Source: Terriglobus tenax | Lineage (GTDB): Bacteria > Acidobacteriota > Terriglobia > Terriglobales > Acidobacteriaceae | Direction: 5' to 3' | Length of the DNA: 64,000 nt | NCBI RefSeq assembly: GCF_025685395.1 | Contig: NZ_JAGSYA010000003.1 | Span: 744,001 to 808,000 of the forward strand | In this document: positions 1-64,000 of the stretch, in pieces | How positions within the stretch are numbered: the first letter of the stretch is position 1 | Layout: the number at the start of each line of letters is the position of its first letter | Position numbers and translations under genes: made by a program | The notes under the pieces: generated by a model | Database searches by the model: none | What the model was told of the DNA's origin: nothing | What the model saw: the letters and a program-made list of their open reading frames with translations, nothing else

Positions 1-1
1 T

Positions 2-340
2 GCGACCGGCCTGGAAGCGACCCTGACAAGGCACTTTGATGATGTTGTTGGATTTTTGCAGAACACGGGTAGCTTCGGTCAGCATTTTCGTTCGGTGGTC
101 GATGGGCTTGGCTCTGGCTCTACGACCGGCATTATTTACGGTGCTCAGCGCGAAAACACAGCCAAGGAACGGGCTTTGAACGACAGCATTTCAGCCACGG
201 AAGATCGTATTGCCAACTTTAAAACGCAGTTGACCTCGCAACTTACCGCCGCCAACCAGATCCTGCAGTCCATTCCGGATCAACTTGGTCAGGTAGACAA
301 GATTTATGCGGCAATCACTGGCTACAACACGAAGGGATAA
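2..340 (+). CDS. fliD: Flagellar hook-associated protein 2 (filament cap), C-terminal fragment
   Basis: Only the last 112 codons are present; the reading frame is open from base 2 and the 5' part lies outside the window. FliD caps the growing flagellar filament and assists flagellin folding at the tip. The fragment ends with a helical, heptad-rich stretch (DSISATEDRIANFKTQL and following) and a final amphipathic segment, like the C-terminal coiled-coil leg of FliD proteins. The identification is strengthened by fliS starting 7 bases after the stop, a common fliD-fliS order. Translation initiation cannot be judged. Confidence 0.8.
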   Translation, partial: ATGLEATLTRHFDDVVGFLQNTGSFGQHFRSVVDGLGSGSTTGIIYGAQRENTAKERALNDSISATEDRIANFKTQLTSQLTAANQILQSIPDQLGQVDKIYAAITGYNTKG

Positions 341-346
341 CCAAAG

Positions 347-823
347 ATGAACGGCTACGAACAGCAGGCACTCGCGGGCTCGACCGGAATTGAACTTGTC
401 GTGGCTCTCTACGACGGCGCGCTGCGCTTTCTTTACCGCGCGGCACAGTGTGTGGACGAGCATGATATTCACGGTCGTCGGACAGCGGTCAAGCGCGTGA
501 CCGATATCTTTATCTACCTGCAGACCACGCTGCGTACGGATGTCTGCGCAAAGACTACCGCGGCGCTGGCTGACTTCTACGCCGCCATGTTCCAGCTCAC
601 GCTGGAGGCATCGCACTACGAATCGCGCGAGCAGTTTGAAGAGGTGATTGCCTGCGTGAAGGAAGTCCGTGAGGCCTGGGTTGTTGCCGCCCGCGACCCT
701 GAAGCCCGGAGCGTGATGCCGCGTGACCTGCGGACACGCCAGGAATCCCTTGCGAAGACGATGCCAGCTGCCGCCATGCAGACTCCCGAGGCAGCGTCTG
801 CTTCCTCAAGCTGGAGCGCCTAG
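347..823 (+). CDS. fliS: Flagellar secretion chaperone FliS
   Basis: FliS binds the disordered C-terminus of flagellin in the cytoplasm and prevents premature polymerisation before export. The 158-residue product starts MNGYEQQ and has the typical helical core: GIELVVALYDGALRFL near residue 15, then a second helix around DIFIYLQTTL. It is longer than the usual 125-130 residues because of an Ala/Ser-rich tail after about residue 135 that looks disordered. The ATG is preceded by an AAGGGA stretch and lies 7 bases after fliD, so the two are probably cotranscribed. The 3' end overlaps by 4 bases the stop of the ABC exporter gene on the other strand. Confidence 0.88.
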   Translation: MNGYEQQALAGSTGIELVVALYDGALRFLYRAAQCVDEHDIHGRRTAVKRVTDIFIYLQTTLRTDVCAKTTAALADFYAAMFQLTLEASHYESREQFEEVIACVKEVREAWVVAARDPEARSVMPRDLRTRQESLAKTMPAAAMQTPEAASASSSWSA

Positions 824-2574
824 GCGGTTACCGCAATCTCTTCTTCGAGCTGCTGCTTCTCATACAGGCTGGTGTAGTAGCCACCAAGCGACAGCAGCTC
901 TTCATGTGTGCCCAGCTCGGCAATGCGGCCATCAATCAGCACGGCGATCTGGTCGGCATTCGATGCCGTTGAGACACGGTGCGAGATAAAGATCGTCGTG
1001 CGGCCCTGCATCGCATGCTTCAGGCCGCTCAGAATCTTCTCTTCGGTGTAGGTATCGACCGAGGCCAGGGCATCATCCAGAATCAGGATGCGCGGATCGC
1101 GGATCAGCGCGCGGGCAATGGCTGTGCGCTGCTTCTGTCCGCCAGACAGAGTAATGCCACGCTCGCCCACCAGGGTGTCAAAGCCGTTGGGGAACTCCTG
1201 GATCTCTGCCGCAATGTGCGCCGTGGTCGCGGCCTGCACAATCTGCTCATCGGTCGCGCTCTCCACGCCAAAGGCAATGTTTCCGCGGATGCTTTCCGAG
1301 AACAGGAAGGTCTCCTGCGGTACGAAGCCAATATTGCTGCGCAGCACCGTCAGCGGATAGTTGCGAATGGGGATGCCATCAATCAGCACCTGGCCGTCCG
1401 GAGCATCCAGCAGGCGGGGAATCAGGTTCACAAGCGTCGACTTACCTGAACCTGTCGGGCCAACGATCGCCAGCGATGTGCCTGCCGGAACCTTCAACGC
1501 AACGCCATGCAGCACCGGCGCATTCGATCCATAGGCGAAGTCCAGTCCGCGGAACTCAATCTCTCCACGCAGTTTCAGGTCCTTTGCAATGGAGGCGTCG
1601 ACAGCGGAGTTATCAATCGCCGCCTGGTACTTCAACAGTTCATCAATACGAGCGACCGATGCTGTTCCGCGTTGGAAAAGGTTCACCACCCATCCCAACG
1701 CAATCATGGGCCAGGTAAGCTGCACGATGATGATGGCGAAAGCGGTAAAGTTGCCGGCCGAGACATGGCCCTTTACCACCTCGTGTCCACCGACCAGCAG
1801 CGTAATCACCATGGCGAAGCCGAGCACGAACTCCAGCGTGGGCCACAGCATGGCCATCAGGCGAACCAGCAGCAGGCTGCGGCGGATGTACTCGCGGTTG
1901 GCCTCTTCCCAGCTGGCAATCTCAGCCTCTTCCTGCGCGAAGGCACGGATAAAGCGGGCTCCGGAAAAGTTCTCCTGTGCCTTGGCCGAGATCTCCGAGA
2001 ACATGGCCTGGATTCGCTCAAACCGCGTATGGATCCTGCTGCCGAAGTACTGCACCACGATGGACGCGACCGGCAGCGGCACAAACGCGCACAGCGTAAT
2101 CCAGGGGCTGATCTTCATCATGTATGGCAGCGCCGCGGCGGTAAAGACGATGGTGTTGGCGCTGTACATGATGGCCGGTCCAAGCAACTGGCGAACGGCG
2201 TTCAGGTCATTGGTGGTGCGCGCCATAATGTCGCCGGTGCGGTGCTGATGATAGAAGCTCGGCGGCTGGCGCAGCAGGTTTTCAAACAGGTCGTTGCGCA
2301 GGTCGTACTCAATCTCGCGGCTTGCGCCGATGACGATCTGCCGCATCAGGTACAGGAACACGGCGCTCAGAGCCGCCACGCCAAACAGCAACAGGCCATG
2401 ATGAAAGATCTTGGCCTGGGTGACGCCCTCGCGCATGTCGTCTACCGCGCTGCCAATGATCTTTGGCAGCGCGATCTTGCTGGCGTTGTACAGCACAGTC
2501 ACCACCGCTCCCATCGCAAGCTGTTTGCGATAGCGCTTCAGGTATGGAAAAAGTGGTGACAGGCGTTGAAACAT
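820..2574 (-). CDS. ABC exporter, fused membrane and ATPase domains (MsbA-like)
   Basis: This is a 584-residue half-transporter that would work as a homodimer in the inner membrane. An N-terminal six-helix membrane domain (about 1-310) is followed by an ATPase domain with Walker A GPTGSGKST near 369-377, signature LSGGQKQR, Walker B ILILDD and the switch histidine in ISHRVS. The D-loop reads ALASVD, with Asp instead of the usual catalytic Glu after the Walker B Asp, which may slow hydrolysis. It is the last gene of a probable minus-strand operon after the LptF-LptG fusion and an FKBP isomerase, so lipid or LPS-precursor export is plausible. A drug or peptide exporter remains possible. Confidence 0.88.
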   Translation of the reverse strand: MFQRLSPLFPYLKRYRKQLAMGAVVTVLYNASKIALPKIIGSAVDDMREGVTQAKIFHHGLLLFGVAALSAVFLYLMRQIVIGASREIEYDLRNDLFENLLRQPPSFYHQHRTGDIMARTTNDLNAVRQLLGPAIMYSANTIVFTAAALPYMMKISPWITLCAFVPLPVASIVVQYFGSRIHTRFERIQAMFSEISAKAQENFSGARFIRAFAQEEAEIASWEEANREYIRRSLLLVRLMAMLWPTLEFVLGFAMVITLLVGGHEVVKGHVSAGNFTAFAIIIVQLTWPMIALGWVVNLFQRGTASVARIDELLKYQAAIDNSAVDASIAKDLKLRGEIEFRGLDFAYGSNAPVLHGVALKVPAGTSLAIVGPTGSGKSTLVNLIPRLLDAPDGQVLIDGIPIRNYPLTVLRSNIGFVPQETFLFSESIRGNIAFGVESATDEQIVQAATTAHIAAEIQEFPNGFDTLVGERGITLSGGQKQRTAIARALIRDPRILILDDALASVDTYTEEKILSGLKHAMQGRTTIFISHRVSTASNADQIAVLIDGRIAELGTHEELLSLGGYYTSLYEKQQLEEEIAVTA

Positions 2575-2595
2575 CAGCTTGGACGAATCTCCTGC

Positions 2596-3210
2596 TTACT
2601 TGGGCTGCTGGGAACTAGATGCCGGAGGAGGGGTGGAAGGTGCAGGTTCCGCCGGAGGCTGCGGCAGCGTGTCCGACTGCGCCAGAAGTTCGATATCGAA
2701 GATCAACGGGCTCTTCGGCGGAATCGGGCCGCTTCCGGCCGCGCCATAGCCTAGCTGCCAGGGCACCAGGATGCGGCGCTTGCCGCCGACGTGCATTCCT
2801 TCAAAACCCGTGTCCCAGCCGGCAATGACGCGCCGTGCGCCGTAGGGGAAGGTGAAGGGCTGGTTGCGGTCTACCGAGGAGTCAAACTTGGTGCCGTCCG
2901 GCAGCCAGCCGGTGTAGTGCACGGTGTAGAACTTACGGGGTTCGGCCAGCGGACCATCGCCAATCTTGATGTCAATATAGGTCAACGCATACAGCGTCTG
3001 CGGAGCGCCGGAAATCGGAGGGGCTCCTGCCGGATTGAAGTCCGGTGCAACCGCGGGTGCGGCTGCGGGCTTGCGGGTTGCTACCGTCCCGGTCCGGTGC
3101 GTGGCCGCGGGCGTCGTCTTTCTGGGGGCAGGTTTCGGGGTGGTGGCGGCGGTGCCTTGCGCCAGGACGGCGGTGGCGGAAAGAGCAAGGCTCAGGGCAA
3201 CAATCTTCAC
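2596..3210 (-). CDS. Secreted FKBP-type peptidyl-prolyl cis-trans isomerase
   Basis: It would accelerate cis-trans isomerisation of prolyl bonds outside the cytoplasm. The GTG at 3210 is preferred because AAGGAG stands 11 bases upstream and it opens a compact signal peptide (VKIVALSLALSATAVLAQ). An ATG at 3234 with GGAAGAG upstream is the alternative. A Pro/Ala/Thr linker follows, then one FKBP domain with the motifs YTGWLPDGTKFDSS, GWDTGFEGM, GGKRRILVPWQLGYG and PPKSPLIFDIELL. The C-terminus is a Pro/Ser-rich tail. It lies 49 bases downstream of lptF-lptG and 21 bases upstream of the ABC exporter gene on the same strand, suggesting an envelope-biogenesis operon. Confidence 0.9.
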   Translation of the reverse strand: MKIVALSLALSATAVLAQGTAATTPKPAPRKTTPAATHRTGTVATRKPAAAPAVAPDFNPAGAPPISGAPQTLYALTYIDIKIGDGPLAEPRKFYTVHYTGWLPDGTKFDSSVDRNQPFTFPYGARRVIAGWDTGFEGMHVGGKRRILVPWQLGYGAAGSGPIPPKSPLIFDIELLAQSDTLPQPPAEPAPSTPPPASSSQQPK

Positions 3211-3259
3211 GTTGGTTAGAACTCCTTCAGGCATTTGCTCTTCCACTGTATCGAATTGC

Positions 3260-5599
3260 CTAGGTGGGTGTGCGCAGCAGCAGATAAGCCCCGGCAAAAG
3301 CGAACAGAATATCCGGCGACCAGGCGGCCAGCATCGGCGGCAGGGTATTCACGTTGCCCATTGCCTCAAACAGGCCGGCAATCACCCAGTAGGCAATCGC
3401 CAGTCCAATGGCCGCGGCAATGCCAGTCAGAGACCCCTTGCGTCCCATCGACAGCGCAAACGGAATGGCCAGCACGGCCATCACCAGCGTGACCAGCGGA
3501 TACGCCAGCTTGTGATTCAACTGGACTCGCAGGCGCATGGTGTCAAAGCCGGACTGTTTCAGGTCGTTGATGTAACTGGCCAGGTCGCCAAAGGACATCT
3601 CCTGCGCGGCGACGACTTCTTTTTTGAAGTAGCCTGGCTGCTCGTGGATCTCCGGAAAGAGCGAGACGGTGAAGGGCTGGTAGGTTGCAACCGCTTCCTT
3701 GTCGAAGGTACGCTGCCATCCGTTCTCAAGAATCCACTGGCGCGCGCTCTGGTCCCAATGGGCGCTTGTGGCGAACACGCGGCGTTGCAGGGTGAACGAT
3801 CCCGGCTGGAACTCGAAGACCGTCAGGTTGGCAAACGCATTCTGATCCGGATTGAAGAACTGGTAGTAGAAGATGCGTGTCGGTTCACCAGCTTTGCTGG
3901 CCTGCCCGCTGATCCACTTCCGGTCCGGACGTAGAAAGGTCTGCGCGGGGCGTCCCTTGATGACGGAACGCAGTGCCTCCTGCCGTTTATTGGCCGCCGG
4001 CAGGTAGAACTCGTCGAAGGCAAACAGGGAGACGGCCAGCACGCCCGCCAGCGCAATCACCGGCGCCGCAATGCGGTAGAGCGAGATGCCCGTCGCTTTC
4101 ATCGCCGTAATCTCACTGGTGCGGTTCAGAGCGCCAAATGTCACCAGCACAGCGATCAAGGCGCATAGCGGCGCCAGGTTGTACAGCATGTAGGGAATCA
4201 GGTTGATCAGGTAGTCGCCCACGGTGACCAGCGGCGTCCGGTTGCGGATAATATCGCCGATCAGTTCAAAGAAGCTGAAGATGAGGGACAGTGAGATAAA
4301 TGAGGCCAGCACCATGGCAAAGCTGGCCACAAACTGCCGCATCACATAATCGTCCAGCAGCAGCGGGAAGCCCCACAGTGTCTTGCGGGAGACGCGATCA
4401 TTGATGCGGGTGGCGGACGAATCCTCCGGCTGCGCACAGCCTGTCTTGCCACGCTTCAACCTGGAGCTTATCCAGTGGCCAACGGTCGCCAGCTTGCCGA
4501 GGGAGATCGTCTCCACCGAAAGCCGCCATAGCAGCGTGATGCCGGCCAGAGCGAAGATGACGTTTGCGGCCCACACGCCAACCACCACCGGCAGCTTGCC
4601 CTGGCGGGCCACCGACTCGCCGATGGACGAGAACAGGTAATAAATGAAGACCAGCAGGATGGTAAGGACGAACCCGGTCGACTTGCCCCCGCGTCGAGAT
4701 GACAGCCCCAGCGGAACACCCACCAGAACCAGTACAAAGCAGGCAAAGGGGTAGGAGAAGCGCTTCTGCAGTTCAATGCGGCGCAGTGTGATATCAGGCG
4801 CGTCTTTCCGCATCAGCTCGGGAATCCCCATGGCCAGCAGAGGCGTGTTGCGGCGCGTGATGTGCGTGTCATCCGGGCCGCCCGCGCTGATGGGCAGATC
4901 TGTCTCGCTGAAAGTGGAGATGTTGTACTGGTTCGGATCGTTTGCCGCGATCTGGTGCTGGCCGCCGTCATGCAGGCTCATGCGAAGCGTCTGGTTGCCG
5001 CCGTTGACCACAATCGCTTCATTGGCCGTGGTGATCAGAGGGGAAGCCGGATGCGCCAGGTCGGCCAGGAAGACATGCTTCCACTGTGCCGCACCCACAC
5101 CGGGCACGACATCCTGCACGTAGAGAACGTAGTCCTTGAAGTCCTCGTAAAAGACACGCGGCTGCACCTCAAAGCTGACCTGCGACTGCTTGAGCTGGTT
5201 CTCCAACTGGATCAGCGCGGTTGCCGCCTTCGGCGCCAGGTACAGGGAGTTGCCAAGACCCAGCAGAAACGCTCCCACGGCGATGATGGAGACAATCCGC
5301 GTAAAGCTCAGCACGCCCATACCGCTGGCGCGCATCGCCGTCACCTCGGAGTCCGCCGCCAGCCGCGACAGCCCCAGGAGTACGCCCACAAGTACGGACA
5401 TCGGCAATGTCAGCGTCAGCGTGTTGGGTACGGTGTAGAGGAAGATGCGGAAGACGTCCGTCAGCGGAGCAGAGCCACGCACGACCAGCTCCAGAATCTT
5501 GCCCAGGTCGCGCATGAACAGCACAAAGGTAAACAGTGCGCCGCCCAGCAGGGCGTGGGAGAGAAGCTCTCGCAGAATATAGCGGGTCAGAATGCGCAC
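3260..5599 (-). CDS. lptFG: Fused LptF-LptG lipopolysaccharide export permease
   Basis: LptF and LptG normally form a heterodimer that, with the LptB ATPase, extracts LPS from the inner membrane towards LptC and LptA. Here both are in one 779-residue chain. Module one (about 1-360) begins ILTRYILRELLSHALLGG and has three N-terminal helices, a periplasmic jellyroll-like region and three more helices. A soluble linker (about 361-410) follows. Module two (about 411-779) begins DDYVMRQFVASFAMVLAS and repeats the architecture, including its own EITAMKATGIS coupling helix matching EVTAMRASGMG of module one. The GTG at 5599 is chosen because it opens the first helix; longer in-frame versions would run into the desaturase gene. 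No strong ribosome site is visible there. Confidence 0.9.
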   Translation of the reverse strand: MRILTRYILRELLSHALLGGALFTFVLFMRDLGKILELVVRGSAPLTDVFRIFLYTVPNTLTLTLPMSVLVGVLLGLSRLAADSEVTAMRASGMGVLSFTRIVSIIAVGAFLLGLGNSLYLAPKAATALIQLENQLKQSQVSFEVQPRVFYEDFKDYVLYVQDVVPGVGAAQWKHVFLADLAHPASPLITTANEAIVVNGGNQTLRMSLHDGGQHQIAANDPNQYNISTFSETDLPISAGGPDDTHITRRNTPLLAMGIPELMRKDAPDITLRRIELQKRFSYPFACFVLVLVGVPLGLSSRRGGKSTGFVLTILLVFIYYLFSSIGESVARQGKLPVVVGVWAANVIFALAGITLLWRLSVETISLGKLATVGHWISSRLKRGKTGCAQPEDSSATRINDRVSRKTLWGFPLLLDDYVMRQFVASFAMVLASFISLSLIFSFFELIGDIIRNRTPLVTVGDYLINLIPYMLYNLAPLCALIAVLVTFGALNRTSEITAMKATGISLYRIAAPVIALAGVLAVSLFAFDEFYLPAANKRQEALRSVIKGRPAQTFLRPDRKWISGQASKAGEPTRIFYYQFFNPDQNAFANLTVFEFQPGSFTLQRRVFATSAHWDQSARQWILENGWQRTFDKEAVATYQPFTVSLFPEIHEQPGYFKKEVVAAQEMSFGDLASYINDLKQSGFDTMRLRVQLNHKLAYPLVTLVMAVLAIPFALSMGRKGSLTGIAAAIGLAIAYWVIAGLFEAMGNVNTLPPMLAAWSPDILFAFAGAYLLLRTPT

Positions 5600-5657
5600 G
5601 GCATTAGTAGTGTACGAGGGAAGCGAGTGAGGAGCGAACGTCTGGATATGGAAAGTG

Positions 5658-5683
5658 AAAAGGCCCGCCGAAGCGGGCCTTTT
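5658..5683. terminator. Bidirectional hairpin terminator between desaturase and lptFG
   Basis: A perfect 11-bp stem AAAAGGCCCGC closes over a CGAA loop and ends in TTTT. Read on the minus strand it also ends in a T run, and it lies just after the desaturase stop and before the lptFG start, separating the two minus-strand units. Confidence 0.85.
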
Positions 5684-5703
5684 CCGGATGCAAAAACAGC
5701 CGT

Positions 5704-6672
5704 TTAGCTGCCAGCAGGCTTCGGATCCGACGGATCCCACTGCGCGACCAGAACCTTCTTGGCCAGACCCAGCTTTTCCATCACCCAGATGCCGTAATAG
5801 TTGATGTCGAACTCGTACCAGGTCAGGCCGTGGCGGGCGCTTACCGGGTGAGCGTGGTGGTTGTTGTGCCAGCCTTCGCCGCCGGTCAGCAGGGCAACCC
5901 ACCAGTTGTTGCGGGAATCATCGCGAGTCTCAAAGCGGCGCGCGCCCCACAGGTGGTTGGCGGAGTTGACCAGCCAGGTGGCGTGCAGGCCAACAACCGT
6001 GCGCAGCCCAATGCCCCAGGCAACCATGGACCAGCCGCCGATGGCGTAGCAGATGGCAGCGGCAACCGCGATGGTCAGGATGTGATACTTCGACATAAAG
6101 ACCTGGAAGCGGTCCTTGGTCAGGTCAGGAGCGTAGCGGGCCAGCATCGCGGTGTGGGTGTGCAGCGTGCGACCGGAGATGATCCATCCGGCATGCGCCC
6201 ACCAGGTGCCGTCGTGCGGCGTATGCGGGTCGCCTTCCTGGTCCGAAAGCTGGTGGTGAACGCGGTGCGTGGCCACCCAGAAGATTGGCCCGCCCTCAAG
6301 CGCCAGCGTGCCGCAGATGGTCAGTACATACTCCAGCCACTTGGGAACCTTGTAGCCACGGTGCGTCAGCAGCCGGTGGTAGCACATGCCGATGCCCACG
6401 TTGATGGCCAGGAAGTACAGAACCACAAACGCAGCGAGGTTCTTCCACGAGAAGCAGAACAGGGCTGCGATCGCTCCCAGGTGGAAGACTCCCATGAAGA
6501 TTGAGGTGGTCCAATTGATCTTTCCACCCTGGGCTGTGCGACCCATCAGAACATCGCTGTTAGGCCGGTTCTTCAACGGGGTCGGTCGGACGACGAAGGT
6601 CTGCGTCGCGTTGGGAGCGTCGTGGGCCGTCGTTTCAGTTTCCGTGGTGCGTGGTGTCAGGGTCTTGGACAA
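5704..6672 (-). CDS. Membrane fatty acid desaturase (acyl-CoA/acyl-lipid delta-9 type)
   Basis: This di-iron membrane enzyme would introduce a double bond into a saturated acyl chain, adjusting membrane fluidity. The 322-residue protein carries the three histidine boxes of the family: H99-R-L-L-T-H104, H136-R-V-H-H140 and H269-N-N-H-H273. Hydrophobic helices around 55-95, 112-132 and 195-235 fit the usual membrane layout. The first 45 residues are polar and Thr-rich, longer than in many homologues. The start is a TTG with GAGG 7 bases upstream. A terminator hairpin follows, so it appears to be a single-gene unit. Acyl-CoA versus phospholipid substrate cannot be decided from sequence. Confidence 0.9.
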   Translation of the reverse strand: MSKTLTPRTTETETTAHDAPNATQTFVVRPTPLKNRPNSDVLMGRTAQGGKINWTTSIFMGVFHLGAIAALFCFSWKNLAAFVVLYFLAINVGIGMCYHRLLTHRGYKVPKWLEYVLTICGTLALEGGPIFWVATHRVHHQLSDQEGDPHTPHDGTWWAHAGWIISGRTLHTHTAMLARYAPDLTKDRFQVFMSKYHILTIAVAAAICYAIGGWSMVAWGIGLRTVVGLHATWLVNSANHLWGARRFETRDDSRNNWWVALLTGGEGWHNNHHAHPVSARHGLTWYEFDINYYGIWVMEKLGLAKKVLVAQWDPSDPKPAGS

Positions 6673-6865
6673 ATCTGTACCTCAGTTCCGGGTGCAACGT
6701 TGACTTAAAGACTAACAGCGTTATTAAGGCAAGTCCCGTGATTTCGGTCACTTCTTTACGCTGTCAAATGTGATTCGGGAAACCCCTCATTCTATTGACT
6801 TGCCCTGCGGGAAGGGGTAGCTTGCAATCTCCACGATCAGTTCCGTTGGACGGAGGATACACGAT

Positions 6866-8176
6866 TTGGGCACCGTCTTTGCCCCGCATGCTGAGATTCT
6901 GGCCCGCTTTGCCGACCTGAAGCCCGCACTTACGCCCCAGGCCGCCACGGTGGAGGCCAACCGCTGCCTGAACTGTTTTGACGCGCCCTGCACGGCCGCC
7001 TGCCCTACCCATATTGATGTGCCCCGTTTCATCAAAAAGATCGCCTCCGGCAACGTGACCGGCTCCGCGAAAAGCATTCTGGAAGCCAATGTCCTCGCCG
7101 GAAGCTGCGCCCGCGTCTGCCCGGTGGAGGTGCTCTGTGAAGGCTCCTGCGTCATGCACCACCGCGATGAAAAACCCATCATGATCGGCCAGCTGCAGCG
7201 CTTCGCCATGGACAACTTCTACGATCGCGGCCTGAAGATTCCCCTGAGAAGCCGCCCGGAGCTGCCATTGAAGGTTGCCTGCGTCGGCGGCGGCCCAGCC
7301 AGCCTGGCCTGTGCGGCGGAGCTTCGCCAGCACGGCGTGCAGGTCACCATCTTCGACAAACGAGACCTGGCCGGCGGCCTGAACACCTATGGGGTTGCCG
7401 AGTACAAGCTGCGTGTCACCGACTCCCTTCGAGAGGTCGAAGCGATCCGCGATCTGGGCGTGCAGATCGAACAGCGGGAGGTCTGCGCCGACGATTTCGC
7501 AGCACTCGAGGCCGAGTTCGACGCCGTCTTCCTCGGAGTAGGACTTGGCGAGATGCATCGCCTTCGTATCCCCGGGGGGGAAACCGGTGTGATGGACGCC
7601 CTCGACCTGATTGCCCGCTACAAGACCGGCGAATTGCTCGCGGTCGGCAACTCGGTTGCGGTCATCGGCTGCGGGAATACCGCTATCGATGCCGCCGTCG
7701 CCGCCAAGCGCCTTGGAGCGGAGGAGGTCCACATCGTTTACCGCCGTGGGCAGGAGGAGATGTCCGCCTTTGGCTTTGAGTATGAGCACGCGCTGAAGGA
7801 AGGCGTGAAGTTCCTCTGGTGGCGTCAGCCCATCGAGCTCCAGGCTGGGATGCTGCTGTGTGCGACCACCTCGATCAACGAGGCTGGCGAACTGGTGCTG
7901 AGCGAGACCCGGGTCGAGCTTCCCGCAGAGGTTGTTGTTCCCGCCATCGGCCAGTCTCCGTTGAGCGAGTGGCTTTCTTTGGTGAAGGGACTTGAGTTCG
8001 CCAAAGGCCGGGTTTTAATTGACCGTGCGACCGGAGCCACGAGCCACAGCAAATACTTTGCCGGTGGCGACTGTGCCAACGGCGGCCGCGAGGTGGTGGA
8101 TGCCGTCGCCGACGGCAAACGCGCCGCGCGCGGCATCGTCGCCACGCTGGGCATCACGGAGGTGGCTCATGGCTAG
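6866..8176 (+). CDS. preT: NAD-dependent dihydropyrimidine dehydrogenase, PreT subunit
   Basis: PreT takes electrons from NADH through FAD and iron-sulfur clusters and passes them to PreA, reducing uracil and thymine to 5,6-dihydropyrimidines. Of 436 residues, the N-terminal part carries two Cys clusters (C34, C37, C42, C46 and C81, C85, C91, C95) for [4Fe-4S] binding. An FAD-binding VGGGPASLACAAEL near 136 and an NAD(P)-binding VIGCGNTAIDAA near 268 follow. The family resembles the glutamate synthase small subunit, but the immediately following preA settles the identity. The start is TTG with GGAGG 10 bases upstream; the stop overlaps the preA start by 8 bases, indicating translational coupling. 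Confidence 0.92.
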   Translation: MGTVFAPHAEILARFADLKPALTPQAATVEANRCLNCFDAPCTAACPTHIDVPRFIKKIASGNVTGSAKSILEANVLAGSCARVCPVEVLCEGSCVMHHRDEKPIMIGQLQRFAMDNFYDRGLKIPLRSRPELPLKVACVGGGPASLACAAELRQHGVQVTIFDKRDLAGGLNTYGVAEYKLRVTDSLREVEAIRDLGVQIEQREVCADDFAALEAEFDAVFLGVGLGEMHRLRIPGGETGVMDALDLIARYKTGELLAVGNSVAVIGCGNTAIDAAVAAKRLGAEEVHIVYRRGQEEMSAFGFEYEHALKEGVKFLWWRQPIELQAGMLLCATTSINEAGELVLSETRVELPAEVVVPAIGQSPLSEWLSLVKGLEFAKGRVLIDRATGATSHSKYFAGGDCANGGREVVDAVADGKRAARGIVATLGITEVAHG

Positions 8177-9569
8177 CCTGAAGACGAACTTCGCCGGCAT
8201 CGAGTGTCTGAACCCCTTCTGGCTGGCTTCTGCTCCGCCCACCAACTGCGGCGAACAGATTATGCGCGCCTTTGACGCCGGCTGGGGCGGCGCCGTGTGG
8301 AAGACCATCGGCGACCCCATCACGAACGTCAGCTCGCGCTACAGCTCGATCGACTGGGCAGGGCAGCGCATGATGGGGCTCAACAACATCGAGCTCATCA
8401 GCGACCGCCCTATCGAGGTCAACCTGGCTGAGATCTCCGAGGTCAAACGCCGTTATCCGAAGCACGCTGTGATTGCCTCGCTCATGGTCGAGTCCAGGCG
8501 GGATGTCTGGCACGAAATGGTGAAGCGCGCCGAAGATGCCGGAGCCGATGGTCTGGAGCTGAACTTCGGCTGTCCGCACGGCATGAGTGAGCGCGGCATG
8601 GGCTCCGCCGTAGGCCAGGTGCCCGAATACGCGCAGATGATCACCGAATGGGTCAAAGAGGTGGCCCGCACCCCGGTACTGGTCAAGCTCACGCCGAATA
8701 TCACGGACATCCGTACCGTCGCCCGTGCCGCCAAGGCTGGCGGAGCCGATGCTCTCTCGGCCATCAATACCATCAACTCCATCACGGGCATTGATCTCGA
8801 CACCCTCACTCCTCGTCCGAACGTGGACGGCAAAAGCTCGCACGGCGGCTACTGCGGACCGGCGGTCAAACCCATCGCGCTGAACATGGTGCAGTCGGTG
8901 ATGGCCGATTCCTCGGCCGCTCTGCCCATGAGCGCCATCGGTGGTATCGGCACCTGGCGCGATGCAGCGGAGTTCATCCTGGTTGGCGCGGGCACCGTGC
9001 AGGTCTGCACCGCGGTGATGCACTACGGCTACCGCATCGTCGAAGACATGGCGGACGGCCTCTCCCACTGGATGGACGAGAAAGGCTTTGCCTCGCTGGA
9101 TGACTTCCGCGGGCTCTCTCTGCCGAAGGTCACCGAGTGGAAGCACCTGAACCTGAACTACAAGATCGTCGCCAATATTGATGAGTCTCTCTGCATCGGC
9201 TGCGACCTGTGCCATATTGCCTGCTGGGACGGAGCGCACCAGTGCATCCACACCGACCGCGTCTCTGGCCCCGTCGATGGACATGTCGAGGTTCACAGCA
9301 AGCCGATGGAGGCAGTACGGTCTTCGATCAACTCCATCGCCGTGACCCGCATCCCAAAGATGGACCCGCCGCCTGTGTCGCATGGGCCCTACAAAGCTCC
9401 GCTGGCCCGCATCCCGCGGGTTGACGAGACCGAGTGTGTCGGCTGTAACCTGTGCTCGCTGGTCTGCCCGGTGGACAACTGCATCACCATGAAACAGATT
9501 CCAACGGGGCAGACCGCTGAGACGTGGGAAGAGCGCACGGCGCGGCTGGGCGTTGTGGAGCAGTGCTGA
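8169..9569 (+). CDS. preA: NAD-dependent dihydropyrimidine dehydrogenase, PreA catalytic subunit
   Basis: PreA holds FMN and reduces the pyrimidine ring. The 466-residue product starts MASLKTNFAGIECLNPFWLA, preceded by GGAGG. Residues up to about 330 form a dihydroorotate-dehydrogenase-like TIM barrel with LELNFGCPHGM, VKLTPNITDI and SAIGGIGTW. The C-terminus carries two ferredoxin motifs, CIGCDLCHIAC and CVGCNLCSLVCPVDNC. The second lacks nothing essential; the first is followed by WDGAHQC instead of the usual proline after the third Cys group. It forms an operon with preT. The later steps of the reductive pathway, dihydropyrimidinase and beta-ureidopropionase, are not in the window. Confidence 0.93.
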   Translation: MASLKTNFAGIECLNPFWLASAPPTNCGEQIMRAFDAGWGGAVWKTIGDPITNVSSRYSSIDWAGQRMMGLNNIELISDRPIEVNLAEISEVKRRYPKHAVIASLMVESRRDVWHEMVKRAEDAGADGLELNFGCPHGMSERGMGSAVGQVPEYAQMITEWVKEVARTPVLVKLTPNITDIRTVARAAKAGGADALSAINTINSITGIDLDTLTPRPNVDGKSSHGGYCGPAVKPIALNMVQSVMADSSAALPMSAIGGIGTWRDAAEFILVGAGTVQVCTAVMHYGYRIVEDMADGLSHWMDEKGFASLDDFRGLSLPKVTEWKHLNLNYKIVANIDESLCIGCDLCHIACWDGAHQCIHTDRVSGPVDGHVEVHSKPMEAVRSSINSIAVTRIPKMDPPPVSHGPYKAPLARIPRVDETECVGCNLCSLVCPVDNCITMKQIPTGQTAETWEERTARLGVVEQC

Positions 9570-9614
9570 TTGGAGAAATGAAGTATTCCGCAAGGGTGGG
9601 TATGGAGCCGAAAC

Positions 9615-11078
9615 ATGTCGCAGCAGGCCAACAGCCTCTATAACGAAGACCTCGCTCCGATTCCGTTCGCGGAACGCTCCTGGGGCATCTATAACTACGC
9701 CTCCCTGTGGGTGGCCATGTCCGTCTGTATCCCCACCTATATGCTGGCTTCGGGACTCATCGCCAACGGCATGAGCTGGAAGCAGGCTCTGGGCACCATC
9801 TTTCTGGGCAACCTGATCGTTCTGGTTCCCATGATCCTGAACGCCCACGCGGGCGCAAAGTACGGCATCCCCTTCCCGGTCTATGTGCGCGCCAGTTTCG
9901 GCGTTCGCGGCGCCAATATTCCCGCGGTGCTGCGTGCCCTGGTGGCCTGCGGATGGTTCGGCATCCAGTGCTGGATCGGGGGGCAGGCTATCTACTCCAT
10001 GCTGCGTGTGCTGGCTCCAGGGCTCGCCGCGTCGCAGTCCGCGGTCTGGGTCTGCTTCTTCGCCTTCTGGCTGGTCAACATGGCCGTGGTCTGGAAGGGC
10101 ATTGAGATCATCCGCTGGCTGCAGGTGGTTTCCGCACCGTTCATGCTGATCGTCGGCCTGCTGCTTTTATTCTGGATGACCGGCAAGGCAGGCGGGCTTT
10201 CGGCTACGCTGGCCAACGCTTCCAGTTTCCACGAAGGTGCAACAAAGACCAGCTTCTGGAAGATCTTCGTCCCCTCGCTCACCGCCATCGTCGGCTTCTG
10301 GGCAACGGTGGCGCTCAATATTCCGGACTTCACCCGCTATGCCAAATCGCAGCAGGCGCAGATGATCGGGCAGGCCATCGGTCTTCCTCCGGCGATGACG
10401 CTCTATTCCTTTATCGGCATCGCGGTGACCTCGGCTTCGAGCATTGTTTTTGGTGTGGCCATCTGGGATCCTGTCGTCCTGCTCGGCCGCTTTCATCAGC
10501 CGGTGGTTGCGTGCATCGGGCTCGTCGCCCTGCTGCTGGCCACACTCAATACCAACGTGGCCGCCAACGTCGTTTCGCCGTCGAATGACTTCGCCAATCT
10601 GAATCCGCGACTCATCAGCTTCCGCACCGGAGGCCTGATCACCGGGGTGCTTGGCATCCTGTGCATGCCCTGGAAGCTGGCGGCAGACCCTGCCCGTTAC
10701 ATCAACGGCTGGCTGGTGGGCTACTCCGGTCTGCTCGGTCCCATTGCCGGCATCATGATCGCCGACTACTTCGTGGTCCGCGACCGCGAACTCGACCCCG
10801 ACGGCCTGTACCTGCGCGGCGGCCCCTATGAGTACTCTGATGGCTTCAACATTCGTGCAGTCGTCGCTCTGGCGGCGGGTATCATCGTGGCTCTGATCGG
10901 TGTTGGTGTTCCGCGTCTGCGCTGGCTGTATGACTATGCCTGGTTCGTTGGCTTCTTCGTCTCCGGCGGGCTGTACTGCCTGCTGATGACCAGCATCACC
11001 ACGGCGAAGGGAAGCACACCGCTCGTGGTGGAAACCTCTCTGCCGGGGGCTGGAGTGCTGGAAGGCGAAGGGGCTTAG
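9615..11078 (+). CDS. NCS1-family nucleobase or hydantoin cation symporter
   Basis: The product is a 487-residue inner-membrane protein with about twelve hydrophobic segments and the NCS1 N-terminal signature NEDLAPIPFAERSWGIYNY. Other family landmarks are GAKYGIPFPVYVRASFGVRG, the GWFGIQCWIGG helix and NIPDFTRYAKSQ. NCS1 proteins import uracil, allantoin, hydantoins or related compounds with sodium or protons. It lies 45 bases after preA on the same strand, so uracil or thymine uptake feeding PreTA is the best guess. The ATG has no clear ribosome site. No regulator is adjacent. Confidence 0.88.
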   Translation: MSQQANSLYNEDLAPIPFAERSWGIYNYASLWVAMSVCIPTYMLASGLIANGMSWKQALGTIFLGNLIVLVPMILNAHAGAKYGIPFPVYVRASFGVRGANIPAVLRALVACGWFGIQCWIGGQAIYSMLRVLAPGLAASQSAVWVCFFAFWLVNMAVVWKGIEIIRWLQVVSAPFMLIVGLLLLFWMTGKAGGLSATLANASSFHEGATKTSFWKIFVPSLTAIVGFWATVALNIPDFTRYAKSQQAQMIGQAIGLPPAMTLYSFIGIAVTSASSIVFGVAIWDPVVLLGRFHQPVVACIGLVALLLATLNTNVAANVVSPSNDFANLNPRLISFRTGGLITGVLGILCMPWKLAADPARYINGWLVGYSGLLGPIAGIMIADYFVVRDRELDPDGLYLRGGPYEYSDGFNIRAVVALAAGIIVALIGVGVPRLRWLYDYAWFVGFFVSGGLYCLLMTSITTAKGSTPLVVETSLPGAGVLEGEGA

Positions 11079-11081
11079 ACG

Positions 11082-11167
11082 GCAGGGAACAGGGAGTAGC
11101 GGGTCTCCGGAAGGGGCGGCTATTCCTTACCTTTACAAGATATTGTCTCCTGATCCCTGTTCCCTGC
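11082..11167. repeat. Long-spaced 14-bp inverted repeat
   Basis: GCAGGGAACAGGGA at 11082-11095 is matched exactly by its reverse complement at 11154-11167, with 58 bases between. It fills the gap between the permease and the esterase. The two arms could close a large stem-loop; no T run follows, so it is not a standard terminator. Copies elsewhere in the genome would show whether it is a repeat family. Confidence 0.6.
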
Positions 11168-11228
11168 TTTTGAACAGCTATTTGACAGCACAATGTCTCT
11201 CTCCGTACCGTTCTCGCGGAGAAAATCC

Positions 11229-12515
11229 ATGACGCGAACGAAATCCTTCCTCTGCGCCACGCTTCTGGCGGCGATGGTGCCTGCCTACGCTCAGGAGTAC
11301 AAACCGAAGGTCCCTACCAATACGGACGAGTCGCAGGTAAAGCCCTACACGCTGCCCGACGTGCTGAAGACCTCGGACGGCAAACTGGTGAAAGATGCAA
11401 AGACCTGGTGGGCGAAGCGGCGGCCTGAAATTGTGTTTTTATTTGAGACGTATCAGTACGGCAAAGCCCCCGGCCGCCCCAGGGAGGAGAGCTTCGAGGT
11501 CTTCGACAAAGGCACGCCCGCGTTCGCTGGCAAGGCCATCCGCAGGCAGGTGATGATCCACCTTTCGAAGGATCCCGCCGCCCCGCAGATTCAACTGGTC
11601 GAGTACATCCCCGCAAAGGCGAAGGGCCCCTCGCCCATGCTGCTCAGCATCAGCTTTACTGCCGCCTCCAACATGATCGATGACCCCGGGATCAAGGCTG
11701 GCATGGTCTGGGACGCGAAGTCGAAGACCAGGGTACCTGCCTCGCAGGGTCGCAAGTTCGGCAAAATCGATGTTGAGGCTTTTCTCGATGCGGGAATTGG
11801 CATTTCCACCTTCTACTACGGCGATCTTGAGCCGGATTACCTTGGCGGCCTGCCGCAGGGCAACCGTGCCCGCTATCTGAAGCCCGGCCAGGCCGCTCCC
11901 GCAGTCGACGAGTGGGGCGCCATTGCCGACTGGGCCTGGGGCATGAGCCGCGTGATGGATTACTTTGAGACCGACAAGTCCATCGATACGAAGCAGGTTG
12001 CTGTCCACGGCGTCTCGCGCCTGGGCAAAACCACCATGTGGGCCGGAGCGCACGACCAGCGCTTTGCCGCCGTGATTGCAAGCTGCAGCGGAGAAGGCGG
12101 AGCAGCCCTGAGCCGCCGTAATTATGGCGAAACAGTGGCCGACCTCACCGATCCCACGCGCTATCCCTACCAGTTCGCCGCCAACTACGCGAAGTTCGGC
12201 GAAGATGTGACCAAGCTTCCGATGGATGCGCATATGCTCGTTGCGCTGGTCGCTCCCCGCCCGCTGCTGCTGCAAACCGGCTCTACCGATACCTGGTCTG
12301 ACCCCAAGGGAGAGTTTGAGGCCGAGGTTGCCGCGGGCCCGGTCTACACCCTGCTCGGCAAGCAGCCGCTCGGCACCGGCGTATGGCCCGCCCCTGGAAC
12401 GCCCATCTTCCATGACCTTGCCTACTACATGCACGACGGCGGCCATGGCATGGTTCCGGGCGACTGGAAGGTCTACGTAGACTTCCTGAAGCTGCACTTT
12501 AAGCCGGCGATGTAG
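11229..12515 (+). CDS. Secreted CE15-like glucuronoyl methylesterase
   Basis: CE15 enzymes cleave the ester between 4-O-methyl-glucuronic acid on xylan and lignin alcohols. The ATG at 11229 is chosen over an upstream one because it follows GGAG and opens a signal peptide (MTRTKSFLCATLLAAMVPAYA). The nucleophile motif is GVSRLGKTTMW with Ser263, typical of bacterial CE15 members, followed by an acidic CSGEGGAAL segment. The likely catalytic His is at 402 or 406 in HDGGHGMVPGD. The 428-residue length suits a single catalytic domain with no visible carbohydrate-binding module. A more general carbohydrate acetylesterase is the main alternative. Confidence 0.83.
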   Translation: MTRTKSFLCATLLAAMVPAYAQEYKPKVPTNTDESQVKPYTLPDVLKTSDGKLVKDAKTWWAKRRPEIVFLFETYQYGKAPGRPREESFEVFDKGTPAFAGKAIRRQVMIHLSKDPAAPQIQLVEYIPAKAKGPSPMLLSISFTAASNMIDDPGIKAGMVWDAKSKTRVPASQGRKFGKIDVEAFLDAGIGISTFYYGDLEPDYLGGLPQGNRARYLKPGQAAPAVDEWGAIADWAWGMSRVMDYFETDKSIDTKQVAVHGVSRLGKTTMWAGAHDQRFAAVIASCSGEGGAALSRRNYGETVADLTDPTRYPYQFAANYAKFGEDVTKLPMDAHMLVALVAPRPLLLQTGSTDTWSDPKGEFEAEVAAGPVYTLLGKQPLGTGVWPAPGTPIFHDLAYYMHDGGHGMVPGDWKVYVDFLKLHFKPAM

Positions 12516-12551
12516 CAGAGCGAACGGAACAGGCCCATCATCGCACCCACA

Positions 12552-12587
12552 AAGCAAAGGGCACGGCGATCGCCGTGCCCTTTGCTT
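12552..12587. terminator. Perfect 36-base palindrome between convergent genes
   Basis: An 18-bp arm beginning AAGCAAAGGGCACGGC repeats perfectly in reverse complement with no spacer, centred on GCGATCGC. It lies between the convergent esterase and IclR genes and is followed by TCTGTTTC, so a shared bidirectional terminator is the simplest reading. Confidence 0.8.
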
Positions 12588-12602
12588 CTGTTTCAAATCT
12601 CA

Positions 12603-13454
12603 CTACCGCAGGAACATGCTCAACTCGTTCGACGCTGCCCGCAGGTGCGGCAGGTAGCGCTGCTGCAGATCTGGCAGCGGCATGCGCGGCGCATGGCTGG
12701 ACAGGTTCAGCGTGGCCACCACCTTGCCCGAAGGCGCAAAGACCGGCACGGCGATCGAGCGCAGGCCGATCTCGTACTCCTGGTCGCAGATGGCAAAGCC
12801 GTTGCGCCGCACATTGCGGATGGCCAGACGCAGACGGTCCGGCGTGGTGATGGTGCGGTTGGTGTAAGGGTAGTAGGTGGTTCGCGCCAGGAACTGCTCC
12901 AGCTGTTCAGTAGGCAGCCAGGCCAGCAGAACGCGGCCCATTGAGGTGCAGAAGGCCGGCAGTCGCGAACCAATATGCAGGTCAACCGCCATCACGCGAG
13001 AAACCTGCGAGCGGGCGACGTAGACAATCTCGTCACCATCCAGCGTCGCCACGGAGAACGATTCGCGGAACTGCTGCGTCATGCGCTCCAGGATGGGCTG
13101 TGCCGACGACGACAGGGAACTGGACGAGGTGTAGGTGTGCGACAGGGTCAGCAGTCGCGGACGCAGCGAGTAACGCTGGCCGTCTTCTGCTCCGGCAAAG
13201 CCCAGCTTGGTCAGTGTGTACAGGCAGCGGCGCACCGCCGCACGCGACAGGCCGGTCTTGGCGGAAAGCTGCGAAATGGTCATCTGCGGGGTTTGCTGGG
13301 TGAATGCCTGGATGACGACCAGCCCGCGGGCCAGAGACGTCATAAAATTAGGGTCGCCGGCAAACACATCCAGAGCGGACGCCGGGGTCTGTTTGGCTGC
13401 AGGTAGAGATGCAGGCGCTTCAGCGGGAACGGCTGGGTCAGTCTGGTTCGTCAT
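12603..13454 (-). CDS. IclR-family transcriptional regulator (PcaR/PobR-like)
   Basis: It is a DNA-binding regulator with an N-terminal winged helix-turn-helix (about residues 40-95: ARGLVVIQAF, MTISQLSAKTGLSRAAVRRCL) and a C-terminal effector domain (about 105-275) with the family features VARSQVSRVMAVDLHIGSRLPAF and TSMGRVLLAWL. These match the beta-ketoadipate branch of IclR regulators. A 35-residue Pro/Ala-rich leader precedes the HTH. The ATG at 13454 follows AAGGA; an upstream in-frame start would overlap the divergent gene. It is divergent from a PcaD-like hydrolase across 76 bases containing a palindrome, which suggests that it controls that gene and itself. Confidence 0.9.
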   Translation of the reverse strand: MTNQTDPAVPAEAPASLPAAKQTPASALDVFAGDPNFMTSLARGLVVIQAFTQQTPQMTISQLSAKTGLSRAAVRRCLYTLTKLGFAGAEDGQRYSLRPRLLTLSHTYTSSSSLSSSAQPILERMTQQFRESFSVATLDGDEIVYVARSQVSRVMAVDLHIGSRLPAFCTSMGRVLLAWLPTEQLEQFLARTTYYPYTNRTITTPDRLRLAIRNVRRNGFAICDQEYEIGLRSIAVPVFAPSGKVVATLNLSSHAPRMPLPDLQQRYLPHLRAASNELSMFLR

Positions 13455-13466
13455 TGCAACATCCTT

Positions 13467-13481
13467 GTGCGATAGACGCAC
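13467..13481. promoter_or_regulatory. Candidate IclR operator in the divergent promoter region
   Basis: The palindrome GTGCG-ATAGA-CGCAC lies 12 bases upstream of the regulator start and 49 bases upstream of the hydrolase start. Its 15-base size and position fit an autoregulatory IclR site. Confidence 0.5.
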
Positions 13482-13530
13482 TACTGTGACGATAAACGAA
13501 CGGCGTAGCGGAATCAAGGAGACGAGCCCC

Positions 13531-14313
13531 ATGCTGGCTGATCTTTCGATAGGTGAATCGATCTATTACGAGGATGCCGGTCCGCGGAATGCGCCCGCAA
13601 TCCTCTTCAGCCATTCGCTTGGACAGGGCACCTATCTCTGGAGCGGGCAGGTGGAATCCTTTGCCCGCGACTTCCGCGTGATCGTGTACGAGCAGCGCGG
13701 CTTTGGCCGTTCCGCCTCGCAGCAGCCGCCAAACACCCTGGAGGGTATGGGCAAAGATGTCCTCACGCTGATGGACTCCCTCGGCCTGGCGAAGGCCAGC
13801 TTCTGCGGCATCTCCATTGGTGGCATGGTCGGGCAGTGGCTGGGCACGCACGCCGCCCATCGCCTTGAAACGCTCGTGCTTTCCAATACCGCAGCGAAGA
13901 TTGGTACGACAGAATTCTGGACCGAACGCGCACGGCAGGTGCGCGCCGCGGGGGTGGAGCAGTTTCTGCCCGGCAGCGCCGAGCGCTGGCTGACGGCAGA
14001 TTTCCGCGCCGCCCATCCTGAGGTGGTACAGGGGCTTGAAAGCGCCGTTCGACGCAGCAGCATCGCCGGCTACGCTGCGGGCTGCGAGGTTCTGGCCAAT
14101 ACGGATCTGCGCGATACCGCTCTACAGATCAAGGTCCCCACCCTCTGCATCGCAGGAACGGAAGATCCCACCACAACTCCGGCCGACCTCCAATACCTCG
14201 CCCAGCAAATCCCCGGAGCGAAGTATGCCGAGCTGCCTTCCGGCCATCTGGCATGCATCAATACGCCGGAGAAGTGGAATGCGACAGCGGCTGGTTTTTT
14301 AGCTTCGGTCTAA
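13531..14313 (+). CDS. Alpha/beta hydrolase, probable 3-oxoadipate enol-lactonase
   Basis: PcaD enzymes open beta-ketoadipate enol-lactone in protocatechuate and catechol breakdown. The 260-residue protein has the alpha/beta-hydrolase fold: oxyanion region FSHSLGQGTYLW, YEQRGFGRS, nucleophile elbow CGISIGG with Ser95, acid in GTEDPTTTP near 213 and His in SGHLACI near 241. The ATG at 13531 follows AAGGAG. The divergent PcaR-like regulator supports the enol-lactonase call, but the partner carboxymuconolactone decarboxylase and ring-cleavage genes are absent from the window. The specific substrate is therefore an inference. The 3' end overlaps the convergent GNAT gene by 15 bases. Confidence 0.78.
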   Translation: MLADLSIGESIYYEDAGPRNAPAILFSHSLGQGTYLWSGQVESFARDFRVIVYEQRGFGRSASQQPPNTLEGMGKDVLTLMDSLGLAKASFCGISIGGMVGQWLGTHAAHRLETLVLSNTAAKIGTTEFWTERARQVRAAGVEQFLPGSAERWLTADFRAAHPEVVQGLESAVRRSSIAGYAAGCEVLANTDLRDTALQIKVPTLCIAGTEDPTTTPADLQYLAQQIPGAKYAELPSGHLACINTPEKWNATAAGFLASV

Positions 14314-14775
14314 CGCAAGGTGGAGAAACTGGCTGAAGCCGTTATCGGTGTAATCTCCGAATGCTCCTCCGTCCACAAACCCATGGCTGCGATAGAGCGT
14401 GAGTGCCGCGTCAAAGCTTGGGCCTCTGCCAGTCTCAAGGCTCAGTCGGGTTACACCACGTGATCTTGCTTCCCCGACGATATGCCGCAGCATCGCACGA
14501 CCAACGCCTTGCCCTAAAAAGTCTGGATGCACCCGCATGGATTTGATCTCCGCCAGCGTTGCATCCATCATGCGCAAGGCGCCCACGCCCGCAATACGTT
14601 CGCCCCGCCACGCCGTCCAAACCGTAATCTCCGGTTTCTGCAAACCGGAGAGATCCAGGGCGAAGACTGCTTCTGCTGGAGAGGACTCGCGCATGCCGGC
14701 CAGGTGAAGCGCCAGCAACGCCTGTGTCTGGACGTCTTCGAAATCGGCAAGCCGAAAGAGAACTGTTTCCGTCAT
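14299..14775 (-). CDS. GNAT-family N-acetyltransferase
   Basis: The 158-residue protein has the GNAT core: a central strand WRGERIAGVGALRMM, the acetyl-CoA loop VHPDFLGQGVGRAML near 82-96 (R/Q-x-x-G-x-G/A type), and the C-terminal LYRSHGFVDGGAFGDY segment near residue 130. Such enzymes transfer acetyl from acetyl-CoA to an amine; the substrate cannot be read from the sequence. It lies downstream of the threonine aldolase gene on the same strand, but a GC-rich hairpin lies between them. Its last 15 bases overlap the end of the PcaD-like gene on the other strand. Confidence 0.88.
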   Translation of the reverse strand: MTETVLFRLADFEDVQTQALLALHLAGMRESSPAEAVFALDLSGLQKPEITVWTAWRGERIAGVGALRMMDATLAEIKSMRVHPDFLGQGVGRAMLRHIVGEARSRGVTRLSLETGRGPSFDAALTLYRSHGFVDGGAFGDYTDNGFSQFLHLALDRS

Positions 14776-14797
14776 CTCTAGAGAATAGCGAGGGAAG

Positions 14798-14819
14798 GGG
14801 CCGGGGAATGACCCGGCCC
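14798..14819. terminator. GC-rich hairpin after threonine aldolase
   Basis: GGGCCGGG and CCCGGCCC form a perfect 8-bp stem over a GAATGA loop, 8 bases beyond the aldolase stop. The T tract is weak in both directions, so termination may be partial. Confidence 0.5.
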
Positions 14820-14826
14820 TTGTTCC

Positions 14827-15891
14827 TTAACGGACGATAGTGGCTTCCGATGCCGGTGTCCCGCAGATTGCATGCAGGTCCTGCGCCAGTTCACGGATGC
14901 GTTCCGGCTGGGCATCCCACGCGAACATAAATCGTGCGCCCCCGCCGATGAAGGTGTAGAACTTCCATCCGCGCTTGCGCAGCTCGTCAGCAATGGAATC
15001 CGGGATCTTCAAAAATACGGCGTTTGCCTGCACCGGGAACATCAGTTCAATCTCCGGCAGCCCGGCAATGTGCTCTGCGAAGCTTGTAGCTGCGGCATTG
15101 GCATGGGCTCCGTAGCGCAGCCAGGCTCCACTCTCCAGCATCTTTACCCACGGCGCGGCGAGGAAGCGCATCTTGGATGCCAGCTGGCCTGCCTGCTTGC
15201 AGCGGTAGTCAAAGTCCTCTGCCGCTTTGTGGTCGAAGAACAGGACAGCTTCTCCCACCGCCATGCCGTTCTTTGTGCCACCGAAGCACAGCACGTCCAC
15301 GCCGGACTTCCAGGTCATCTCTGCCGGGGTACAGCCCAGGGAGGCACAGGCGTTGGCAAAGCGAGCGCCATCCATGTGCAGCTTCAGGCCCAGCTCGCGG
15401 CAGGTCTCCGCAATCGCTCGAATCTCGTCCAGTTGATAGATCAGGCCGGTTTCTGTCGGCTGCGTGATGGTCACCACGCGCGGCTTGGGATAGTGAATGT
15501 CCGTACGCTTCAGCGCAATGGCGCGAATCGCCGCCGGTGTCAGCTTGCCATCCAGTGTCGGGGCCACCAGCAGCTTGGAGCCATTGGAGAAGAACTCCGG
15601 AGCGCCGCATTCATCGGTCTCCACGTGCGCCGCGTCCGAGCAGATTACGCTGTGGAAGCTCTGGCACAGGGAAGAGAGCGCCAGGGAGTTGGCCGCGGTT
15701 CCGTTGAACGCGAAAAAGACCTCGCAGCCGGTTTCAAACAAGGCGCGAAAGGCATCGGCGGCACGGGTGGTCCAGGAATCACCACCATACGCGGGCTCAT
15801 GTCCGTGATTGGCCTCTTCCATGGCGGCCCAGGCCTCTGGGCAAATTCCGGCATAGTTGTCACTGGCGAACTGCTGTGGCGATGTACTCAT
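14827..15891 (-). CDS. Low-specificity L-threonine aldolase (PLP enzyme)
   Basis: It cleaves threonine or allo-threonine to glycine and acetaldehyde. The 354-residue protein has the fold-type I features of the family: FASDNYAGICPEA at the start, substrate-loop residues in HGHEPAYGGD, FNGTAANSLAL, LHMDGARFAN with the PLP-ring-binding Asp174, and the Schiff-base lysine in CFGGTKNG (Lys207). The ATG at 15891 is preferred over an upstream in-frame TTG; AAGGAAGG lies 13 bases before it, longer than ideal spacing. A perfect palindrome at 16024-16041 lies about 135 bases upstream and could regulate it. Confidence 0.9.
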   Translation of the reverse strand: MSTSPQQFASDNYAGICPEAWAAMEEANHGHEPAYGGDSWTTRAADAFRALFETGCEVFFAFNGTAANSLALSSLCQSFHSVICSDAAHVETDECGAPEFFSNGSKLLVAPTLDGKLTPAAIRAIALKRTDIHYPKPRVVTITQPTETGLIYQLDEIRAIAETCRELGLKLHMDGARFANACASLGCTPAEMTWKSGVDVLCFGGTKNGMAVGEAVLFFDHKAAEDFDYRCKQAGQLASKMRFLAAPWVKMLESGAWLRYGAHANAAATSFAEHIAGLPEIELMFPVQANAVFLKIPDSIADELRKRGWKFYTFIGGGARFMFAWDAQPERIRELAQDLHAICGTPASEATIVR

Positions 15892-16023
15892 GAATCCGTT
15901 CAAACCTTCCTTACGGTATGCATCCAGAGCGTACGCCAATTTGCAGCTTGAATCCCGATGATTGCCGGACTGGCCGCATCTCCCTCGAAACGGGACGCCA
16001 CCTTGCTCGGGGAGCAGGTTGGC

Positions 16024-16041
16024 GTTGAGCGTTCGCTCAAC
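16024..16041. promoter_or_regulatory. Perfect palindrome resembling a TetR-type operator
   Basis: GTTGAGCG-TT-CGCTCAAC is an exact 8-bp inverted repeat in the 211-base gap between the LacI regulator end and the threonine aldolase start. Its form matches TetR/AcrR sites, yet no TetR-family gene is in the window. A weak terminator for the minus-strand LacI gene is an alternative, because CTTTT follows within 20 bases on the plus strand only. Confidence 0.4.
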
Positions 16042-16102
16042 TCTTGATGTCTTTTACAGGATAGTGGATGCAGGCAGGCGGGGCAACCACCCGGGAAACG
16101 GC

Positions 16103-17185
16103 TCAGCTCTTCCGGGATAGCCGTTTGCGTGACGCATCGGCATGCAGGTCCGACAACGTGCCCGCAGGCACCGAGGTCGACTGCCGCACAATCAGGCGCG
16201 TCTCCACCTCTTTGGGTGGCGCGGAAGGATCCAGCAGCGCCGCTACCGCGCTGGCGGCAATGTCCCCGCCTGACATACGCACCGTGGTCAGCGGCGGCAG
16301 CATGTACTCGGTGATGCGAATGTCATCAAAGCCAATCAGAGAGATATCGCGTGGTATCGAAAGCCCCGCGTGCGCCAGGGCATGCATGGCACCGATGGCG
16401 GTCATATCGTTGGAACACATGATGGCTGTCGGCCGTTCCTTCAGCGCCAGCAGATGCGCCACGCCGCGCTCACCGCCTTCGGCCGTGTGATCGCCGTGGA
16501 AGATCGAGCCTGCAGGAATCTTCAGGCCAATCTCACGGGTGGCCGCGCGGAAAGCCTCGAGCCGCGTCACGGCAGAGTGCAGGCGCTGTGGCCCCGCGAT
16601 GAATGCGATCCTGCGATGCCCCAGCACCGCCAGATGCTGCACCGCCTCCCGGATGCCTTTCTGGTAGTCCACGCGAATCGTGGAGATATCTTTTTTCTTC
16701 GGCGCCAGATCAATAAACACCATGGGGATGCCCTGCGACGAAAGCCGCTCCAGCAGAGGCTCTTCAATGCCGAAGGTCATGACGGCGACGCCTTCCACCT
16801 TGCGCTCCAGCATGCGCTGCACACATAGCTCCATGCGCTGCAGATCGTAGTTGGTGGAGCCGATCAGCGTCTCGTAGCCCACCTCCACCGCCTTGTCCTC
16901 GAAGCCCTGGATCAGCTCCGGGAAGAAAGGATTGGTGATGTCCGAGATGATGACGCCCAGCAGCTTGCTATGTCCTGAGACCAGCGCACGCGCCTGCGTG
17001 TTGGGCACGTATCCCAGCTTCTGGATCGCCTCCCACACTTTTTTCGCAAGCCCCGGATCGACCGAAGGGACCTTGTTGATGACGCGCGAAACGGTCGCCA
17101 CCGAGACGCCTGCCGCCTGGGCGACCGTGCGGATGTCCAGGCGTTTCGAGGCTGTTCGCGATGTCGACCGTGCGCGTTTTTTCAA
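16103..17185 (-). CDS. LacI-family regulator, probable arabinose repressor
   Basis: The 360-residue protein has a basic leader, a LacI helix-turn-helix at about 16-45 (DIRTVAQAAGVSVATVSRVIN), the hinge VPNTQARALVSG and a periplasmic-binding-protein-like sensor domain. The start is TTG, 9 bases after GAGGG. It follows araA by 27 bases on the same strand and is probably cotranscribed. The araA-araD intergenic region contains two palindromes with central CG, the hallmark of LacI operators. A role as local arabinose repressor is therefore a strong inference; most other bacteria use AraC or GntR-type regulators here. The inducer is unknown. Confidence 0.88.
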   Translation of the reverse strand: MKKRARSTSRTASKRLDIRTVAQAAGVSVATVSRVINKVPSVDPGLAKKVWEAIQKLGYVPNTQARALVSGHSKLLGVIISDITNPFFPELIQGFEDKAVEVGYETLIGSTNYDLQRMELCVQRMLERKVEGVAVMTFGIEEPLLERLSSQGIPMVFIDLAPKKKDISTIRVDYQKGIREAVQHLAVLGHRRIAFIAGPQRLHSAVTRLEAFRAATREIGLKIPAGSIFHGDHTAEGGERGVAHLLALKERPTAIMCSNDMTAIGAMHALAHAGLSIPRDISLIGFDDIRITEYMLPPLTTVRMSGGDIAASAVAALLDPSAPPKEVETRLIVRQSTSVPAGTLSDLHADASRKRLSRKS

Positions 17186-17212
17186 CCTGTGTTGCCCTCT
17201 ATCTCCTGCGAT

Positions 17213-18673
17213 TTAGCCACGTGTCAGTGCCTGGCGTATGTCGCGAATCCGTGTCTCTGCATCAATGCGGACCAGCTCGATGTTCGCCATGGCCGCAAAA
17301 TCTTCCATATGCTCCATGGTAAGCGCCTGGCTGAAGCCGGTATGGTGCGCTCCGCCAGCATAAATCCATGCGGTGGCGGAGACCTTCAGGCTTGGCCGCG
17401 GAACCCACAGGGCGCGCGCCACCGGCAGTTTCGGCAGATCGTGCTCGGCGGGAATGACATCCACATCGTTCACAATCATGCGGAAGCGGTCGCCCATGTC
17501 CACCACGCTGGCTACAATCGCCGGGCCGGCCGGTGTATTGAAGACCAGTCTCACCGGGTCTGCCTTGCCGCCAATGCCCAGCGGATGCACCTCGAGCGAC
17601 GGCTTGCCGTCGGCAATCGACGGGCAGATCTCCAGCATGTGCGAGCCCAGCACCTTCGGAGTCCCGGAGAAATCGTAGGTGTAGTCCTCCATGAACGATG
17701 TGCCGCGCGGCATACCCTGTGCCATGACCTTCATGATGCGTACCAGGGCGGCTGTCTTCCAGTCGCCTTCGCCGCCAAAGCCGAAGCCGTCGGCCATCAG
17801 TCGCTGTGTCGCAATGCCGGGAAGCTGGCCCATGCCGTGCAGATCTTCAAAGGTGTCCGTGAAGGCTCCAAAGCCGCCTTCGGTCAGAAAGGCACGCAGG
17901 CCAAGTTCGATGCGCGCGGCCACCGTCAGGGAATCGGGGCGGTCGTGCTGACTGGCAATCGAATAGCTTTCCCGGTATTCGCTGACGAGGGTCGCTACTT
18001 CCTGATCGCTGAACTGCGCCATGCGGTCAGTCAGGTCGCCAATGCCATAGCCTGAGACGGTATAGCCGAAGACGCGCTGCGCCTCCACCTTGTCGCCTTC
18101 CGTCACTGCGACCTGGCGCATGTTGTCTCCAAAGCGCGCCACCTTCAGGTTCTGCGACTCGTGCCACCCCAGCGCGGCGCGGGTCCATGTGGCAATCTCG
18201 GAAACCGTCTCCGCATCTTCAAAGAAGCCGACAACGACCTTGCGCGGTAGCTTCAGGCGGGCAGTAATGTGACCGAACTCGCGGTCGCCATGCGCGGCCT
18301 GGTTCAGGTTCATGAAGTCCATGTCGATGGTCGACCACGGCAGCGCACGGTTGAACTGCGTGTGCAGTTGCAGAATTGGCTTGCGCAGCAGGCTCAGCCC
18401 GGCAATCCACATCTTGGCCGGGGAGAAGGTGTGCATCCACAGCACCAGGCCGACGCAGCTCTTGCTGGCATTGGCCTCCTGGCACAGGTCACGGATGGCC
18501 TCGGGAGAGGTGAGCGTCGGCTTCCACACCACCTTGGCTGGAATGGCGGAGTTGCCGTCCAGTGAGGCAGCAATCTTGCCGGAGTTCTCCGCCACCTGGG
18601 CCAGGGTTTCCGGGCCGTAAAGGTGTTGGCTGCCAGTGACGAACCAGATTTCCAAAGAAGCTGCTGATGCCAT
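17213..18673 (-). CDS. araA: L-arabinose isomerase
   Basis: AraA converts L-arabinose to L-ribulose using a divalent metal. The 486-residue length and features agree with the family: [16 protein letters not shown] near the start, [10 protein letters not shown](S)[20 protein letters not shown] around 105-135, GEGDWKTAA near 300 (containing the metal-ligand Glu), MEDYTYDF around 330, and the late [12 protein letters not shown] with active-site histidines. AAGGG precedes the ATG. It is divergent from araD-araB with 134 bases between, holding the operators, and is followed on its own strand by the LacI regulator. Confidence 0.96.
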
Positions 18674-18701
18674 CGATGTATCCCTTTCGTTGCAATTTCA
18701 C

Positions 18702-18715
18702 GGTAATCGTTTACC
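18702..18715. promoter_or_regulatory. LacI-type operator 1 (araA side)
   Basis: GGTAATCGTTTACC is a near-perfect palindrome with half-site GGTAA and the central CG bent by LacI-family hinge helices. It lies 28 bases upstream of the araA start and would block araA transcription. Confidence 0.75.
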
Positions 18716-18751
18716 CAGGAGCTTGCAAGCCGCTCGAACAAAGCCATTTGC

Positions 18752-18781
18752 TTGTTTGCGATACTTGAGAAAACGTATACT
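18752..18781 (+). promoter_or_regulatory. Candidate sigma-70 promoter for araD-araB
   Basis: TTGTTT at 18752-18757 and TATACT at 18776-18781 are spaced by 18 bases. The -10 box lies inside operator 2, and araD starts 26 bases further on. Confidence 0.5.
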
Positions 18782-18785
18782 CAAG
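18764..18785. promoter_or_regulatory. LacI-type operator 2 (araD side)
   Basis: CTTGAG and CTCAAG flank a 10-base AT-rich core centred on CG, giving a 22-base imperfect palindrome. Its centre is 66 bases from that of operator 1, and it covers the -10 box of araD. Confidence 0.6.
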
Positions 18786-18807
18786 CCCGATTCAGGAAAG
18801 GCGTCTC

Positions 18808-19494
18808 ATGCTGCAGGAACTCAAAGAGAAAACCCTCGAAGCCAACCTTGACCTGGTAAAGCGCGGCCTCGTGCTCTATACCTTCGGCAACGCCAGCGGC
18901 ATCGACCGCGCCAGCGGTCTGGTCGTTATCAAGCCCAGTGGCGTTGACTATGACGCTCTCAAGCCCGAGCACATGGTCGTAACGGACCTTGACGGCAAGA
19001 TTGTCGAAGGCGGCCTGCGTCCCTCCAGCGACCTGAAGACGCATCTCGTGCTCTATAAAGCCTTCGCAGAGATCGGTGGTGTTGTCCACACGCACTCCGA
19101 GCACGCCACCGCCTGGGCGCAGGCTGGCCGTGAAATTCCCGCCTTCGGAACCACGCACGCCGACTACTTCCACGGCCCCGTTCCTTGCACCCGCCCGCTG
19201 ACCGATGACGAGATCAACGGCGACTATGTACTGAACACCGGCCTTGCCATCACCGAGCACTTCCAGCACATCGAGCCTCTCGCCGTACCGGCTGTTCTGG
19301 TCGCGGGACACGCTCCCTTTGCCTGGGGACGCGATCCGCTTGATGCCGCGCACAATGCGGTGGTTCTGGAAGCGGTGGCCAAAATGGCGTTGATGACCGT
19401 ACAGTTGAATCCGTCGGCCGGTGTCTCCCAGGCACTGCTGGACCGTCACTACTTCCGCAAACACGGCGCAAACGCGACCTACGGACAGAGGTAA
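18808..19494 (+). CDS. araD: L-ribulose-5-phosphate 4-epimerase
   Basis: AraD converts L-ribulose 5-phosphate to D-xylulose 5-phosphate, the entry point to the pentose phosphate pathway. The 228-residue class II aldolase fold shows LVLYTFGNASGIDR, VIKPSGVDYDAL, GLRPSSDLKTHLVLYKAF, the metal-binding HTHSEHATAWAQ (His95 and His97) and ACGTTHADYF-like GTTHADYFHG. Metal ligand His is also in VAGHAPFAWG. AGGAAAGG precedes the ATG. araB starts 8 bases after the stop. Confidence 0.96.
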   Translation: MLQELKEKTLEANLDLVKRGLVLYTFGNASGIDRASGLVVIKPSGVDYDALKPEHMVVTDLDGKIVEGGLRPSSDLKTHLVLYKAFAEIGGVVHTHSEHATAWAQAGREIPAFGTTHADYFHGPVPCTRPLTDDEINGDYVLNTGLAITEHFQHIEPLAVPAVLVAGHAPFAWGRDPLDAAHNAVVLEAVAKMALMTVQLNPSAGVSQALLDRHYFRKHGANATYGQR

Positions 19495-19502
19495 GAAGAA
19501 AC

Positions 19503-21104
19503 ATGGCCATCGTTGCAGGTGCAGACTTCGGGACGCTGAGCGTCCGCGTCACCTTGTTGGATTCAGAGAAGGGAAGGCTCGGCACCGCGGTGGCTGAGTA
19601 CCCATTGCACCGGCGCCGCGAGGACCCTGACTACGCGACCCAGTCGCACACGGACCAGATGGACGCTCTGGTCAAGGCCACGCGGCAGGTGCTGGAGCAG
19701 ACCGGCATCGGCGGCGACGAGGTCGTTGCCTTCGCGCTCGATACCACCGGCTCCAGCGTTCTGATGGTCGACAACGCCCTGCAGCCCATCGGGCCCTACT
19801 ACCTGTGGTGCGACCACCGCGCACATAAAGAAGCCCGTGAGATCACCGAACTGGCGCACGCTACCCATCTCGAAGCGATCGAGTGGTGCGGCGGCGTCTA
19901 TTCGCACGAGTGGGGATGGGCCAAGCTGCTGCACTGGCTGCGCCACGCAACCGAAGAGGAGCGCCAGCGCTTCGGCACCGCTATTGAGAACTGTGACATG
20001 GTCGCGGCCACATTAACGGGAGTCACCGACATCGCGCATATCAAGCGCTCCGTCTGCGCCATGGGCCACAAGTGGATGTGGAACCCGAAGTGGGATGGCC
20101 TGCCGCCCGAGGAGTTCCTGGTCAAAGTCGATCCGTTGTTTACCGGCATTCGCGAGAAGATTGGCGGCGAGTACCTGACCTCCGACCACATCTACGGCAA
20201 GCTAAGCACGGAGTCGGCGGGCCGCATGGGCCTTGCCGCCGGTATCCCGATTCCCGTCGGCGCTTTCGACGCGCACTGGGATGCGCTGGGCGCGGGCTGC
20301 AAGCCAGGAGACGTGGTCAACGTCGTTGGCACCTCCACCTGCATCATCGCCATGGCGGAGAAGACGCAGTTGATTCCAGGTGTCTGCGGCGTGGTGCCCG
20401 GCAGCGTGCATCCGCAGCTCACCGGCATTGAAGCCGGACTTTCCGCCGTGGGAGACATCTTCGAAGCGATCGCCCGTCGTGCGGGTACCAGGGTGAAAGA
20501 CCTCGCCGCCGGTCTCGAAAGCTATCACCCCGGCCAGACCGGGCTTCTGCGCTTCAGTTGGGACAACGGCGACCGTACTGTGCTCGTTAACCCGGAGCTG
20601 GGCGGCATGACACTCGGTTGGAACCTGATCCACACCGCGCAGGACGAGCTGCACGCCGCCATCGAAGGCACGGCCTTTCATACGCGCATCATTCTGGAGC
20701 GTATGGAGGAGTACGGTGCTCCGGTCGAACGCGTGATCAACGGCGGCGGCATTCCGCAGAACAACGCAACGCTGAACCAGATCTATGCCGACGTCCTCAA
20801 CAAGCCGGTGCTGGTTCCGGACGGAGTGCCGACCAGCCTTGGCTCGGGCATCATCGCCCTGGTGGCTGCCGGAGTGTATCCGTCGGTTGAAGCAGCGCAG
20901 GCGGCGCTTTGCCTGCCGTTCAAGACGTACCTTCCGCAGCCAAAGGCCGTAGCCATCTATCAGCGTCTCTTTGCCCTCTATCGCAAGGTCTACTTCGCTT
21001 TTGGAACTCTCGATGCCGCTCCGGTTTCACTCGGCGAAGTGCTTCCGGAATTGCGTGCGATTGCACGCGAGAGCCTGGCTATGGATAGAATGGGCAACGC
21101 CTGA
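19503..21104 (+). CDS. araB: L-ribulokinase
   Basis: AraB phosphorylates L-ribulose with ATP. The 533-residue FGGY-family kinase begins with the ATP-binding GADFGTLSVRVTLLD and contains the substrate-recognition YYLWCDHRAHKEA region, GAFDAHWDALGAG with the catalytic Asp, VGTSTCIIA, and the C-terminal INGGGIPQNNATLNQIYADV phosphate-binding segment. The frame is intact and the length is usual. It follows araD by 8 bases and precedes a secreted aldose epimerase gene by 49 bases, so all three are likely one transcript. Confidence 0.95.
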   Translation: MAIVAGADFGTLSVRVTLLDSEKGRLGTAVAEYPLHRRREDPDYATQSHTDQMDALVKATRQVLEQTGIGGDEVVAFALDTTGSSVLMVDNALQPIGPYYLWCDHRAHKEAREITELAHATHLEAIEWCGGVYSHEWGWAKLLHWLRHATEEERQRFGTAIENCDMVAATLTGVTDIAHIKRSVCAMGHKWMWNPKWDGLPPEEFLVKVDPLFTGIREKIGGEYLTSDHIYGKLSTESAGRMGLAAGIPIPVGAFDAHWDALGAGCKPGDVVNVVGTSTCIIAMAEKTQLIPGVCGVVPGSVHPQLTGIEAGLSAVGDIFEAIARRAGTRVKDLAAGLESYHPGQTGLLRFSWDNGDRTVLVNPELGGMTLGWNLIHTAQDELHAAIEGTAFHTRIILERMEEYGAPVERVINGGGIPQNNATLNQIYADVLNKPVLVPDGVPTSLGSGIIALVAAGVYPSVEAAQAALCLPFKTYLPQPKAVAIYQRLFALYRKVYFAFGTLDAAPVSLGEVLPELRAIARESLAMDRMGNA

Positions 21105-21153
21105 AGAGTGCACGGATTCCAACACTGCACAGAAGCAGGGCATGAGGTGACCG

Positions 21154-22254
21154 ATGTTCAAGCAGTTTGCAGCGCTGATGATGAGTGGAATGACCGTGGC
21201 AGCTATGGGCCAGGTGATGAAGGCTGACTTCGGCAAGATGCCCGACGGCAAAGCCGTTGAGATCTACACCCTGAAAAGCCCACAGGTTGAGGCCAAGATC
21301 GTGACCTACGGCGCCAGGCTCATCAGCGTAAAGACTGCCGACAAGGCCGGCAAGGTTGCCGATGTGATGCTGGGCTTTGATACGCTGCCGGAATGGCTTG
21401 CAGGCGGCGATAAGACCTACGACGGCGCCATTGTCGGCCGCTACGGTAACCGCATCGGGCTTGGTAAGTTCCCCATTGACGGCCACACCTACCAGGTTCC
21501 AACGAACGATGGCCCAAACTCGTTGCACGGCGGCACCGTGGGCTTCGATAAAAAGATCTGGACTGCGAAGCAGGTTCCGAACGGTGTCGAAATGACTGTC
21601 GTCTCGCCCGATGGCGACATGGGTTTTCCCGGCACGCTCACGGCCCACGTTACGTACACGCTGAAGGCCAACGCGCTTCGCATTGACTACGCGATGACGA
21701 CCGACAAGGCCACCGTCGTCAACCTGACCAACCACGCCTACTTCAATCTGACGGGTGGCACGGACAATATCCTCGGTCACCAGGTCCGCATCAACGCCGA
21801 TCACTACACGCCAACCAACAAAACGCTGATCCCTACCGGCAACATGGATGCGGTGGAAGGGACACCGATGGACTTCCGTACCGCGCATACCGTCGGCGAA
21901 CGCATTGACACGCCCTTTGAACCCTTGACCATCGCCGGTGGCTATGACCACAACTGGATTTTGAACGGTCCGAACGGCGTGATGAAGCTGGCCGCGGAGG
22001 TCGTTGAACCAAAGAGCGGCCGTACGCTGACCGTGACCACCACGGAACCCGGTGTGCAGTTCTACGCAGGCAACTTCCTGGATGGCTCACTCACCGGACG
22101 CGGCGGCGTGAAGTACAGCAAGCGCACGGGCTTCTGCCTGGAGACGCAGCATTATCCTGATTCGCCCAACAAGCCCGGCTTTCCGACGACGCTGTTGAAG
22201 CCGGGTGAGGTGCGCACCTCGACGACGATCTTTACCTTCGGCGTTTCTCACTGA
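21154..22254 (+). CDS. Secreted aldose 1-epimerase (mutarotase)
   Basis: It interconverts alpha and beta anomers of aldoses. The 366-residue protein starts with a signal peptide (about 1-20, ending AAMG-Q), so it acts in the periplasm, unlike many cytoplasmic GalM proteins. Family landmarks are GARLISVKTADKAG, VGRYGNRIGLGKF, GPNSLHGGTVGFDKKIW with a catalytic His, LTNHAYFNLTG with the second His, GYDHNWIL, and a C-terminal CLETQHYPDSPNKPGFPTT containing the catalytic Glu. GAGGTG stands just before the start. Its place after araB suggests work on arabinose released from hemicellulose. Confidence 0.94.
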   Translation: MFKQFAALMMSGMTVAAMGQVMKADFGKMPDGKAVEIYTLKSPQVEAKIVTYGARLISVKTADKAGKVADVMLGFDTLPEWLAGGDKTYDGAIVGRYGNRIGLGKFPIDGHTYQVPTNDGPNSLHGGTVGFDKKIWTAKQVPNGVEMTVVSPDGDMGFPGTLTAHVTYTLKANALRIDYAMTTDKATVVNLTNHAYFNLTGGTDNILGHQVRINADHYTPTNKTLIPTGNMDAVEGTPMDFRTAHTVGERIDTPFEPLTIAGGYDHNWILNGPNGVMKLAAEVVEPKSGRTLTVTTTEPGVQFYAGNFLDGSLTGRGGVKYSKRTGFCLETQHYPDSPNKPGFPTTLLKPGEVRTSTTIFTFGVSH

Positions 22255-22322
22255 GGGAAGAGTCCGAAGTCGGGCGGATGCTACACTCGCAGCAAACGCT
22301 TGCATTCGGGAGCAGACCTTTT

Positions 22323-23492
22323 ATGGAGAGCCAGGTGCCGGCTCGCATTGCCGGTGCACCCACTCGCGCCCCCAGTGCCGGGGGTAGCCGCAACTTTCAT
22401 CTGGATACCGTAAGAGCCATTGCCGCAGCGGTGGTCGTTTTCGACCACACTCGCGGTGCATTCTTCCGTCCGTACTCCGCATACAAGTCAGCCCCGCACG
22501 GCCTGCTGATCAACCTGGTCTATACCGACCACTACTTCGCACGTGCGGCGGTGATGCTGTTCTTCCTGCTCAGTGGCTACCTGGTGGGTATGTCGGCTCT
22601 GCGCGCTGAAAAGAAGGGTCGCTTTACCTGGCCCAACTACCTGCTCAGCCGCCTGTCGCGTCTCTGGGTAGTGCTCATCCCCGCGCTTCTGCTGACGGTC
22701 GTTCTGGATACGATCGGTATTCGCTATGGCATTCCCAATTCCATCGCCATGGGAGAGGCGGTAGCGCAGCGCTCTTTGCCAAACTTCCTCGGAACCCTTG
22801 TCTTCCTGCAGAAGATCTTCGTCGAGCCCTTCGGAAGCAATGGAGCCACCTGGAGCCTTGCCTTTGAGTTCTGGTACTACATCCTGTTCCCGCTGGCGGC
22901 CCTGGCCGTGCTGCAGGCAAGAAGGCGCTGGCTGCACGCAATCCTGTTCGTGTTGATCTGCGCTCTGTGCTGGGGAGAGATCCTCACCCGCTTCCCCATC
23001 TGGTGCGCGGGTGTGGTGGTCGGTGTGGTTGCGGATCGCTGGCCCATCGTCTCCAGGCCGCTTCGTCGCATCACCGTGGCCGCCTCGCTGCTTATGCTGG
23101 CCGCAGCGGTGCTGGCCTCCGCGGCGCATCGTATGGGAGCCCTCGCCAGCGACTACGCCATGATGGTGCCGTCCTTCACACTGATCTGGGCGCTTATCTC
23201 CATGCCGCCCGCACATGCGGGCGTCTATGCGAAGACATCCATCTTCTTCTCGGAGATGTCATACACGCTCTACCTGACGCACCAGCCGCTGGTCGCTGTA
23301 CTCTCGGCCCTTCTGTTGCGGGACAAGTTGTGGCCAGCGGATGTTCCGCATCTGATCATGTTGCTTTGCGGACCCATCGCGCTGGCCTTTGTTTTTGCCT
23401 ATCTGATGTACCTTCTGTTCGAATCCCGAACCGATACCGTCCGCAACTGGGCACGGCAGAAGCTCCATATCGGAAGCGCCGCAGGCGCCTGA
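22323..23492 (+). CDS. Membrane O-acyltransferase, OafA/YrhL (acyltransferase 3) family
   Basis: This family acetylates or acylates surface polysaccharides, lipids or glycans at the inner membrane. The 389-residue protein has about ten hydrophobic segments and the family start NFHLDTVRAIAAAVVVFDHTRGAFF, containing the essential H-x-x-R-like motif (D-H-T-R near residue 40). ATWSLAFEFWYYILFPL near 180 is the conserved central motif, and SEMSYTLYLTHQPLV is the typical late helix. The ATG at 22323 is preferred because the upstream in-frame ATG adds only a non-conserved leader. It follows the epimerase gene by 68 bases but has no functional link to arabinose that can be shown. Confidence 0.87.
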   Translation: MESQVPARIAGAPTRAPSAGGSRNFHLDTVRAIAAAVVVFDHTRGAFFRPYSAYKSAPHGLLINLVYTDHYFARAAVMLFFLLSGYLVGMSALRAEKKGRFTWPNYLLSRLSRLWVVLIPALLLTVVLDTIGIRYGIPNSIAMGEAVAQRSLPNFLGTLVFLQKIFVEPFGSNGATWSLAFEFWYYILFPLAALAVLQARRRWLHAILFVLICALCWGEILTRFPIWCAGVVVGVVADRWPIVSRPLRRITVAASLLMLAAAVLASAAHRMGALASDYAMMVPSFTLIWALISMPPAHAGVYAKTSIFFSEMSYTLYLTHQPLVAVLSALLLRDKLWPADVPHLIMLLCGPIALAFVFAYLMYLLFESRTDTVRNWARQKLHIGSAAGA

Positions 23493-23499
23493 ATTACGG

Positions 23500-23528
23500 C
23501 TGGATGCCGGTCACTGTCCGGCATCCAG
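23500..23528. terminator. Hairpin across the convergent gene ends (acyltransferase and kdpC)
   Basis: CTGGATGCCGG and its exact reverse complement form an 11-bp stem over a 7-base loop. One arm lies inside the kdpC 3' end, the loop contains the kdpC stop, and the other arm lies beyond it. No T run follows on either strand, so termination strength is uncertain. Confidence 0.5.
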
Positions 23529-24062
23529 TGCAAGGTTCAGCCGTAATACATTCACACGTGGCTCGCCCAGCAGGCCGAATTGACGATCGGTAATATGATC
23601 CTCCACCAGCTTGCGGACGATCCACTCAGGCCTGCCGCGCTCCTTGGCAACTCGACCGACCTGCGCAAGTGCAGCCGCCGGAGAGAGATCGGGATCAAGC
23701 CCCGATCCTGATGCCGTCACCAGGTCTACCGGCACATTCGATACCTTCTCCGCCGCTACGCTGGCTCCCACCCGATCCACCAGGGCTTTACTGGTTGTCG
23801 CCAGGTTCGATCCGCTGGACGCCGAGGCATCATAGCCAGTTCCAGCCGCTGAAGGACGGCTGTGAAAGTAACGCGGCCCGGTGAAAGGCTGTCCAATCAG
23901 TTGCGATCCAACCGTGCTGCCATCCTTGGTGATGATCTGTCCATTCGCCTTGTCGCGGAACAGTAACTGCGCCACAGCCGTTATTCCCAGGGGATACACA
24001 ATGCCCAGCAGAACGGCGGTCACCAGCGTGTAGAGCGATGCGGTAATCAAGTGCTTTTTCAT
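23511..24062 (-). CDS. kdpC: Potassium-transporting ATPase subunit KdpC
   Basis: KdpC is the single-span accessory subunit that stabilises the KdpFABC complex and raises ATP affinity. The 183-residue product has one N-terminal membrane helix (about 8-32) followed by an extracytoplasmic domain with [38 protein letters not shown] and [19 protein letters not shown], all diagnostic of the family. It is the last gene of the operon, 14 bases after kdpB. A hairpin spans its stop codon. Confidence 0.96.
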
Positions 24063-24076
24063 GGTCAGTAACTCCT

Positions 24077-26116
24077 CTATGCCAGGTGCATAGCGACGAT
24101 CAATACATCGATCAGCTTGATGCCGACGAACGGCACGATAATGCCGCCCAGTCCGTAGAGCAGCAGGTTGCGCTGCAGCAGGGCAGCGGCGGACATGGGC
24201 TTATAGCTCACACCGCGCAGCGCCAGGGGAATCAGCCCGATAATAATCAGCGCGTTGAAGATGATGGCCGACAGCACCGCTGACTCCGCGTTATGCAGAT
24301 GCATGATGTTCAATGCATTCAGCACAGGGAAGAAGCCGGCAAACATCGCAGGAATAATCGCAAAGTACTTGGCCACATCGTTGGCGATGGAGAAGGTGGT
24401 CAGAGCTCCGCGCGTCATCAGCAACTGCTTGCCGATGGCCACAATCTCGATCAGCTTGGTCGGGTTGCTGTCCAGATCGACCATGTTGCCGGCTTCTTTT
24501 GCAGCCTGCGTGCCGCTGTTCATCGCAACGCCTACATCGGCCTGCGCCAGCGCCGGAGCGTCGTTGGTGCCGTCGCCCGTCATGGCCACCAGTTTGCCAT
24601 CGGCCTGCTCGCGCTTGATCAGGTCCATTTTGTCCTTCGGCTTGGCTTCGGCCAGAAAGTCATCGACGCCAGCTTCCCGTGCAATGGCGGCTGCTGTCAG
24701 CGGGTTATCGCCGGTAATCATTACCGTGCGAATGCCCATGGCGCGCAACTGTTCGAAGCGCTCCTTCATGCCCCCCTTCACCACGTCCTTCAGGTGAATC
24801 ACGCCCAGGGCGACACCGTTTTCGGCAACTACCAGGGGAGTGCCGCCACTGCGTGCAACCGTCTCTACTGCGCTGCGGACCTCCGTGGGCATCGGCGCGC
24901 CATGTTCTTCAAGGTAGCGGGCAATGGCGTCCACAGCACCCTTGCGAATGCTGCGGCCCTCCACCTCAATGCCGCTCATGCGCGTGGTTGCGGAGAAGGG
25001 AACGAACTCGGCATGCATCTGCCCAAGCTCGCGCCCGCGCAGGCCGTACTTCTCCTTCGCCAGTACGACGATCGAGCGGCCCTCCGGCGTCTCGTCGGCC
25101 AGCGAAGAAAGCTGCGCCGCATCGGCCAGTGTCTCGGCGGTCACACCAGGCGCGGCTACAAACTCCGCTGCCTGACGATTGCCAATGGTGATGGTGCCCG
25201 TCTTGTCCAGCAGCAGCGTGTTCACATCGCCCGCTGCTTCCACCGCGCGTCCGCTGGTGGCGAGCACATTGTGCTGAACCAGCCGGTCCATACCCGCAAT
25301 GCCAATGGCCGAGAGCAAGCCGCCGATTGTTGTCGGAATCAGGCACACCAGCAGCGATACCAGCACGAACACAGTCTGTGGCGCGCCGGAGTACACCGCA
25401 AACGGTTGCAGTGTCACCACCGCAAGCAGGAAAGTAATCGTCAACCCCGCCAGCAGAATGTTCAGTGCAATTTCGTTTGGAGTCTTCTGGCGTTCCGCGC
25501 CTTCGACGAGTGCGATCATACGATCAAGGAAGGTCTCGCCAGGGTTCGAGGTAATCTGCACAGTGATCACGTCGCTGAGTACGCGCGTTCCGCCAGTAAC
25601 AGCAGAGCGATCGCCACCTGCTTCGCGAATCACAGGAGCGGACTCGCCGGTGATGGCCGACTCATCCACTGATGCGATGCCATGCGTTACCTCGCCATCG
25701 CCGGGAATCATCTGTCCGGCGCTGACCTGCACCACATCACCGGCGCGAAGCTGCGAGCTGGGAACCTCTTCCAGTCCGTTCTTGCCCACGCGATAAGCGG
25801 TGGTCTCCGACTTGGCCTGGCGCAGCGCATCGGCCTGGGCTTTGCCCCGGCCCTCTGCCATGGCTTCTGCAAAGTTGGCGAACAGCACGGTGAACCACAG
25901 CCACAGCGTGATCTGCAGATCAAACTCAAAATGTCCATGCCGGGTGATGACATTGGAGATCAGCAGCACGGTCGTAACAACACTGCCTACCTCCACCACA
26001 AACATCACCGGGTTCTTCATCATTGTCTTCGGATCGAGCTTCACCAGCGCGTCTACCGCGGCGCGGCGAACAATCTTACGATCAAACAGGGAGCGGCGCT
26101 TCATAGAGTGCGACAT
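24077..26116 (-). CDS. kdpB: Potassium-transporting P-type ATPase subunit KdpB
   Basis: KdpB is the ATP-hydrolysing subunit of the high-affinity K+ pump. The 679-residue protein shows all P-type hallmarks: [17 protein letters not shown] in the actuator domain (TGES), the phosphorylation motif [15 protein letters not shown] with Asp304, [43 protein letters not shown] in pieces along the hinge region, and seven hydrophobic segments. The sequence is intact. It lies between kdpA and kdpC with gaps of 12 and 14 bases. Confidence 0.97.
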
Positions 26117-26128
26117 AGACCGGTCTCC

Positions 26129-27892
26129 TTAGAAGGTCTGTCCAATACCGAGCAGCAGGTGCTCAAGAATCGGACCAAGAGAAAGTACGGGAAAGAAGGT
26201 CAGCGCGCCGACAATCACAATCACTGCCGTCAATAGCACGGTGAACAGCGGTGTCGTGACCGGGAAGGTGCCTGCCGAGGCTGGAACAATCTTTTTGCCC
26301 GCAAGGTTGCCGGCAATCGCCAGCATGGGGATGATCATCATGAACCGCCCGAAGAACATCGCAATGCCAAGTGTGTAGTTGTACCAGTGCGTGTTGGCGT
26401 TCAGCCCTGCAAACGCTGAGCCGTTATTGCCGGTCGCAGAGGTATAGGCATACAGAATCTCCGACAACCCATGCGGCCCGTGGTTGGCCAGGCTGCTCAG
26501 CCCTAGATGAGGCATCAGTACAGAGATCGCGGCAAAGCCAAGAATCACCAGCGGGAAGATGAGGATGTACAGCATGGAGAGCTGCACGTCGTAGGCCTCA
26601 ATCTTCTTGCCCAGGTACTCCGGCGTGCGGCCTACCATCAGGCCTGCGATGAATACCGCGACGATGACGAAGACCAGCATGCCGTACATGCCCGCTCCCA
26701 CACCGCCAAAGACCACCTCGCCCAGCAGGATATTGACCATCGGGACCATGCCGCCCAACGGGGTAAAGCTGTCATGCATACCGTTCACCGCGCCGCAGCT
26801 TGCGTCGGTGGTCACCGTGGCAAACAACGCGGTATTTGCAATGCCAAAGCGAACCTCTTTGCCTTCCATGTTGCCGCCGCTCTGCAGGGTTGAGACATGC
26901 TGGTCCACGCCATGCAGCATCGGGTTGCCATGTGCCTCTGCCCAGTAGCAGGTCAACACACCGGCAAAGCAAAGCAGCGCCATCGCGGCAAACACAGCCC
27001 ATCCATGCTTCGGCGATCCAACCATCTGCCCTAGCGTTGCCGTCAGCGCGGCCGGAATCAGGAAGATCGCAAGCATCTCGAGGAAGTTTGTCAGCGGTGT
27101 GGGGTTCTCAAACGGGTGCGCGCTGTTGGCATTGAAGAAGCCGCCGCCGTTGGTGCCCAGCATCTTGATGGCTTCCTGCGATGCGACAGGGCCCTGCGCA
27201 ATCGTCTGCGTGGTCACCGTCGTCTGTTTGCCATCGACACCGGTCGAGGTTTGCGGTTCCACCAGCTTCGCAGTGTCATACGGCTTCAGGTTCTGCACTA
27301 CACCCTGAGACACCAGCACGAGAGCGAAGATAACCGACAGCGGCAGCAGTACCCACAGTGTGCCGCGCGTCAGGTCGACCCAGAAGTTGCCCAACGTCTT
27401 CATTTCGCGGCGCGCAATGCCGCGAATAAAGGCAATCGCCAGCGCCAGGCCAACCGCTGCCGACCAGAAGTTGTGCGTCGCCAGACCGAGCATCTGCGTC
27501 AGATAGCTCATCGTGGTCTCCGGCACATACGACTGCCAGTTGGTGTTGGTCGTGAAGGAGATTGCGGTGTTCAGTGCAAGGTCAGAAGCAACGCCCGGCA
27601 GATGCTGCGGGTTGAAGGGAAGCAGATGCTGCAGCCGCTGGACCAGGTACGTCAGCACCAGCGTCGCCGCACTGAAGATCAGCATGGCCGTGGCATACAT
27701 GCCCCAGCTCATCTCCTGCTCGGCATCCACGCCGGTCAGCCGGTAGAACAGGCGTTCGCACGGGCCAAGCACGACATCCAGGGGAGTCCGCTGCCGTTGA
27801 AACACACGTGTGATATACGCGCCAAGCGGCTTGGTCAGCAGCAGGACAGCGGCAAAGAAAAGAACAATTTGAAGCCAGCCATTAAGAGACAT
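26129..27892 (-). CDS. kdpA: Potassium-transporting ATPase subunit KdpA
   Basis: KdpA is the K+-channel-like subunit related to the SKT superfamily that selects potassium. The 587-residue protein has about ten membrane helices and the four pore-loop signatures: FTTNTNWQSY in the first, GTNGGGFFNANSAHPFENPT in the second, a third around ASCGAVNGMHDSF, and GNNGSAFAGLNANTHWYN in the fourth. Family length is usual. The ATG overlaps the kdpF stop by one base (TGATG), a sign of tight translational coupling. Confidence 0.97.
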   Translation of the reverse strand: MSLNGWLQIVLFFAAVLLLTKPLGAYITRVFQRQRTPLDVVLGPCERLFYRLTGVDAEQEMSWGMYATAMLIFSAATLVLTYLVQRLQHLLPFNPQHLPGVASDLALNTAISFTTNTNWQSYVPETTMSYLTQMLGLATHNFWSAAVGLALAIAFIRGIARREMKTLGNFWVDLTRGTLWVLLPLSVIFALVLVSQGVVQNLKPYDTAKLVEPQTSTGVDGKQTTVTTQTIAQGPVASQEAIKMLGTNGGGFFNANSAHPFENPTPLTNFLEMLAIFLIPAALTATLGQMVGSPKHGWAVFAAMALLCFAGVLTCYWAEAHGNPMLHGVDQHVSTLQSGGNMEGKEVRFGIANTALFATVTTDASCGAVNGMHDSFTPLGGMVPMVNILLGEVVFGGVGAGMYGMLVFVIVAVFIAGLMVGRTPEYLGKKIEAYDVQLSMLYILIFPLVILGFAAISVLMPHLGLSSLANHGPHGLSEILYAYTSATGNNGSAFAGLNANTHWYNYTLGIAMFFGRFMMIIPMLAIAGNLAGKKIVPASAGTFPVTTPLFTVLLTAVIVIVGALTFFPVLSLGPILEHLLLGIGQTF

Positions 27893-27978
27893 CAGAACTT
27901 CTCCGGGCGAAGCAGTGCGTAAACGAGATACACCATCAGCAGCAGCGAGATGATGAGAAGAATGCCGTTGGCGATCAT
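27892..27978 (-). CDS. kdpF: Potassium-transporting ATPase small subunit KdpF
   Basis: KdpF is a one-helix peptide that stabilises the Kdp complex. The 28-residue product is one hydrophobic helix (IANGILLIISLLLMVYLVYA) ending LLRPEKF, and the RPE/K ending is typical of KdpF. Its stop overlaps the kdpA start by one base, and its ATG overlaps the stop of a further small ORF upstream by 4 bases (ATGA). Confidence 0.92.
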   Translation of the reverse strand: MIANGILLIISLLLMVYLVYALLRPEKF

Positions 27979-28073
27979 TGGTTTTTCCCTTTCAGACGCG
28001 CACAGCCATGCACATACAACAGGCTGAGCGGGAACAGAAGGATGAGCGTGATGCCTGCGATCAGGTCCGCCAT
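27975..28073 (-). CDS. Unnamed 32-aa single-helix membrane peptide upstream of kdpF
   Basis: I do not recognise this product. The ORF encodes 32 residues: a short acidic start (MADLIAG), one hydrophobic helix (about ITLILLFPLSLLYVH) and a basic tail (CARLKGKNQ), predicting a peptide with cytoplasmic positive C-terminus. Support for translation is strong: AAGGAGG stands 6 bases before the ATG, and the stop overlaps the kdpF ATG in an ATGA junction. It starts 23 bases after the porin gene. Position and size suggest another small component or regulator of Kdp. It lacks the KdpF ending, so it is not simply a second kdpF copy. Confidence 0.78.
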   Translation of the reverse strand: MADLIAGITLILLFPLSLLYVHGCARLKGKNQ

Positions 28074-28096
28074 TGTGTCCCTCCTTGCAGGGCCCT

Positions 28097-29464
28097 TTAC
28101 CACTGGCCCTGTTTGTTGCCCCACCAGAACACAAGCCCCAGCGTCGCCGTCGGCTGCTGTTTGACCAGCACACCCGCGGTATCCGTGGTGAAGAAGTTCT
28201 GGTTGGAGTAATCTCTGCGATATTCAGCGCGGGCCAGCATGCCCGGCGCCAGCTTCTTGTCGGCGACGAAGGTAAACTCCTTCAGCGCCTGCGTCTTACC
28301 GCTGAACATTGCACCGCGGTCGTCAAAGTATTCAAACCGGCTGCCAATGCTCCAGTCCTTCGGCAAGGTGTAGTGGACGTAAGCCGCACCAATGGCGATG
28401 TGCTTCATGGTGCTCTGTTGCTGCTCTCGGCTGATTACGTAATCGGCCTCACCCACCAATGTCAGCCGCGGCGTCACGTTCCACGTCGCATAGGTGTCGA
28501 AGATGTGGTTGCGTCCATTCGGCGCGGGTGTAATGTTGGCCCTCGGAAGCCCCGGTTGCGTCGGAGAGGTCGGAGCTCCTGGGTTGTCGGTTGGCAGCAC
28601 ATCCCGCTGCTCCTGGCCGAAGTAATAGTTCACATTCCAGGAGACAGTCGATGCAGGCTTGAAGTTGAAGAGGAAGGCCTGCGATTTGAAGCCGTTGAAG
28701 TCCTCTGTCTGCTGTACCCCATTCACCAGCCAGTAGGTGAAGTTCACCTTCGGCGTCAGGTTGTAATTCGCCCGTACGCCCATGTGATAGTAGGGCAGGA
28801 AATTGAAGGTATAGGAGCGCGAATACGCGATCTGGTCCTTGGTGTAGTTACCTTCCACCCCAAGCGCGCTGGAGAACTTGCCGAAGTCAATCTGCAACCC
28901 GCTGCCGATCGGCGCCAGATAGCTGCCGTACGCCTGGAACAGGTTGCGCCATACCTGGGCACGCTGCTCATTCGCATACGAACCCTGCAGGGTCTCGGTC
29001 GCCTGGCCAAACTGCAGGTCGACGCGGCCACCAAAGCGGCTCTGGATGGAGGGCAGACGTTCTACGACCAGTGACGCCTGGTTGATGCTGAAGCTGTTGC
29101 TGGTGACGTCATACACGCGCAACAGGTTGGCGCGGCCAATCGGCTGGTTGAAGTTGTAGCCATAGTAGCCGTCGAACCCAATGCCGACGGTCGTTCCCTG
29201 CAGCAGGTCTTCCTGCTTCGACGGAATAGGGGCCACGGCCGCATCAACCGGGGAAGCTTTTTCAGCCGCAAGTGTGATGGCCGCCGCGGGGAGGGCAGTG
29301 GCATCCGCCTTTTCCAGTACGTCCAGGCGCGCAGAAATCCGCGCCAGTTCCTGCCGCAATGCGGATATCTCAGCCTTACGCTGCTCGGCGTCGGGAACAG
29401 CCTGGGCCGCCATTGGGACGGCTGTGAGAAGTGCGAGGACGGCGGTGCTGATGGCGGCTTTCAT
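28097..29464 (-). CDS. Outer-membrane beta-barrel porin (BBP2/DUF1597-like), first gene of the kdp operon
   Basis: The 455-residue protein has a signal peptide (about 1-22), a short coiled coil (about 26-52, EQRKAEISALRQELARISARL in part) and then alternating amphipathic strands ending with an aromatic C-terminus (GNKQGQW). Strand segments such as VGIGFDGYYGYNFNQP and FQAYGSYLAPIGSGLQIDFGKF match the outer-membrane beta-barrel family with DUF1597 annotation. The coiled coil could bind peptidoglycan or trimerise the protein. GGAG precedes the ATG. Only 23 bases separate it from the small ORF before kdpF, so it should be cotranscribed with the K+ pump and may act as its potassium-permeable pore; that role is inference. 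Confidence 0.82.
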   Translation of the reverse strand: MKAAISTAVLALLTAVPMAAQAVPDAEQRKAEISALRQELARISARLDVLEKADATALPAAAITLAAEKASPVDAAVAPIPSKQEDLLQGTTVGIGFDGYYGYNFNQPIGRANLLRVYDVTSNSFSINQASLVVERLPSIQSRFGGRVDLQFGQATETLQGSYANEQRAQVWRNLFQAYGSYLAPIGSGLQIDFGKFSSALGVEGNYTKDQIAYSRSYTFNFLPYYHMGVRANYNLTPKVNFTYWLVNGVQQTEDFNGFKSQAFLFNFKPASTVSWNVNYYFGQEQRDVLPTDNPGAPTSPTQPGLPRANITPAPNGRNHIFDTYATWNVTPRLTLVGEADYVISREQQQSTMKHIAIGAAYVHYTLPKDWSIGSRFEYFDDRGAMFSGKTQALKEFTFVADKKLAPGMLARAEYRRDYSNQNFFTTDTAGVLVKQQPTATLGLVFWWGNKQGQW

Positions 29465-29498
29465 ACTGCTCCATGGATGATTGAATTCCCGGAGCCCG

Positions 29499-29515
29499 TA
29501 GGAAAGTCATAGAAA
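29499..29515 (-). promoter_or_regulatory. Candidate KdpE binding site upstream of the porin-kdp operon
   Basis: On the minus strand TTTCTA and TTTCCTA are placed 10 bases apart, one helical turn, 35 to 51 bases before the porin start. The T-rich tandem form and the following GGGC resemble the enteric KdpE box. The whole gap to kdpE is only 56 bases, so any operon promoter must be here or inside kdpE. Confidence 0.4.
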
Positions 29516-29520
29516 AAGCG

Positions 29521-30225
29521 TTAAAAAGTCGTAAGATCCTCGTGACCATCGGGACTAAAACGATAGCCGACCCAAGGCTCGCTCTGAATATATTTCGACG
29601 TGTCTGTTTCGATTTTTTTCCTAAGTTGGGCAACTAGCACCCGCAGATACTCCGGCTGATTGGCGCCAGCCACCCCCCAGATCGATCGCAGGAGGGTTTT
29701 ATGGGTCAACACCTTCAGCGGGCTCTTCGCAAACAGCAGAAGAAGGTCAAACTCCTTGGGCGACAGGTGCAGATGTTCTCCCCGCACCGTCACAATTCGG
29801 CTGTCCTGATCAATATGAAAGTGGCCTACTTCCAGCACCGCGTGCGAAGCCGTCTCCGCGCGTTGCGTCCGGCGCAGGTGTGCCCGCACGCGCGCCAACA
29901 GCTCCGGCGTGCGGAAGGGCTTGGTCACGTAATCGTCCGCGCCTTCATCCAGCGCCTGGACCTTGGCTTCGTCGTTGTCGCGCACGCTCAGCACAATGAT
30001 CGGGAGCTCATGCGAAGCACGCACCTTGCGCGTGAGTTCAATGCCGTCCATCCCGGGCATCGACAGGTCGGTAATCAGCAGGTCCGGCACCGACTGGGCA
30101 ATTGCCTCCAGCGCAGACCTTCCGCCTCCGGCTGTATTCACGGCATATCCGCTGGCCTGCAGCGTGGTGCGCAACATGCGAAGAATCTGCGGATCGTCAT
30201 CCACAACCAGGATATTGGCGCTCAT
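29521..30225 (-). CDS. kdpE: Response regulator KdpE (OmpR family)
   Basis: KdpE activates kdp transcription when phosphorylated. The 234-residue protein has a receiver domain with acidic pair in VVDDDPQ, phospho-acceptor Asp53 in LLITDLSMPG, a conserved KPF lysine near 103, and an OmpR-type winged helix at about 130-228 (LHLSPKEFDLLLLFA). Family length is usual. Its start overlaps the stop of the KdpD sensor gene in ATGA, and it lies 56 bases upstream of the porin-kdp operon on the same strand. Confidence 0.93.
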   Translation of the reverse strand: MSANILVVDDDPQILRMLRTTLQASGYAVNTAGGGRSALEAIAQSVPDLLITDLSMPGMDGIELTRKVRASHELPIIVLSVRDNDEAKVQALDEGADDYVTKPFRTPELLARVRAHLRRTQRAETASHAVLEVGHFHIDQDSRIVTVRGEHLHLSPKEFDLLLLFAKSPLKVLTHKTLLRSIWGVAGANQPEYLRVLVAQLRKKIETDTSKYIQSEPWVGYRFSPDGHEDLTTF

Positions 30226-31352
30226 CGAGACTCCTGCGTGATGATGTGAAGGTCCACATGCGGAGCCTCCGACATGAACTTCTGGATGGCAAGGTAGTAG
30301 AGGTACTTCTTCAGCCCATGCAGGGCCGATCGTCCAAAAAGCGCCTGCGTGATGCGTTGTTCCTTCACAAACGCCGCCGTGGCTGAGGCAACACTGCTGC
30401 CCGACAGATGAACCACGGTAGCTCCCAGGTTATTGGCAAATTGGATGTGCGACTCCAGAATCTTCGCACGTTCCGGTGTTTTATCACGCTCATTGTCCAC
30501 ATGCAGAACGTACAGCTCGCCATCCAGGGCCTGCGCCAGGCGCGCACCGCGCCCAATCAGGTCGCGCGCTTCAGGGTTCGCGCTGATGCAGACGGCGATG
30601 CGCTCAGCCACGGTCCAGTGCGGCCCCAGTTGTTTGCGTTTCACATAGTCATCCAGCGTGCGGTCCACCGCGCGGGTCACGCGTTGCAGCGCCATCTCTC
30701 GCAGGGCAATCAGGTTGCCCTTGCGGAAGAAGTTCGAAAGCGCCCGCTCCACCCGCTCCTGCGGATAGATATCGCCGCGTCTCATGCGTGTCACCAGCGC
30801 CTCCGGCGTCAGATCGCTGATGACAATCTCATCGGCCTGGTCCAGCACCCAGTCCGGCACCTGTTCCTGCACCTTGATGCCGGTCAGCGCCTGCACACGC
30901 ATGCTCAGGCTTTCGACATGCTGGATGTTGATCGTCGATAGCACGTCGATCTTGTTCTCCAGCAGCAGCAGAACATCTTCATACCGCTTGCCGGTCCGGC
31001 TGCCTTCAATGTTGGTATGCGCCAGTTCGTCCACCAGCACCACCTGCGGCATCCGGGACAGAATGGCATCCACATCCATTTCCGTGAAGAGTGTGCCCTT
31101 GTACTCGATCTCTTTGCGGGGAATCTGCTCAAGTTTGGCGGCCATCTCGGCGGTGCCGGCGCGGCCATGGGTTTCCACAATGCCGATGACCACATCTTCT
31201 CCGCGGCTGCGGCGGCGTACGCCCTCGCTCAGCATGGCGAAGGTCTTGCCGACACCGGGCGCATAGCCAAGGAAAACCTTGAAGCGGCCACGTGCTTTTT
31301 CCGTCTCGCTGCTGCTCAACCAATCTTCCGGAGACTTGCGATAGTCAGGCAC
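30222..31352 (-). CDS. kdpD: KdpD N-terminal sensor protein without kinase (KdpD + Usp domains)
   Basis: This 376-residue protein is only the cytoplasmic N-terminal half of KdpD. The KdpD domain (about 20-230) contains the Walker-A-like GYAPGVGKTFAML and Walker-B-like VVLVDELAHTN; a universal-stress-protein domain (about 248-370) contains GRGARLAQALDGELYVLHVD and VVHLSGSSVASATAAF. No membrane helix or histidine-kinase domain follows; the frame stops in the ATGA overlap with kdpE. The kinase half is a separate, divergent gene. The start is GTG, with GAGGAG 11 bases upstream. Intact ends and good codon usage indicate true gene fission, not decay. Confidence 0.9.
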   Translation of the reverse strand: MPDYRKSPEDWLSSSETEKARGRFKVFLGYAPGVGKTFAMLSEGVRRRSRGEDVVIGIVETHGRAGTAEMAAKLEQIPRKEIEYKGTLFTEMDVDAILSRMPQVVLVDELAHTNIEGSRTGKRYEDVLLLLENKIDVLSTINIQHVESLSMRVQALTGIKVQEQVPDWVLDQADEIVISDLTPEALVTRMRRGDIYPQERVERALSNFFRKGNLIALREMALQRVTRAVDRTLDDYVKRKQLGPHWTVAERIAVCISANPEARDLIGRGARLAQALDGELYVLHVDNERDKTPERAKILESHIQFANNLGATVVHLSGSSVASATAAFVKEQRITQALFGRSALHGLKKYLYYLAIQKFMSEAPHVDLHIITQESR

Positions 31353-31360
31353 GGCTTAGA

Positions 31361-32824
31361 ATGCTCCTCATGAACTCGCGCAGGATTGTCGCCGTCACGC
31401 GTTGGACGTTTTCCATTGTCGCACTGACGGCCATCATCGCCGTCTACCGGGAATGGCTCCACGTCAACCCAACAACGGTAGCGCTCACGCTGCTGTTATA
31501 CATCCTCGCGCTTGCTTCGGTGTGGAGCCTGCGGCTGGCCATCGTCACCTCGGTGCTTGCCACCGTTGGCTACAACTTCTATTTCCTGCCGCCGGTGGAC
31601 ACGCTCACCATCGCCGATCCACAGAATTGGCTGGCACTGTTTTCCTTCCTGGCAACCGCGCTGATCGGCAGCCGTCTCTCCCGCAAGGCGCGGGATGAAG
31701 CCGAAGAGGCCCGTTCACGGCAACGCGAACTGGAAACCCTTTTCTCGCTTAGCCGCGAACTGCTGGCCAGTGAAAACGTAGCCGCTCTCATGGATGGCGC
31801 TCCCGTCGCTGTTGTCGCCGCCACCCGGGCGCGTTCAGCCGTGCTCTATTTGCTTGAGGAAGACCTCCTGTTTCAGGCCGGGACCGAGTCGCTCTCCGAC
31901 CATCAACGCATCGACCTTCGCCAGCAGGCAAAGGACGGCAACGGCGTCAGCCGCATCGGCGACGAGGCGCGCGTCGTGCTGAAGGTCGGCGTCAAACCAC
32001 GCGGCGTCCTTATGCTGCGCGGAGCAACTCTCTCGGACGGAGCCCTGGAGGCCATCGGCAGCATGATCTCCGTCTCGCTCGACCGCGCCCGGGCTCTCGA
32101 AAACGTCGCGCACAGTGAAGCCATCAAGGAAAGCGAACGGCTTCGCAGCCTGATGATCGATTCCATCACGCACGAGCTTCGCACGCCGCTCACCTCCATC
32201 AAGGGCGCGGCCAGCGCCCTCTTGGACGGTGATGTCCAGAGGGAGGAAGACCGCCGCGAGCTGCTGACCATCATCGACCAGGAAAGCGACCGCATCAACC
32301 GCCTGGTCTCCCAGGCCGTTGAAATGGCGCAGCTGGATGCCCGCCAGGTCCACATGACCTTCAGTGTGGTCGATATTGAGGAGGTCATCGCCGGCGCAAG
32401 AAAAGACTGCAGCTGGGTGGAGGAACGTCATCCGGTCGATGTTCGCATTCAGCAGAAGGCCCCTTTGTATGCAGATTTCGAGTTTCTGAAGAAGGTGCTC
32501 AGCAACCTGCTTGAAAACGCCGCCAAATACTCCGGCGAAGGTTCGCCCATTGTGCTGACCACCGAGCTTCAGGGGAACCGTCTGGCGGTCAGTGTCGCGG
32601 ATAAAGGCATCGGTATTGATCCCCACGAGCAGAGCCTGATCTTCGACCGCTTTTATCGCGCGCCTGTTCACAATCAGCGCATATCCGGAACGGGTATGGG
32701 ACTTTCTATCAGCCGCTCGATCCTTGAAGCGCACGGGGGAACCCTCTCCGTTGTCAGCCGTCCTGGCGAAGGTTCGGTTTTCACCTTTACGTTGCCCCTG
32801 GCTGCTCAGGAAAGGATTGCTTGA
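31361..32824 (+). CDS. KdpD C-terminal half: DUF4118-GAF-like histidine kinase
   Basis: The 488-residue protein holds what the adjacent KdpD lacks. Four membrane helices of DUF4118 type (about 12-105, including VGYNFYFLPPVDTLTIADPQ) are followed by a GAF-like region (about 140-250), a HisKA helix with phospho-acceptor His in SITHELRTPLTSIKG near 266-280, and a catalytic domain with N box NLLENAAKYS, G1 DKGIGID and G2 GTGMGLSIS. All these match the C-terminal part of full-length KdpD. The start is ATG at 31361 or 31370; only 8 or 17 bases separate it from the divergent kdpD start, and no ribosome site is obvious, so the mRNA may be leaderless. Confidence 0.88.
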   Translation: MLLMNSRRIVAVTRWTFSIVALTAIIAVYREWLHVNPTTVALTLLLYILALASVWSLRLAIVTSVLATVGYNFYFLPPVDTLTIADPQNWLALFSFLATALIGSRLSRKARDEAEEARSRQRELETLFSLSRELLASENVAALMDGAPVAVVAATRARSAVLYLLEEDLLFQAGTESLSDHQRIDLRQQAKDGNGVSRIGDEARVVLKVGVKPRGVLMLRGATLSDGALEAIGSMISVSLDRARALENVAHSEAIKESERLRSLMIDSITHELRTPLTSIKGAASALLDGDVQREEDRRELLTIIDQESDRINRLVSQAVEMAQLDARQVHMTFSVVDIEEVIAGARKDCSWVEERHPVDVRIQQKAPLYADFEFLKKVLSNLLENAAKYSGEGSPIVLTTELQGNRLAVSVADKGIGIDPHEQSLIFDRFYRAPVHNQRISGTGMGLSISRSILEAHGGTLSVVSRPGEGSVFTFTLPLAAQERIA

Positions 32825-32928
32825 AATACACCCGAAAGAGGGGCATGAAATTCCGTGGGATTGCACTAGACTGGCGAAAGCAACTGCTCGCCAATCCAGA
32901 ACATCCATCAGATATCTTGACTTTTCCT

Positions 32929-33741
32929 ATGAACGGAATTCGCCGGTTACTGCTCACTGCATCATTTTGCGGACTTTTGCCCATGGCATCGTTCGCGCAA
33001 TCCCTCACGAGCGTAACGCCTCTATTGCTTGCGGATCGCTTTGAACCAGCTCTGCCAGACAGTCCGGGCTACCTGCGTTCCACCGCACCGGAGCTTGTCC
33101 ATGAAAGCTCCTCGCTTGCCACGGGGGACGCACCCTTTGACGCCGGTGAGCAGGGTCCAAACCTGGCCCCGGGCGAAGCGAGAAAGTATGCTCGCACGAT
33201 TCAGCCCAATCAGCAGGCGCAGACCCTCACGGCGAAAGACAAGATGGTCTTCTCCGTGGCCAACCTGGTGCGGCCTACGGCTCCGGCAGGCTGGCTGTTC
33301 TCCGCCGGCTGGACCCACCTCACCGATGGCACTCCGCACTACGGTACTGATAGCGCAGGCTTTGGAGAACGTCTGGGAGCCGCGGCTCTCAAACAGTCCT
33401 CACAGTCTGTCCTGATCTTCGGGGTTTTCGCCAGCGTTTTCCATGAGGATCCGCGCTACTACGTCATGGGGAATAATCAGCCTTTCAAGAAACGCTTGAT
33501 CTACGCGGCCTCGCGCGTTCTTCTTACCAAGACTGACACCGGTAGCGAGAGTGTCAACTGGGCGCAGATCTCCGGTATAGCCGGCTCCACGGCCCTGACC
33601 CAGCTCTACTACCCTGACAGGGATACAGGCTGGGAACGGACGGTGAGGAGCTTTGGCACCTCGTTTCTGACAGGCGCTGCGTCCAATGAAGCGCGGGAAT
33701 TTTTCGCGGACGCCATCCGCATGATCCGTCGCAAAAAGTAA
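32929..33741 (+). CDS. Secreted protein of unknown function, paralogue of the 42.6 kb gene
   Basis: I cannot assign a function. The 270-residue product has a signal peptide (about 1-24, ending ASFA-Q), a low-complexity region, then a conserved domain of about 160 residues with GWLFSAGWTHLTDG, GFGERLGAAALKQSS, FHEDPRYYVMG, KKRLIYAASR and GIAGSTALTQLYYPD. The same landmarks occur in the C-terminal half of the gene at 42621-43622. The ATG at 32929 is preferred because it starts the signal peptide; a longer version would only add an unconserved leader. It lies 104 bases after the kinase gene, and the alternating small-residue helices suggest membrane association. Confidence 0.75.
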   Translation: MNGIRRLLLTASFCGLLPMASFAQSLTSVTPLLLADRFEPALPDSPGYLRSTAPELVHESSSLATGDAPFDAGEQGPNLAPGEARKYARTIQPNQQAQTLTAKDKMVFSVANLVRPTAPAGWLFSAGWTHLTDGTPHYGTDSAGFGERLGAAALKQSSQSVLIFGVFASVFHEDPRYYVMGNNQPFKKRLIYAASRVLLTKTDTGSESVNWAQISGIAGSTALTQLYYPDRDTGWERTVRSFGTSFLTGAASNEAREFFADAIRMIRRKK

Positions 33742-33787
33742 CCGTATTTCCGAGGCAGGTTGACCTGCCTACGCATCGAAACTCTGT

Positions 33788-35617
33788 ATGCCGAACGACG
33801 CATCCGAGCCTCGCCGCGAGCTCACCATTCTCGGGCTGCTTTCACCGTATAAAAAGCAGCTCTGGTTTGGCCTGCTCGCGATTACCGGCGAAAGCATCGC
33901 AGGATTGCTGGAACCGTGGCCGCTGAAGATCGTTCTCGACAATATCTTCAGGGGCAAGGACATGAGCGGCTGGCTCAACCGCTTCGTCCAACTCACCACG
34001 GACGGCTCAACGCATGGCATGATCGTCTTTGCCTGCATTGCCGTCCTGGTCATCGCCGTCATGGATGCGGTCTGCAGTTACGCGGAAAAATACCTGACCA
34101 CCAGTGTGGGGCAGTGGGTTACACACGACCTGCGCCGCATGCTCTACACGCAGGTGCAGCGGCTCTCGCTCTCATATCACGACCACCAGCCTACCGGCGA
34201 TCTCATCAGCCGCGTCACCAGCGACATTGACGCCATTCAGAACTTCATCGTCTCCGGCCTGCTCGGCGTCCTCGTCAACCTGGTCACGCTTCTCGGCATG
34301 ATCGGTGTGATGTTCTACATCAACTGGAAGTTCACGCTCATCGCCCTGGCCGTTGTACCGGTGCTGTTTACCATCGTCTATACCTACACGCGTAAGGTGA
34401 AGCAGGCCTCCCGCGAGGTCCGCAAGAAAGAGGGCCGCCTCATCTCCATCGTGGCGGAGGTGGTCAACTCCGTCCGCGTCGTCAAAGCTTTTGCGCGCGA
34501 GGACTACGAGGTCAAGCGCTTCGAAGGCGAAAGTCTTGAGACCGTGCAGGCCGCCCTTACTGCCCGCACGCTCAAGGCGCGGCTTGTTCCTATGGTCAAC
34601 ATCATCACCGCCATTGGAACCTGTGCCGTGCTGTGGTTTGGCGCGCAGATGGTGCTCACCGGCCAACTCAGCGCCGGCTCCATGGTCGTCTTCATCTTCT
34701 ACCTGGGCAAGATGTACAAGCCCATGCAGGAGATCTCCAAGACCATGGACGCCTACTCCAAGGCTGAGGTCGGTTACGACCGCATCCAGGAGATTCTGAC
34801 CAGTCACGAGGAGATTCTCGACATCCCCGGCGCCCGCAAAGCTCCGCCCTTCCGCGGAGAAATCGATATCGAAGGCGTCGACTTCTCCTACAACGACGAG
34901 AAGAAGATCCTCTGTGGTGTGAACATGCACGTCGATGCCGGAACCATGGTCGCGCTCGTCGGCCCCACCGGCTCAGGCAAAACCACCATCGTCAACCTCA
35001 TCGCGCGTTTTTATGAGCCCGTACATGGCGTGGTAAAGATTGACGGCACCGACATCCGCGAGTTTACTCAGAAATCCCTGCGCAGCCAGATCAGCTTCGT
35101 TCTGCAGGACACCGTTCTCTTCAGCGGCACGCTCTGGGACAACATCGCTTACGGCCGCCCCGATGCCACCGAGCACGAGATTGCAGAGGCAGCCGAAGCA
35201 GCCAACGCCATGGAGTTTATCCAGAAGCTGCCGAACAAGTTCAACACCATCGTCGGCGAACGAGGCATGACCCTCAGCGGGGGCCAGCGCCAGCGCATCG
35301 CCATCGCGCGTGCCATTATCCGTCGCTCGCCCATCCTTATCCTCGACGAGCCAACCTCCGGTCTTGACTCCGCTTCGGAGCAACTGGTCTTTGACGCGCT
35401 CGATCGCCTGATGGAGGGCAAGACCTCCATCGTCATCGCGCACCGGCTCGCTACAATTCGCAAGGCAAGTTGCATCTATGTCGTCGATGACGGCAGCATC
35501 GTCGAATCCGGCTCGCAGGAAGACCTGATGTCGCGCGAACACGGCGTCTTCCGCAGGCTGCACGACATCCAGTTCACGGAAGAACCTTTGATTCAGGAAA
35601 GCGCAGACCTTATCTGA
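33788..35617 (+). CDS. ABC exporter, fused membrane and ATPase domains
   Basis: The 609-residue half-transporter has six predicted helices (about 20-325) and an ATPase domain with Walker A GPTGSGKTT near 395, Q-loop FVLQDTVLFSGTLWDN, signature LSGGQRQR, Walker B ILILDEPTSGLD and H-loop IVIAHRL. Unlike the exporter at 0.8-2.6 kb, it retains the catalytic Glu after the Walker B Asp. Such proteins export lipids, drugs or peptides; the substrate is not evident. Its 3' end lies 5 bases from the end of the convergent kinase-like gene. An upstream 8-bp inverted repeat (33753-33770) may be a weak terminator for the preceding gene. Confidence 0.9.
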   Translation: MPNDASEPRRELTILGLLSPYKKQLWFGLLAITGESIAGLLEPWPLKIVLDNIFRGKDMSGWLNRFVQLTTDGSTHGMIVFACIAVLVIAVMDAVCSYAEKYLTTSVGQWVTHDLRRMLYTQVQRLSLSYHDHQPTGDLISRVTSDIDAIQNFIVSGLLGVLVNLVTLLGMIGVMFYINWKFTLIALAVVPVLFTIVYTYTRKVKQASREVRKKEGRLISIVAEVVNSVRVVKAFAREDYEVKRFEGESLETVQAALTARTLKARLVPMVNIITAIGTCAVLWFGAQMVLTGQLSAGSMVVFIFYLGKMYKPMQEISKTMDAYSKAEVGYDRIQEILTSHEEILDIPGARKAPPFRGEIDIEGVDFSYNDEKKILCGVNMHVDAGTMVALVGPTGSGKTTIVNLIARFYEPVHGVVKIDGTDIREFTQKSLRSQISFVLQDTVLFSGTLWDNIAYGRPDATEHEIAEAAEAANAMEFIQKLPNKFNTIVGERGMTLSGGQRQRIAIARAIIRRSPILILDEPTSGLDSASEQLVFDALDRLMEGKTSIVIAHRLATIRKASCIYVVDDGSIVESGSQEDLMSREHGVFRRLHDIQFTEEPLIQESADLI

Positions 35618-35622
35618 GCCGT

Positions 35623-36714
35623 TTACAGCGCCTGCAGCTCCTTGATGCGGCTCTCGACAATCTCCACGTAGGCATCCACCTGGTCGGCAGGGAAGTGTCC
35701 TGCCCGGAAGGCATCCACCAGTTGCTTATGGCTCAACCGGCCCAGCAGGCGTCCCATCCAGCGGGCATCTTCACGCGGAATATTGTTGCCAATCCAGTCC
35801 AGGTTGATCCGCATGGCGTACTTCTTCGGATTCACCGCACCTATCGCGAAGTTCGGTTGCTGGGGTGTGCCGAAGTCGACATCCGTTGTCCCCACGCGCG
35901 TGATGAACTTCGATCCGCGGAAGCTGTCAAGGTTGCCCTTCGATCGTGCCTTGCTCCAACTGATGCCGTTGGTGCCAAAGGTCGCGCCCACATCGTTTAC
36001 CAGGAAGATCTGGCGTCCAGTTTTCTTGTCGCTGTACACCGAGTTGTTTTCGTCTTTCAGGTCCCAGTTATTCATTACGGCCATCATCACGCGCAGCCCG
36101 TTGAACTCCCGCGTGTCTTTGAATGGATTCTCGCCCCATTGCCAGATGGCGATTTTTTCCTGGCCGCCCGGCTTGCGGGAGAAGCGTGCCTCGCGGAAAT
36201 GGCCTTTCTTCGCGTCATCGTCGCCGCGGTCCAGCTTTACCCCGGGAATACTGGTGTACTGCACCACGTAATCATTGTTGGCGTAGTAGCCCACCGCCCA
36301 CAGCAGGCGAGAGGCCACCACCTCCGGACGCACCTCCTCGCCCAGCTTCACCCGCCACTTTTTTCCTTTGGCATCCCGCACGTTGAACTTAGGGTTCGTG
36401 CCGTCTCGCTCCTCGTCCAGAAAGGTAAACGGCTCGGCCGGCGCACCTGTCTTGCCGCCTTGCCCGGCGTACAGATCCAACGCTTCCACGGCTCCGGGAT
36501 CGTGCCACAGCACCGGGTTGTGAACCGCGGAGGCAGCCAGCGGCGCGTTCTTCGACGCCTTGGAAGCCGACGCAGGAACGGCGGCAGAACTCTGCGATCT
36601 GGCCGCTACAGGATAGGCTTCCGCCGGCGTCGGGGCAGCCTTCTGCTGTGCGGCCACAGCCACGCTTAAAACAGACACACTCAGGCCATAGGCAAGATAA
36701 GAAAGGCGAGGCAT
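35623..36714 (-). CDS. Secreted protein with kinase-fold-like motifs, function unknown
   Basis: The 363-residue product has an N-terminal signal peptide (about 1-22) and an Ala/Ser/Pro-rich linker to about residue 65. The C-terminal domain shows, in the right order, motifs that could form a HipA/PI-kinase-like active site: Lys123 in KWRVKLGEEV, Glu131 in PEVVASRLLWAVGY, Asp218 and Asn223/224 in NNWDLKDENNSVY, and Asp241 in FLVNDVGATFG. These could be the ATP lysine, helix-C glutamate, catalytic loop and metal-binding DxG. There is no clear glycine-rich loop. I know similar proteins only as hypothetical. The ATG at 36714 starts the signal peptide. It is divergent from the PLD gene. Confidence 0.72.
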   Translation of the reverse strand: MPRLSYLAYGLSVSVLSVAVAAQQKAAPTPAEAYPVAARSQSSAAVPASASKASKNAPLAASAVHNPVLWHDPGAVEALDLYAGQGGKTGAPAEPFTFLDEERDGTNPKFNVRDAKGKKWRVKLGEEVRPEVVASRLLWAVGYYANNDYVVQYTSIPGVKLDRGDDDAKKGHFREARFSRKPGGQEKIAIWQWGENPFKDTREFNGLRVMMAVMNNWDLKDENNSVYSDKKTGRQIFLVNDVGATFGTNGISWSKARSKGNLDSFRGSKFITRVGTTDVDFGTPQQPNFAIGAVNPKKYAMRINLDWIGNNIPREDARWMGRLLGRLSHKQLVDAFRAGHFPADQVDAYVEIVESRIKELQAL

Positions 36715-36784
36715 CCGCGATCTCCATACACCAGTTTGATTTCTAAAGATTAGAAGCAGAATCCAGAGCTCCCGTTGGTATCGT

Positions 36785-37963
36785 ATGCATAGAAAACATC
36801 CAACGCATTCGCAAAAGCATCTGTTTTCTGTGAGTTCATCCGTGAAGCTTCTTGTCCAGCCCGACGACGGTATCAAACCCTTGCTTGCCGCCATCAGCAA
36901 GGCGAAGCAGAACATCCGCATTCTTATCTTCCGTTTTGACCGCTTTGAGATCTACAAGGCCCTGGTGGCCGCCGTCGAGCGCGGCGTCACCGTGCAGGCG
37001 CTCATCGCCTACACCAACCGCGGAGAAGAGAAGAACCTGCGCAAGCTGGAAATGCAGCTTCTCGAACGCGGCATCACCGTCAGCCGCACCGCCAATGACC
37101 TTGTCCGCTACCACGGCAAGATGATGATCATCGACGAGAAGGAACTCTACGTCCTGGCCTACAACTACACCCACATGGACATCGACCTCAGTCGGTCGTT
37201 CGGGGTTGCCGTCAAGACACCTTCCGTGGTCAAGGATGCCGTTGCGTTGTTTGACGCCGACTCCCACCGCGTCCCTTTCAAACCCAGGCCCAAGACCGGC
37301 CTGGTCATCAGCCCCCTCAATGCCCGCGAGCAACTCATCGACTTCATCCGCAAGGCCAAAAAACGGCTTTACATGTACGAGATGAAAATTAGCGACGTCG
37401 AGTTCATTCGCCTGCTGCAGAAAAAAATCTCCGAAGGTGTCGAGGTTCGCGTGCTCTCCCGCGCCTCTTCCAAAAGCGATATCCTGCCGGTGCGCAAGGT
37501 CGCCACCCGTCTGCATGCGCGCGTCATCCTGCGTGACTCCGAATCTGCCTTCCTGGGCAGCCAAAGCCTGCGCAAGCTGGAACTGGAAGCCCGCCGCGAG
37601 GTTGGCATCATCTTCAAGGACGCAAAGACCATCCATCACATGGAAGAGGTCTTCGAGCGCGACTGGAAGAAGTCTGAACCCATCATCCCCACCAATGCCG
37701 TGGAAGCTGCCTTCGATGTCCCGGCGAAGAAGGTCGCCAAGGAGCTGGCCAGGAAGATAGCCATGCGACCCATGCTGGAAAAGGTGCTCGACCGCGTCAT
37801 CGACATCCGGGACGACGCTCCCTTTGAGCCGGATGAGGTCGTCCAGACCGTTCGTGATGCCGTCCGGCAGGAGGTGCAGGAGGCCGTCGCGGAGGCCCTC
37901 CGTAACCTCGCGCTCGACTGCATCGGCGGCCCGCCGTCTCTTCCAGCGCCCGAAAAAGACTAA
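36785..37963 (+). CDS. Phospholipase D-like protein with two HKD-type motifs
   Basis: The 392-residue protein has two PLD repeats. The first motif is canonical, H110-G-K112-M-M-I-I-D117 in RYHGKMMIIDEKE, followed by NYTH. The second is H244-A-R246-V-I-L-R-D251, with Arg in place of Lys, and is followed by GSQSLRKLELEARREVG, a typical post-HKD segment. The enzyme class includes phospholipases, cardiolipin synthases and nucleases; the Arg substitution leaves activity uncertain. The last 90 residues are a charged helical extension (VVQTVRDAVRQEVQEAVAEA in part). The start at 36785 has no ribosome site; GTG at 36830 or 36842 are alternatives. No signal peptide or membrane helix is evident. Confidence 0.78.
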   Translation: MHRKHPTHSQKHLFSVSSSVKLLVQPDDGIKPLLAAISKAKQNIRILIFRFDRFEIYKALVAAVERGVTVQALIAYTNRGEEKNLRKLEMQLLERGITVSRTANDLVRYHGKMMIIDEKELYVLAYNYTHMDIDLSRSFGVAVKTPSVVKDAVALFDADSHRVPFKPRPKTGLVISPLNAREQLIDFIRKAKKRLYMYEMKISDVEFIRLLQKKISEGVEVRVLSRASSKSDILPVRKVATRLHARVILRDSESAFLGSQSLRKLELEARREVGIIFKDAKTIHHMEEVFERDWKKSEPIIPTNAVEAAFDVPAKKVAKELARKIAMRPMLEKVLDRVIDIRDDAPFEPDEVVQTVRDAVRQEVQEAVAEALRNLALDCIGGPPSLPAPEKD

Positions 37964-38013
37964 CCCCCCTCGCTTCCCAGCCCGGCGCCGGAACCAGCTA
38001 TCCTTGAAGCAGC

Positions 38014-39114
38014 ATGCAGGCGTCCCTCTTCGGCCAGGATCTCGACGAGCTCACCTCCGCACTTCGCGGAGAAAGCCGCCGTGCGCGACAGCTCTGGCGA
38101 GCGCTCTATCGCGACCGCGTCGCCAATCTGGACATCCTCTCGAACCGCCTCCGCGCCTTCGTTCCCCAGGACGCCTCCATCGGCCACCCCATCCTCGCCC
38201 AGACCGCCACCTCCGTTGACGGCACGGAGCGCTACCTTGTGCGCCTTGCCGACGGAGAAACGATCGAAACAGTCTGGATGCCCGAAGGAGAGGCGGAAGA
38301 CTTCAACGGTCGCGACCTGCGCAACCGCGGACGCCTGGCCGACACCGGCTACAAGCGGGCTACCATCTGCATCTCCAGCCAGGTAGGCTGCGCCGTGAAC
38401 TGCCAGTTCTGCCTCACCGCAAAGCTGGGCGTAAAGCGCAACCTCACCGCGGGCGAGATCGCCGGGCAGGTCGCTGTCGTGCTCAACCGCCATCACATCC
38501 GCGTCGGCGTCGACCGCATCAACCTTGTCCTGATGGGCATGGGCGAGCCTTTCCTGAACTACGACCACGTCATGAAAGCGATCCGCCTCATCGTGGAAGG
38601 CATCGGCATACCCGCCTCGCGCATTACCATCTCCACCAGCGGCATCGAGCCCTCCATTCGCCGCTTTGCAGCGGAGACGATCCGTCCGAATCTCGCCCTC
38701 AGCCTCAACGCTCCGAACGACGAGATCCGCGAGCAGGTGATGCCCATCAACCGCAAGTGGAAGATCGCCGATCTGCTGGAAGCGGTCAAAACCATCCCAC
38801 TCAACAAGCGAGGTTGGATCAACGTGGAGTATGTTCTTCTCGGCGGCATCAACGACCAGCCCGAACACGCCCAGCAGGTATTGGAGCTGCTCAAAGACAT
38901 CCAGGCCAAGGTCAATCTCATCGTCTGGAACCCCGGGCCCGGGATCGCCTACACGCAGCCAGACCCCGCAGATGTCGCCCGCTTCCACCGCATCCTCATC
39001 GACAACGGTATGCCCACCTTTACCCGCCGCCCTCGCGGTCGCGACATCTATGCCGCCTGCGGGCAGCTCAAGCGCACCCTTGAGCAGCCTGAACTGGTGC
39101 AGGTCGCAGTGTAA
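38014..39114 (+). CDS. rlmN: 23S rRNA (A2503-C2) and tRNA (A37-C2) methyltransferase
   Basis: RlmN is a radical-SAM enzyme that methylates C2 of A2503 in 23S rRNA and A37 of some tRNAs. The 366-residue protein has the cluster motif C126-A-V-N-C130-Q-F-C133 in SSQVGCAVNCQFCLTAKLG, GMGEPFLNYD, the SAM-binding region ITISTSGIEP, LSLNAPNDEIREQVMPI, and a late Cys in YAACGQLK that would be the methyl-carrying residue. The N-terminal accessory domain begins MQASLFGQDLDEL. The gene is complete; it starts 50 bases after the PLD-like gene. Confidence 0.95.
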   Translation: MQASLFGQDLDELTSALRGESRRARQLWRALYRDRVANLDILSNRLRAFVPQDASIGHPILAQTATSVDGTERYLVRLADGETIETVWMPEGEAEDFNGRDLRNRGRLADTGYKRATICISSQVGCAVNCQFCLTAKLGVKRNLTAGEIAGQVAVVLNRHHIRVGVDRINLVLMGMGEPFLNYDHVMKAIRLIVEGIGIPASRITISTSGIEPSIRRFAAETIRPNLALSLNAPNDEIREQVMPINRKWKIADLLEAVKTIPLNKRGWINVEYVLLGGINDQPEHAQQVLELLKDIQAKVNLIVWNPGPGIAYTQPDPADVARFHRILIDNGMPTFTRRPRGRDIYAACGQLKRTLEQPELVQVAV

Positions 39115-39211
39115 AGAATTGTCGGTCTCCGCAACTTCTCTCCAATAGATAGCTCTGACTCCTGTGTGCGGTGAAAGATGTGCCGCAATTTTTGCCAGGA
39201 GAGTAGTCCCC

Positions 39212-39637
39212 ATGAAGATGTCTGAGATTCGCTGGATCGCACTTGCCGCTGTGATGGCTGTTTCCACGGTGGGTATGGCAGCCGCCGCACCTGACCAGCA
39301 GTAGGACCAGCAACAGGCCGCCGAACAGGAGCCCGGTACTCCCGCTTCGGTTGACCGTATGATGTCCATGTACACCGACAAGCTGAGCCTCTCCGCCGAC
39401 CAGCAGGCTCAGTTGAAGCCCATCATCGCGGACCGCCAGCAGAAGTTGCGCGACCTGCGGAACGACAGCGGTCGTGGCTTCCAGAAGATGCGCAAAATGC
39501 GGCAGATCCGCGATGACAGCGATAAGAAGATTAATGCCATCCTCAACGACAGCCAGAAGAAGCAGTACGCCCAACTGGAAGAAGAGCAAATGGAAAAGAT
39601 GAAGCAGCGCCGGCAGAACCAGGGCAATAACCAGTAA
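39212..39637 (+). pseudogene. Small secreted Spy/LTXXQ-like protein gene interrupted by an in-frame TAG
   Basis: An ATG at 39212 with AGGAG upstream opens a signal peptide (about 1-26, ending GMAAA). After codon 30 an amber TAG at 39302-39304 stops it, in a run of CAG codons; downstream the same frame continues open for another 110 codons to TAA at 39635. The downstream part is highly charged and helical (SLSADQQAQLKPIIADRQQK, KKQYAQLEEEQMEKMKQRR), as in Spy-like periplasmic chaperone-type proteins. A single C-to-T change would produce this stop from CAG. Natural pseudogenisation, sequencing error or readthrough are all possible. An internal restart at ATG 39359 lacks a ribosome site and would lose the signal peptide. 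Confidence 0.72.
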
Positions 39638-39652
39638 GCTCACCCGCAACTT

Positions 39653-39694
39653 GCCCTGTCGTGCGTCTTGTTTAGAGCGCACGGCAGGGCTTTT
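39653..39694 (+). terminator. Rho-independent terminator after the interrupted gene
   Basis: GCCCTGTCGTGCG and CGCACGGCAGGGC form a 13-bp stem with one G-T pair over a 12-base loop, followed by TTTT. Confidence 0.88.
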
Positions 39695-39795
39695 GCTCTT
39701 AACCCATCCGGTTCCTCCCCGCCTGTGGAAGCCCGTTTCAGCGTCCAAAGAAACGTAGGCTTAAACCAGCATTTAAAAGCGAGGACTCCCCCGTC

Positions 39796-40305
39796 ATGAA
39801 ACTCCGTCTGCTCGCCGCCGCTCTCTTTGTGGCTACTGTCGTCTCTAGCGCTTCCGCTCATGCCCAGGCTGTGTATGCGCAATACACCGGCACCCGCCTG
39901 GGAGCCAGTGGCAGCGATACCTGGGTTACCGGACCCACCTTCGGCGCCTACACAGAAAACGGTTCCGCTCTGCCCATTCACTGGGGGCTGGATGGCCGCG
40001 TCGGCCTGCTCTCCAAGGACAGAACCACCTTCAACCAGTTTCTGGTCGGCCCGCGCGTTGCCCTGGTCACGCATGTGCTGCCGGTCAAGATCTACGGGGA
40101 AGCGCTCGTCGGTGTGAATCACTATTCGCTCAATAACTACAGCAACAACGACTTCAGCTATGAGTTCCTCGGCGGCGCGGAGTTCACATTCTTCCCGCAC
40201 CTGGACTGGCGCATGATCGAAGTGAGCACGACCAAGATGGAAGTGCAGAACGGTCAGACGCTACACCCGTTCGGCATCTCCACCGGCCTGGTACTCCGCT
40301 TCTAA
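39796..40305 (+). CDS. Small outer-membrane beta-barrel protein
   Basis: The 169-residue protein has a signal peptide (about 1-24, ending AHA-Q) and then alternating polar and aromatic strands (VYAQYTGTRLGASG, HWGLDGRVGLLS, FLVGPRVALVTHVLPVKIYGEALVGVNHYS, in sections) ending with a phenylalanine after LVLRF, the usual signal for BAM-dependent insertion. It resembles eight-strand OmpA/OmpW-like barrels common in soil acidobacteria. No enzymatic motif is seen. It stands alone between a terminator and a repeat element. Confidence 0.7.
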   Translation: MKLRLLAAALFVATVVSSASAHAQAVYAQYTGTRLGASGSDTWVTGPTFGAYTENGSALPIHWGLDGRVGLLSKDRTTFNQFLVGPRVALVTHVLPVKIYGEALVGVNHYSLNNYSNNDFSYEFLGGAEFTFFPHLDWRMIEVSTTKMEVQNGQTLHPFGISTGLVLRF

Positions 40306-40315
40306 TCATCGGGTT

Positions 40316-40350
40316 CCCATTCATCCGCAGCTTCATCGCGGATGAGTGGG
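40316..40350. repeat. REP-like intergenic hairpin element (copy A)
   Basis: CCCATTCATCCGC and GCGGATGAGTGGG form a 13-bp stem with one G-T pair over AGCTTCATC. It follows the barrel gene and resembles a GGGTGCCCCATTCAT-type element that I associate with acidobacterial genomes. It has no T run. Confidence 0.6.
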
Positions 40351-40434
40351 CTCTCCCTTTCCCAGGAAATACCGCCTTTTTCGCTCTCCATCGATATAAG
40401 ACCGCCCAAGTCCGATAAAATAATCAACGGACCC

Positions 40435-41583
40435 ATGAGCACAGAGAGCAAATACACCCGCAATAACCCGTATTCTTCGCGCGTCCTTGTCAATCAGCGC
40501 ATGACGCTCGCCGACTCTGAAAAAGAGACCCGGCATTACGAGCTGGAGCTTGAGCCCGGCATGACCTACCTTCCCGGGGATGCCATCGGCATCCTGCCGG
40601 AGAACCGCCCGCATGCCGTCCACGAGGTCATTGAAGCCCTCGGCTTTACCGGCGAAGAGCGCGTTCTGGATCACTACAAGGTTGAGATCTCCCTGCATGA
40701 AGCCATCCGCACCCGCCTCGGCATCGGCAAGCTGTCCCGCGGTTCCGTCACCGCTCTGGCCAAGATGTCAGACGGCCACCCGAAGTCGGAAGAACTGAAG
40801 AAGTACACCCTTCCCGAAAACCGTTCGCTGGCCGAGGAGTACGTCTGGGGCCGCGAGTTTATCGACCTGATCACGGAGTTCCCCGGCATCATCAAGAACC
40901 CGCAGGATTTGTTCACCGTGCTGCAGCGCCTTACGCCGCGCATGTACTCCATCGCCTCCAGCCAGGAAGCGCATCCGAACGGCGTGCACACCATCGTCCG
41001 GGTCATCCGCTATGACACGCACGGCCGTGAGCGTCAGGGTCTGTGCAGCGGCCACCTTGCCGAGCGCGCTCCGGAAGGTCAGAAGATGCCGGTCTTCCTG
41101 CACGAGAACAAGAACTTTCGCCTGCCGGAAGACACCAACGCACCGGTCATCATGGTCGGCCCGGGAACCGGCATCGCTCCGTTCCGTGCCTTCCTGCAGC
41201 ACCGCCAGGCACGTGGCGAAAAGGGCAAGAACTGGCTCTTCTTCGGCGAGCAGCGCAAGTCCTCGGACTTCCTCTACCAGTCCGAGCTTGAAGCGTGGCA
41301 CAAGGATGGCCTGCTCACCGAGTTTGACACCGCCTTCTCGCGTGACCAGAAGGCCAAGGTCTACGTGCAGGACCGCATGAAGGAGAAAGCCGCCGAGCTC
41401 TACAAGTGGTTGGAAGAAGGTGCTTACTTCTACGTATGCGGCGACGCCAGCCGCATGGCCAAGGACGTTGAGACGGCTCTTCTGGACGCGATCGCCATGG
41501 GCAAGAACGGCACACTCGAAGACGCCAACGCCTACCTGGCCGAGATGAAAAAGGCCAAGCGTTACCAGCGCGACGTCTACTAA
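40435..41583 (+). CDS. CysJ/CPR-like flavoreductase lacking the flavodoxin domain
   Basis: The 382-residue product corresponds to the FAD/NADPH-reductase part of sulfite reductase flavoprotein alpha subunit. It has FAD-binding RMYSIASSQ, GLCSGHLAER and the NADP-binding GPGTGIAPFRAFLQHR, FGEQRKSSDFLYQSE, YVCGDASRMAKDVE, and the C-terminal RYQRDVY ending with aromatic residue, characteristic of the family. The FMN flavodoxin domain that normally precedes it in CysJ is missing; the N-terminus (MSTESKYTRNNPYSSRVLVN) enters directly into the connecting domain. The ATG at 40435 is chosen because earlier codons overlap the repeat element. The electron acceptor may be a separate flavodoxin or ferredoxin. 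No cysI is adjacent. Confidence 0.85.
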   Translation: MSTESKYTRNNPYSSRVLVNQRMTLADSEKETRHYELELEPGMTYLPGDAIGILPENRPHAVHEVIEALGFTGEERVLDHYKVEISLHEAIRTRLGIGKLSRGSVTALAKMSDGHPKSEELKKYTLPENRSLAEEYVWGREFIDLITEFPGIIKNPQDLFTVLQRLTPRMYSIASSQEAHPNGVHTIVRVIRYDTHGRERQGLCSGHLAERAPEGQKMPVFLHENKNFRLPEDTNAPVIMVGPGTGIAPFRAFLQHRQARGEKGKNWLFFGEQRKSSDFLYQSELEAWHKDGLLTEFDTAFSRDQKAKVYVQDRMKEKAAELYKWLEEGAYFYVCGDASRMAKDVETALLDAIAMGKNGTLEDANAYLAEMKKAKRYQRDVY

Positions 41584-41601
41584 ACCTCAGTACAGATGTG
41601 T

Positions 41602-41632
41602 TAGAAAAGCCCGCCATTGGCGGGCTTTTCTA
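41602..41632. terminator. Bidirectional terminator between flavoreductase and P460 genes
   Basis: A perfect 14-bp palindrome arm TAGAAAAGCCCGCC closes over ATT and gives TTTTCTA on either strand. It serves two convergent genes. Confidence 0.88.
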
Positions 41633-41657
41633 ATGGGTGGGTGAAGGCGTCTTATGC

Positions 41658-42218
41658 TTACCGCGCCGCATACTCCGTGAAAACGTAGTCACGATTCTTT
41701 GCCACCGTATGGCAGGCCGCTCCACACTTCGCGTCGTTCCCCTGCGGTGGCTTGTCCTCAAGGGTTCCGGGTCGGAAGGCATTGGTGGAGGGGTCGTACT
41801 CAAACTGGGCATATCCCCATCCATTGCTGTCAGTGAACCGTTTGCTGTCCTTCACCATGAAGTCGACATCATGCAATGCCCCTGTCACTGTCGGCTGGCC
41901 TGGGGCCGCATCATTCTTCCTGGTGCTCCAATGAATCTTCGCCATTTTGGCTCCATCGGGGAAAGGCTTGCCATTCTCGGGAATGCCCATTTGATACGCC
42001 TGGATGATCTCAGGATTTCCGAGAATCGCTGCCATCACATCTCCGTGTTGGCTGAGTCCAATCACCTGCCAGCCTTCATATCCTTTGAAGTCAGCAAAGG
42101 CGAGGCCGTTTGTCACTTTCACGGTGTACTTATCCTGCGTAGCGGAAATCGCAATTCCCGATACGACCGCGAACGATATCGCAGTGCTCACACTGATTAA
42201 AATGCGTCTTGATTTCAT
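41658..42218 (-). CDS. Secreted cytochrome P460-family haem protein
   Basis: P460 proteins are c-type cytochromes that oxidise hydroxylamine or NO in some bacteria and bear an unusual lysine-haem cross-link in characterised members. The 186-residue protein has a signal peptide (about 1-26) and a single haem-binding CGAACH (Cys165 to His170) near the C-terminus, followed by NRDYVFTEY, the family ending. Upstream it has FKGYEGWQVIG, HWSTRKND and GWGYAQFEYDP, typical of the beta-barrel fold. The ATG at 42218 follows GAGGTG. Which lysine, if any, cross-links cannot be told. Function in this organism, likely detoxification or redox, is open. A palindrome lies 63 bases upstream. Confidence 0.85.
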   Translation of the reverse strand: MKSRRILISVSTAISFAVVSGIAISATQDKYTVKVTNGLAFADFKGYEGWQVIGLSQHGDVMAAILGNPEIIQAYQMGIPENGKPFPDGAKMAKIHWSTRKNDAAPGQPTVTGALHDVDFMVKDSKRFTDSNGWGYAQFEYDPSTNAFRPGTLEDKPPQGNDAKCGAACHTVAKNRDYVFTEYAAR

Positions 42219-42620
42219 GTCACACCTCTCATCTGGGTTGGATGAATCGCAGGTGCTGAGAACGTCGATCCAGCACACTGCTGAACGAAGGGATTCGTTC
42301 AGGGTTCTTAAGATTGGCCCGGTGCAAGGTTCGAGAGTTTCCGTGTCAACTCTATGAGGATTCGATCGAGAGCCGCCCGTTCCCAGGCTTCTCGCGATGG
42401 CTGGCTTTGTATCACCTGGATCGATGCAAGCGCAAGAAGTGAGACACGAAACAGGAAGGGCTCAATCCTGGATAGCCCTGACATCCGGCCGTTTCATATC
42501 TGTGTGCCAGATGCAGGCTTTCATTATCAAAGCCTTAGCGGCTATCGCATAAGAAGCAAGAGGAAACAGCAGAAATAATGACTCTTTTCGCATGTTTCGG
42601 TCATCTGTAACACAAGTCTT
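42219..42620. other. 402-base gap without a supported gene
   Basis: Short ORFs on both strands (about 74 codons each) overlap one another and lack signal peptides, ribosome sites or recognisable motifs, so I call none. The region lies between divergent P460 and carboxypeptidase-regulatory-like genes and must hold their promoters. It contains one perfect palindrome at 42281-42302. Confidence 0.6.
42281..42302. promoter_or_regulatory. Palindrome upstream of the P460 gene
   Basis: CTGAACGAA-GGGA-TTCGTTCAG is a perfect 9-bp inverted repeat, 63 bases before the P460 start. The TGAACGAA half-site has TetR-operator character. No candidate regulator is adjacent. Confidence 0.45.
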
Positions 42621-43622
42621 ATGTTCAGTGTTCGATGGCTCGTGGCCGTGTTTTTCTGTAACTTGTATGGCGTTGCATATGCTCAAACGAGCGTATCCGC
42701 TCCTCTACCCCAGCCCGGGATTGTGGCAGGTGTAATTACTGATGCCGATGGAGCGGCTATTTCCGATGCAAAGGTAACAATCGTCGGCAATGATCGCGCC
42801 GTGGTTCTCGTTTCAGGTGTCTCCAATGGCACGGGCGGCTTTTCGTTAAGCGATGTTCCATCCGCTGTCCCTGTCACCGTCAGCGTTACACGCGAAGGAT
42901 TTGCCCCGTGGAGCTCAAGCTCTCTTTCCCTCACGCCAGGACAATATCTGCAGCTTCCTTCCATTACGCTTGCAGTGGAAACATTTGCCCAGACCGTAGA
43001 TGCAGTTTTTCCGGAACAGCTCGCCGCCCAGCAGGTAAAGGAAGAAGAGAAGCAGCGTGTGTTCGGAGTCATTCCTAACTTTTATGTTGCGTATGACCAC
43101 AACGCAGTTCCTCTAACTACCGCTCTGAAGTTCCACCTTGCGATGAAGGCCTCGACCGATGTCGTCACCATTGCAGGCGCAGGTTTCGTTGCAGGCATTT
43201 ACCAGGCTTCCGACAGGCTTGATTTTCCCCAGGGCGCCAAGGGATATGGGCAGCGGCTTGGTGTGGTCTATGCCGATGGAATAACGGATATCTTCATCGG
43301 CGGCGCGATTCTTCCGTCGCTGCTGCATCAGGACCCGCGCTATTTCTATCAAGGCACGGGAACAACAAAATCCCGCCTTCTGCATGCGCTCTCCGCCCCG
43401 TTTATCTGCAAGGGCGATAACGGAAAGTGGCAGTTCAATTACTCGACCATCGGAGGAGATCTCGCCTCCGGAGCCATCTCGAACGCCTATTATCCCTCCT
43501 CGAATCGCGGTCCTTCGCTTGTCATCAACACAGCTTTGACCGCGGCAGCAGGACGTGCTCTCAACGCTGTGGCGCAGGAGTTCATTCTGAAGAAGATCAC
43601 CTCGGGGACGCCTAAGAACTAA
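42621..43622 (+). CDS. Secreted protein with carboxypeptidase-regulatory-like domain and unknown C-terminal domain
   Basis: The 333-residue protein has a signal peptide (about 1-21, ending AYA-Q), then a Cna-B/carboxypeptidase-regulatory-like beta-sandwich (about 30-115: GVITDADGAAISDAKVTIVG, GGFSLSDVPSAVPVTVSVTREGF in sections), a linker, and a C-terminal domain of about 160 residues. That domain shares HQDPRYFYQG, KSRLLHALS, GDLASGAISNAYYP and an early GQRLGVVYADG with the gene at 32929-33741. The front domain is common in TonB-dependent transporters of acidobacteria. The ATG has no clear ribosome site. It ends before a strong terminator. Confidence 0.78.
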   Translation: MFSVRWLVAVFFCNLYGVAYAQTSVSAPLPQPGIVAGVITDADGAAISDAKVTIVGNDRAVVLVSGVSNGTGGFSLSDVPSAVPVTVSVTREGFAPWSSSSLSLTPGQYLQLPSITLAVETFAQTVDAVFPEQLAAQQVKEEEKQRVFGVIPNFYVAYDHNAVPLTTALKFHLAMKASTDVVTIAGAGFVAGIYQASDRLDFPQGAKGYGQRLGVVYADGITDIFIGGAILPSLLHQDPRYFYQGTGTTKSRLLHALSAPFICKGDNGKWQFNYSTIGGDLASGAISNAYYPSSNRGPSLVINTALTAAAGRALNAVAQEFILKKITSGTPKN

Positions 43623-43641
43623 GCAACATGCGTTGCGATTC

Positions 43642-43675
43642 AAAAAAGAGCCTGTCTTGGACAGGCTCTTTTTTT
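43642..43675 (+). terminator. Strong rho-independent terminator
   Basis: GAGCCTGTC and GACAGGCTC, extended by A/T pairs to 15 bp, close over TTG and end in seven T residues, 20 bases after the stop of the preceding plus-strand gene. Confidence 0.93.
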
Positions 43676-43853
43676 GCAAAACATGACCCTTTGGGTCTGT
43701 GGTTGTCATCGTCCCGCCCCGCTCAGTCACGCAGGTACGGCTCAACGGGATCCCGCTTCCGCCGGAAAGGTGGAGCGCCGAGGATGGACTGTTGCTGCTC
43801 CATCTCCCGGCGCGCGCCGCAGAACAATCGGTTGTGGTGGAGTTCCCGGCCAG

Positions 43854-44285
43854 CTAAATACGATCGTCGTCCGCGCGCCAGCTCTTCACTGCTTCCTTGA
43901 TCTGCTTGGAGGTCAGGTTTTCGCGGACGGCACGGACCGCCAGCTCCGGCAGCTCTGTGTTCGAAGCGAAGCGCAGCCCAATGTACTGCCGCATCGTCAG
44001 CGATTCCAGCTCGGTCAGCTGCGTCGGTGAACACAGTGCGGCAAGCCGTACCTTCTCCTCCAGCCGGATCACACGGTCCTGCACCTTCAGCGAATAGACC
44101 CGCATCTTGGAGATGGTCAGCAGTAGGATGACAGACAGAATCGCCAGGTGGATATTGGCATCCGTCCGATGTCCAAAAGCATGAACAATCAAGGCAATCG
44201 AAAAAATCAGGGTGATAGGACAAAGCACGAGGTGAAACATAGGGTCCCACTTCGTGTGGTTTTTGAAGCTTTGTGGCGCAGCCAT
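43854..44285 (-). CDS. Small membrane protein, DUF6526-like
   Basis: The 143-residue protein starts MAAPQSFKNHTKWDP, has two adjacent membrane helices (about 17-37, FHLVLCPITLIFSIALIVHA, and 45-62, HLAILSVILLLTISKMRVY) and a basic cytoplasmic helical tail with LRFASNTELPELAVRAV and LTSKQIKEAVKSWRADDDR. These features match DUF6526 family proteins, whose function is unknown. The ATG at 44285 follows AAGGATG; much longer in-frame extensions would lie antisense to the nfo gene and are rejected. The 231 bases downstream of it, up to the preceding plus-strand gene, contain only the terminator described above. Confidence 0.8.
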   Translation of the reverse strand: MAAPQSFKNHTKWDPMFHLVLCPITLIFSIALIVHAFGHRTDANIHLAILSVILLLTISKMRVYSLKVQDRVIRLEEKVRLAALCSPTQLTELESLTMRQYIGLRFASNTELPELAVRAVRENLTSKQIKEAVKSWRADDDRI

Positions 44286-44390
44286 GAGAGGCCATCCTTT
44301 TGCAGGCAGAATTTTTCGGAAGCGTCCCCAGTCTACTGACACGGTCCCAATTACTGACAACGGCTCACCCGCGACTTTATTCTGAAGATC

Positions 44391-45260
44391 ATGGAAAAAT
44401 CTGCGAAGAAGCGTATCGGCATCCACCTCTCCACCACCGGCGGCGTCTACACCGCCGTCACCCGCGCCGTGGAGTGCGGTGCAAACGCCTTCCAGATCTT
44501 CTCCGCCAGTCCGCGCACCTGGAAGGCCAGCCCGGTCAAACCGGCCGATGCTGCAAAGCTCAACGAACTCCGCGCGAAGCATGATGTCGGCCCCGTCGCT
44601 ATCCACGCCAGTTATCTGATCAACATGTGTTCGCAGACTGACACGGTTCGCGCCAACTCCATTGCTGCCTTTCGTGGCGAAGTCGAACGCGCCCTCGCCC
44701 TCTCCGCCGAGTACCTCGTCCTCCATCCCGGCAGCTGGAAAGGCCTCACCCGTGACCAGGGTCTGAAGCTCGCAGCCGAGTCCATTGAGCAGGCGATCGA
44801 AGGTCTGCCCTGGCAGGGTGCGAACTTCCGCATCCTGATTGAAAACACCGCCGGTGCCGAGTTCTCTCTCGGTGGCTCTCTGGAACAGGTCGCCGAACTG
44901 GTGGAGACTCTCAAGCCCTGCGCCCCCGTCGGCGTCTGTCTCGATACCTGCCACACGCACGTCGCCGGCTACGACATCGTCTCGGAAGAGGGCTATGCCG
45001 AGACGATGCAGCAGGTGGAATCCACCATCGGCTTTGACGCCGTAAAGGTGTGGCACTGCAACGACGCCAAGGCCGCTCGCGGTTCAAAACTCGACCGCCA
45101 CGAGCATATCGGCGAGGGAACCATCGGCGCTCCGGCCTTCCGCCGCCTCCTGCACGACTCCCGCTTTGCCCGCTGCGCCTTCCTGGCCGAAACCCCGGTG
45201 GACGAGCCCGAAGACATCCTTCGCAATGTCTCCGCCCTGTGGTCGCTGGCCGCCGGATAA
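44391..45260 (+). CDS. nfo: Endonuclease IV (AP endonuclease)
   Basis: Nfo cuts the DNA backbone 5' of abasic sites in base excision repair using three metal ions. The 289-residue TIM barrel has RIGIHLSTTGGV, NAFQIFSASPRTW, AIHASYLINM with a metal-ligand His, LVLHPGSWKG with another His, LIENTAGAEF with a Glu ligand, VCLDTCHTHVAGYD with Asp and His ligands, VWHCNDAKAARGSKLDRHEHIGEG in sections, and FLAETPV with the final Glu. All expected ligands are present. It lies 105 bases from the divergent membrane protein start. Confidence 0.95.
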   Translation: MEKSAKKRIGIHLSTTGGVYTAVTRAVECGANAFQIFSASPRTWKASPVKPADAAKLNELRAKHDVGPVAIHASYLINMCSQTDTVRANSIAAFRGEVERALALSAEYLVLHPGSWKGLTRDQGLKLAAESIEQAIEGLPWQGANFRILIENTAGAEFSLGGSLEQVAELVETLKPCAPVGVCLDTCHTHVAGYDIVSEEGYAETMQQVESTIGFDAVKVWHCNDAKAARGSKLDRHEHIGEGTIGAPAFRRLLHDSRFARCAFLAETPVDEPEDILRNVSALWSLAAG

Positions 45261-45335
45261 AAATAATCGGCGAAACCGCCTCCGCGGCGCGACTTCGCTC
45301 GTCTAGATCGGGTAGAAGCAACAGGGGGAAAAGCA

Positions 45336-46328
45336 ATGAAGCTTCGCACAATCACACTTACCGGCGCGCTCACACTGGCGGGCGTCGCCATGGCACAGCA
45401 GCCTGGTATGCAACCAGGTCCTCAGGGAGCCGGAATGCGCGCACCGCACGGTCCCATGGGCCCTGGTGGCCGCGGAGCTGGCATTCGTCCTGCCGAAATC
45501 GTTACCAACGCACCTTACAGCGCCACCTTTACAGATACCCGTATCGAAAAGCTGCAGGATGGCTCCGTGCTGAAGCACACCACGGTTCGCACCGTAGCCC
45601 GCGACACCCAGGGCCGCCTGCGCGAGGAGATCACCTTCGAACCGCGCCGCGGAGCGAAGAAAGATGCCGCAACGCGCACCGAGACCGTGGTTTTTGACCC
45701 CGTTGCACAGACCGTCACCCGCTGGAACAACGAAACCAAGGTCGCTCACGTCATGCAGATCTCCCAGGGCGGCCATCGCGGCCCCGGGTTTGGTCAGGGC
45801 TTCGGCCCGAAAGAAGGCAACGGAGGCCCAGAAGCCGGTCCGCGTCCTGCCCGCTTTGAGCGCCCCGGCCGCGAGCACGAGGGCGTCAGCTTCGCCTCCA
45901 CCGACCTCGGCTTCAAAACCATGGATGGCCTCTCCCTCAGCGGTCGCAAGGTCACCCGCACCTTCGCTCCCGGCGTCATGGGCAATGACAAGGAAATCGT
46001 CGTCTCCCGCGAGAGCTGGTACTCCTCTGATCTGAAGGTCATGATTTCCGAGACCGACTCGAACCCCTTTGCCGGCAGCCACACACTGGTCACCAGCAAC
46101 CTTACCCGCAACGAGCCCGCCGCCACCCTGTTCAAGGCGCCGGAAGGCTATACCGTCGAACAGGCGCAGCGTCCACGCTTCGCTCCTGGTCAGGGCGGCC
46201 GTAACTTCGGCCCCGGCCCCGGCGGTCCCAACGGCCAGCAGGGTCCGCAAGGCCAGCCTGCTCCGGGCCCTCAAGGCGACAACGAAATGGCTCCTCCGGC
46301 TCCTCCCACCGCTCCGGTCGGCGAGTAA
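45336..46328 (+). CDS. Secreted Gly/Pro-rich protein of unknown function
   Basis: The 330-residue protein has a signal peptide (about 1-20, ending VAMA-Q). Both flanks are compositionally biased: residues 20-50 are PG/GA-rich (QPGMQPGPQGAGMRAPHG), and the C-terminus is collagen-like with repeated GPG, GQQGPQG and PAPPT units. The middle (about 50-275) is a folded beta-rich domain with APYSATFTDTRIEKLQDGS, RTVARDTQGRLREEITF and REWYSSDLKVMISETDS-like REST segments. Similar middle domains are widespread as hypothetical proteins in acidobacteria. No enzyme motif is seen. It starts 75 bases after nfo and is followed by a strong terminator. Confidence 0.75.
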   Translation: MKLRTITLTGALTLAGVAMAQQPGMQPGPQGAGMRAPHGPMGPGGRGAGIRPAEIVTNAPYSATFTDTRIEKLQDGSVLKHTTVRTVARDTQGRLREEITFEPRRGAKKDAATRTETVVFDPVAQTVTRWNNETKVAHVMQISQGGHRGPGFGQGFGPKEGNGGPEAGPRPARFERPGREHEGVSFASTDLGFKTMDGLSLSGRKVTRTFAPGVMGNDKEIVVSRESWYSSDLKVMISETDSNPFAGSHTLVTSNLTRNEPAATLFKAPEGYTVEQAQRPRFAPGQGGRNFGPGPGGPNGQQGPQGQPAPGPQGDNEMAPPAPPTAPVGE

Positions 46329-46353
46329 ATCGGACGTAGGCTGCAATACCCGG

Positions 46354-46390
46354 GCGCGGATGCCATCAGCATCCGCGCTCTTTTCTTTTC
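46354..46390 (+). terminator. Rho-independent terminator after the Gly/Pro-rich gene
   Basis: GCGCGGATGC and GCATCCGCGC form a 10-bp stem over CATCA, followed by TCTTTTCTTTTC. Confidence 0.92.
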
Positions 46391-46408
46391 TAATTTTGTC
46401 CCGGGTGC

Positions 46409-46433
46409 CCCACCCTCACAGCGCTAGGGTGGG
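46409..46433. repeat. REP-like intergenic hairpin element (copy B)
   Basis: CCCACCCT and AGGGTGGG pair over CACAGCGCT after a GGGTGC leader, similar in layout to copy A at 40316. It separates the terminator from leuS. Confidence 0.5.
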
Positions 46434-46489
46434 TTAGAAACCACAACCTGCAAGGGGAGTTCCCGCTCTTTCTTTACAATCGAAAGAGT

Positions 46490-49003
46490 ATGTCTACGGA
46501 AGAAAAGCAGCAGCAGCGTTATAACCCCGCCGAGATCGAACCCCGCTGGCAGCAGCGCTGGGACGCGGACGCCACCCTCTATGCAGCCGAGCCCGCAAGC
46601 AGCGGCAAACCCAAGTACTACCTGGTCGAGATGCTGCCGTACCCCTCCGGCAAGCTGCACATGGGCCACGTCCGCAACTACTCCATCGGAGACGCCCTCG
46701 CGCGCTTCATGTGGATGCGCGGCTACAACGTGCTGCATCCCATGGGGTGGGACAGCTTCGGTCTGCCCGCCGAGAACGCCGCGCTCAAAAACAACCGTGA
46801 GCCCCGCGAGTGGACACTCTCCAACATCGCCGAAATGCGCAAGCAGATGCAGCGCATGGGCCTCTCCTACGACTGGAAGCGGGAAGTCACCACCTGCCTG
46901 CCCGACTACTACAAATGGAACCAGTGGTTCTTCCTCCGCATGCTGGAGAAAGATCTCGCCTATAAGAAGTCCAGCAAGCTGAACTGGTGCCCGCAATGCG
47001 CCACGGTTCTTGCCAATGAGCAGGTGATCGATGGCCGCTGCTGGCGTCACGACGACCAGATCGTCGAGCTGCGCGAGATGGACCAGTGGTTCTTCCGCAT
47101 CACGCGCTACGCAGATCAGCTTCTCGAAGGACTGGACTCCATGCCCGGCTGGCCCGAAAAGGTGCGCACCATGCAGCGCAATTGGATCGGCAAGAGCGAA
47201 GGCACGCTGGTGGACTTCAGCGTGGAAGGTCACGACTGCCCGATCACTGTCTTCACCACCCGTGTGGATACCATCTTCGGCGCGACCAGCGTCCAGGTAG
47301 CTCCCGAGCACGCCGCCGCCAAGGCCTTCGCCGCCGAAGACGCTGAGCTTGCAAAGAAGATCGAGGAACTCGTCGCCCAGCAGACCGCCGCGCGCGAGAC
47401 CGGCGACATCGGCAACATTGAAAAGCACGGCTACGACACCGGACGCTTCGCCATCAACCCATTCAACGGCGAGCGCGTCCCCATTTGGATCGCCAACTAT
47501 ATCCTGGCCGACTACGGCACTGGCGCCATCATGAGCGTCCCGGCCCACGACGAGCGCGACTTCGAGTTCGCCTCGAAGTACGGCCTGCCCATCAAGCGGG
47601 TATTGGCTCCGAATGTCGACATGGCCGAGCAGTCCGAACTCCCATATACCGCCGAAGACGACGCCGTGCTCATCGACTCCGGTGAGTTCACCGGAGAAGC
47701 CGCGCTGGAAGCCCAGGGCAAAATGGCGAAGCACGCTGAGGCTAACAGCTTCGGCAAGGCCACTGTCACCTGGCGTCTGAAGGACTGGGGCGTCAGCCGT
47801 CAGCGTTACTGGGGCACGCCCATCCCGGTTGTCTACTGCGAAAAGGACGGCATCGTCGCCGTGCCCGACGACCAGCTCCCGGTCATGTTGCCCGCCAACA
47901 TTGAGATCACCCAGCAGGGCGGCTCGCCGCTCGGCAAGGTGGCTGACTTCGTCAACACCACCTGCCCCAAATGCGGAGGCCCTGCGCGCCGCGAGACGGA
48001 CACCATGGACACCTTCGTCGACTCGTCCTGGTACTTCTATCGCTACACCGACGCACAGAACGCTGAGAAGCCCTTCGACCCCGCTACTGCCAACCACTGG
48101 TTCCCCATCGACCAGTACATCGGCGGCGTCGAGCACGCCATTCTGCACCTCATCTATTCGCGTTACTGGACCAAGGTTATGCGTGACCTCGGCCTGATCG
48201 ACAACGACGAGCCCGCCACGCGCCTCTTCACGCAGGGCATGGTCATCAAGAACGGCGCGAAGATGTCGAAGTCGAAGGGCAACGTCGTCTCGCCTGACGA
48301 GATGATCGAAAAGTACGGTGCGGACGCCACCCGCATGTACGCCCTCTTCGCCGCACCGCCCGAGCGTGATCTGGAATGGCAGGAGGAAGGTGTCGCCGGT
48401 ATCAGCCGCTTCCTCTCGCGCGTCTATCGCCTCACCACCAAGTACGCGCCCGGCATCGCGTCCATCAAGGACACGGCGGCCAACCAGTCGCTCACGCCCG
48501 CCGGCATGAAGCTGCTGCGCAAGCTGCACCAGACGATTGCGAAGATCACGGAGAACTTCTCCGGTCGCTGGACCTTCAACACCTGCATCGCCGCCATCAT
48601 GGAGCTGGTCAACGTGATCGTCGACTCCGAAGCGGCCATGGACGACGGCGAGGTCTCCTCGGCCACGCAGAAGGAGATCTTCACCTCGCTCGTTCTTCTG
48701 CTCGCTCCCTTCGCTCCGTTCCTCTCGGCGGAGCTGTGGGAGACCCTCGGTCACTCCGGCATCGTCTTCCGGCACAACTGGCCGGTTGCCGACGCGGAGC
48801 TCGCAAAGGAAGACGAGCTTGAGATTCCTGTGCAGGTCAACGGCAAGCTCGGCAACGTCATCAAGGTGCCCGCAGGTTCCAGCGAGGAAGACATCAAGGA
48901 AGTCGCCCTCGCCGATGAGAAGGTCATCGCCCGCATCGCAGGGAAGACGGTCGCCAAGATCATCTACGTGCCCAACAAGCTCGTAAACATCGTGGTGAAG
49001 TAG
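46490..49003 (+). CDS. leuS: Leucyl-tRNA synthetase
   Basis: LeuS attaches leucine to tRNA-Leu. The 837-residue class I synthetase has HMGH at 57-60 (HIGH motif) in GKLHMGHVRNYSIGD, the zinc-finger-like CPQCATVLA, an editing domain with FTTRVDTIFGATSVQVAPEH and HDERDFEFA, the second cluster CPKCGGPARRETDTMDTFVDSSWYF in sections, KMSKS at 591-595, and a C-terminal tRNA-binding part with VQVNGKLGNVIKVPAG. Bacterial LeuS is usually about 850-870 residues, so the length is normal to short. A terminator follows its stop by 20 bases. Confidence 0.97.
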   Translation: MSTEEKQQQRYNPAEIEPRWQQRWDADATLYAAEPASSGKPKYYLVEMLPYPSGKLHMGHVRNYSIGDALARFMWMRGYNVLHPMGWDSFGLPAENAALKNNREPREWTLSNIAEMRKQMQRMGLSYDWKREVTTCLPDYYKWNQWFFLRMLEKDLAYKKSSKLNWCPQCATVLANEQVIDGRCWRHDDQIVELREMDQWFFRITRYADQLLEGLDSMPGWPEKVRTMQRNWIGKSEGTLVDFSVEGHDCPITVFTTRVDTIFGATSVQVAPEHAAAKAFAAEDAELAKKIEELVAQQTAARETGDIGNIEKHGYDTGRFAINPFNGERVPIWIANYILADYGTGAIMSVPAHDERDFEFASKYGLPIKRVLAPNVDMAEQSELPYTAEDDAVLIDSGEFTGEAALEAQGKMAKHAEANSFGKATVTWRLKDWGVSRQRYWGTPIPVVYCEKDGIVAVPDDQLPVMLPANIEITQQGGSPLGKVADFVNTTCPKCGGPARRETDTMDTFVDSSWYFYRYTDAQNAEKPFDPATANHWFPIDQYIGGVEHAILHLIYSRYWTKVMRDLGLIDNDEPATRLFTQGMVIKNGAKMSKSKGNVVSPDEMIEKYGADATRMYALFAAPPERDLEWQEEGVAGISRFLSRVYRLTTKYAPGIASIKDTAANQSLTPAGMKLLRKLHQTIAKITENFSGRWTFNTCIAAIMELVNVIVDSEAAMDDGEVSSATQKEIFTSLVLLLAPFAPFLSAELWETLGHSGIVFRHNWPVADAELAKEDELEIPVQVNGKLGNVIKVPAGSSEEDIKEVALADEKVIARIAGKTVAKIIYVPNKLVNIVVK

Positions 49004-49023
49004 AAGCCATCCTTAGAAACAGA

Positions 49024-49052
49024 AAAGGGGGGAGCCATCGGCTTCCCCCTTT
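49024..49052. terminator. Hairpin terminator between convergent leuS and hemQ
   Basis: AAAGGGGGGAGCC pairs with GGCTTCCCCCTTT (one G-T pair) over ATC. It is flanked by A and T runs, so it may act in both directions. Confidence 0.82.
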
Positions 49053-49062
49053 CGCATCGCTT

Positions 49063-49107
49063 TGTCATCCCGACCGAAGGCGCGCAGCGCCGTAGTGGAG
49101 GGACCTG
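49063..49107. repeat. TGTCATCCCGACC-type dispersed repeat
   Basis: This 45-base segment begins TGTCATCCCGACCGAAG, has a central GGCGC-GCA-GCGCC hairpin, and ends GTGGAGGGACCTG. I recognise this pattern as a frequent intergenic repeat in acidobacterial genomes. It lies 18 bases before the hemQ stop. Confidence 0.6.
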
Positions 49108-49124
49108 TATTTGTTTTTCCTGCT

Positions 49125-49973
49125 TTAAACCAGCGTGCCCCCAAGCCACTGCGGCACATTCCCCGCCTGCACACGCACCGACAGAAAGAACTGGCCGAAC
49201 GACGCATACACGGCGCTCACCTTGTCGAACCGCATCTCGTAGATCAGCTTCTTGAAGATGACCGGGTCTTCCGCAAACAGGTCCACGCCCCACTCCCAGT
49301 CATCCAGGCCGATGGAGCCGGTGATGATCTGCCGGACGTGGTCGGCATAGCGGCGGCCAATCATGCCGTGTTCATGCATCATCGCGCGGCGGTCACCCAT
49401 GGTCTCGGTGTACCAGTTCACCTGCTCGCCACGCTTGCGGTCCATGGGGTAAAAGCACAGGTACTTCGCCGGAGGAATCGCCGGGAACAGCCGCGACGCC
49501 AGGGAAGCAAAGGTACGCGCCGTGGCCTCGGTCACGCCGGCGTTCCACTCGGGGGTGCCGGGCTCCAGGCCCTTCTCCACCAGCTGCACATAGATCTTCT
49601 CGGACGATTCATACAGCCCAAGCTCAACCACGGACAGGTATGAAGTCGTCTGCTGCAGATACGGAAAAATGCCTGTCTGCGCCAGCTCAAGCTCCACGCG
49701 ATTCAGGTCTTCCAGCGAGTCACGGAAGTGAATCAGCGTTAAATCACCTTTATGCCCAATCTGCGAGAACAGCGCCGACTGGTTCGGATGCACCTTCGGA
49801 TCGCCATTGCTGTTCCCAGCCTCCCAGCGTGCAAGCAGGGCGCTGAACTCTGATGCGATGGCTGTGCGCTCTTCCGCGCTCAGCTTCTTCCAGGCGGTCC
49901 AGTCAAAGCGGAAAATCTGGTGAAGAACGCTGGAACCTTCCAGCGTCAGGGGAACCTGTGGCAGTTCGGGCAA
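49125..49973 (-). CDS. hemQ: Coproheme decarboxylase / HemQ (chlorite-dismutase fold)
   Basis: HemQ converts coproheme III to protohaem in the coproporphyrin-dependent haem pathway found in Gram-positives, acidobacteria and others. The 282-residue protein has a dimeric alpha-beta barrel fold: FRFDWTAWKKLSAEERTAIA, FSQIGHKGDLTLIHFRDS, PAKYLCFYPMDRKRGEQVNWYT, MMHEHGMIGRRYADHVRQIITGSIGLDDWEWGVDLFAED in sections, and MRFDKVSAVYASFGQFF. The Tyr-rich Y-P-M-D-K/R-type loop and His in HEHG fit HemQ rather than chlorite dismutase, because the distal Arg of true dismutases is not evident. The start is TTG at 49973, placed 7 bases after GGAGG. Confidence 0.9.
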   Translation of the reverse strand: MPELPQVPLTLEGSSVLHQIFRFDWTAWKKLSAEERTAIASEFSALLARWEAGNSNGDPKVHPNQSALFSQIGHKGDLTLIHFRDSLEDLNRVELELAQTGIFPYLQQTTSYLSVVELGLYESSEKIYVQLVEKGLEPGTPEWNAGVTEATARTFASLASRLFPAIPPAKYLCFYPMDRKRGEQVNWYTETMGDRRAMMHEHGMIGRRYADHVRQIITGSIGLDDWEWGVDLFAEDPVIFKKLIYEMRFDKVSAVYASFGQFFLSVRVQAGNVPQWLGGTLV

Positions 49974-50038
49974 AGGACATACCTCCGTACACTCCTGATT
50001 ATCGCAGCAGCCGCGGCCGTTAGCCGATATCCGGCCTC

Positions 50039-51001
50039 GTGCTTGCGGAAGGCCTACACTGGTACAAGAAAGGCGGAGCATTGTCGACATACCAGAGCCA
50101 GTCCACGCAGACGATTCGCGGCACGCAGAGCTTTGTAAGCACCACAAACTGGGTCTGGAAGCACCCGGGAGTCGTGGCGCTTGAAGTCCTCTGGCGATGG
50201 CTCTGGGGCATTCCCGCCCTCTGGATCACGGCCCGCACCGCAAAGCGCATCCTCAACGTACATCCCGTTGACTGGACGGCGTTGCAGCATATCTCGCTGC
50301 TGGAACCCATGCATGCGGCTGAGATTCTTGCGGCCATCATCAATGTTTTTGCCACGCCGGTCACACAGGCGCTCACCTGGCTGGCCCCTCTGCTCATGCT
50401 CACCTGGGTGGCCGCGCACACCATCGGTCGCACCATCGTTCTGCATCGCATTGACCGCAGCCTGCAGCCCCGCCCCGCCACCTTCCTTCTTCTTACCCTG
50501 TTGCGGCTTCTGGCACTCGCGCTGGCCTTTGCGCTGTGGTGGTACCTGCTTCTCTGGGCGTCGACGACTACCATCGCCGACCACGTAGCTCAGGGCAGGG
50601 AACCCAATGTCGTTGGCTACTGCGCCTGGGTCATCATCTTCACCATGGGCGTCTTCATGCTGTGGGGCATTGTCAGCTGGGTCTTCTCCATGGCTCCGCT
50701 CATGGCCGTCGCCCGGCAGCTTACAGCCATTCAGGCCATCCGTGCCTCCCTCAGGCTTGGCGCATTGAAGCAAAAGCTGGTCGAAATCAACCTGGTCATG
50801 GGCATCGTCAAGCTCGCGCTCATTGTCCTCACCATGGTCTTCTCCGCTTCGCCGCTGCCATTCCAGTCGGTCGCCACGCCGGAGTTCCTGCGTGCCTGGT
50901 GGGCCGCCGCAGGTATCTTCTATCTGCTGTCGTCAGACTTCTTCCACGTCGCTCGCGCGGTGGCGTATCTGCAGCTTTACCGTCGTTCCGCTGGCGAGTA
51001 G
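50039..51001 (+). CDS. Multi-pass membrane protein of unknown function
   Basis: The 320-residue protein has about six hydrophobic segments: around 42-60 (VVALEVLWRWLWGIPALW), 100-130, 148-175 (TFLLLTLLRLLALALAFALW), 195-225, 265-285 and 290-310. No enzyme motif is visible. It begins with a GTG at 50039, 65 bases from the divergent hemQ start; a TTG at 50081 inside a GGAGCATTG context is an alternative. A role as a channel or in stress response is possible, but nothing in the sequence shows it. A small membrane-protein gene follows by 55 bases. Confidence 0.7.
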   Translation: MLAEGLHWYKKGGALSTYQSQSTQTIRGTQSFVSTTNWVWKHPGVVALEVLWRWLWGIPALWITARTAKRILNVHPVDWTALQHISLLEPMHAAEILAAIINVFATPVTQALTWLAPLLMLTWVAAHTIGRTIVLHRIDRSLQPRPATFLLLTLLRLLALALAFALWWYLLLWASTTTIADHVAQGREPNVVGYCAWVIIFTMGVFMLWGIVSWVFSMAPLMAVARQLTAIQAIRASLRLGALKQKLVEINLVMGIVKLALIVLTMVFSASPLPFQSVATPEFLRAWWAAAGIFYLLSSDFFHVARAVAYLQLYRRSAGE

Positions 51002-51056
51002 CCACAACGCTCTCCGCCCCGTTTGCATCCAACTGCGGCAGGCAAGGAGGGGAAGT

Positions 51057-51227
51057 ATGTCATTTGCGCTTTACATGGTTGGATACGCCATTCTCATCGC
51101 AGGAGTCGGGTATGCCGCGCACCTGGCGCACGTCTCACAGCACTGGATCTTCGCCATTGTTCTGGTGATGGTCGGAGCCGGTCTGCTTGGCGCCGTGAAA
51201 AACACCCGGCACAAAGACCCTGCTTAG
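51057..51227 (+). CDS. 56-aa small membrane protein
   Basis: The short frame starts at ATG 51057 with AAGGAGGGG 8 bases upstream, a near-ideal ribosome site. It encodes 56 residues with two hydrophobic helices (MVGYAILIAGVGYAAHLA and WIFAIVLVMVGAGLLGAV) joined by HVSQH and a basic tail (KNTRHKDPA). I do not recognise a family. The same-strand larger membrane-protein gene ends 55 bases earlier, so they may be cotranscribed. Confidence 0.75.
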   Translation: MSFALYMVGYAILIAGVGYAAHLAHVSQHWIFAIVLVMVGAGLLGAVKNTRHKDPA

Positions 51228-51299
51228 CCGGAACCGGTTTCCCGCGCCCTGCATTGCCAAACCGGCTAAACGTACAGTCCGTCCGGGTAAAATAGACCC

Positions 51300-52913
51300 G
51301 TGGACTCCCTAATCGCCGCCGACGCCGCATCTACCTCGACCATCGCGATTCTCGACTTCGGGTCGCAATACACCCAGCTCATCGCGCGCCGCATCCGCGA
51401 ATTCAACGTCTTCTCCGTGGTGCTGCCCTGCACCACGCCGCTGGCGGACGTGCTCGCCCTGAATCCCAGGGGAATCATCCTGTCCGGCGGTCCCTGCTCG
51501 GTCTACGACGCTGACGCCCCGGCTGCCGATCCCAGGGTGCTCGCCACCGGCCTGCCCATCCTCGGCATCTGCTACGGCCTGCAGTTCATCACCCACCATC
51601 TCGGTGGCCAGGTCCACCCGGCAGACAAGCGCGAGTACGGTCATGCCAAGGTGCAGATCGCTACGCACAATCGTCTCTTCTCCGGTCTGCCGGCGGAAAT
51701 CAACGTCTGGATGTCGCACGGTGACTCCGCCGTCCGCCTGCCCGAGGGCTTTACCCAGACCGCGCAAACCTCCAGCGCGCTGGCCGGCATCGCCAACGAA
51801 GAGAAGCAGATCTGGGCCGTGCAGTTCCATCCCGAGGTGCATCACTCCGAAAAGGGAAGCGAGCTGCTGCGCAACTTTGCCATCAACATCTGCGGAGCCA
51901 AGCCCGACTGGACCCCGGAACACTTCATCCAGACGACCATTGAGCGCGTCCGCCAGCAGGTTGGCCCCACCGGCCACGCCATCTGCGGTCTCTCCGGCGG
52001 AGTCGACTCCTCCGTCGCCGCCGTACTCGTGCACAAAGCCATCGGCGACCGCCTGACCTGCATCTTCGTCAACAACGGCGTTCTGCGGAAGGACGAGTTC
52101 GAGAAGGTACAGGCCACCATGCGCGAAAAGCTTGGCCTGAATGTCGTCGCTGTGGATGCAGGCAAGCGTTTCCTCTCGCGCCTCTCCGGCATCACCGACC
52201 CCGAAGCCAAGCGCAAGATCATCGGCAATGAGTTCATCGCGGTCTTCGACGATGAGGCCGAAAAGATCCTCAGCGGACTGGAATCGAAGGGCAAGGCTGA
52301 GCACGACGCCGAGGGCAACGAGGTCGCCTGGCTCGTCCAGGGAACGCTCTATCCGGACGTGATCGAGTCCTCCTCTGTGAAGGGCCCCTCGCAGACCATC
52401 AAGAGCCACCACAACGTCGGCGGTCTGCCGGAGAACATGAAGCTCAAGCTGATTGAGCCGCTGCGCGACCTTTTCAAGGACGAGGTTCGCCGCATCGGCC
52501 GCGATCTGCAGATGCCGGAAGAGATCCTCGAGCGCCAGCCTTTCCCCGGCCCCGGCCTCGCCGTCCGCATTGTCGGCGAAATTACCCCGGACCGCGTAGC
52601 TATCCTGCAGGAGGCCGACGCCATTGTCGTCGAAGAGATCAAGACCGCCGGTCTCTACCGCCAGCTCTGGCAGAGCTTCGCCGTCCTTCTGCCGGTCAAG
52701 AGCGTCGGCGTGATGGGCGATCAGCGCACCTACGCCTACACCTGCGCCATCCGCGCCGTAACCAGTGAAGACGGCATGACCGCCGACTGGGCTCCGCTGC
52801 CGTACGAGGTGCTGAAGACCATCTCAAGCCGCATCGTCAACGAGGTCCGCGGCATCAATCGCGTCGTCTACGACATCACCTCGAAGCCACCGGGCACCAT
52901 CGAGTGGGAGTAG
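51300..52913 (+). CDS. guaA: GMP synthase (glutamine-hydrolysing)
   Basis: GuaA aminates XMP to GMP with glutamine and ATP. The 537-residue protein has a class I glutamine amidotransferase domain (about 15-205) with nucleophile Cys91 in LGICYGLQF and His/Glu in [11 protein letters not shown]-loop ATP pyrophosphatase follows with [11 protein letters not shown] at about 231-241, then dimerisation segments including [14 protein letters not shown] and the end KPPGTIEWE. All active-site motifs are intact. The start is GTG with no strong ribosome site nearby, 72 bases after the small membrane gene. Confidence 0.96.
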
Positions 52914-53026
52914 GGACATCGATCGAAGCGAGACCCGCTTTTCTTGCCCTTGTCATCCTGGAAGGGTGAGCTTCTCGCCTTTGTCTTGCCATCAGGGCAT
53001 GGCTTCAGCCATACCCGAAAATTAAG

Positions 53027-53069
53027 AGAAATCAGAACGCCGGTCATTGAGGCCGGCGTTCTGATTTCT
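53027..53069. terminator. 17-bp stem terminator between convergent guaA and POTRA genes
   Basis: AGAAATCAGAACGCCGG and its exact reverse complement enclose a 9-base loop (TCATTGAGG). The stem has A/T-rich ends ATTTCT on both strands. The 163-base gap holds nothing else clear. Confidence 0.88.
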
Positions 53070-53077
53070 ACGCTTTG

Positions 53078-54352
53078 CTATCCCCGCATCTTCGTAAAGC
53101 TCACCTCAAGTACGACCGTCTTCGCCGTTGGATCAACCGTCTGCTTGAAGGCGCTGCTGTATCCCTCAAACGGCGGAGACGCGATATGCGTTTTCAGGAA
53201 TGCAGTCACTGCACCCGCATCGAAGACGTCCCCGGGCTTCATGCTCCAGTCCTTGTCCCACACGCTCTGCTGTCCCGCGTTCAGGCCGGTCACCTTCGCG
53301 ACCTCCAGGTGGTAGACCTCGCCCGGCACAACCTCCACCTTCATGTTGGCCGTATGCGTTGCCTCATCCAGCGCGGGAACTGCATTCACCGTCACGTCGA
53401 GATAGCCATGTTGGCGGTAGACATTCTGGATCGCATTCATCGCGGTGTTCAGGGATTTCTGCGAGACCGGCGCCCCGGTCTGCAGCTTCGCTCCGGCTAG
53501 AAACTGTTCCTGCGTCATCCAGGGCGACCCCGCCCAGCTCACCGAGCCCAGCTTGTAGACCTCGCCTTCCATCACCGTCGTCGTCAAAGCCACCTGCACT
53601 GGCCCCGTTCCGGTGAAGCTCCGCTCGACCGGCGACATCTTCGCCGCCATATAGCCCGCATCGCGATAGACCGTCAGCAGCGTGTCCGCGATATCGCGTC
53701 CGCCCACCGTCGTACTGTACGGCCGTCCAGCAAGCGCGGAGGTCAGCTTCTGTACGGACGGTTGCATCGCGGCCGACGCGCCCTGTACTGTTACCGCTCC
53801 AAAAAAGATCGCAGGCTGCGCAACCCGGTATGCAGCCACGCGGTAGGGAACACCTGGGCTTGGCTCAAGTACCTGCTCGTCCACCTTCGCCCCGGCCATG
53901 CCTTTCTCCTGCAGCATGGCTTCAAGTGCGGCCTGAACGGAGCTCTGCAGTGTCCCAGCCTCGGGAACCGTCTCTCCGGTCAGCGGAACCCGGCGGCTGA
54001 TCTCGGCCTTTAGTTCTTCCGGGGTCCACCAGACGAAGTTCGCGTACGAAATGTGCAGCAGCTTGCCAGGATCGACCGGCTTCACCTTGAAAATGACGTT
54101 GACCGCCTTCATGGGGCCGTCCAGCGTAGCCTGCAAATCCTCAAAGGCGCCGGAGTCCACCAGCTTCTGTGCGGCTGCCTGCAGGCTCTCGTTGCCAACT
54201 GCCTGCCCCGGCTTCAGGCCGGAAGCGGCTTCCAGTTCGGCTTGTGTGTAGGGAGTCTGGCCGTCGAAAACGATCTGCTTGACGGTGTACTGCGCATTGG
54301 CTGAGACAGTAAAGGCGAACAGAAGGGCAGGGATGCAAAGGAGAGAGCGCAT
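53078..54352 (-). CDS. Secreted POTRA-repeat protein without a beta-barrel
   Basis: POTRA domains are periplasmic modules of BamA/TamA-like outer-membrane insertases and TpsB exporters. The 424-residue protein has a signal peptide (about 1-20, ending ANA-Q), a first POTRA (about 20-95, VKQIVFDGQTPYTQAELEAA, ASGLKPGQAVGNESLQAAAQ), a middle region, and further POTRA-like repeats around 195-265 and 265-345 with VYKLGSVSWAGSPWMT and AIQNVYRQHGYLDVTVNAVP. It stops after about residue 420 with no barrel. Acidobacterial genomes often have such barrel-less proteins. It may be an adaptor for a BAM-like complex. The ATG at 54352 has no good ribosome site. Confidence 0.78.
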   Translation of the reverse strand: MRSLLCIPALLFAFTVSANAQYTVKQIVFDGQTPYTQAELEAASGLKPGQAVGNESLQAAAQKLVDSGAFEDLQATLDGPMKAVNVIFKVKPVDPGKLLHISYANFVWWTPEELKAEISRRVPLTGETVPEAGTLQSSVQAALEAMLQEKGMAGAKVDEQVLEPSPGVPYRVAAYRVAQPAIFFGAVTVQGASAAMQPSVQKLTSALAGRPYSTTVGGRDIADTLLTVYRDAGYMAAKMSPVERSFTGTGPVQVALTTTVMEGEVYKLGSVSWAGSPWMTQEQFLAGAKLQTGAPVSQKSLNTAMNAIQNVYRQHGYLDVTVNAVPALDEATHTANMKVEVVPGEVYHLEVAKVTGLNAGQQSVWDKDWSMKPGDVFDAGAVTAFLKTHIASPPFEGYSSAFKQTVDPTAKTVVLEVSFTKMRG

Positions 54353-54567
54353 GGAATACGGCGATGCTACCGTGATCCCCATGCCCCGGCAAGGGGATTT
54401 CCCGGCATGCAACAAAGACTGAAATCCCTGCTAAAGAGCATCCACTTCCTGCCGATAGGTGTAGCAGGTACGACACAGATCCCGGCCAGTTCGAACAGGT
54501 TACGAAAGATCCTGCTCACCTTCCGGTATCAAACACGTACATTCTGTGGGAGAATACTGCAAAGCTC

Positions 54568-54978
54568 ATGCGCACATCCCAACACTTCGTACGGACGCTT
54601 CTGCTGACGGCGCTTGCCCTCGGCATGAATCTGCTTTCGTACGCGGATGTTGCTCATGGCCGAGCGGCGCACCATCGTTCGCGCATCAGCTACTCCCACG
54701 TACCTCCGCATGGATCGCACCGGCCCACCGGCCGCGGCGGACGTACGCTGCGTGTCGCCGCCACGGACAATCAATCCTCTGATTCCGCAGAGGTTGCGCT
54801 CGCTCCCAAGCTGAAGCCGATTCATCCGGCGGTTCCATCGCCGACAGTTGCACTTCTGCAGCAAAGCCTGCTGCCGCAGCCGGAGAACCTTTCCGCGCCG
54901 CTGGCCCAGGCGCATGTACTTGCCCAGGGTTCCGCTCCGCGTGCACCCGGCGGCTCCCGCGCTCCTCCCATCGCTTAA
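54568..54978 (+). CDS. Small secreted low-complexity protein, unknown
   Basis: The 136-residue product has an N-terminal signal-like segment (about 8-28, VRTLLLTALALGMNLLSYA) and thereafter Pro/Ser/Ala/Arg-rich sequence without folded motifs. The ATG has no ribosome site, and an overlapping minus-strand frame is similarly open, so this call is tentative. The 215-base gap before it contains an imperfect pair GGGATTTC/GAAATCCC at 54394-54428. It precedes the carbonic anhydrase by about 107 bases. Confidence 0.45.
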   Translation: MRTSQHFVRTLLLTALALGMNLLSYADVAHGRAAHHRSRISYSHVPPHGSHRPTGRGGRTLRVAATDNQSSDSAEVALAPKLKPIHPAVPSPTVALLQQSLLPQPENLSAPLAQAHVLAQGSAPRAPGGSRAPPIA

Positions 54979-55085
54979 ATCTCCACCGCAAAGCCCCTCG
55001 TTTGCGCTGCGTCGTCGTGTCTACGTACGTCTGCCGCCGCAAGCGCGCCACGTTTCCCTTTGCCTTTTGTCAGGAGATTCAAACG

Positions 55086-55739
55086 ATGCAGCGCCTTTTA
55101 GATGGCTACGCCCGTTTTCGCACCGAAGTTTTCCCGCACCATTCTTCGCTCTTCGCCCAGTTGGCCCGCGGACAGAAGCCTGAAGTCTGCTTTATCACCT
55201 GCTCGGACTCCCGCGTTATGCCGGAGATGATCTTTCAGTGCGAGCCCGGTCAGATCTTCCCCATTCGCACCGCTGGCAACCTGGTTCCGCCTCCGGGTGA
55301 GTCACACAGCGGCGTCACCGCCACCGTCGAGTACGCCGTCAAAGGCCTCAAGGTCACCGACATCGTCGTCTGCGGTCATTCCGGCTGCGGCGCCATGAAG
55401 GAGTTCCTGGAGCGCAAGCACGTCGACGAGCTGCCTGCCGTTCACGCCTGGCTGCGTCACGCCGGCCCTTCGTCGAAGTGGCTGCGCGGTCTCTTCGAAC
55501 AGGCTGGCGACATCTCCCCGGAAAAGCAGCTTGAGCTGCTGACCCAGGCCAACATCCTTGCACAGCTCAACCACCTGGCCCAGCACTCGGCCGTTGCCGA
55601 AGGCCTCGCCTCCGGCACGCTCCGTCTGCACGGCTGGATCTATGACATCGCCACCGGAGAGATCCTCTCGCTCGATACCGACTCTGGAGCCTTTCTTCCC
55701 CTGTCGGTAGAACCCGAACCCGCACTTCATATCGCATAG
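55086..55739 (+). CDS. Beta-class carbonic anhydrase
   Basis: It interconverts CO2 and bicarbonate with a zinc ion. The 217-residue protein has all expected ligands: Cys39, Asp41 and Arg43 in ITCSDSR, and His98 and Cys101 in VVCGHSGCG. FPIRTAGNLVPPP and GWIYDIATGEILSLD are further family marks. The ATG at 55086 follows GGAG at good distance; an upstream in-frame start is not needed. The SulP transporter gene begins 22 bases after its stop, so they probably form a bicarbonate module. Length matches plant/bacterial-type cytosolic enzymes with no signal peptide. Confidence 0.94.
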   Translation: MQRLLDGYARFRTEVFPHHSSLFAQLARGQKPEVCFITCSDSRVMPEMIFQCEPGQIFPIRTAGNLVPPPGESHSGVTATVEYAVKGLKVTDIVVCGHSGCGAMKEFLERKHVDELPAVHAWLRHAGPSSKWLRGLFEQAGDISPEKQLELLTQANILAQLNHLAQHSAVAEGLASGTLRLHGWIYDIATGEILSLDTDSGAFLPLSVEPEPALHIA

Positions 55740-55761
55740 CCGTTAGACAAGGAAACTCACT

Positions 55762-57288
55762 ATGAAAAATACAGTTAAGCAGCCGGCAAACGGCGCACTG
55801 GTGAAGGACCTTTCGGCCTCGTTAGTTGTCTTCCTGGTTGCCCTGCCTTTGTGCATGGGCATCGCTCTGGCATCTGGCGTTCCACCGGCCCGGGGTATTG
55901 TCACCGGCATCGTAGGCGGAGTCATCGTTGGTCTGTTGTCCGGATCGCCGCTGCAGGTCAGCGGCCCAGCGGCAGGCCTGGCAGTTATCGTCTTCGAACT
56001 TATCCAGGAGCACGGCCTCTCCGCGCTCGGTCCTATCCTTATCCTCGCCGGCGCCATGCAGCTCATCGCCGGCCTGCTGAAGATGGGCCGCTGGTTCCGC
56101 GCCATCTCGCCGGAGGTTATCCACGGCATGCTGGCCGGCATCGGTATCCTCATCGTCATCCAGCAGTTCCACGTCGTGCTCGATCGTGCGCCCAAGTCCA
56201 ACGGAGTGGCCAATATCCTTGCCATGGGAGAAGCCGTCTTCGGTGGCCTGTTCCCGCTCAACGGCAGCAAGGAAGAAGCCGCGGCCCTCGTCGGCCTGGT
56301 CACCCTTGCCGTCATGATGTTGTGGGAGCGCTTCCGTCCTGCAAAGCTGCGCCTGCTTCCTGGCGCCCTGCTCGGCATCTCCGCCGGCACCGCCGTCGCG
56401 CAGATCTGGCATCTCGGTGTGAACCGCGTCAATGTCCCCGCGAACCTCAGCGACATGGTCAGCCTCACCGGTCCCGCCTCCATGGGGGCTATCAACTGGT
56501 TCGGCTTTCTGGGCACCGCCGCCGCACTGGCCTTTATCGCATCAGCGGAAACTCTTCTCTCCGCCGCCGCGGTGGACCAGATGCAGACCCGTGTTCAGGC
56601 CAACTACGACAAGGAACTGGCAGCGCAGGGCGTCGGCAACATCCTCTGCGGTTTCCTCGGAGCGTTGCCCATGACCGGCGTCATCGTTCGCAGTTCGGCC
56701 AATGTGCAGGCTGGCGCGGAGACACGCAAGTCCACCATCCTTCATGGCATGTGGCTCCTGCTCTTCGTCCTGGCTCTGCCGTTCGTCCTGCGCATGATTC
56801 CCACCGCCAGCCTTGCCGCTGTGCTGGTGCTCACCGGCATCAAACTGGTCAAGCCCAGGGACATCCTGCACCTGCGCCGTTTTGGCTGGGCGCCGGTTGC
56901 CATCTATCTTGTATCGATGGGTACGATTGTGGCGACCAATCTTCTCACCGGCGTTCTGGTCGGCATCGGTCTCTCCCTGCTGCGTGTCCTGTGGAAGGTC
57001 GCGCACCTTGAGACCAGTGTCGAGGAGAAGGATGGCCGCACGGAGGTACACTTCTCTGGAGTCGGTACCTTCCTCGCCATTCCCAAGATCGCCGCTGCTC
57101 TTGACGCCGTGCCCACTGACAAACCCGTCATGGTGCACACCCACTCCCTGCGCTACGTCGACCATGCCTGCATCGAAATCATTGAGAGCTGGGTCGAGCG
57201 CCGCAAGGGGCAGGGAGGCATCGTCCACATCGAGGTCGACCTGCTGCTCCGCCGTTACAACACGCCGGTCAGTCGCAGCATCGCCTAG
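55762..57288 (+). CDS. SulP-family inorganic anion transporter (possible bicarbonate transporter)
   Basis: SulP proteins carry sulfate, bicarbonate or other anions; BicA is the cyanobacterial bicarbonate type. The 508-residue protein has about eleven hydrophobic segments with LVALPLCMGIALASGVPPARGIVTG-like start in sections, SGPAAGLAVIVFELIQEHGL, AFIASAETLLSAAAVDQM, and a C-terminal STAS-like region (about 400-500, PKIAAALDAVPTDKPVMVHTH, HSLRYVDHACIEIIESW). The short loop before STAS makes it compact. Its close link with carbonic anhydrase (22 bases) suggests bicarbonate transport, but sulfate cannot be excluded. It ends before a strong terminator. Confidence 0.88.
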   Translation: MKNTVKQPANGALVKDLSASLVVFLVALPLCMGIALASGVPPARGIVTGIVGGVIVGLLSGSPLQVSGPAAGLAVIVFELIQEHGLSALGPILILAGAMQLIAGLLKMGRWFRAISPEVIHGMLAGIGILIVIQQFHVVLDRAPKSNGVANILAMGEAVFGGLFPLNGSKEEAAALVGLVTLAVMMLWERFRPAKLRLLPGALLGISAGTAVAQIWHLGVNRVNVPANLSDMVSLTGPASMGAINWFGFLGTAAALAFIASAETLLSAAAVDQMQTRVQANYDKELAAQGVGNILCGFLGALPMTGVIVRSSANVQAGAETRKSTILHGMWLLLFVLALPFVLRMIPTASLAAVLVLTGIKLVKPRDILHLRRFGWAPVAIYLVSMGTIVATNLLTGVLVGIGLSLLRVLWKVAHLETSVEEKDGRTEVHFSGVGTFLAIPKIAAALDAVPTDKPVMVHTHSLRYVDHACIEIIESWVERRKGQGGIVHIEVDLLLRRYNTPVSRSIA

Positions 57289-57350
57289 GTTTGCTCTTTT
57301 GCTGTGCGCGGGTTCTGCCAGAGGACCGGCGCCATCCAAAGCAAAGAGCA

Positions 57351-57377
57351 GGGCCCGCCAGTTGGCGGGCCCTTTTT
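57351..57377 (+). terminator. Rho-independent terminator after the SulP gene
   Basis: GGGCCCGCC and GGCGGGCCC form a 9-bp stem over AGTT, followed by TTTTTATT. Confidence 0.92.
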
Positions 57378-57399
57378 ATTGTTTCTTGAAGCGTGGGGT

Positions 57400-58410
57400 T
57401 TAGCCCAGCTCCTCCATGCTGTTGACGCCGAACTTCTTGTACCACGGAGTCGCCGCGGCCAGCGCCTTGTTGACGTTCTCAATGTTCTCCACGCCGGTCG
57501 TGTTCAGCCAGTCCTCAAAAGCCTTGGGGCCCTGTTTGGCGTAGATGGCGATGCCGTCATACCAGGTCGCACGGCCGCACAGAACACCGTTGAACTTGGT
57601 GCCCGACTCGCCCGAAAGCTCCAGCGTCTCAATGAACACCGGGTTGGTGACGCCTGCCGACAGGTAGATGAACGGCTTGTGAGACATCGACTCCGCATCG
57701 CGGAAGTGCTGCAGAGCCTCGGCACGTGTGTAGGCCTTCTCGCCCTTGAAGGCGCGCGTGCCTTCCACAAACGCCATCTCGATCGGCACCTCGACCTTCA
57801 GCACGTCCACGCCATAGCGCTCCTTGCCGAATTCAGCCATCGAGCCGGAGACAACCTCGGGCTTCTTGCGAGCGTACGCCAACGTCTTTTCGCCGGTGCC
57901 GTCTTCGTTGTAGCCCACCGTCTCCAGGAAGAAGGGAATGTCGTGGTAACGGCATTCGTCGCCAATACGCTCCACCCAGGCATGCTTCAGGTCGTTGACC
58001 GGGGTGGCTTCAAAGGGGCTGTAATACAGCAGGATCTTGATGCAGTCGGCGCCGGCCTCTTTCAGGCGGCGGACGCTCCATACATCCAGCAGGTCGGGCA
58101 GGCGGCCCGGCGTGTTGGCGTCGTAGCCAGTCTTTTCATAGGCCAGCAGAAGACCGGCGTTATTGCGCGCCTTGGCGGCGGGAAGTCCGAACTCAGGGTC
58201 CAGCAGAATGGCCGAGGCATGCTTGGTCAGCACCGAGCTGACCAGGAGCTTGAACTCTTCCAGATCATGCGCCGTAGCCGTGCCACCGCGCTCCTTGGCA
58301 ATGGACTTCTGCAGCGATCCACGCTGGTCCATGGCTGCGGCGGCAATCACGCCACGCTTGTCCGATACTGCCTTCAGTCCTGCAAGTTTGCCGGGTGTGG
58401 GCTTGGTCAT
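57400..58410 (-). CDS. Tagatose 1,6-bisphosphate aldolase-type enzyme (LacD family)
   Basis: LacD cleaves tagatose 1,6-bisphosphate to dihydroxyacetone phosphate and glyceraldehyde 3-phosphate. The 336-residue product has GVIAAAAMDQRGSLQK near the start, SAILLDPEFGLPAA, ADCIKILLYYSPFE with the expected Schiff-base Lys, PFFLETVGYN, DVLKVEVPIEM with the second Lys and KPFIYLSAGVTNPVFIETLE. All are intact. The ATG at 58410 follows AGGAG. No lacA, lacB or tagatose kinase is in the window, so the aldolase may work in general sugar bisphosphate metabolism, possibly as a substitute for fructose bisphosphate aldolase. Confidence 0.88.
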   Translation of the reverse strand: MTKPTPGKLAGLKAVSDKRGVIAAAAMDQRGSLQKSIAKERGGTATAHDLEEFKLLVSSVLTKHASAILLDPEFGLPAAKARNNAGLLLAYEKTGYDANTPGRLPDLLDVWSVRRLKEAGADCIKILLYYSPFEATPVNDLKHAWVERIGDECRYHDIPFFLETVGYNEDGTGEKTLAYARKKPEVVSGSMAEFGKERYGVDVLKVEVPIEMAFVEGTRAFKGEKAYTRAEALQHFRDAESMSHKPFIYLSAGVTNPVFIETLELSGESGTKFNGVLCGRATWYDGIAIYAKQGPKAFEDWLNTTGVENIENVNKALAAATPWYKKFGVNSMEELG

Positions 58411-58567
58411 AAGGTCTCCTGCTTGTCTGTTCCTCGTGATCAATTGGTTTGATTCCAACGGGATGCTTCAAGGTTCGCGGCGACGACGTTAAATCAACCA
58501 CGACCCGCCTGTCGAATCGGTGCTTACCACTGTACAACACGCGTTCGATAATCGCGGAAAAATTCGA

Positions 58568-59296
58568 TTATCGAACAGATTGCTTTTGCAGTATAAATAA
58601 ATCCCGGATTCCAGCCTCCGCATAGTCCAGCATCGTTCCCAATTGCTGCCGCGTATACGGATGTCGTTCCGCCGTCGCCTGTGTCTCCACCAGGCCGCCG
58701 CTCTCCGTCATCACCACGTTCATATCCACTTCCGCCTGTGAGTCTTCCTCGTAGCAAAGATCCAGAAGCACATTTCCCTCTACGATGCCGACACTGGTTG
58801 CGGCGACCATCTCGCGCATCGGATTCTTCGGTAATGTACCTGCTTCCACCAGCTTGTTCAGGGCCAGAGACAGCGCGGCGCAGGCGCCGGTAATCGCCGC
58901 CGTACGCGTTCCGCCATCGGCCTGCAGCACATCGCAATCCAGAATCACCGTGCGCTCGCCCAGTGCCTGCATATCCACTACCGAACGCAAAGAGCGGCCG
59001 ATCAGTCGCTGAATCTCGTGCGTGCGGCCGCCAATCTTGCCGCGCTCCGCTTCACGCGGCGTACGCGTCAGCGTCGCCCGCGGCAGCATGCCATACTCGG
59101 CGGTCACCCATCCGCGGCCAGAGTTCCGCAGCCACCCGGGAACGCCGTTCTCAATCGTCGCATTGCACAGCACGCGGGTATGGCCGGCTTCAATCAGCAC
59201 GGATCCTTCCGCTGTTGCAACAAAACCCGGGGTCAGAGTGGTAAGACGAAGCTGATCGGCCATGCGATCGCCAGGACGAAGAAACGGAGTTGCCAT
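58568..59296 (-). CDS. rph: Ribonuclease PH
   Basis: RNase PH is a phosphate-dependent 3'-to-5' exoribonuclease that trims tRNA 3' ends. The 242-residue protein has the family motifs [60 protein letters not shown] with RNA-binding arginines, [23 protein letters not shown] and [19 protein letters not shown] in sections. The N-terminus [11 protein letters not shown] resembles the usual MRPDGR start. Position is about 157 bases upstream of the LacD gene on the same strand, with no evident functional link. Confidence 0.96.
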
Positions 59297-59630
59297 GGAG
59301 CGATTGTAATAAGGTCACAATCCATCCCATTTCGGAACACCTGTTCAAACGACCGTTCCGAAACGGGAAATAGCAGAAAAGCCGCGTCTTTACCGCGAAA
59401 GCCCTACCGCCAGCCCTTTTATGTTCCCGTTTCGGGAAACCCCGTTGTCCCAGTTTGGAAGACGTTCGAGCGGATTTGCATTTTGTTTCAAAGACTTACC
59501 AGTTTGGCACTCGACGTGATATCCAGACTGGCATACAAACGTTACTATCCCTTGTTTGATGGGTTCTAAAAATGCTGGCGTCTTTGCTGAGTTGTTCCGC
59601 CTTCTGTCTCTCTGCTAACGGAGGTATGGC
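59297..59630. other. 334-base divergent promoter region between rph and the sigma-54 regulator
   Basis: No gene is supported here. The segment contains three related dyads: CCCATTTCGGAAC at 59326-59338 paired with GTTCCGAAACGGG at 59355-59367, and the palindrome TTCCCGTTTCGGGAA at 59424-59438. The shared core is GTTTCGG. They lie about 190-305 bases upstream of the regulator start, a usual distance for enhancer-type sites. A weak -24-like TGGCAC at 59505 lacks a good -12 element. Confidence 0.55.
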
Positions 59631-61124
59631 GTGGTAAAAGCCAATCCCTCCCGCTCTCCGGCCGATTTTGGTTGGAATTCTTCCTCGCGGCCCGGGGCGC
59701 TTTCTTCGTCGTCTGCCATGCGCGTGCTCATCGTCGATGACGATGTCTCCGTGCGGCAGGCCTGCGCCGAAATCAGCGAACGTGTCGGCTTCCAGACGGC
59801 AAGCGCGTCGACCATTGCGCAGGCCGAAGTGTTGCTCGCTGAGAAATCCGTCGACATCATGCTGCTTGATCTGCGCGTTCCCGGAGGCAGCAGCCTGGGG
59901 CTTCTGGAACACACACGCGCCATGTATCCGGAGCTGGTTGTCATCGTGATGACGGCTTTCGCCACCGTCTCCTCAGCGGTGGAGGCCATGCGCAACGGGG
60001 CCTCCGACTACCTGACCAAGCCCTTCGCCCTGGAAGAGCTGACGCAGGTGCTGCAGCGTGCGCGCAACCGGCGCAGCTTTGCGCTGGAGAGCCGCCGCCT
60101 GAAAGAGGATCTGCGTCAGCCGCGCAAGCTTGATAGCCCGCTCGTCGGAAACACGCCGGCCATGCAGAATCTGCTGCGCATGATCTCCAAGGTCGCCCAG
60201 TCCGCGCATCCCGTGCTGATCCTTGGTGAGAGCGGCACCGGCAAGGAGCTGGTTGCGCGCGCCATCCACAACAGCGGCCCGAATGCCAGCCGTCCTTTCC
60301 TGCCTATCGACTGTGGCGCCCTGGTGCCCACGCTGATCGAAAGCGAGCTCTTCGGCCATGTCCGCGGTGCCTTTACAGGGGCCAGCCGTCCCAAGGAGGG
60401 GCTGCTGGCCGCGGCCGACCATGGCACCGTCTTTCTGGATGAGATCGGTGAGCTTCCCCTCGACCTGCAGGCCCGCCTTCTCCGTGCCTTGCAGGAGAAG
60501 GAGATCCGCCCGGTCGGCTCCACCCACTCCGTGCCGATCCGCGCCCGCATCGTAGCCGCCACGAACCGCGATCTGGCTGCCATGGTGGAGCAGGGAAGCT
60601 TCCGCAAGGACCTCTACTTCCGGCTCAATGTCGTCAACCTGAGGGTCCCGCCCCTGCGTCAGCGCAGTGACGATATCCCCCTTCTGGCGGCTTACTTTCT
60701 GGAACGTCTGCGCCGCGAGAGCGCCATCGAGTATGTCTTCTCCGATGAAGCTCTGCGCATCATGCACGAGTACGACTGGCCCGGGAACGTGCGTGAACTG
60801 GAACATGCCATTGAGCGCGCCTGCGCTCTCTCCTCGGGGCCTGTCATCACCATGGCGGAGTTGCCCACACAACTGCAGGAGTTCCGCGCGCAGAGCACCC
60901 GCGGAGGCTCCATCATCGCCGCCATGGCTTCCTCTTACCCGGAGGAGATGAACGGGGCGCAGCCATCGGCCGGCATCGTCTCCATCGCCGAGATGGAAAA
61001 GCAGGCCATCCTGAACACCATCCACCAGCTCAACGGCGACAAGCTGATGGCCGCGCGTTTGCTCGGCATCGGTAAGACGACCCTGTACCGCAAGCTGAAG
61101 GAATACGGAATCGATCAACCTTGA
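59631..61124 (+). CDS. Sigma-54-dependent response regulator (NtrC family)
   Basis: The 497-residue protein has a receiver domain (about 31-145) with acid pair Asp36/37 and phospho-acceptor Asp80 in IMLLDLRVPGG, a AAA+ domain (about 170-400) with Walker A GESGTGKE near 199-206 and sigma-54 contact GAFTGA at 246-251, Walker B VFLDEIGELPL, and a Fis-type helix-turn-helix at the C-terminus (NGDKLMAARLLGIGKTTLYRKL). It should activate RNA polymerase with RpoN at distant enhancers. A 30-residue Ser-rich leader precedes the receiver. The start is GTG, 6 bases after GGAGG. The dyads upstream suggest autoregulation. Its partner kinase is not adjacent; a degenerate partner protein follows. Confidence 0.93.
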   Translation: MVKANPSRSPADFGWNSSSRPGALSSSSAMRVLIVDDDVSVRQACAEISERVGFQTASASTIAQAEVLLAEKSVDIMLLDLRVPGGSSLGLLEHTRAMYPELVVIVMTAFATVSSAVEAMRNGASDYLTKPFALEELTQVLQRARNRRSFALESRRLKEDLRQPRKLDSPLVGNTPAMQNLLRMISKVAQSAHPVLILGESGTGKELVARAIHNSGPNASRPFLPIDCGALVPTLIESELFGHVRGAFTGASRPKEGLLAAADHGTVFLDEIGELPLDLQARLLRALQEKEIRPVGSTHSVPIRARIVAATNRDLAAMVEQGSFRKDLYFRLNVVNLRVPPLRQRSDDIPLLAAYFLERLRRESAIEYVFSDEALRIMHEYDWPGNVRELEHAIERACALSSGPVITMAELPTQLQEFRAQSTRGGSIIAAMASSYPEEMNGAQPSAGIVSIAEMEKQAILNTIHQLNGDKLMAARLLGIGKTTLYRKLKEYGIDQP

Positions 61125-61135
61125 GGGAGGTTGTT

Positions 61136-61639
61136 ATGGACGCGACAATTCTGCTGGTCAGTGCCTCGGCAAGGGCCGAAGACTGTGCCACCTTTCTTTC
61201 CCGGCGCATCAATACCGCCATTGAAGTGGTGACCAACCGGCGTTCGGCCCTCGCCACCCTGAGGAGGCATGAGTTCCAGGTCGTAATGGTCGATGCCGAG
61301 CTGGCAACGCAATATCCTGATGGCGCTGACCTTTTCTGGCAGCATGCAGGCCTTGCCCTGCCCATTCTTTTCCGTATGCCGGCGGAGGACTGTTCTCAGC
61401 TTCTGCGGGAGGTTCGTTCCGGGCTTGCCCGCCGCGAGCGGGAGCAGCAGCTTGCCCGGCGCCTGGTTTCAGCCTCGCTGGAGGCCGATCTCAAGTCGTC
61501 GGTCACCGGCATCCTGCTCGAATCCGAGCTGGCCTTGCGTGAGCCGGGCATCTCGCCGGTGCTCGAACGACGCCTTCGCCATCTGGCGGAGCTCGCCAGC
61601 ACGCTGCGCGACCGGCTGCGGCCAGAGGGCGCCGTCTAG
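61136..61639 (+). CDS. Degenerate receiver-plus-histidine-box-like protein, unknown
   Basis: The 167-residue product begins 12 bases after the sigma-54 regulator and has GGGAGG before its ATG. The N-terminal part (1-85) resembles a receiver (TILLVSASARAEDCATFL, VVMVDAELATQ with Asp53, LALPILFRM), but the usual acidic pair at the start is missing. The C-terminal helix pair (about 105-160) resembles a HisKA dimerisation region: EADLKSSVTGILLESELAL aligns by eye with H-D-L-x-N-P-L-T-G-I-L-L, with Ala117 where the phospho-histidine should be. This suggests a non-catalytic regulator of the upstream gene's signalling. No catalytic ATPase domain is present. Confidence 0.68.
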   Translation: MDATILLVSASARAEDCATFLSRRINTAIEVVTNRRSALATLRRHEFQVVMVDAELATQYPDGADLFWQHAGLALPILFRMPAEDCSQLLREVRSGLARREREQQLARRLVSASLEADLKSSVTGILLESELALREPGISPVLERRLRHLAELASTLRDRLRPEGAV

Positions 61640-61686
61640 AGCCTGTTATGCTGGGCTTTCCAATCGTAAAAGGAGAGTCATCCCGC

Positions 61687-61914
61687 ATGTCTGAAGTACC
61701 CGCAGTCAAGATCACCGTCAAGCCCAACGGCCCCCTCCGCGTCGAAGGCCCCATCACCCTGACCGACGCCGATGGCCAGCAGTGGGACCTGACCGGCAAG
61801 CCCGCCATCTCGCTCTGCCGCTGCGGCGCCAGCGAGAAGCGCCCATTCTGTGACGGAGCCCACAACCGCATCGGCTTCCAGTGCGCCGCCAGTCCGGCCG
61901 GTAACCTCACCTAA
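61687..61914 (+). CDS. CDGSH iron-sulfur domain protein
   Basis: The 75-residue product contains the binding signature CRCGASEKRPFCDGAH, the three Cys and one His of a [2Fe-2S] CDGSH domain, near residues 44-59. The N-terminal half (VKITVKPNGPLRVEGPITLT) is the usual beta-strand lead of single-domain bacterial members. The ATG at 61687 follows AGGAGA; an upstream ATG at 61648 is not needed. Such proteins transfer electrons or iron-sulfur clusters; the partner is unknown. It stands between the signalling pair and a CocE hydrolase gene, which starts 15 bases after its stop. Confidence 0.92.
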   Translation: MSEVPAVKITVKPNGPLRVEGPITLTDADGQQWDLTGKPAISLCRCGASEKRPFCDGAHNRIGFQCAASPAGNLT

Positions 61915-61929
61915 ACACGGCCCCGACGC

Positions 61930-63813
61930 ATGACGCTACGCGCGATTGCTCTTAGTGGCCTGCTTCTCGTTGCCTCCTCGGCCGCCACTGTTCCCGCATG
62001 GGCACAGCAGGCCGAGGAGGCAAAGCCTCATGCCCGCAGCTATGTACGGTCAGAGGCGATGATTCCCGTACGGGACGGCGTCAAGCTGCACGTCGTCATT
62101 CTTCGTCCTGAAGGCTCGGAGAAATCCGGAGAAGCTCTCCCCATCCTGATCACGCGCACACCTTACGGCGCAGGCGGCAACTCCGACACGGTCAACGCCT
62201 CCAAGCCCGAACTCGCCGCCAGCGGCTATATCTTCGTGCAGGCGGACATCCGCGGCCGTTACGGCTCCGAGGGCCAGTTCGTGATGAACCGCCCCCTGGT
62301 GCATGTACCCGGCAACCGGACTGATCCGAAGCTGATCGACGAAAGTTCTGACACCTACGACACTGTTGCCTGGCTGCTCAACAACCTGCCCAACAACAAC
62401 GGCCGCGTCGGGGTCTTCGGTGTCTCCTACCCCGGCTTCCTCTCCATGATGGCGGGTATTGACCATCATCCGGCGGTGAAGGCCATCTCGCCCCAGGCGC
62501 CGATGACCAACATCTGGATCGGTGACGACTTCTTCCACAACGGAGCCTTCCGCCAGACTTACGGCTTCGACTACGTCCAGCAGTTGGAGCGCGCCAAGGA
62601 CGACCAGCGCGTCTCCATGAGCGAGGACACCTTCGACTACTTCCTGAAGAACCGCAACTTCGAGGGAGCGGCAAAGACCGCGAAGATGGAGTCGCTGCCC
62701 ACCGCGAAGGCCTTTCTTTCGCAACCCAGCTACACCAGGTTCTGGAAGGACATGGCCGTCGAGCCCCATCTCACACGGATTGAAGTCCCCACCCTCGAGG
62801 TCGGCGGCTGGTGGGACCAGGAAGACATGTGGGGCACGCAGGCGGAGTATGCCGCGCTCCGCACGCATGACACCAAGCAGGACCCGCAGCACGCCGTCTT
62901 TCTCGTCCTCGGCCCCTGGAACCATGGCGGCTGGGCAGGCCCGGGACGTAAGCTCGGCGCGGTCGACTTCGGTGCAAACACCGGCGAGCAGTATCGCCAG
63001 ACCATCGAAGCCCCCTTCTTCGAGTTCTATTTGAAAGACAAGCCCGGCTTCGACCTGCGTGACACCGCCAGCTTCCGCACCGGCGAAGACACGTGGCACC
63101 ACTACGACGTGTGGCCTCCGAAGACTGGCTTCAAGGCCGCAAAGCTCTACCTCGCTCCGCAGAAGGGGCTCAGCTTCACAGCTCCAAAAGGCGATGACAA
63201 GAGCTCGGTCGTCAGCTACGTTGCAGACCCCGCCGATCCTGTCCCATACCGTGCCCGTCCCATCCAGTCCACCTACGGCAACGGATCGAAGTGGCGTCCC
63301 TGGCTCGTCGAAGACCAGCGCTTTGTCACCAGCCGTAAAGACACCGCCGTCTTCCAGACCGCCGCCCTCGACAAGGACACCACCATCACCGGGGACATCG
63401 TTGCCGACCTCTTCGCCGCCACCACCGGCAGCGATGCTGACTGGATTGTGAAGCTGATCGACGTCTACCCGGACGACGCTCCCGCGCCCATGGCCGGCTA
63501 CCAGTTGATGATCGTCGATGAGATCTTCCGTGGCCGCTACAACAACAGTTTTGAAAAGCCCCAGGCCATCACGCCCAGCCAGGTCACCGAGTACAAGTGG
63601 AGCCTGCACGGTGCCGACCACACCTTCAGGAAGGGGCACCGTATCCTGGTGCAGGTGCAGTCCTCCTGGTTTCCGCTCTACGACCGCAACCCGCAGACCT
63701 TCGTCGAAAACATCATGACCGCCCCTGCCGATGCCTACAAGGCGCAAACGCAGAGCATCTACTTCTCAACGGCCCATCCCTCGCACCTTGAGGTGCTGGT
63801 GCCCGCCGAGTAA
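61930..63813 (+). CDS. Secreted CocE/NonD-family alpha/beta hydrolase
   Basis: This family (cocaine esterase, cephalosporin and glutaryl acylases, X-Pro peptidases) cleaves ester or amide bonds. The 627-residue protein has a signal peptide (about 1-25, ending AWA-Q), an alpha/beta domain with oxyanion TPYGAGGNS, ADIRGRYGSEGQF, catalytic Ser166 in GVSYPG, Asp in GGWWDQEDMW near 293 and His in GPWNHGGW near 334, and a C-terminal jelly-roll with SLHGADHTFRKGHRILVQVQ and FPLYDRNPQ. The ATG has no strong ribosome site but starts the signal peptide. Substrate is unknown. It precedes a NUDIX gene by 9 bases, likely cotranscribed. Confidence 0.9.
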   Translation: MTLRAIALSGLLLVASSAATVPAWAQQAEEAKPHARSYVRSEAMIPVRDGVKLHVVILRPEGSEKSGEALPILITRTPYGAGGNSDTVNASKPELAASGYIFVQADIRGRYGSEGQFVMNRPLVHVPGNRTDPKLIDESSDTYDTVAWLLNNLPNNNGRVGVFGVSYPGFLSMMAGIDHHPAVKAISPQAPMTNIWIGDDFFHNGAFRQTYGFDYVQQLERAKDDQRVSMSEDTFDYFLKNRNFEGAAKTAKMESLPTAKAFLSQPSYTRFWKDMAVEPHLTRIEVPTLEVGGWWDQEDMWGTQAEYAALRTHDTKQDPQHAVFLVLGPWNHGGWAGPGRKLGAVDFGANTGEQYRQTIEAPFFEFYLKDKPGFDLRDTASFRTGEDTWHHYDVWPPKTGFKAAKLYLAPQKGLSFTAPKGDDKSSVVSYVADPADPVPYRARPIQSTYGNGSKWRPWLVEDQRFVTSRKDTAVFQTAALDKDTTITGDIVADLFAATTGSDADWIVKLIDVYPDDAPAPMAGYQLMIVDEIFRGRYNNSFEKPQAITPSQVTEYKWSLHGADHTFRKGHRILVQVQSSWFPLYDRNPQTFVENIMTAPADAYKAQTQSIYFSTAHPSHLEVLVPAE

Positions 63814-63822
63814 GGAGCCCGC

Positions 63823-64000
63823 TTGTCCATCAAGACCATCTCCTCGCGCGAGGTCTACCGCAATCCATGGACCCGCGTCCGCGAAGACATCATTGAGCGT
63901 CCCGGCGGCGTCCGCGGCGTCTACGGCGTCATCGAGAAAGACCCCGCCTGCATCATCATCCCGCTCGAACGCACCCCCGAAGGTGACTTCCTCTACCTGG
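63823..64000 (+). CDS. NUDIX hydrolase, N-terminal fragment (runs off the window)
   Basis: Only 59 codons are visible. The TTG at 63823 lies 5 bases after AAGGAG. The sequence SSREVYRNPWTRVREDIIER, then GVYGVIEKDPACIIIPLE, matches the first strands of ADP-ribose pyrophosphatase-like NUDIX proteins. The catalytic NUDIX box would lie downstream, outside the window, so this remains a family-level call. Confidence 0.78.
   Translation, partial: MSIKTISSREVYRNPWTRVREDIIERPGGVRGVYGVIEKDPACIIIPLERTPEGDFLYL

Follow-up and report, generated by a model that had tools for sequence, protein, structure and literature searches.

The window, a stretch of 64,000 nucleotides from the genome of Terriglobus tenax, carries on its minus strand a run of kdp genes in which a very short frame precedes kdpF. 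This frame (28073-27975, minus strand; ATG at 28073-28071, stop at 27977-27975) encodes a 32-residue peptide, MADLIAGITLILLFPLSLLYVHGCARLKGKNQ, predicted from its hydrophobicity to form a single membrane helix. A Shine-Dalgarno sequence, AAGGAGG (28080..28086, minus strand), is separated from the ATG by 6 nt. The stop of the peptide gene overlaps the start of kdpF in an ATGA, and kdpF (27892..27978, minus strand; 28 aa, MIANGILLIISLLLMVYLVYALLRPEKF; 43.0 bits with PF09604 for a cut-off of 21.2, 44.8 with TIGR02115 for a cut-off of 26.85) in turn has its stop and the start of kdpA joined by one common base (TGATG). The initial annotation, which gave no strand, had described a short frame with one hydrophobic helix, the AAGGAGG six bases 5' of its ATG and the chain of overlaps with kdpF and kdpA; each of these features is present in the sequence.

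The structural genes follow on the same strand: kdpA (26129..27892; TIGR00680, 757.9 bits, cut-off 387.7), kdpB (24077..26116; TIGR01497, 1084.3 bits, cut-off 527.9) and kdpC (23511..24062; TIGR00681, 194.1 bits, cut-off 152.55). Upstream, also on the minus strand, the stop of a gene for a BBP2-type porin (28097..29464; PF07642, 219 bits) lies 23 nt from the ATG of the peptide gene. This outer-membrane porin is inserted in the kdp run, between the peptide gene and a response regulator (29521..30225) that is probably KdpE; its 174 bits with the KdpE model NF007820 are below the cut-off of 325, and this is only one among many regulator models matched. Next comes a KdpD-like protein (30222..31352) containing only the KdpD and Usp domains (PF02702 and PF00582, both over cut-off; NF038185 at 375 bits, below its cut-off of 550), without a kinase domain; similarly short KdpD-like frames are also common in relatives. 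Given the porin, regulator and KdpD-like genes upstream on the same strand, the peptide gene lies in the middle of the run and not at its 5' end. Neither a terminator-like nor a sigma-70-like site was found in 27700-28500, nor any Rfam match in 27500-30300, and the presence of a promoter, a terminator or an RNA element close to the peptide gene was rejected for the stretches scanned.

A hydrophobic frame of the same kind, identified by a simple rule, lies 5' of kdpF in 29 of 30 kdpA loci from the window genome and its relatives; the thirtieth (L028) possesses the peptide gene as well, farther upstream. At that locus, a 76-aa hydrophobic frame with no family match over cut-off is found between the peptide gene and kdpF. 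The single peptide sequence proved too weak as a query: at E<=10 it matched 38 of 199 genomes, and most of these matches look like chance. A profile built from 28 peptides (A2) was run on the open frames (18 aa or longer) within 450 nt upstream of kdpA at 122 loci, of which 116 scored at least 10 bits. At 8 bits or more, the antisense strand (0/122) and dinucleotide shuffles (0/610) gave nothing; at 6 bits or more, 2/610 shuffles scored. Among loci that had not contributed to A2, 77 of 80 reached 10 bits; these ranked as the top 80 among 588 confirmed candidates and are thus those nearest the window KdpA. Below the threshold were L093, where the peptide gene stands just beyond the 450 nt, L114, where kdpF alone was seen in the 503 nt at hand, and the Corallococcus locus L120, where no peptide gene was found.

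The substitution pattern was then analysed on 20 independent close pairs, picked for equal peptide length. The pooled dN/dS of the peptide frame was 0.22, with 130.5 synonymous changes over 423.7 sites and 101.5 non-synonymous changes over 1211.3 sites (Fisher p 1.8e-26, in a test that takes sites as independent). In the same pairs, the other frames gave 1.2 (+1), 1.8 (+2) and 1.2 (antisense), while kdpF and kdpA gave 0.12 and 0.09. A few single pairs show no synonymous excess, such as L099/L101 (0 of 20.8 versus 2 of 57.2), and five pairs within the genus of the window show 40.8 of 122.8 synonymous versus 12.2 of 339.2 non-synonymous. Asp3 (156), Phe14 (143) and Cys24 (144) are kept in most of 166 family members, so that specific residues, and not hydrophobicity alone, are conserved. 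The peptide frame is a real protein-coding gene under purifying selection. A functionless open frame arising by chance would agree with the short length and the lack of a curated family, but it is practically excluded by the 77 of 80 out-of-sample loci, the clean controls, the dN/dS value and the position next to kdpA described below. The conservation with excess synonymous changes that the initial annotation had named as support is thus observed, and the broken or non-conserved frame in relatives that it had named as grounds for refutation is not.

Scanning whole genomes, an approach that presupposes no link with kdp genes, tied the peptide to kdpA. With A2, 25 genomes or records were searched (L067 was excluded for its size), and 18 of 18 matches at E<=0.01 had a kdpA less than 600 nt downstream on the same strand; two plasmid records with matches had also given rows to A2. 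A broader profile of 69 peptides (A3), some of them from the scanned genomes, was run on 61 genomes, namely that of the window and 60 relatives. Out of 42 matches at E<=0.01, 40 were located 129-367 nt upstream of kdpA, and these fall in 39 of the 42 kdpA-bearing genomes. As for other genomes with kdpA, G043 has a match in the expected place at E 0.13, G046 has its kdpA cut by a contig end and no match upstream at E<=0.01, and G040 gave no match in the stretch read. A third scan covered 25 genomes, most of them picked for the absence of the peptide gene before kdpA, and returned four matches at E<=0.01. Those in G408 and G417 stand upstream of kdpA. The other two look like chance matches, as they fall in another frame of a long open frame (G372) and at the signal-peptide-like beginning of a longer protein (G439). 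Genome G260 has two kdp operons with a peptide gene in each, and a third complete kdpA (L178) at which none was found. The second kdpA of G266 (L175) has no peptide at the threshold used; a below-threshold frame ending MDLGLWLAAMFLLGMISMGLCYAFLVACENI, about 250-420 nt before this kdpA, is similar to the family and could be one of its diverged members.

Two matches of the A3 scan fell elsewhere. In G048, the peptide gene is followed by kdpF and the beginning of kdpA, at a contig end. In G059, which has no kdpA match, the family-like peptide MLLDLAYLLVGTLVLAGFWLFARLCERL (L246:1216-1302, plus strand) starts two bases after a 156-aa frame, read as Usp-like though without a Pfam match, and precedes an APC permease gene. 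This permease was matched in 39 of the 61 genomes and 30 permease loci were fetched, the peptide being present only at the one of G059 (1/30). The APC permease was therefore rejected as a second partner transporter, and because no other fetched permease locus has the peptide, we read that of G059 as an orphan, possibly the relic of a lost kdp operon.

At a larger scale, 204 kdpA loci were compiled after removal of duplicates and fragments; the 69 peptides of A3 come from them. The peptide scored at least 9 bits within 600 nt of kdpA at 166 of the 204 loci, in about a dozen phyla, against 0/204 for both the antisense strand and a stretch inside kdpA. The sample is uneven, and taxon groups follow either the record title or the phylum or class to which the search was directed. 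The peptide was found at every locus of the Acidobacteriota (48/48), Alphaproteobacteria (38/38), Betaproteobacteria (5/5) and Verrucomicrobiota (9/9), and at most loci of the Chloroflexota (30/34), Gammaproteobacteria (9/10, with Enterobacterales and Aeromonadales counted apart at 0/3), Actinomycetota (6/7), Deinococcota (3/4) and unclassified deltaproteobacteria (3/4). The Myxococcota gave 1/2, loci without a group name 1/2, and the Gemmatimonadota, Binatota, Planctomycetota and Eremiobacterota 1/1 each, single-locus groups being very small samples. In the cyanobacterial phylum the peptide is present at 9 of 30 loci and absent from 21. It was found at none of the loci of the Bacillota (0/2), Bacteroidota (0/1) or the archaeon (0/1). 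The one E. coli locus examined (L065), one of the three Enterobacterales and Aeromonadales loci counted above, does not have it either. Some members match weakly, as in the planctomycete L139 (12.0 bits), and the Chloroflexota loci L218 and L221, scored negative, hold recognisable members below the threshold.

The initial annotation, which had suggested a search of acidobacterial genomes, underestimated the spread, the peptide being no acidobacterial peculiarity. That the peptide belongs to the Kdp system, through the complex or its regulation, as also proposed there, is strongly supported by the kdpA-adjacent matches and the 166 of 204 loci. On a FastTree phylogeny of the 204 KdpA proteins, with L218 and L221 taken as positive, at least 10 presence/absence changes are needed; midpoint rooting places the peptide at 167 of 181 loci on one side and 1 of 23 on the other, some peptide-less clades having low support. 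The gene looks old, with several losses.

Across 176 loci with both genes, a count that includes duplicates, the overlap between the peptide gene and kdpF measures exactly 4 nt in 52, and 92 have 0-16 nt between the two genes. This location, mostly directly before kdpF, would suit a leader peptide for which the act of translation alone matters, by coupling or attenuating the expression of kdpF and kdpA. We judge such a role very improbable: the amino-acid sequence is not free to vary, as the dN/dS and Asp3 indicate, the gene sits mid-operon behind the porin in the window, and the scans of its surroundings revealed no terminator-like, sigma-70-like or Rfam element. Moreover, the peptide gene follows kdpB at L250, L251 and L324, and follows kdpF at L319; placement between kdpA and either kdpB or kdpF argues against a leader. 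The order is kdpB-peptide-kdpA-kdpC at L250 and L251 (stretches of 6.7 and 7.4 kb in which no kdpF was detected), kdpB-peptide-kdpF-kdpA-kdpC in D. psychrotolerans (L324) and kdpF-peptide-kdpA in Deinococcus KNUC1210 (L319). The peptide gene thus travels with the structural genes regardless of their arrangement, which points to a protein working with the pump.

Other small frames were seen in kdp operons. Six Bradyrhizobium loci (L099, L101, L116, L119, L124, L127) have a third small hydrophobic frame of 34-38 aa, starting with TTG, GTG or ATG, between kdpF and kdpA. In Phyllobacterium, a 57-aa frame annotated as hypothetical and containing a hydrophobic segment lies between kdpA and kdpB (L325:3216-3389).

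The consensus of the 166 members reads M-x-D...FF...Y...C-(E/D)-(R/K)-L. Positive residues average 0.04 in the first six positions and 1.86 from residue 21 on, a charge pattern that predicts an outer N-terminus and an inner C-terminus. A membrane peptide beside kdp genes could influence kdp transcription by acting on the sensor KdpD or some other kinase: KdpD-like and KdpE-like genes are located upstream on the same strand, and membrane peptides can interact with sensor kinases according to the accessible part of a study on the KdpF peptide (PMC3618439). We consider this role improbable, since the only PF02702 protein of the window genome has neither a membrane nor a kinase domain. Likewise, 53 of the 57 PF02702 open frames in the 61 genomes, some of them cut by contig ends, do not exceed 515 aa, whereas the model gives about 895 positions for a full-length KdpD. 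In the peptide-bearing D. radiodurans, the gene after kdpC encodes a 365-aa protein annotated as a universal stress protein. At the window locus, it is therefore unlikely that the peptide works via the membrane part of KdpD.

Taken together, the gene order, the predicted N-out/C-in topology, the coupling and a KdpD without a membrane part favour an accessory subunit or a tightly bound modulator of KdpFABC. We infer that the peptide acts within the Kdp complex rather than by regulating Kdp, and our preferred reading, held with moderate confidence, is that of a small accessory subunit, the fifth of KdpFABC, absent from the E. coli model. Under this proposal, the frame would be translated into one membrane helix, its N-terminus, with the conserved Asp3 and almost no positive charge, outside and its C-terminus, with the (E/D)(R/K)L motif and a basic tail, inside. 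Overlapping or closely spaced start and stop codons would keep synthesis of the peptide in step with that of KdpF and KdpA. The peptide would then pack against the membrane part of KdpA or KdpB and could stabilise or tune the complex, as suggested for KdpF. With slightly less confidence, we think that in most of the bacterial lineages sampled Kdp is a five-subunit machine, with an acidic residue at the outer face and Cys-(Glu/Asp)-(Arg/Lys)-Leu at the inner face. Such a subunit would have escaped notice, as E. coli, the source of the structures and of most of the biochemistry, lacks the peptide. In the accessible part of PMC12629597, KdpF and KdpC are suggested to be structural chaperones, a role in which the peptide would join them.

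Two observations count against an accessory subunit. Kdp occurs without the peptide in several lineages and at single loci elsewhere, as well as at the third kdpA of G260 and, at the threshold used, the second kdpA of G266. Conversely, a family-like peptide is present in G059, where kdpA is missing. Instead of being a resident subunit, the peptide could be a small modulator of the pump or a factor in its assembly or turnover, binding to it only transiently or conditionally. Small modulators act on other P-type ATPases, such as sarcolipin and the FXYD proteins, and offer an analogy for an inhibitor, chaperone or protease-adaptor role on Kdp. The genetic evidence for a transient modulator is the same as for an accessory subunit; the repeated absence from pump-bearing lineages on the KdpA tree fits dispensability, and the peptide evolves faster (0.22) than KdpF (0.12) and KdpA (0.09). 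The tight coupling with kdpF and kdpA, in contrast, points to synthesis in step, and we regard a transient modulator as rather unlikely, albeit the most serious competitor of the accessory subunit.

Existing annotation has mostly passed over the gene. One member, in Mycetohabitans (WP_338861741.1), is annotated as 'potassium ABC transporter ATPase', and longer 'hypothetical proteins' of Azospirillum and Rhizobium etli end in the peptide; in other records the gene is not annotated, plasmid gene tables being incomplete. A literature search, whose scope left aside supplementary tables and subscription papers, returned no report naming it. It is not named in the accessible text of PMC8552747, PMC9650054, PMC10903887, PMC5401905, PMC5716572, PMC11364881, PMC6255902 or PMC12629597, and 'kdp' does not occur in the main text of PMC10117765 and PMC4633059. 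In the accessible part of PMC5401905, the kdp transcript start of M. smegmatis is mapped 120 nt before kdpF, with the intervening stretch described as a long 5' UTR. The 80-odd nt directly 5' of kdpF are taken up by the peptide gene in Streptomyces and Nonomuraea, and in the order of M. smegmatis two Rhodococcus loci have the peptide while Tsukamurella does not. By analogy, a candidate peptide gene may explain this long 5' UTR.

In the PDB, 25 entries contain three distinct KdpA relatives of nearly equal score and length. Presumably all are the E. coli protein, and since the E. coli locus has no peptide gene, E. coli Kdp structures cannot show the peptide. Kdp is the textbook high-affinity K+ pump, and it probably has a partner absent from the E. 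coli model. If so, its composition, assembly and regulation as known from E. coli would be incomplete for many bacteria; the family profile makes the gene findable.

Regarding known systems, no Pfam or NCBIfam model matches the window peptide above its cut-off, and membership of a curated family was rejected. The 69 A3 members gave only weak scattered matches to curated families, cut-offs being compared for the first member only. The best of these matches (E 0.0024 and 0.0074) are both to BcsF (PF11120, TIGR03493), whose two models match 3 and 4 of the 69 at E<=0.1. The window peptide itself shows a weak profile resemblance to BcsF (E 0.051 and 0.075), but with 13.9 of 23 bits and 13 of 56 it stays far under the cut-offs, and its gene is surrounded by kdp and not cellulose genes.

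KdpF (PF09604, TIGR02115) is similar in kind, a single-helix peptide of about 30 aa encoded beside kdpA in the kdp operon and often unannotated. However, KdpF ends in PE(K/R)F-like residues whereas the family described here has D3...FF...Y...C(E/D)(R/K)L, and the two genes occur side by side. The KdpF models do not match the window peptide, KdpF is absent from the families matched by A3 members at E<=0.1, and hhalign of A3 against 42 KdpF sequences (A4) gave a probability of 6.6 over one aligned column, with no similarity. Paralogy with KdpF was rejected on this basis.

The cyanobacterial operons offer another additional small membrane gene, found between kdpB- and kdpC-sized frames at L249, L266, L267, L269-L271, L276-L280 and L282, which we take to be the one named KdpG; a literature search on that name found no paper. 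Its product, of about 70-110 aa, differs from the peptide in being an extended KdpF, in which a signal-peptide-like segment precedes a C-terminal half similar to KdpF. It has no match to the peptide family and was rejected as a homologue. The signal-peptide-like first half would place the N-terminus of this KdpF outside.

A likeness by class exists with small accessory subunits such as CydX and AcrZ, which have one helix and fewer than 50 aa and are tied to one transporter or enzyme. The likeness is one of class and implies no sequence link: the peptide is short, with one inferred hydrophobic helix, and its gene shares the operon and co-occurs with that of its putative partner, the Kdp pump.
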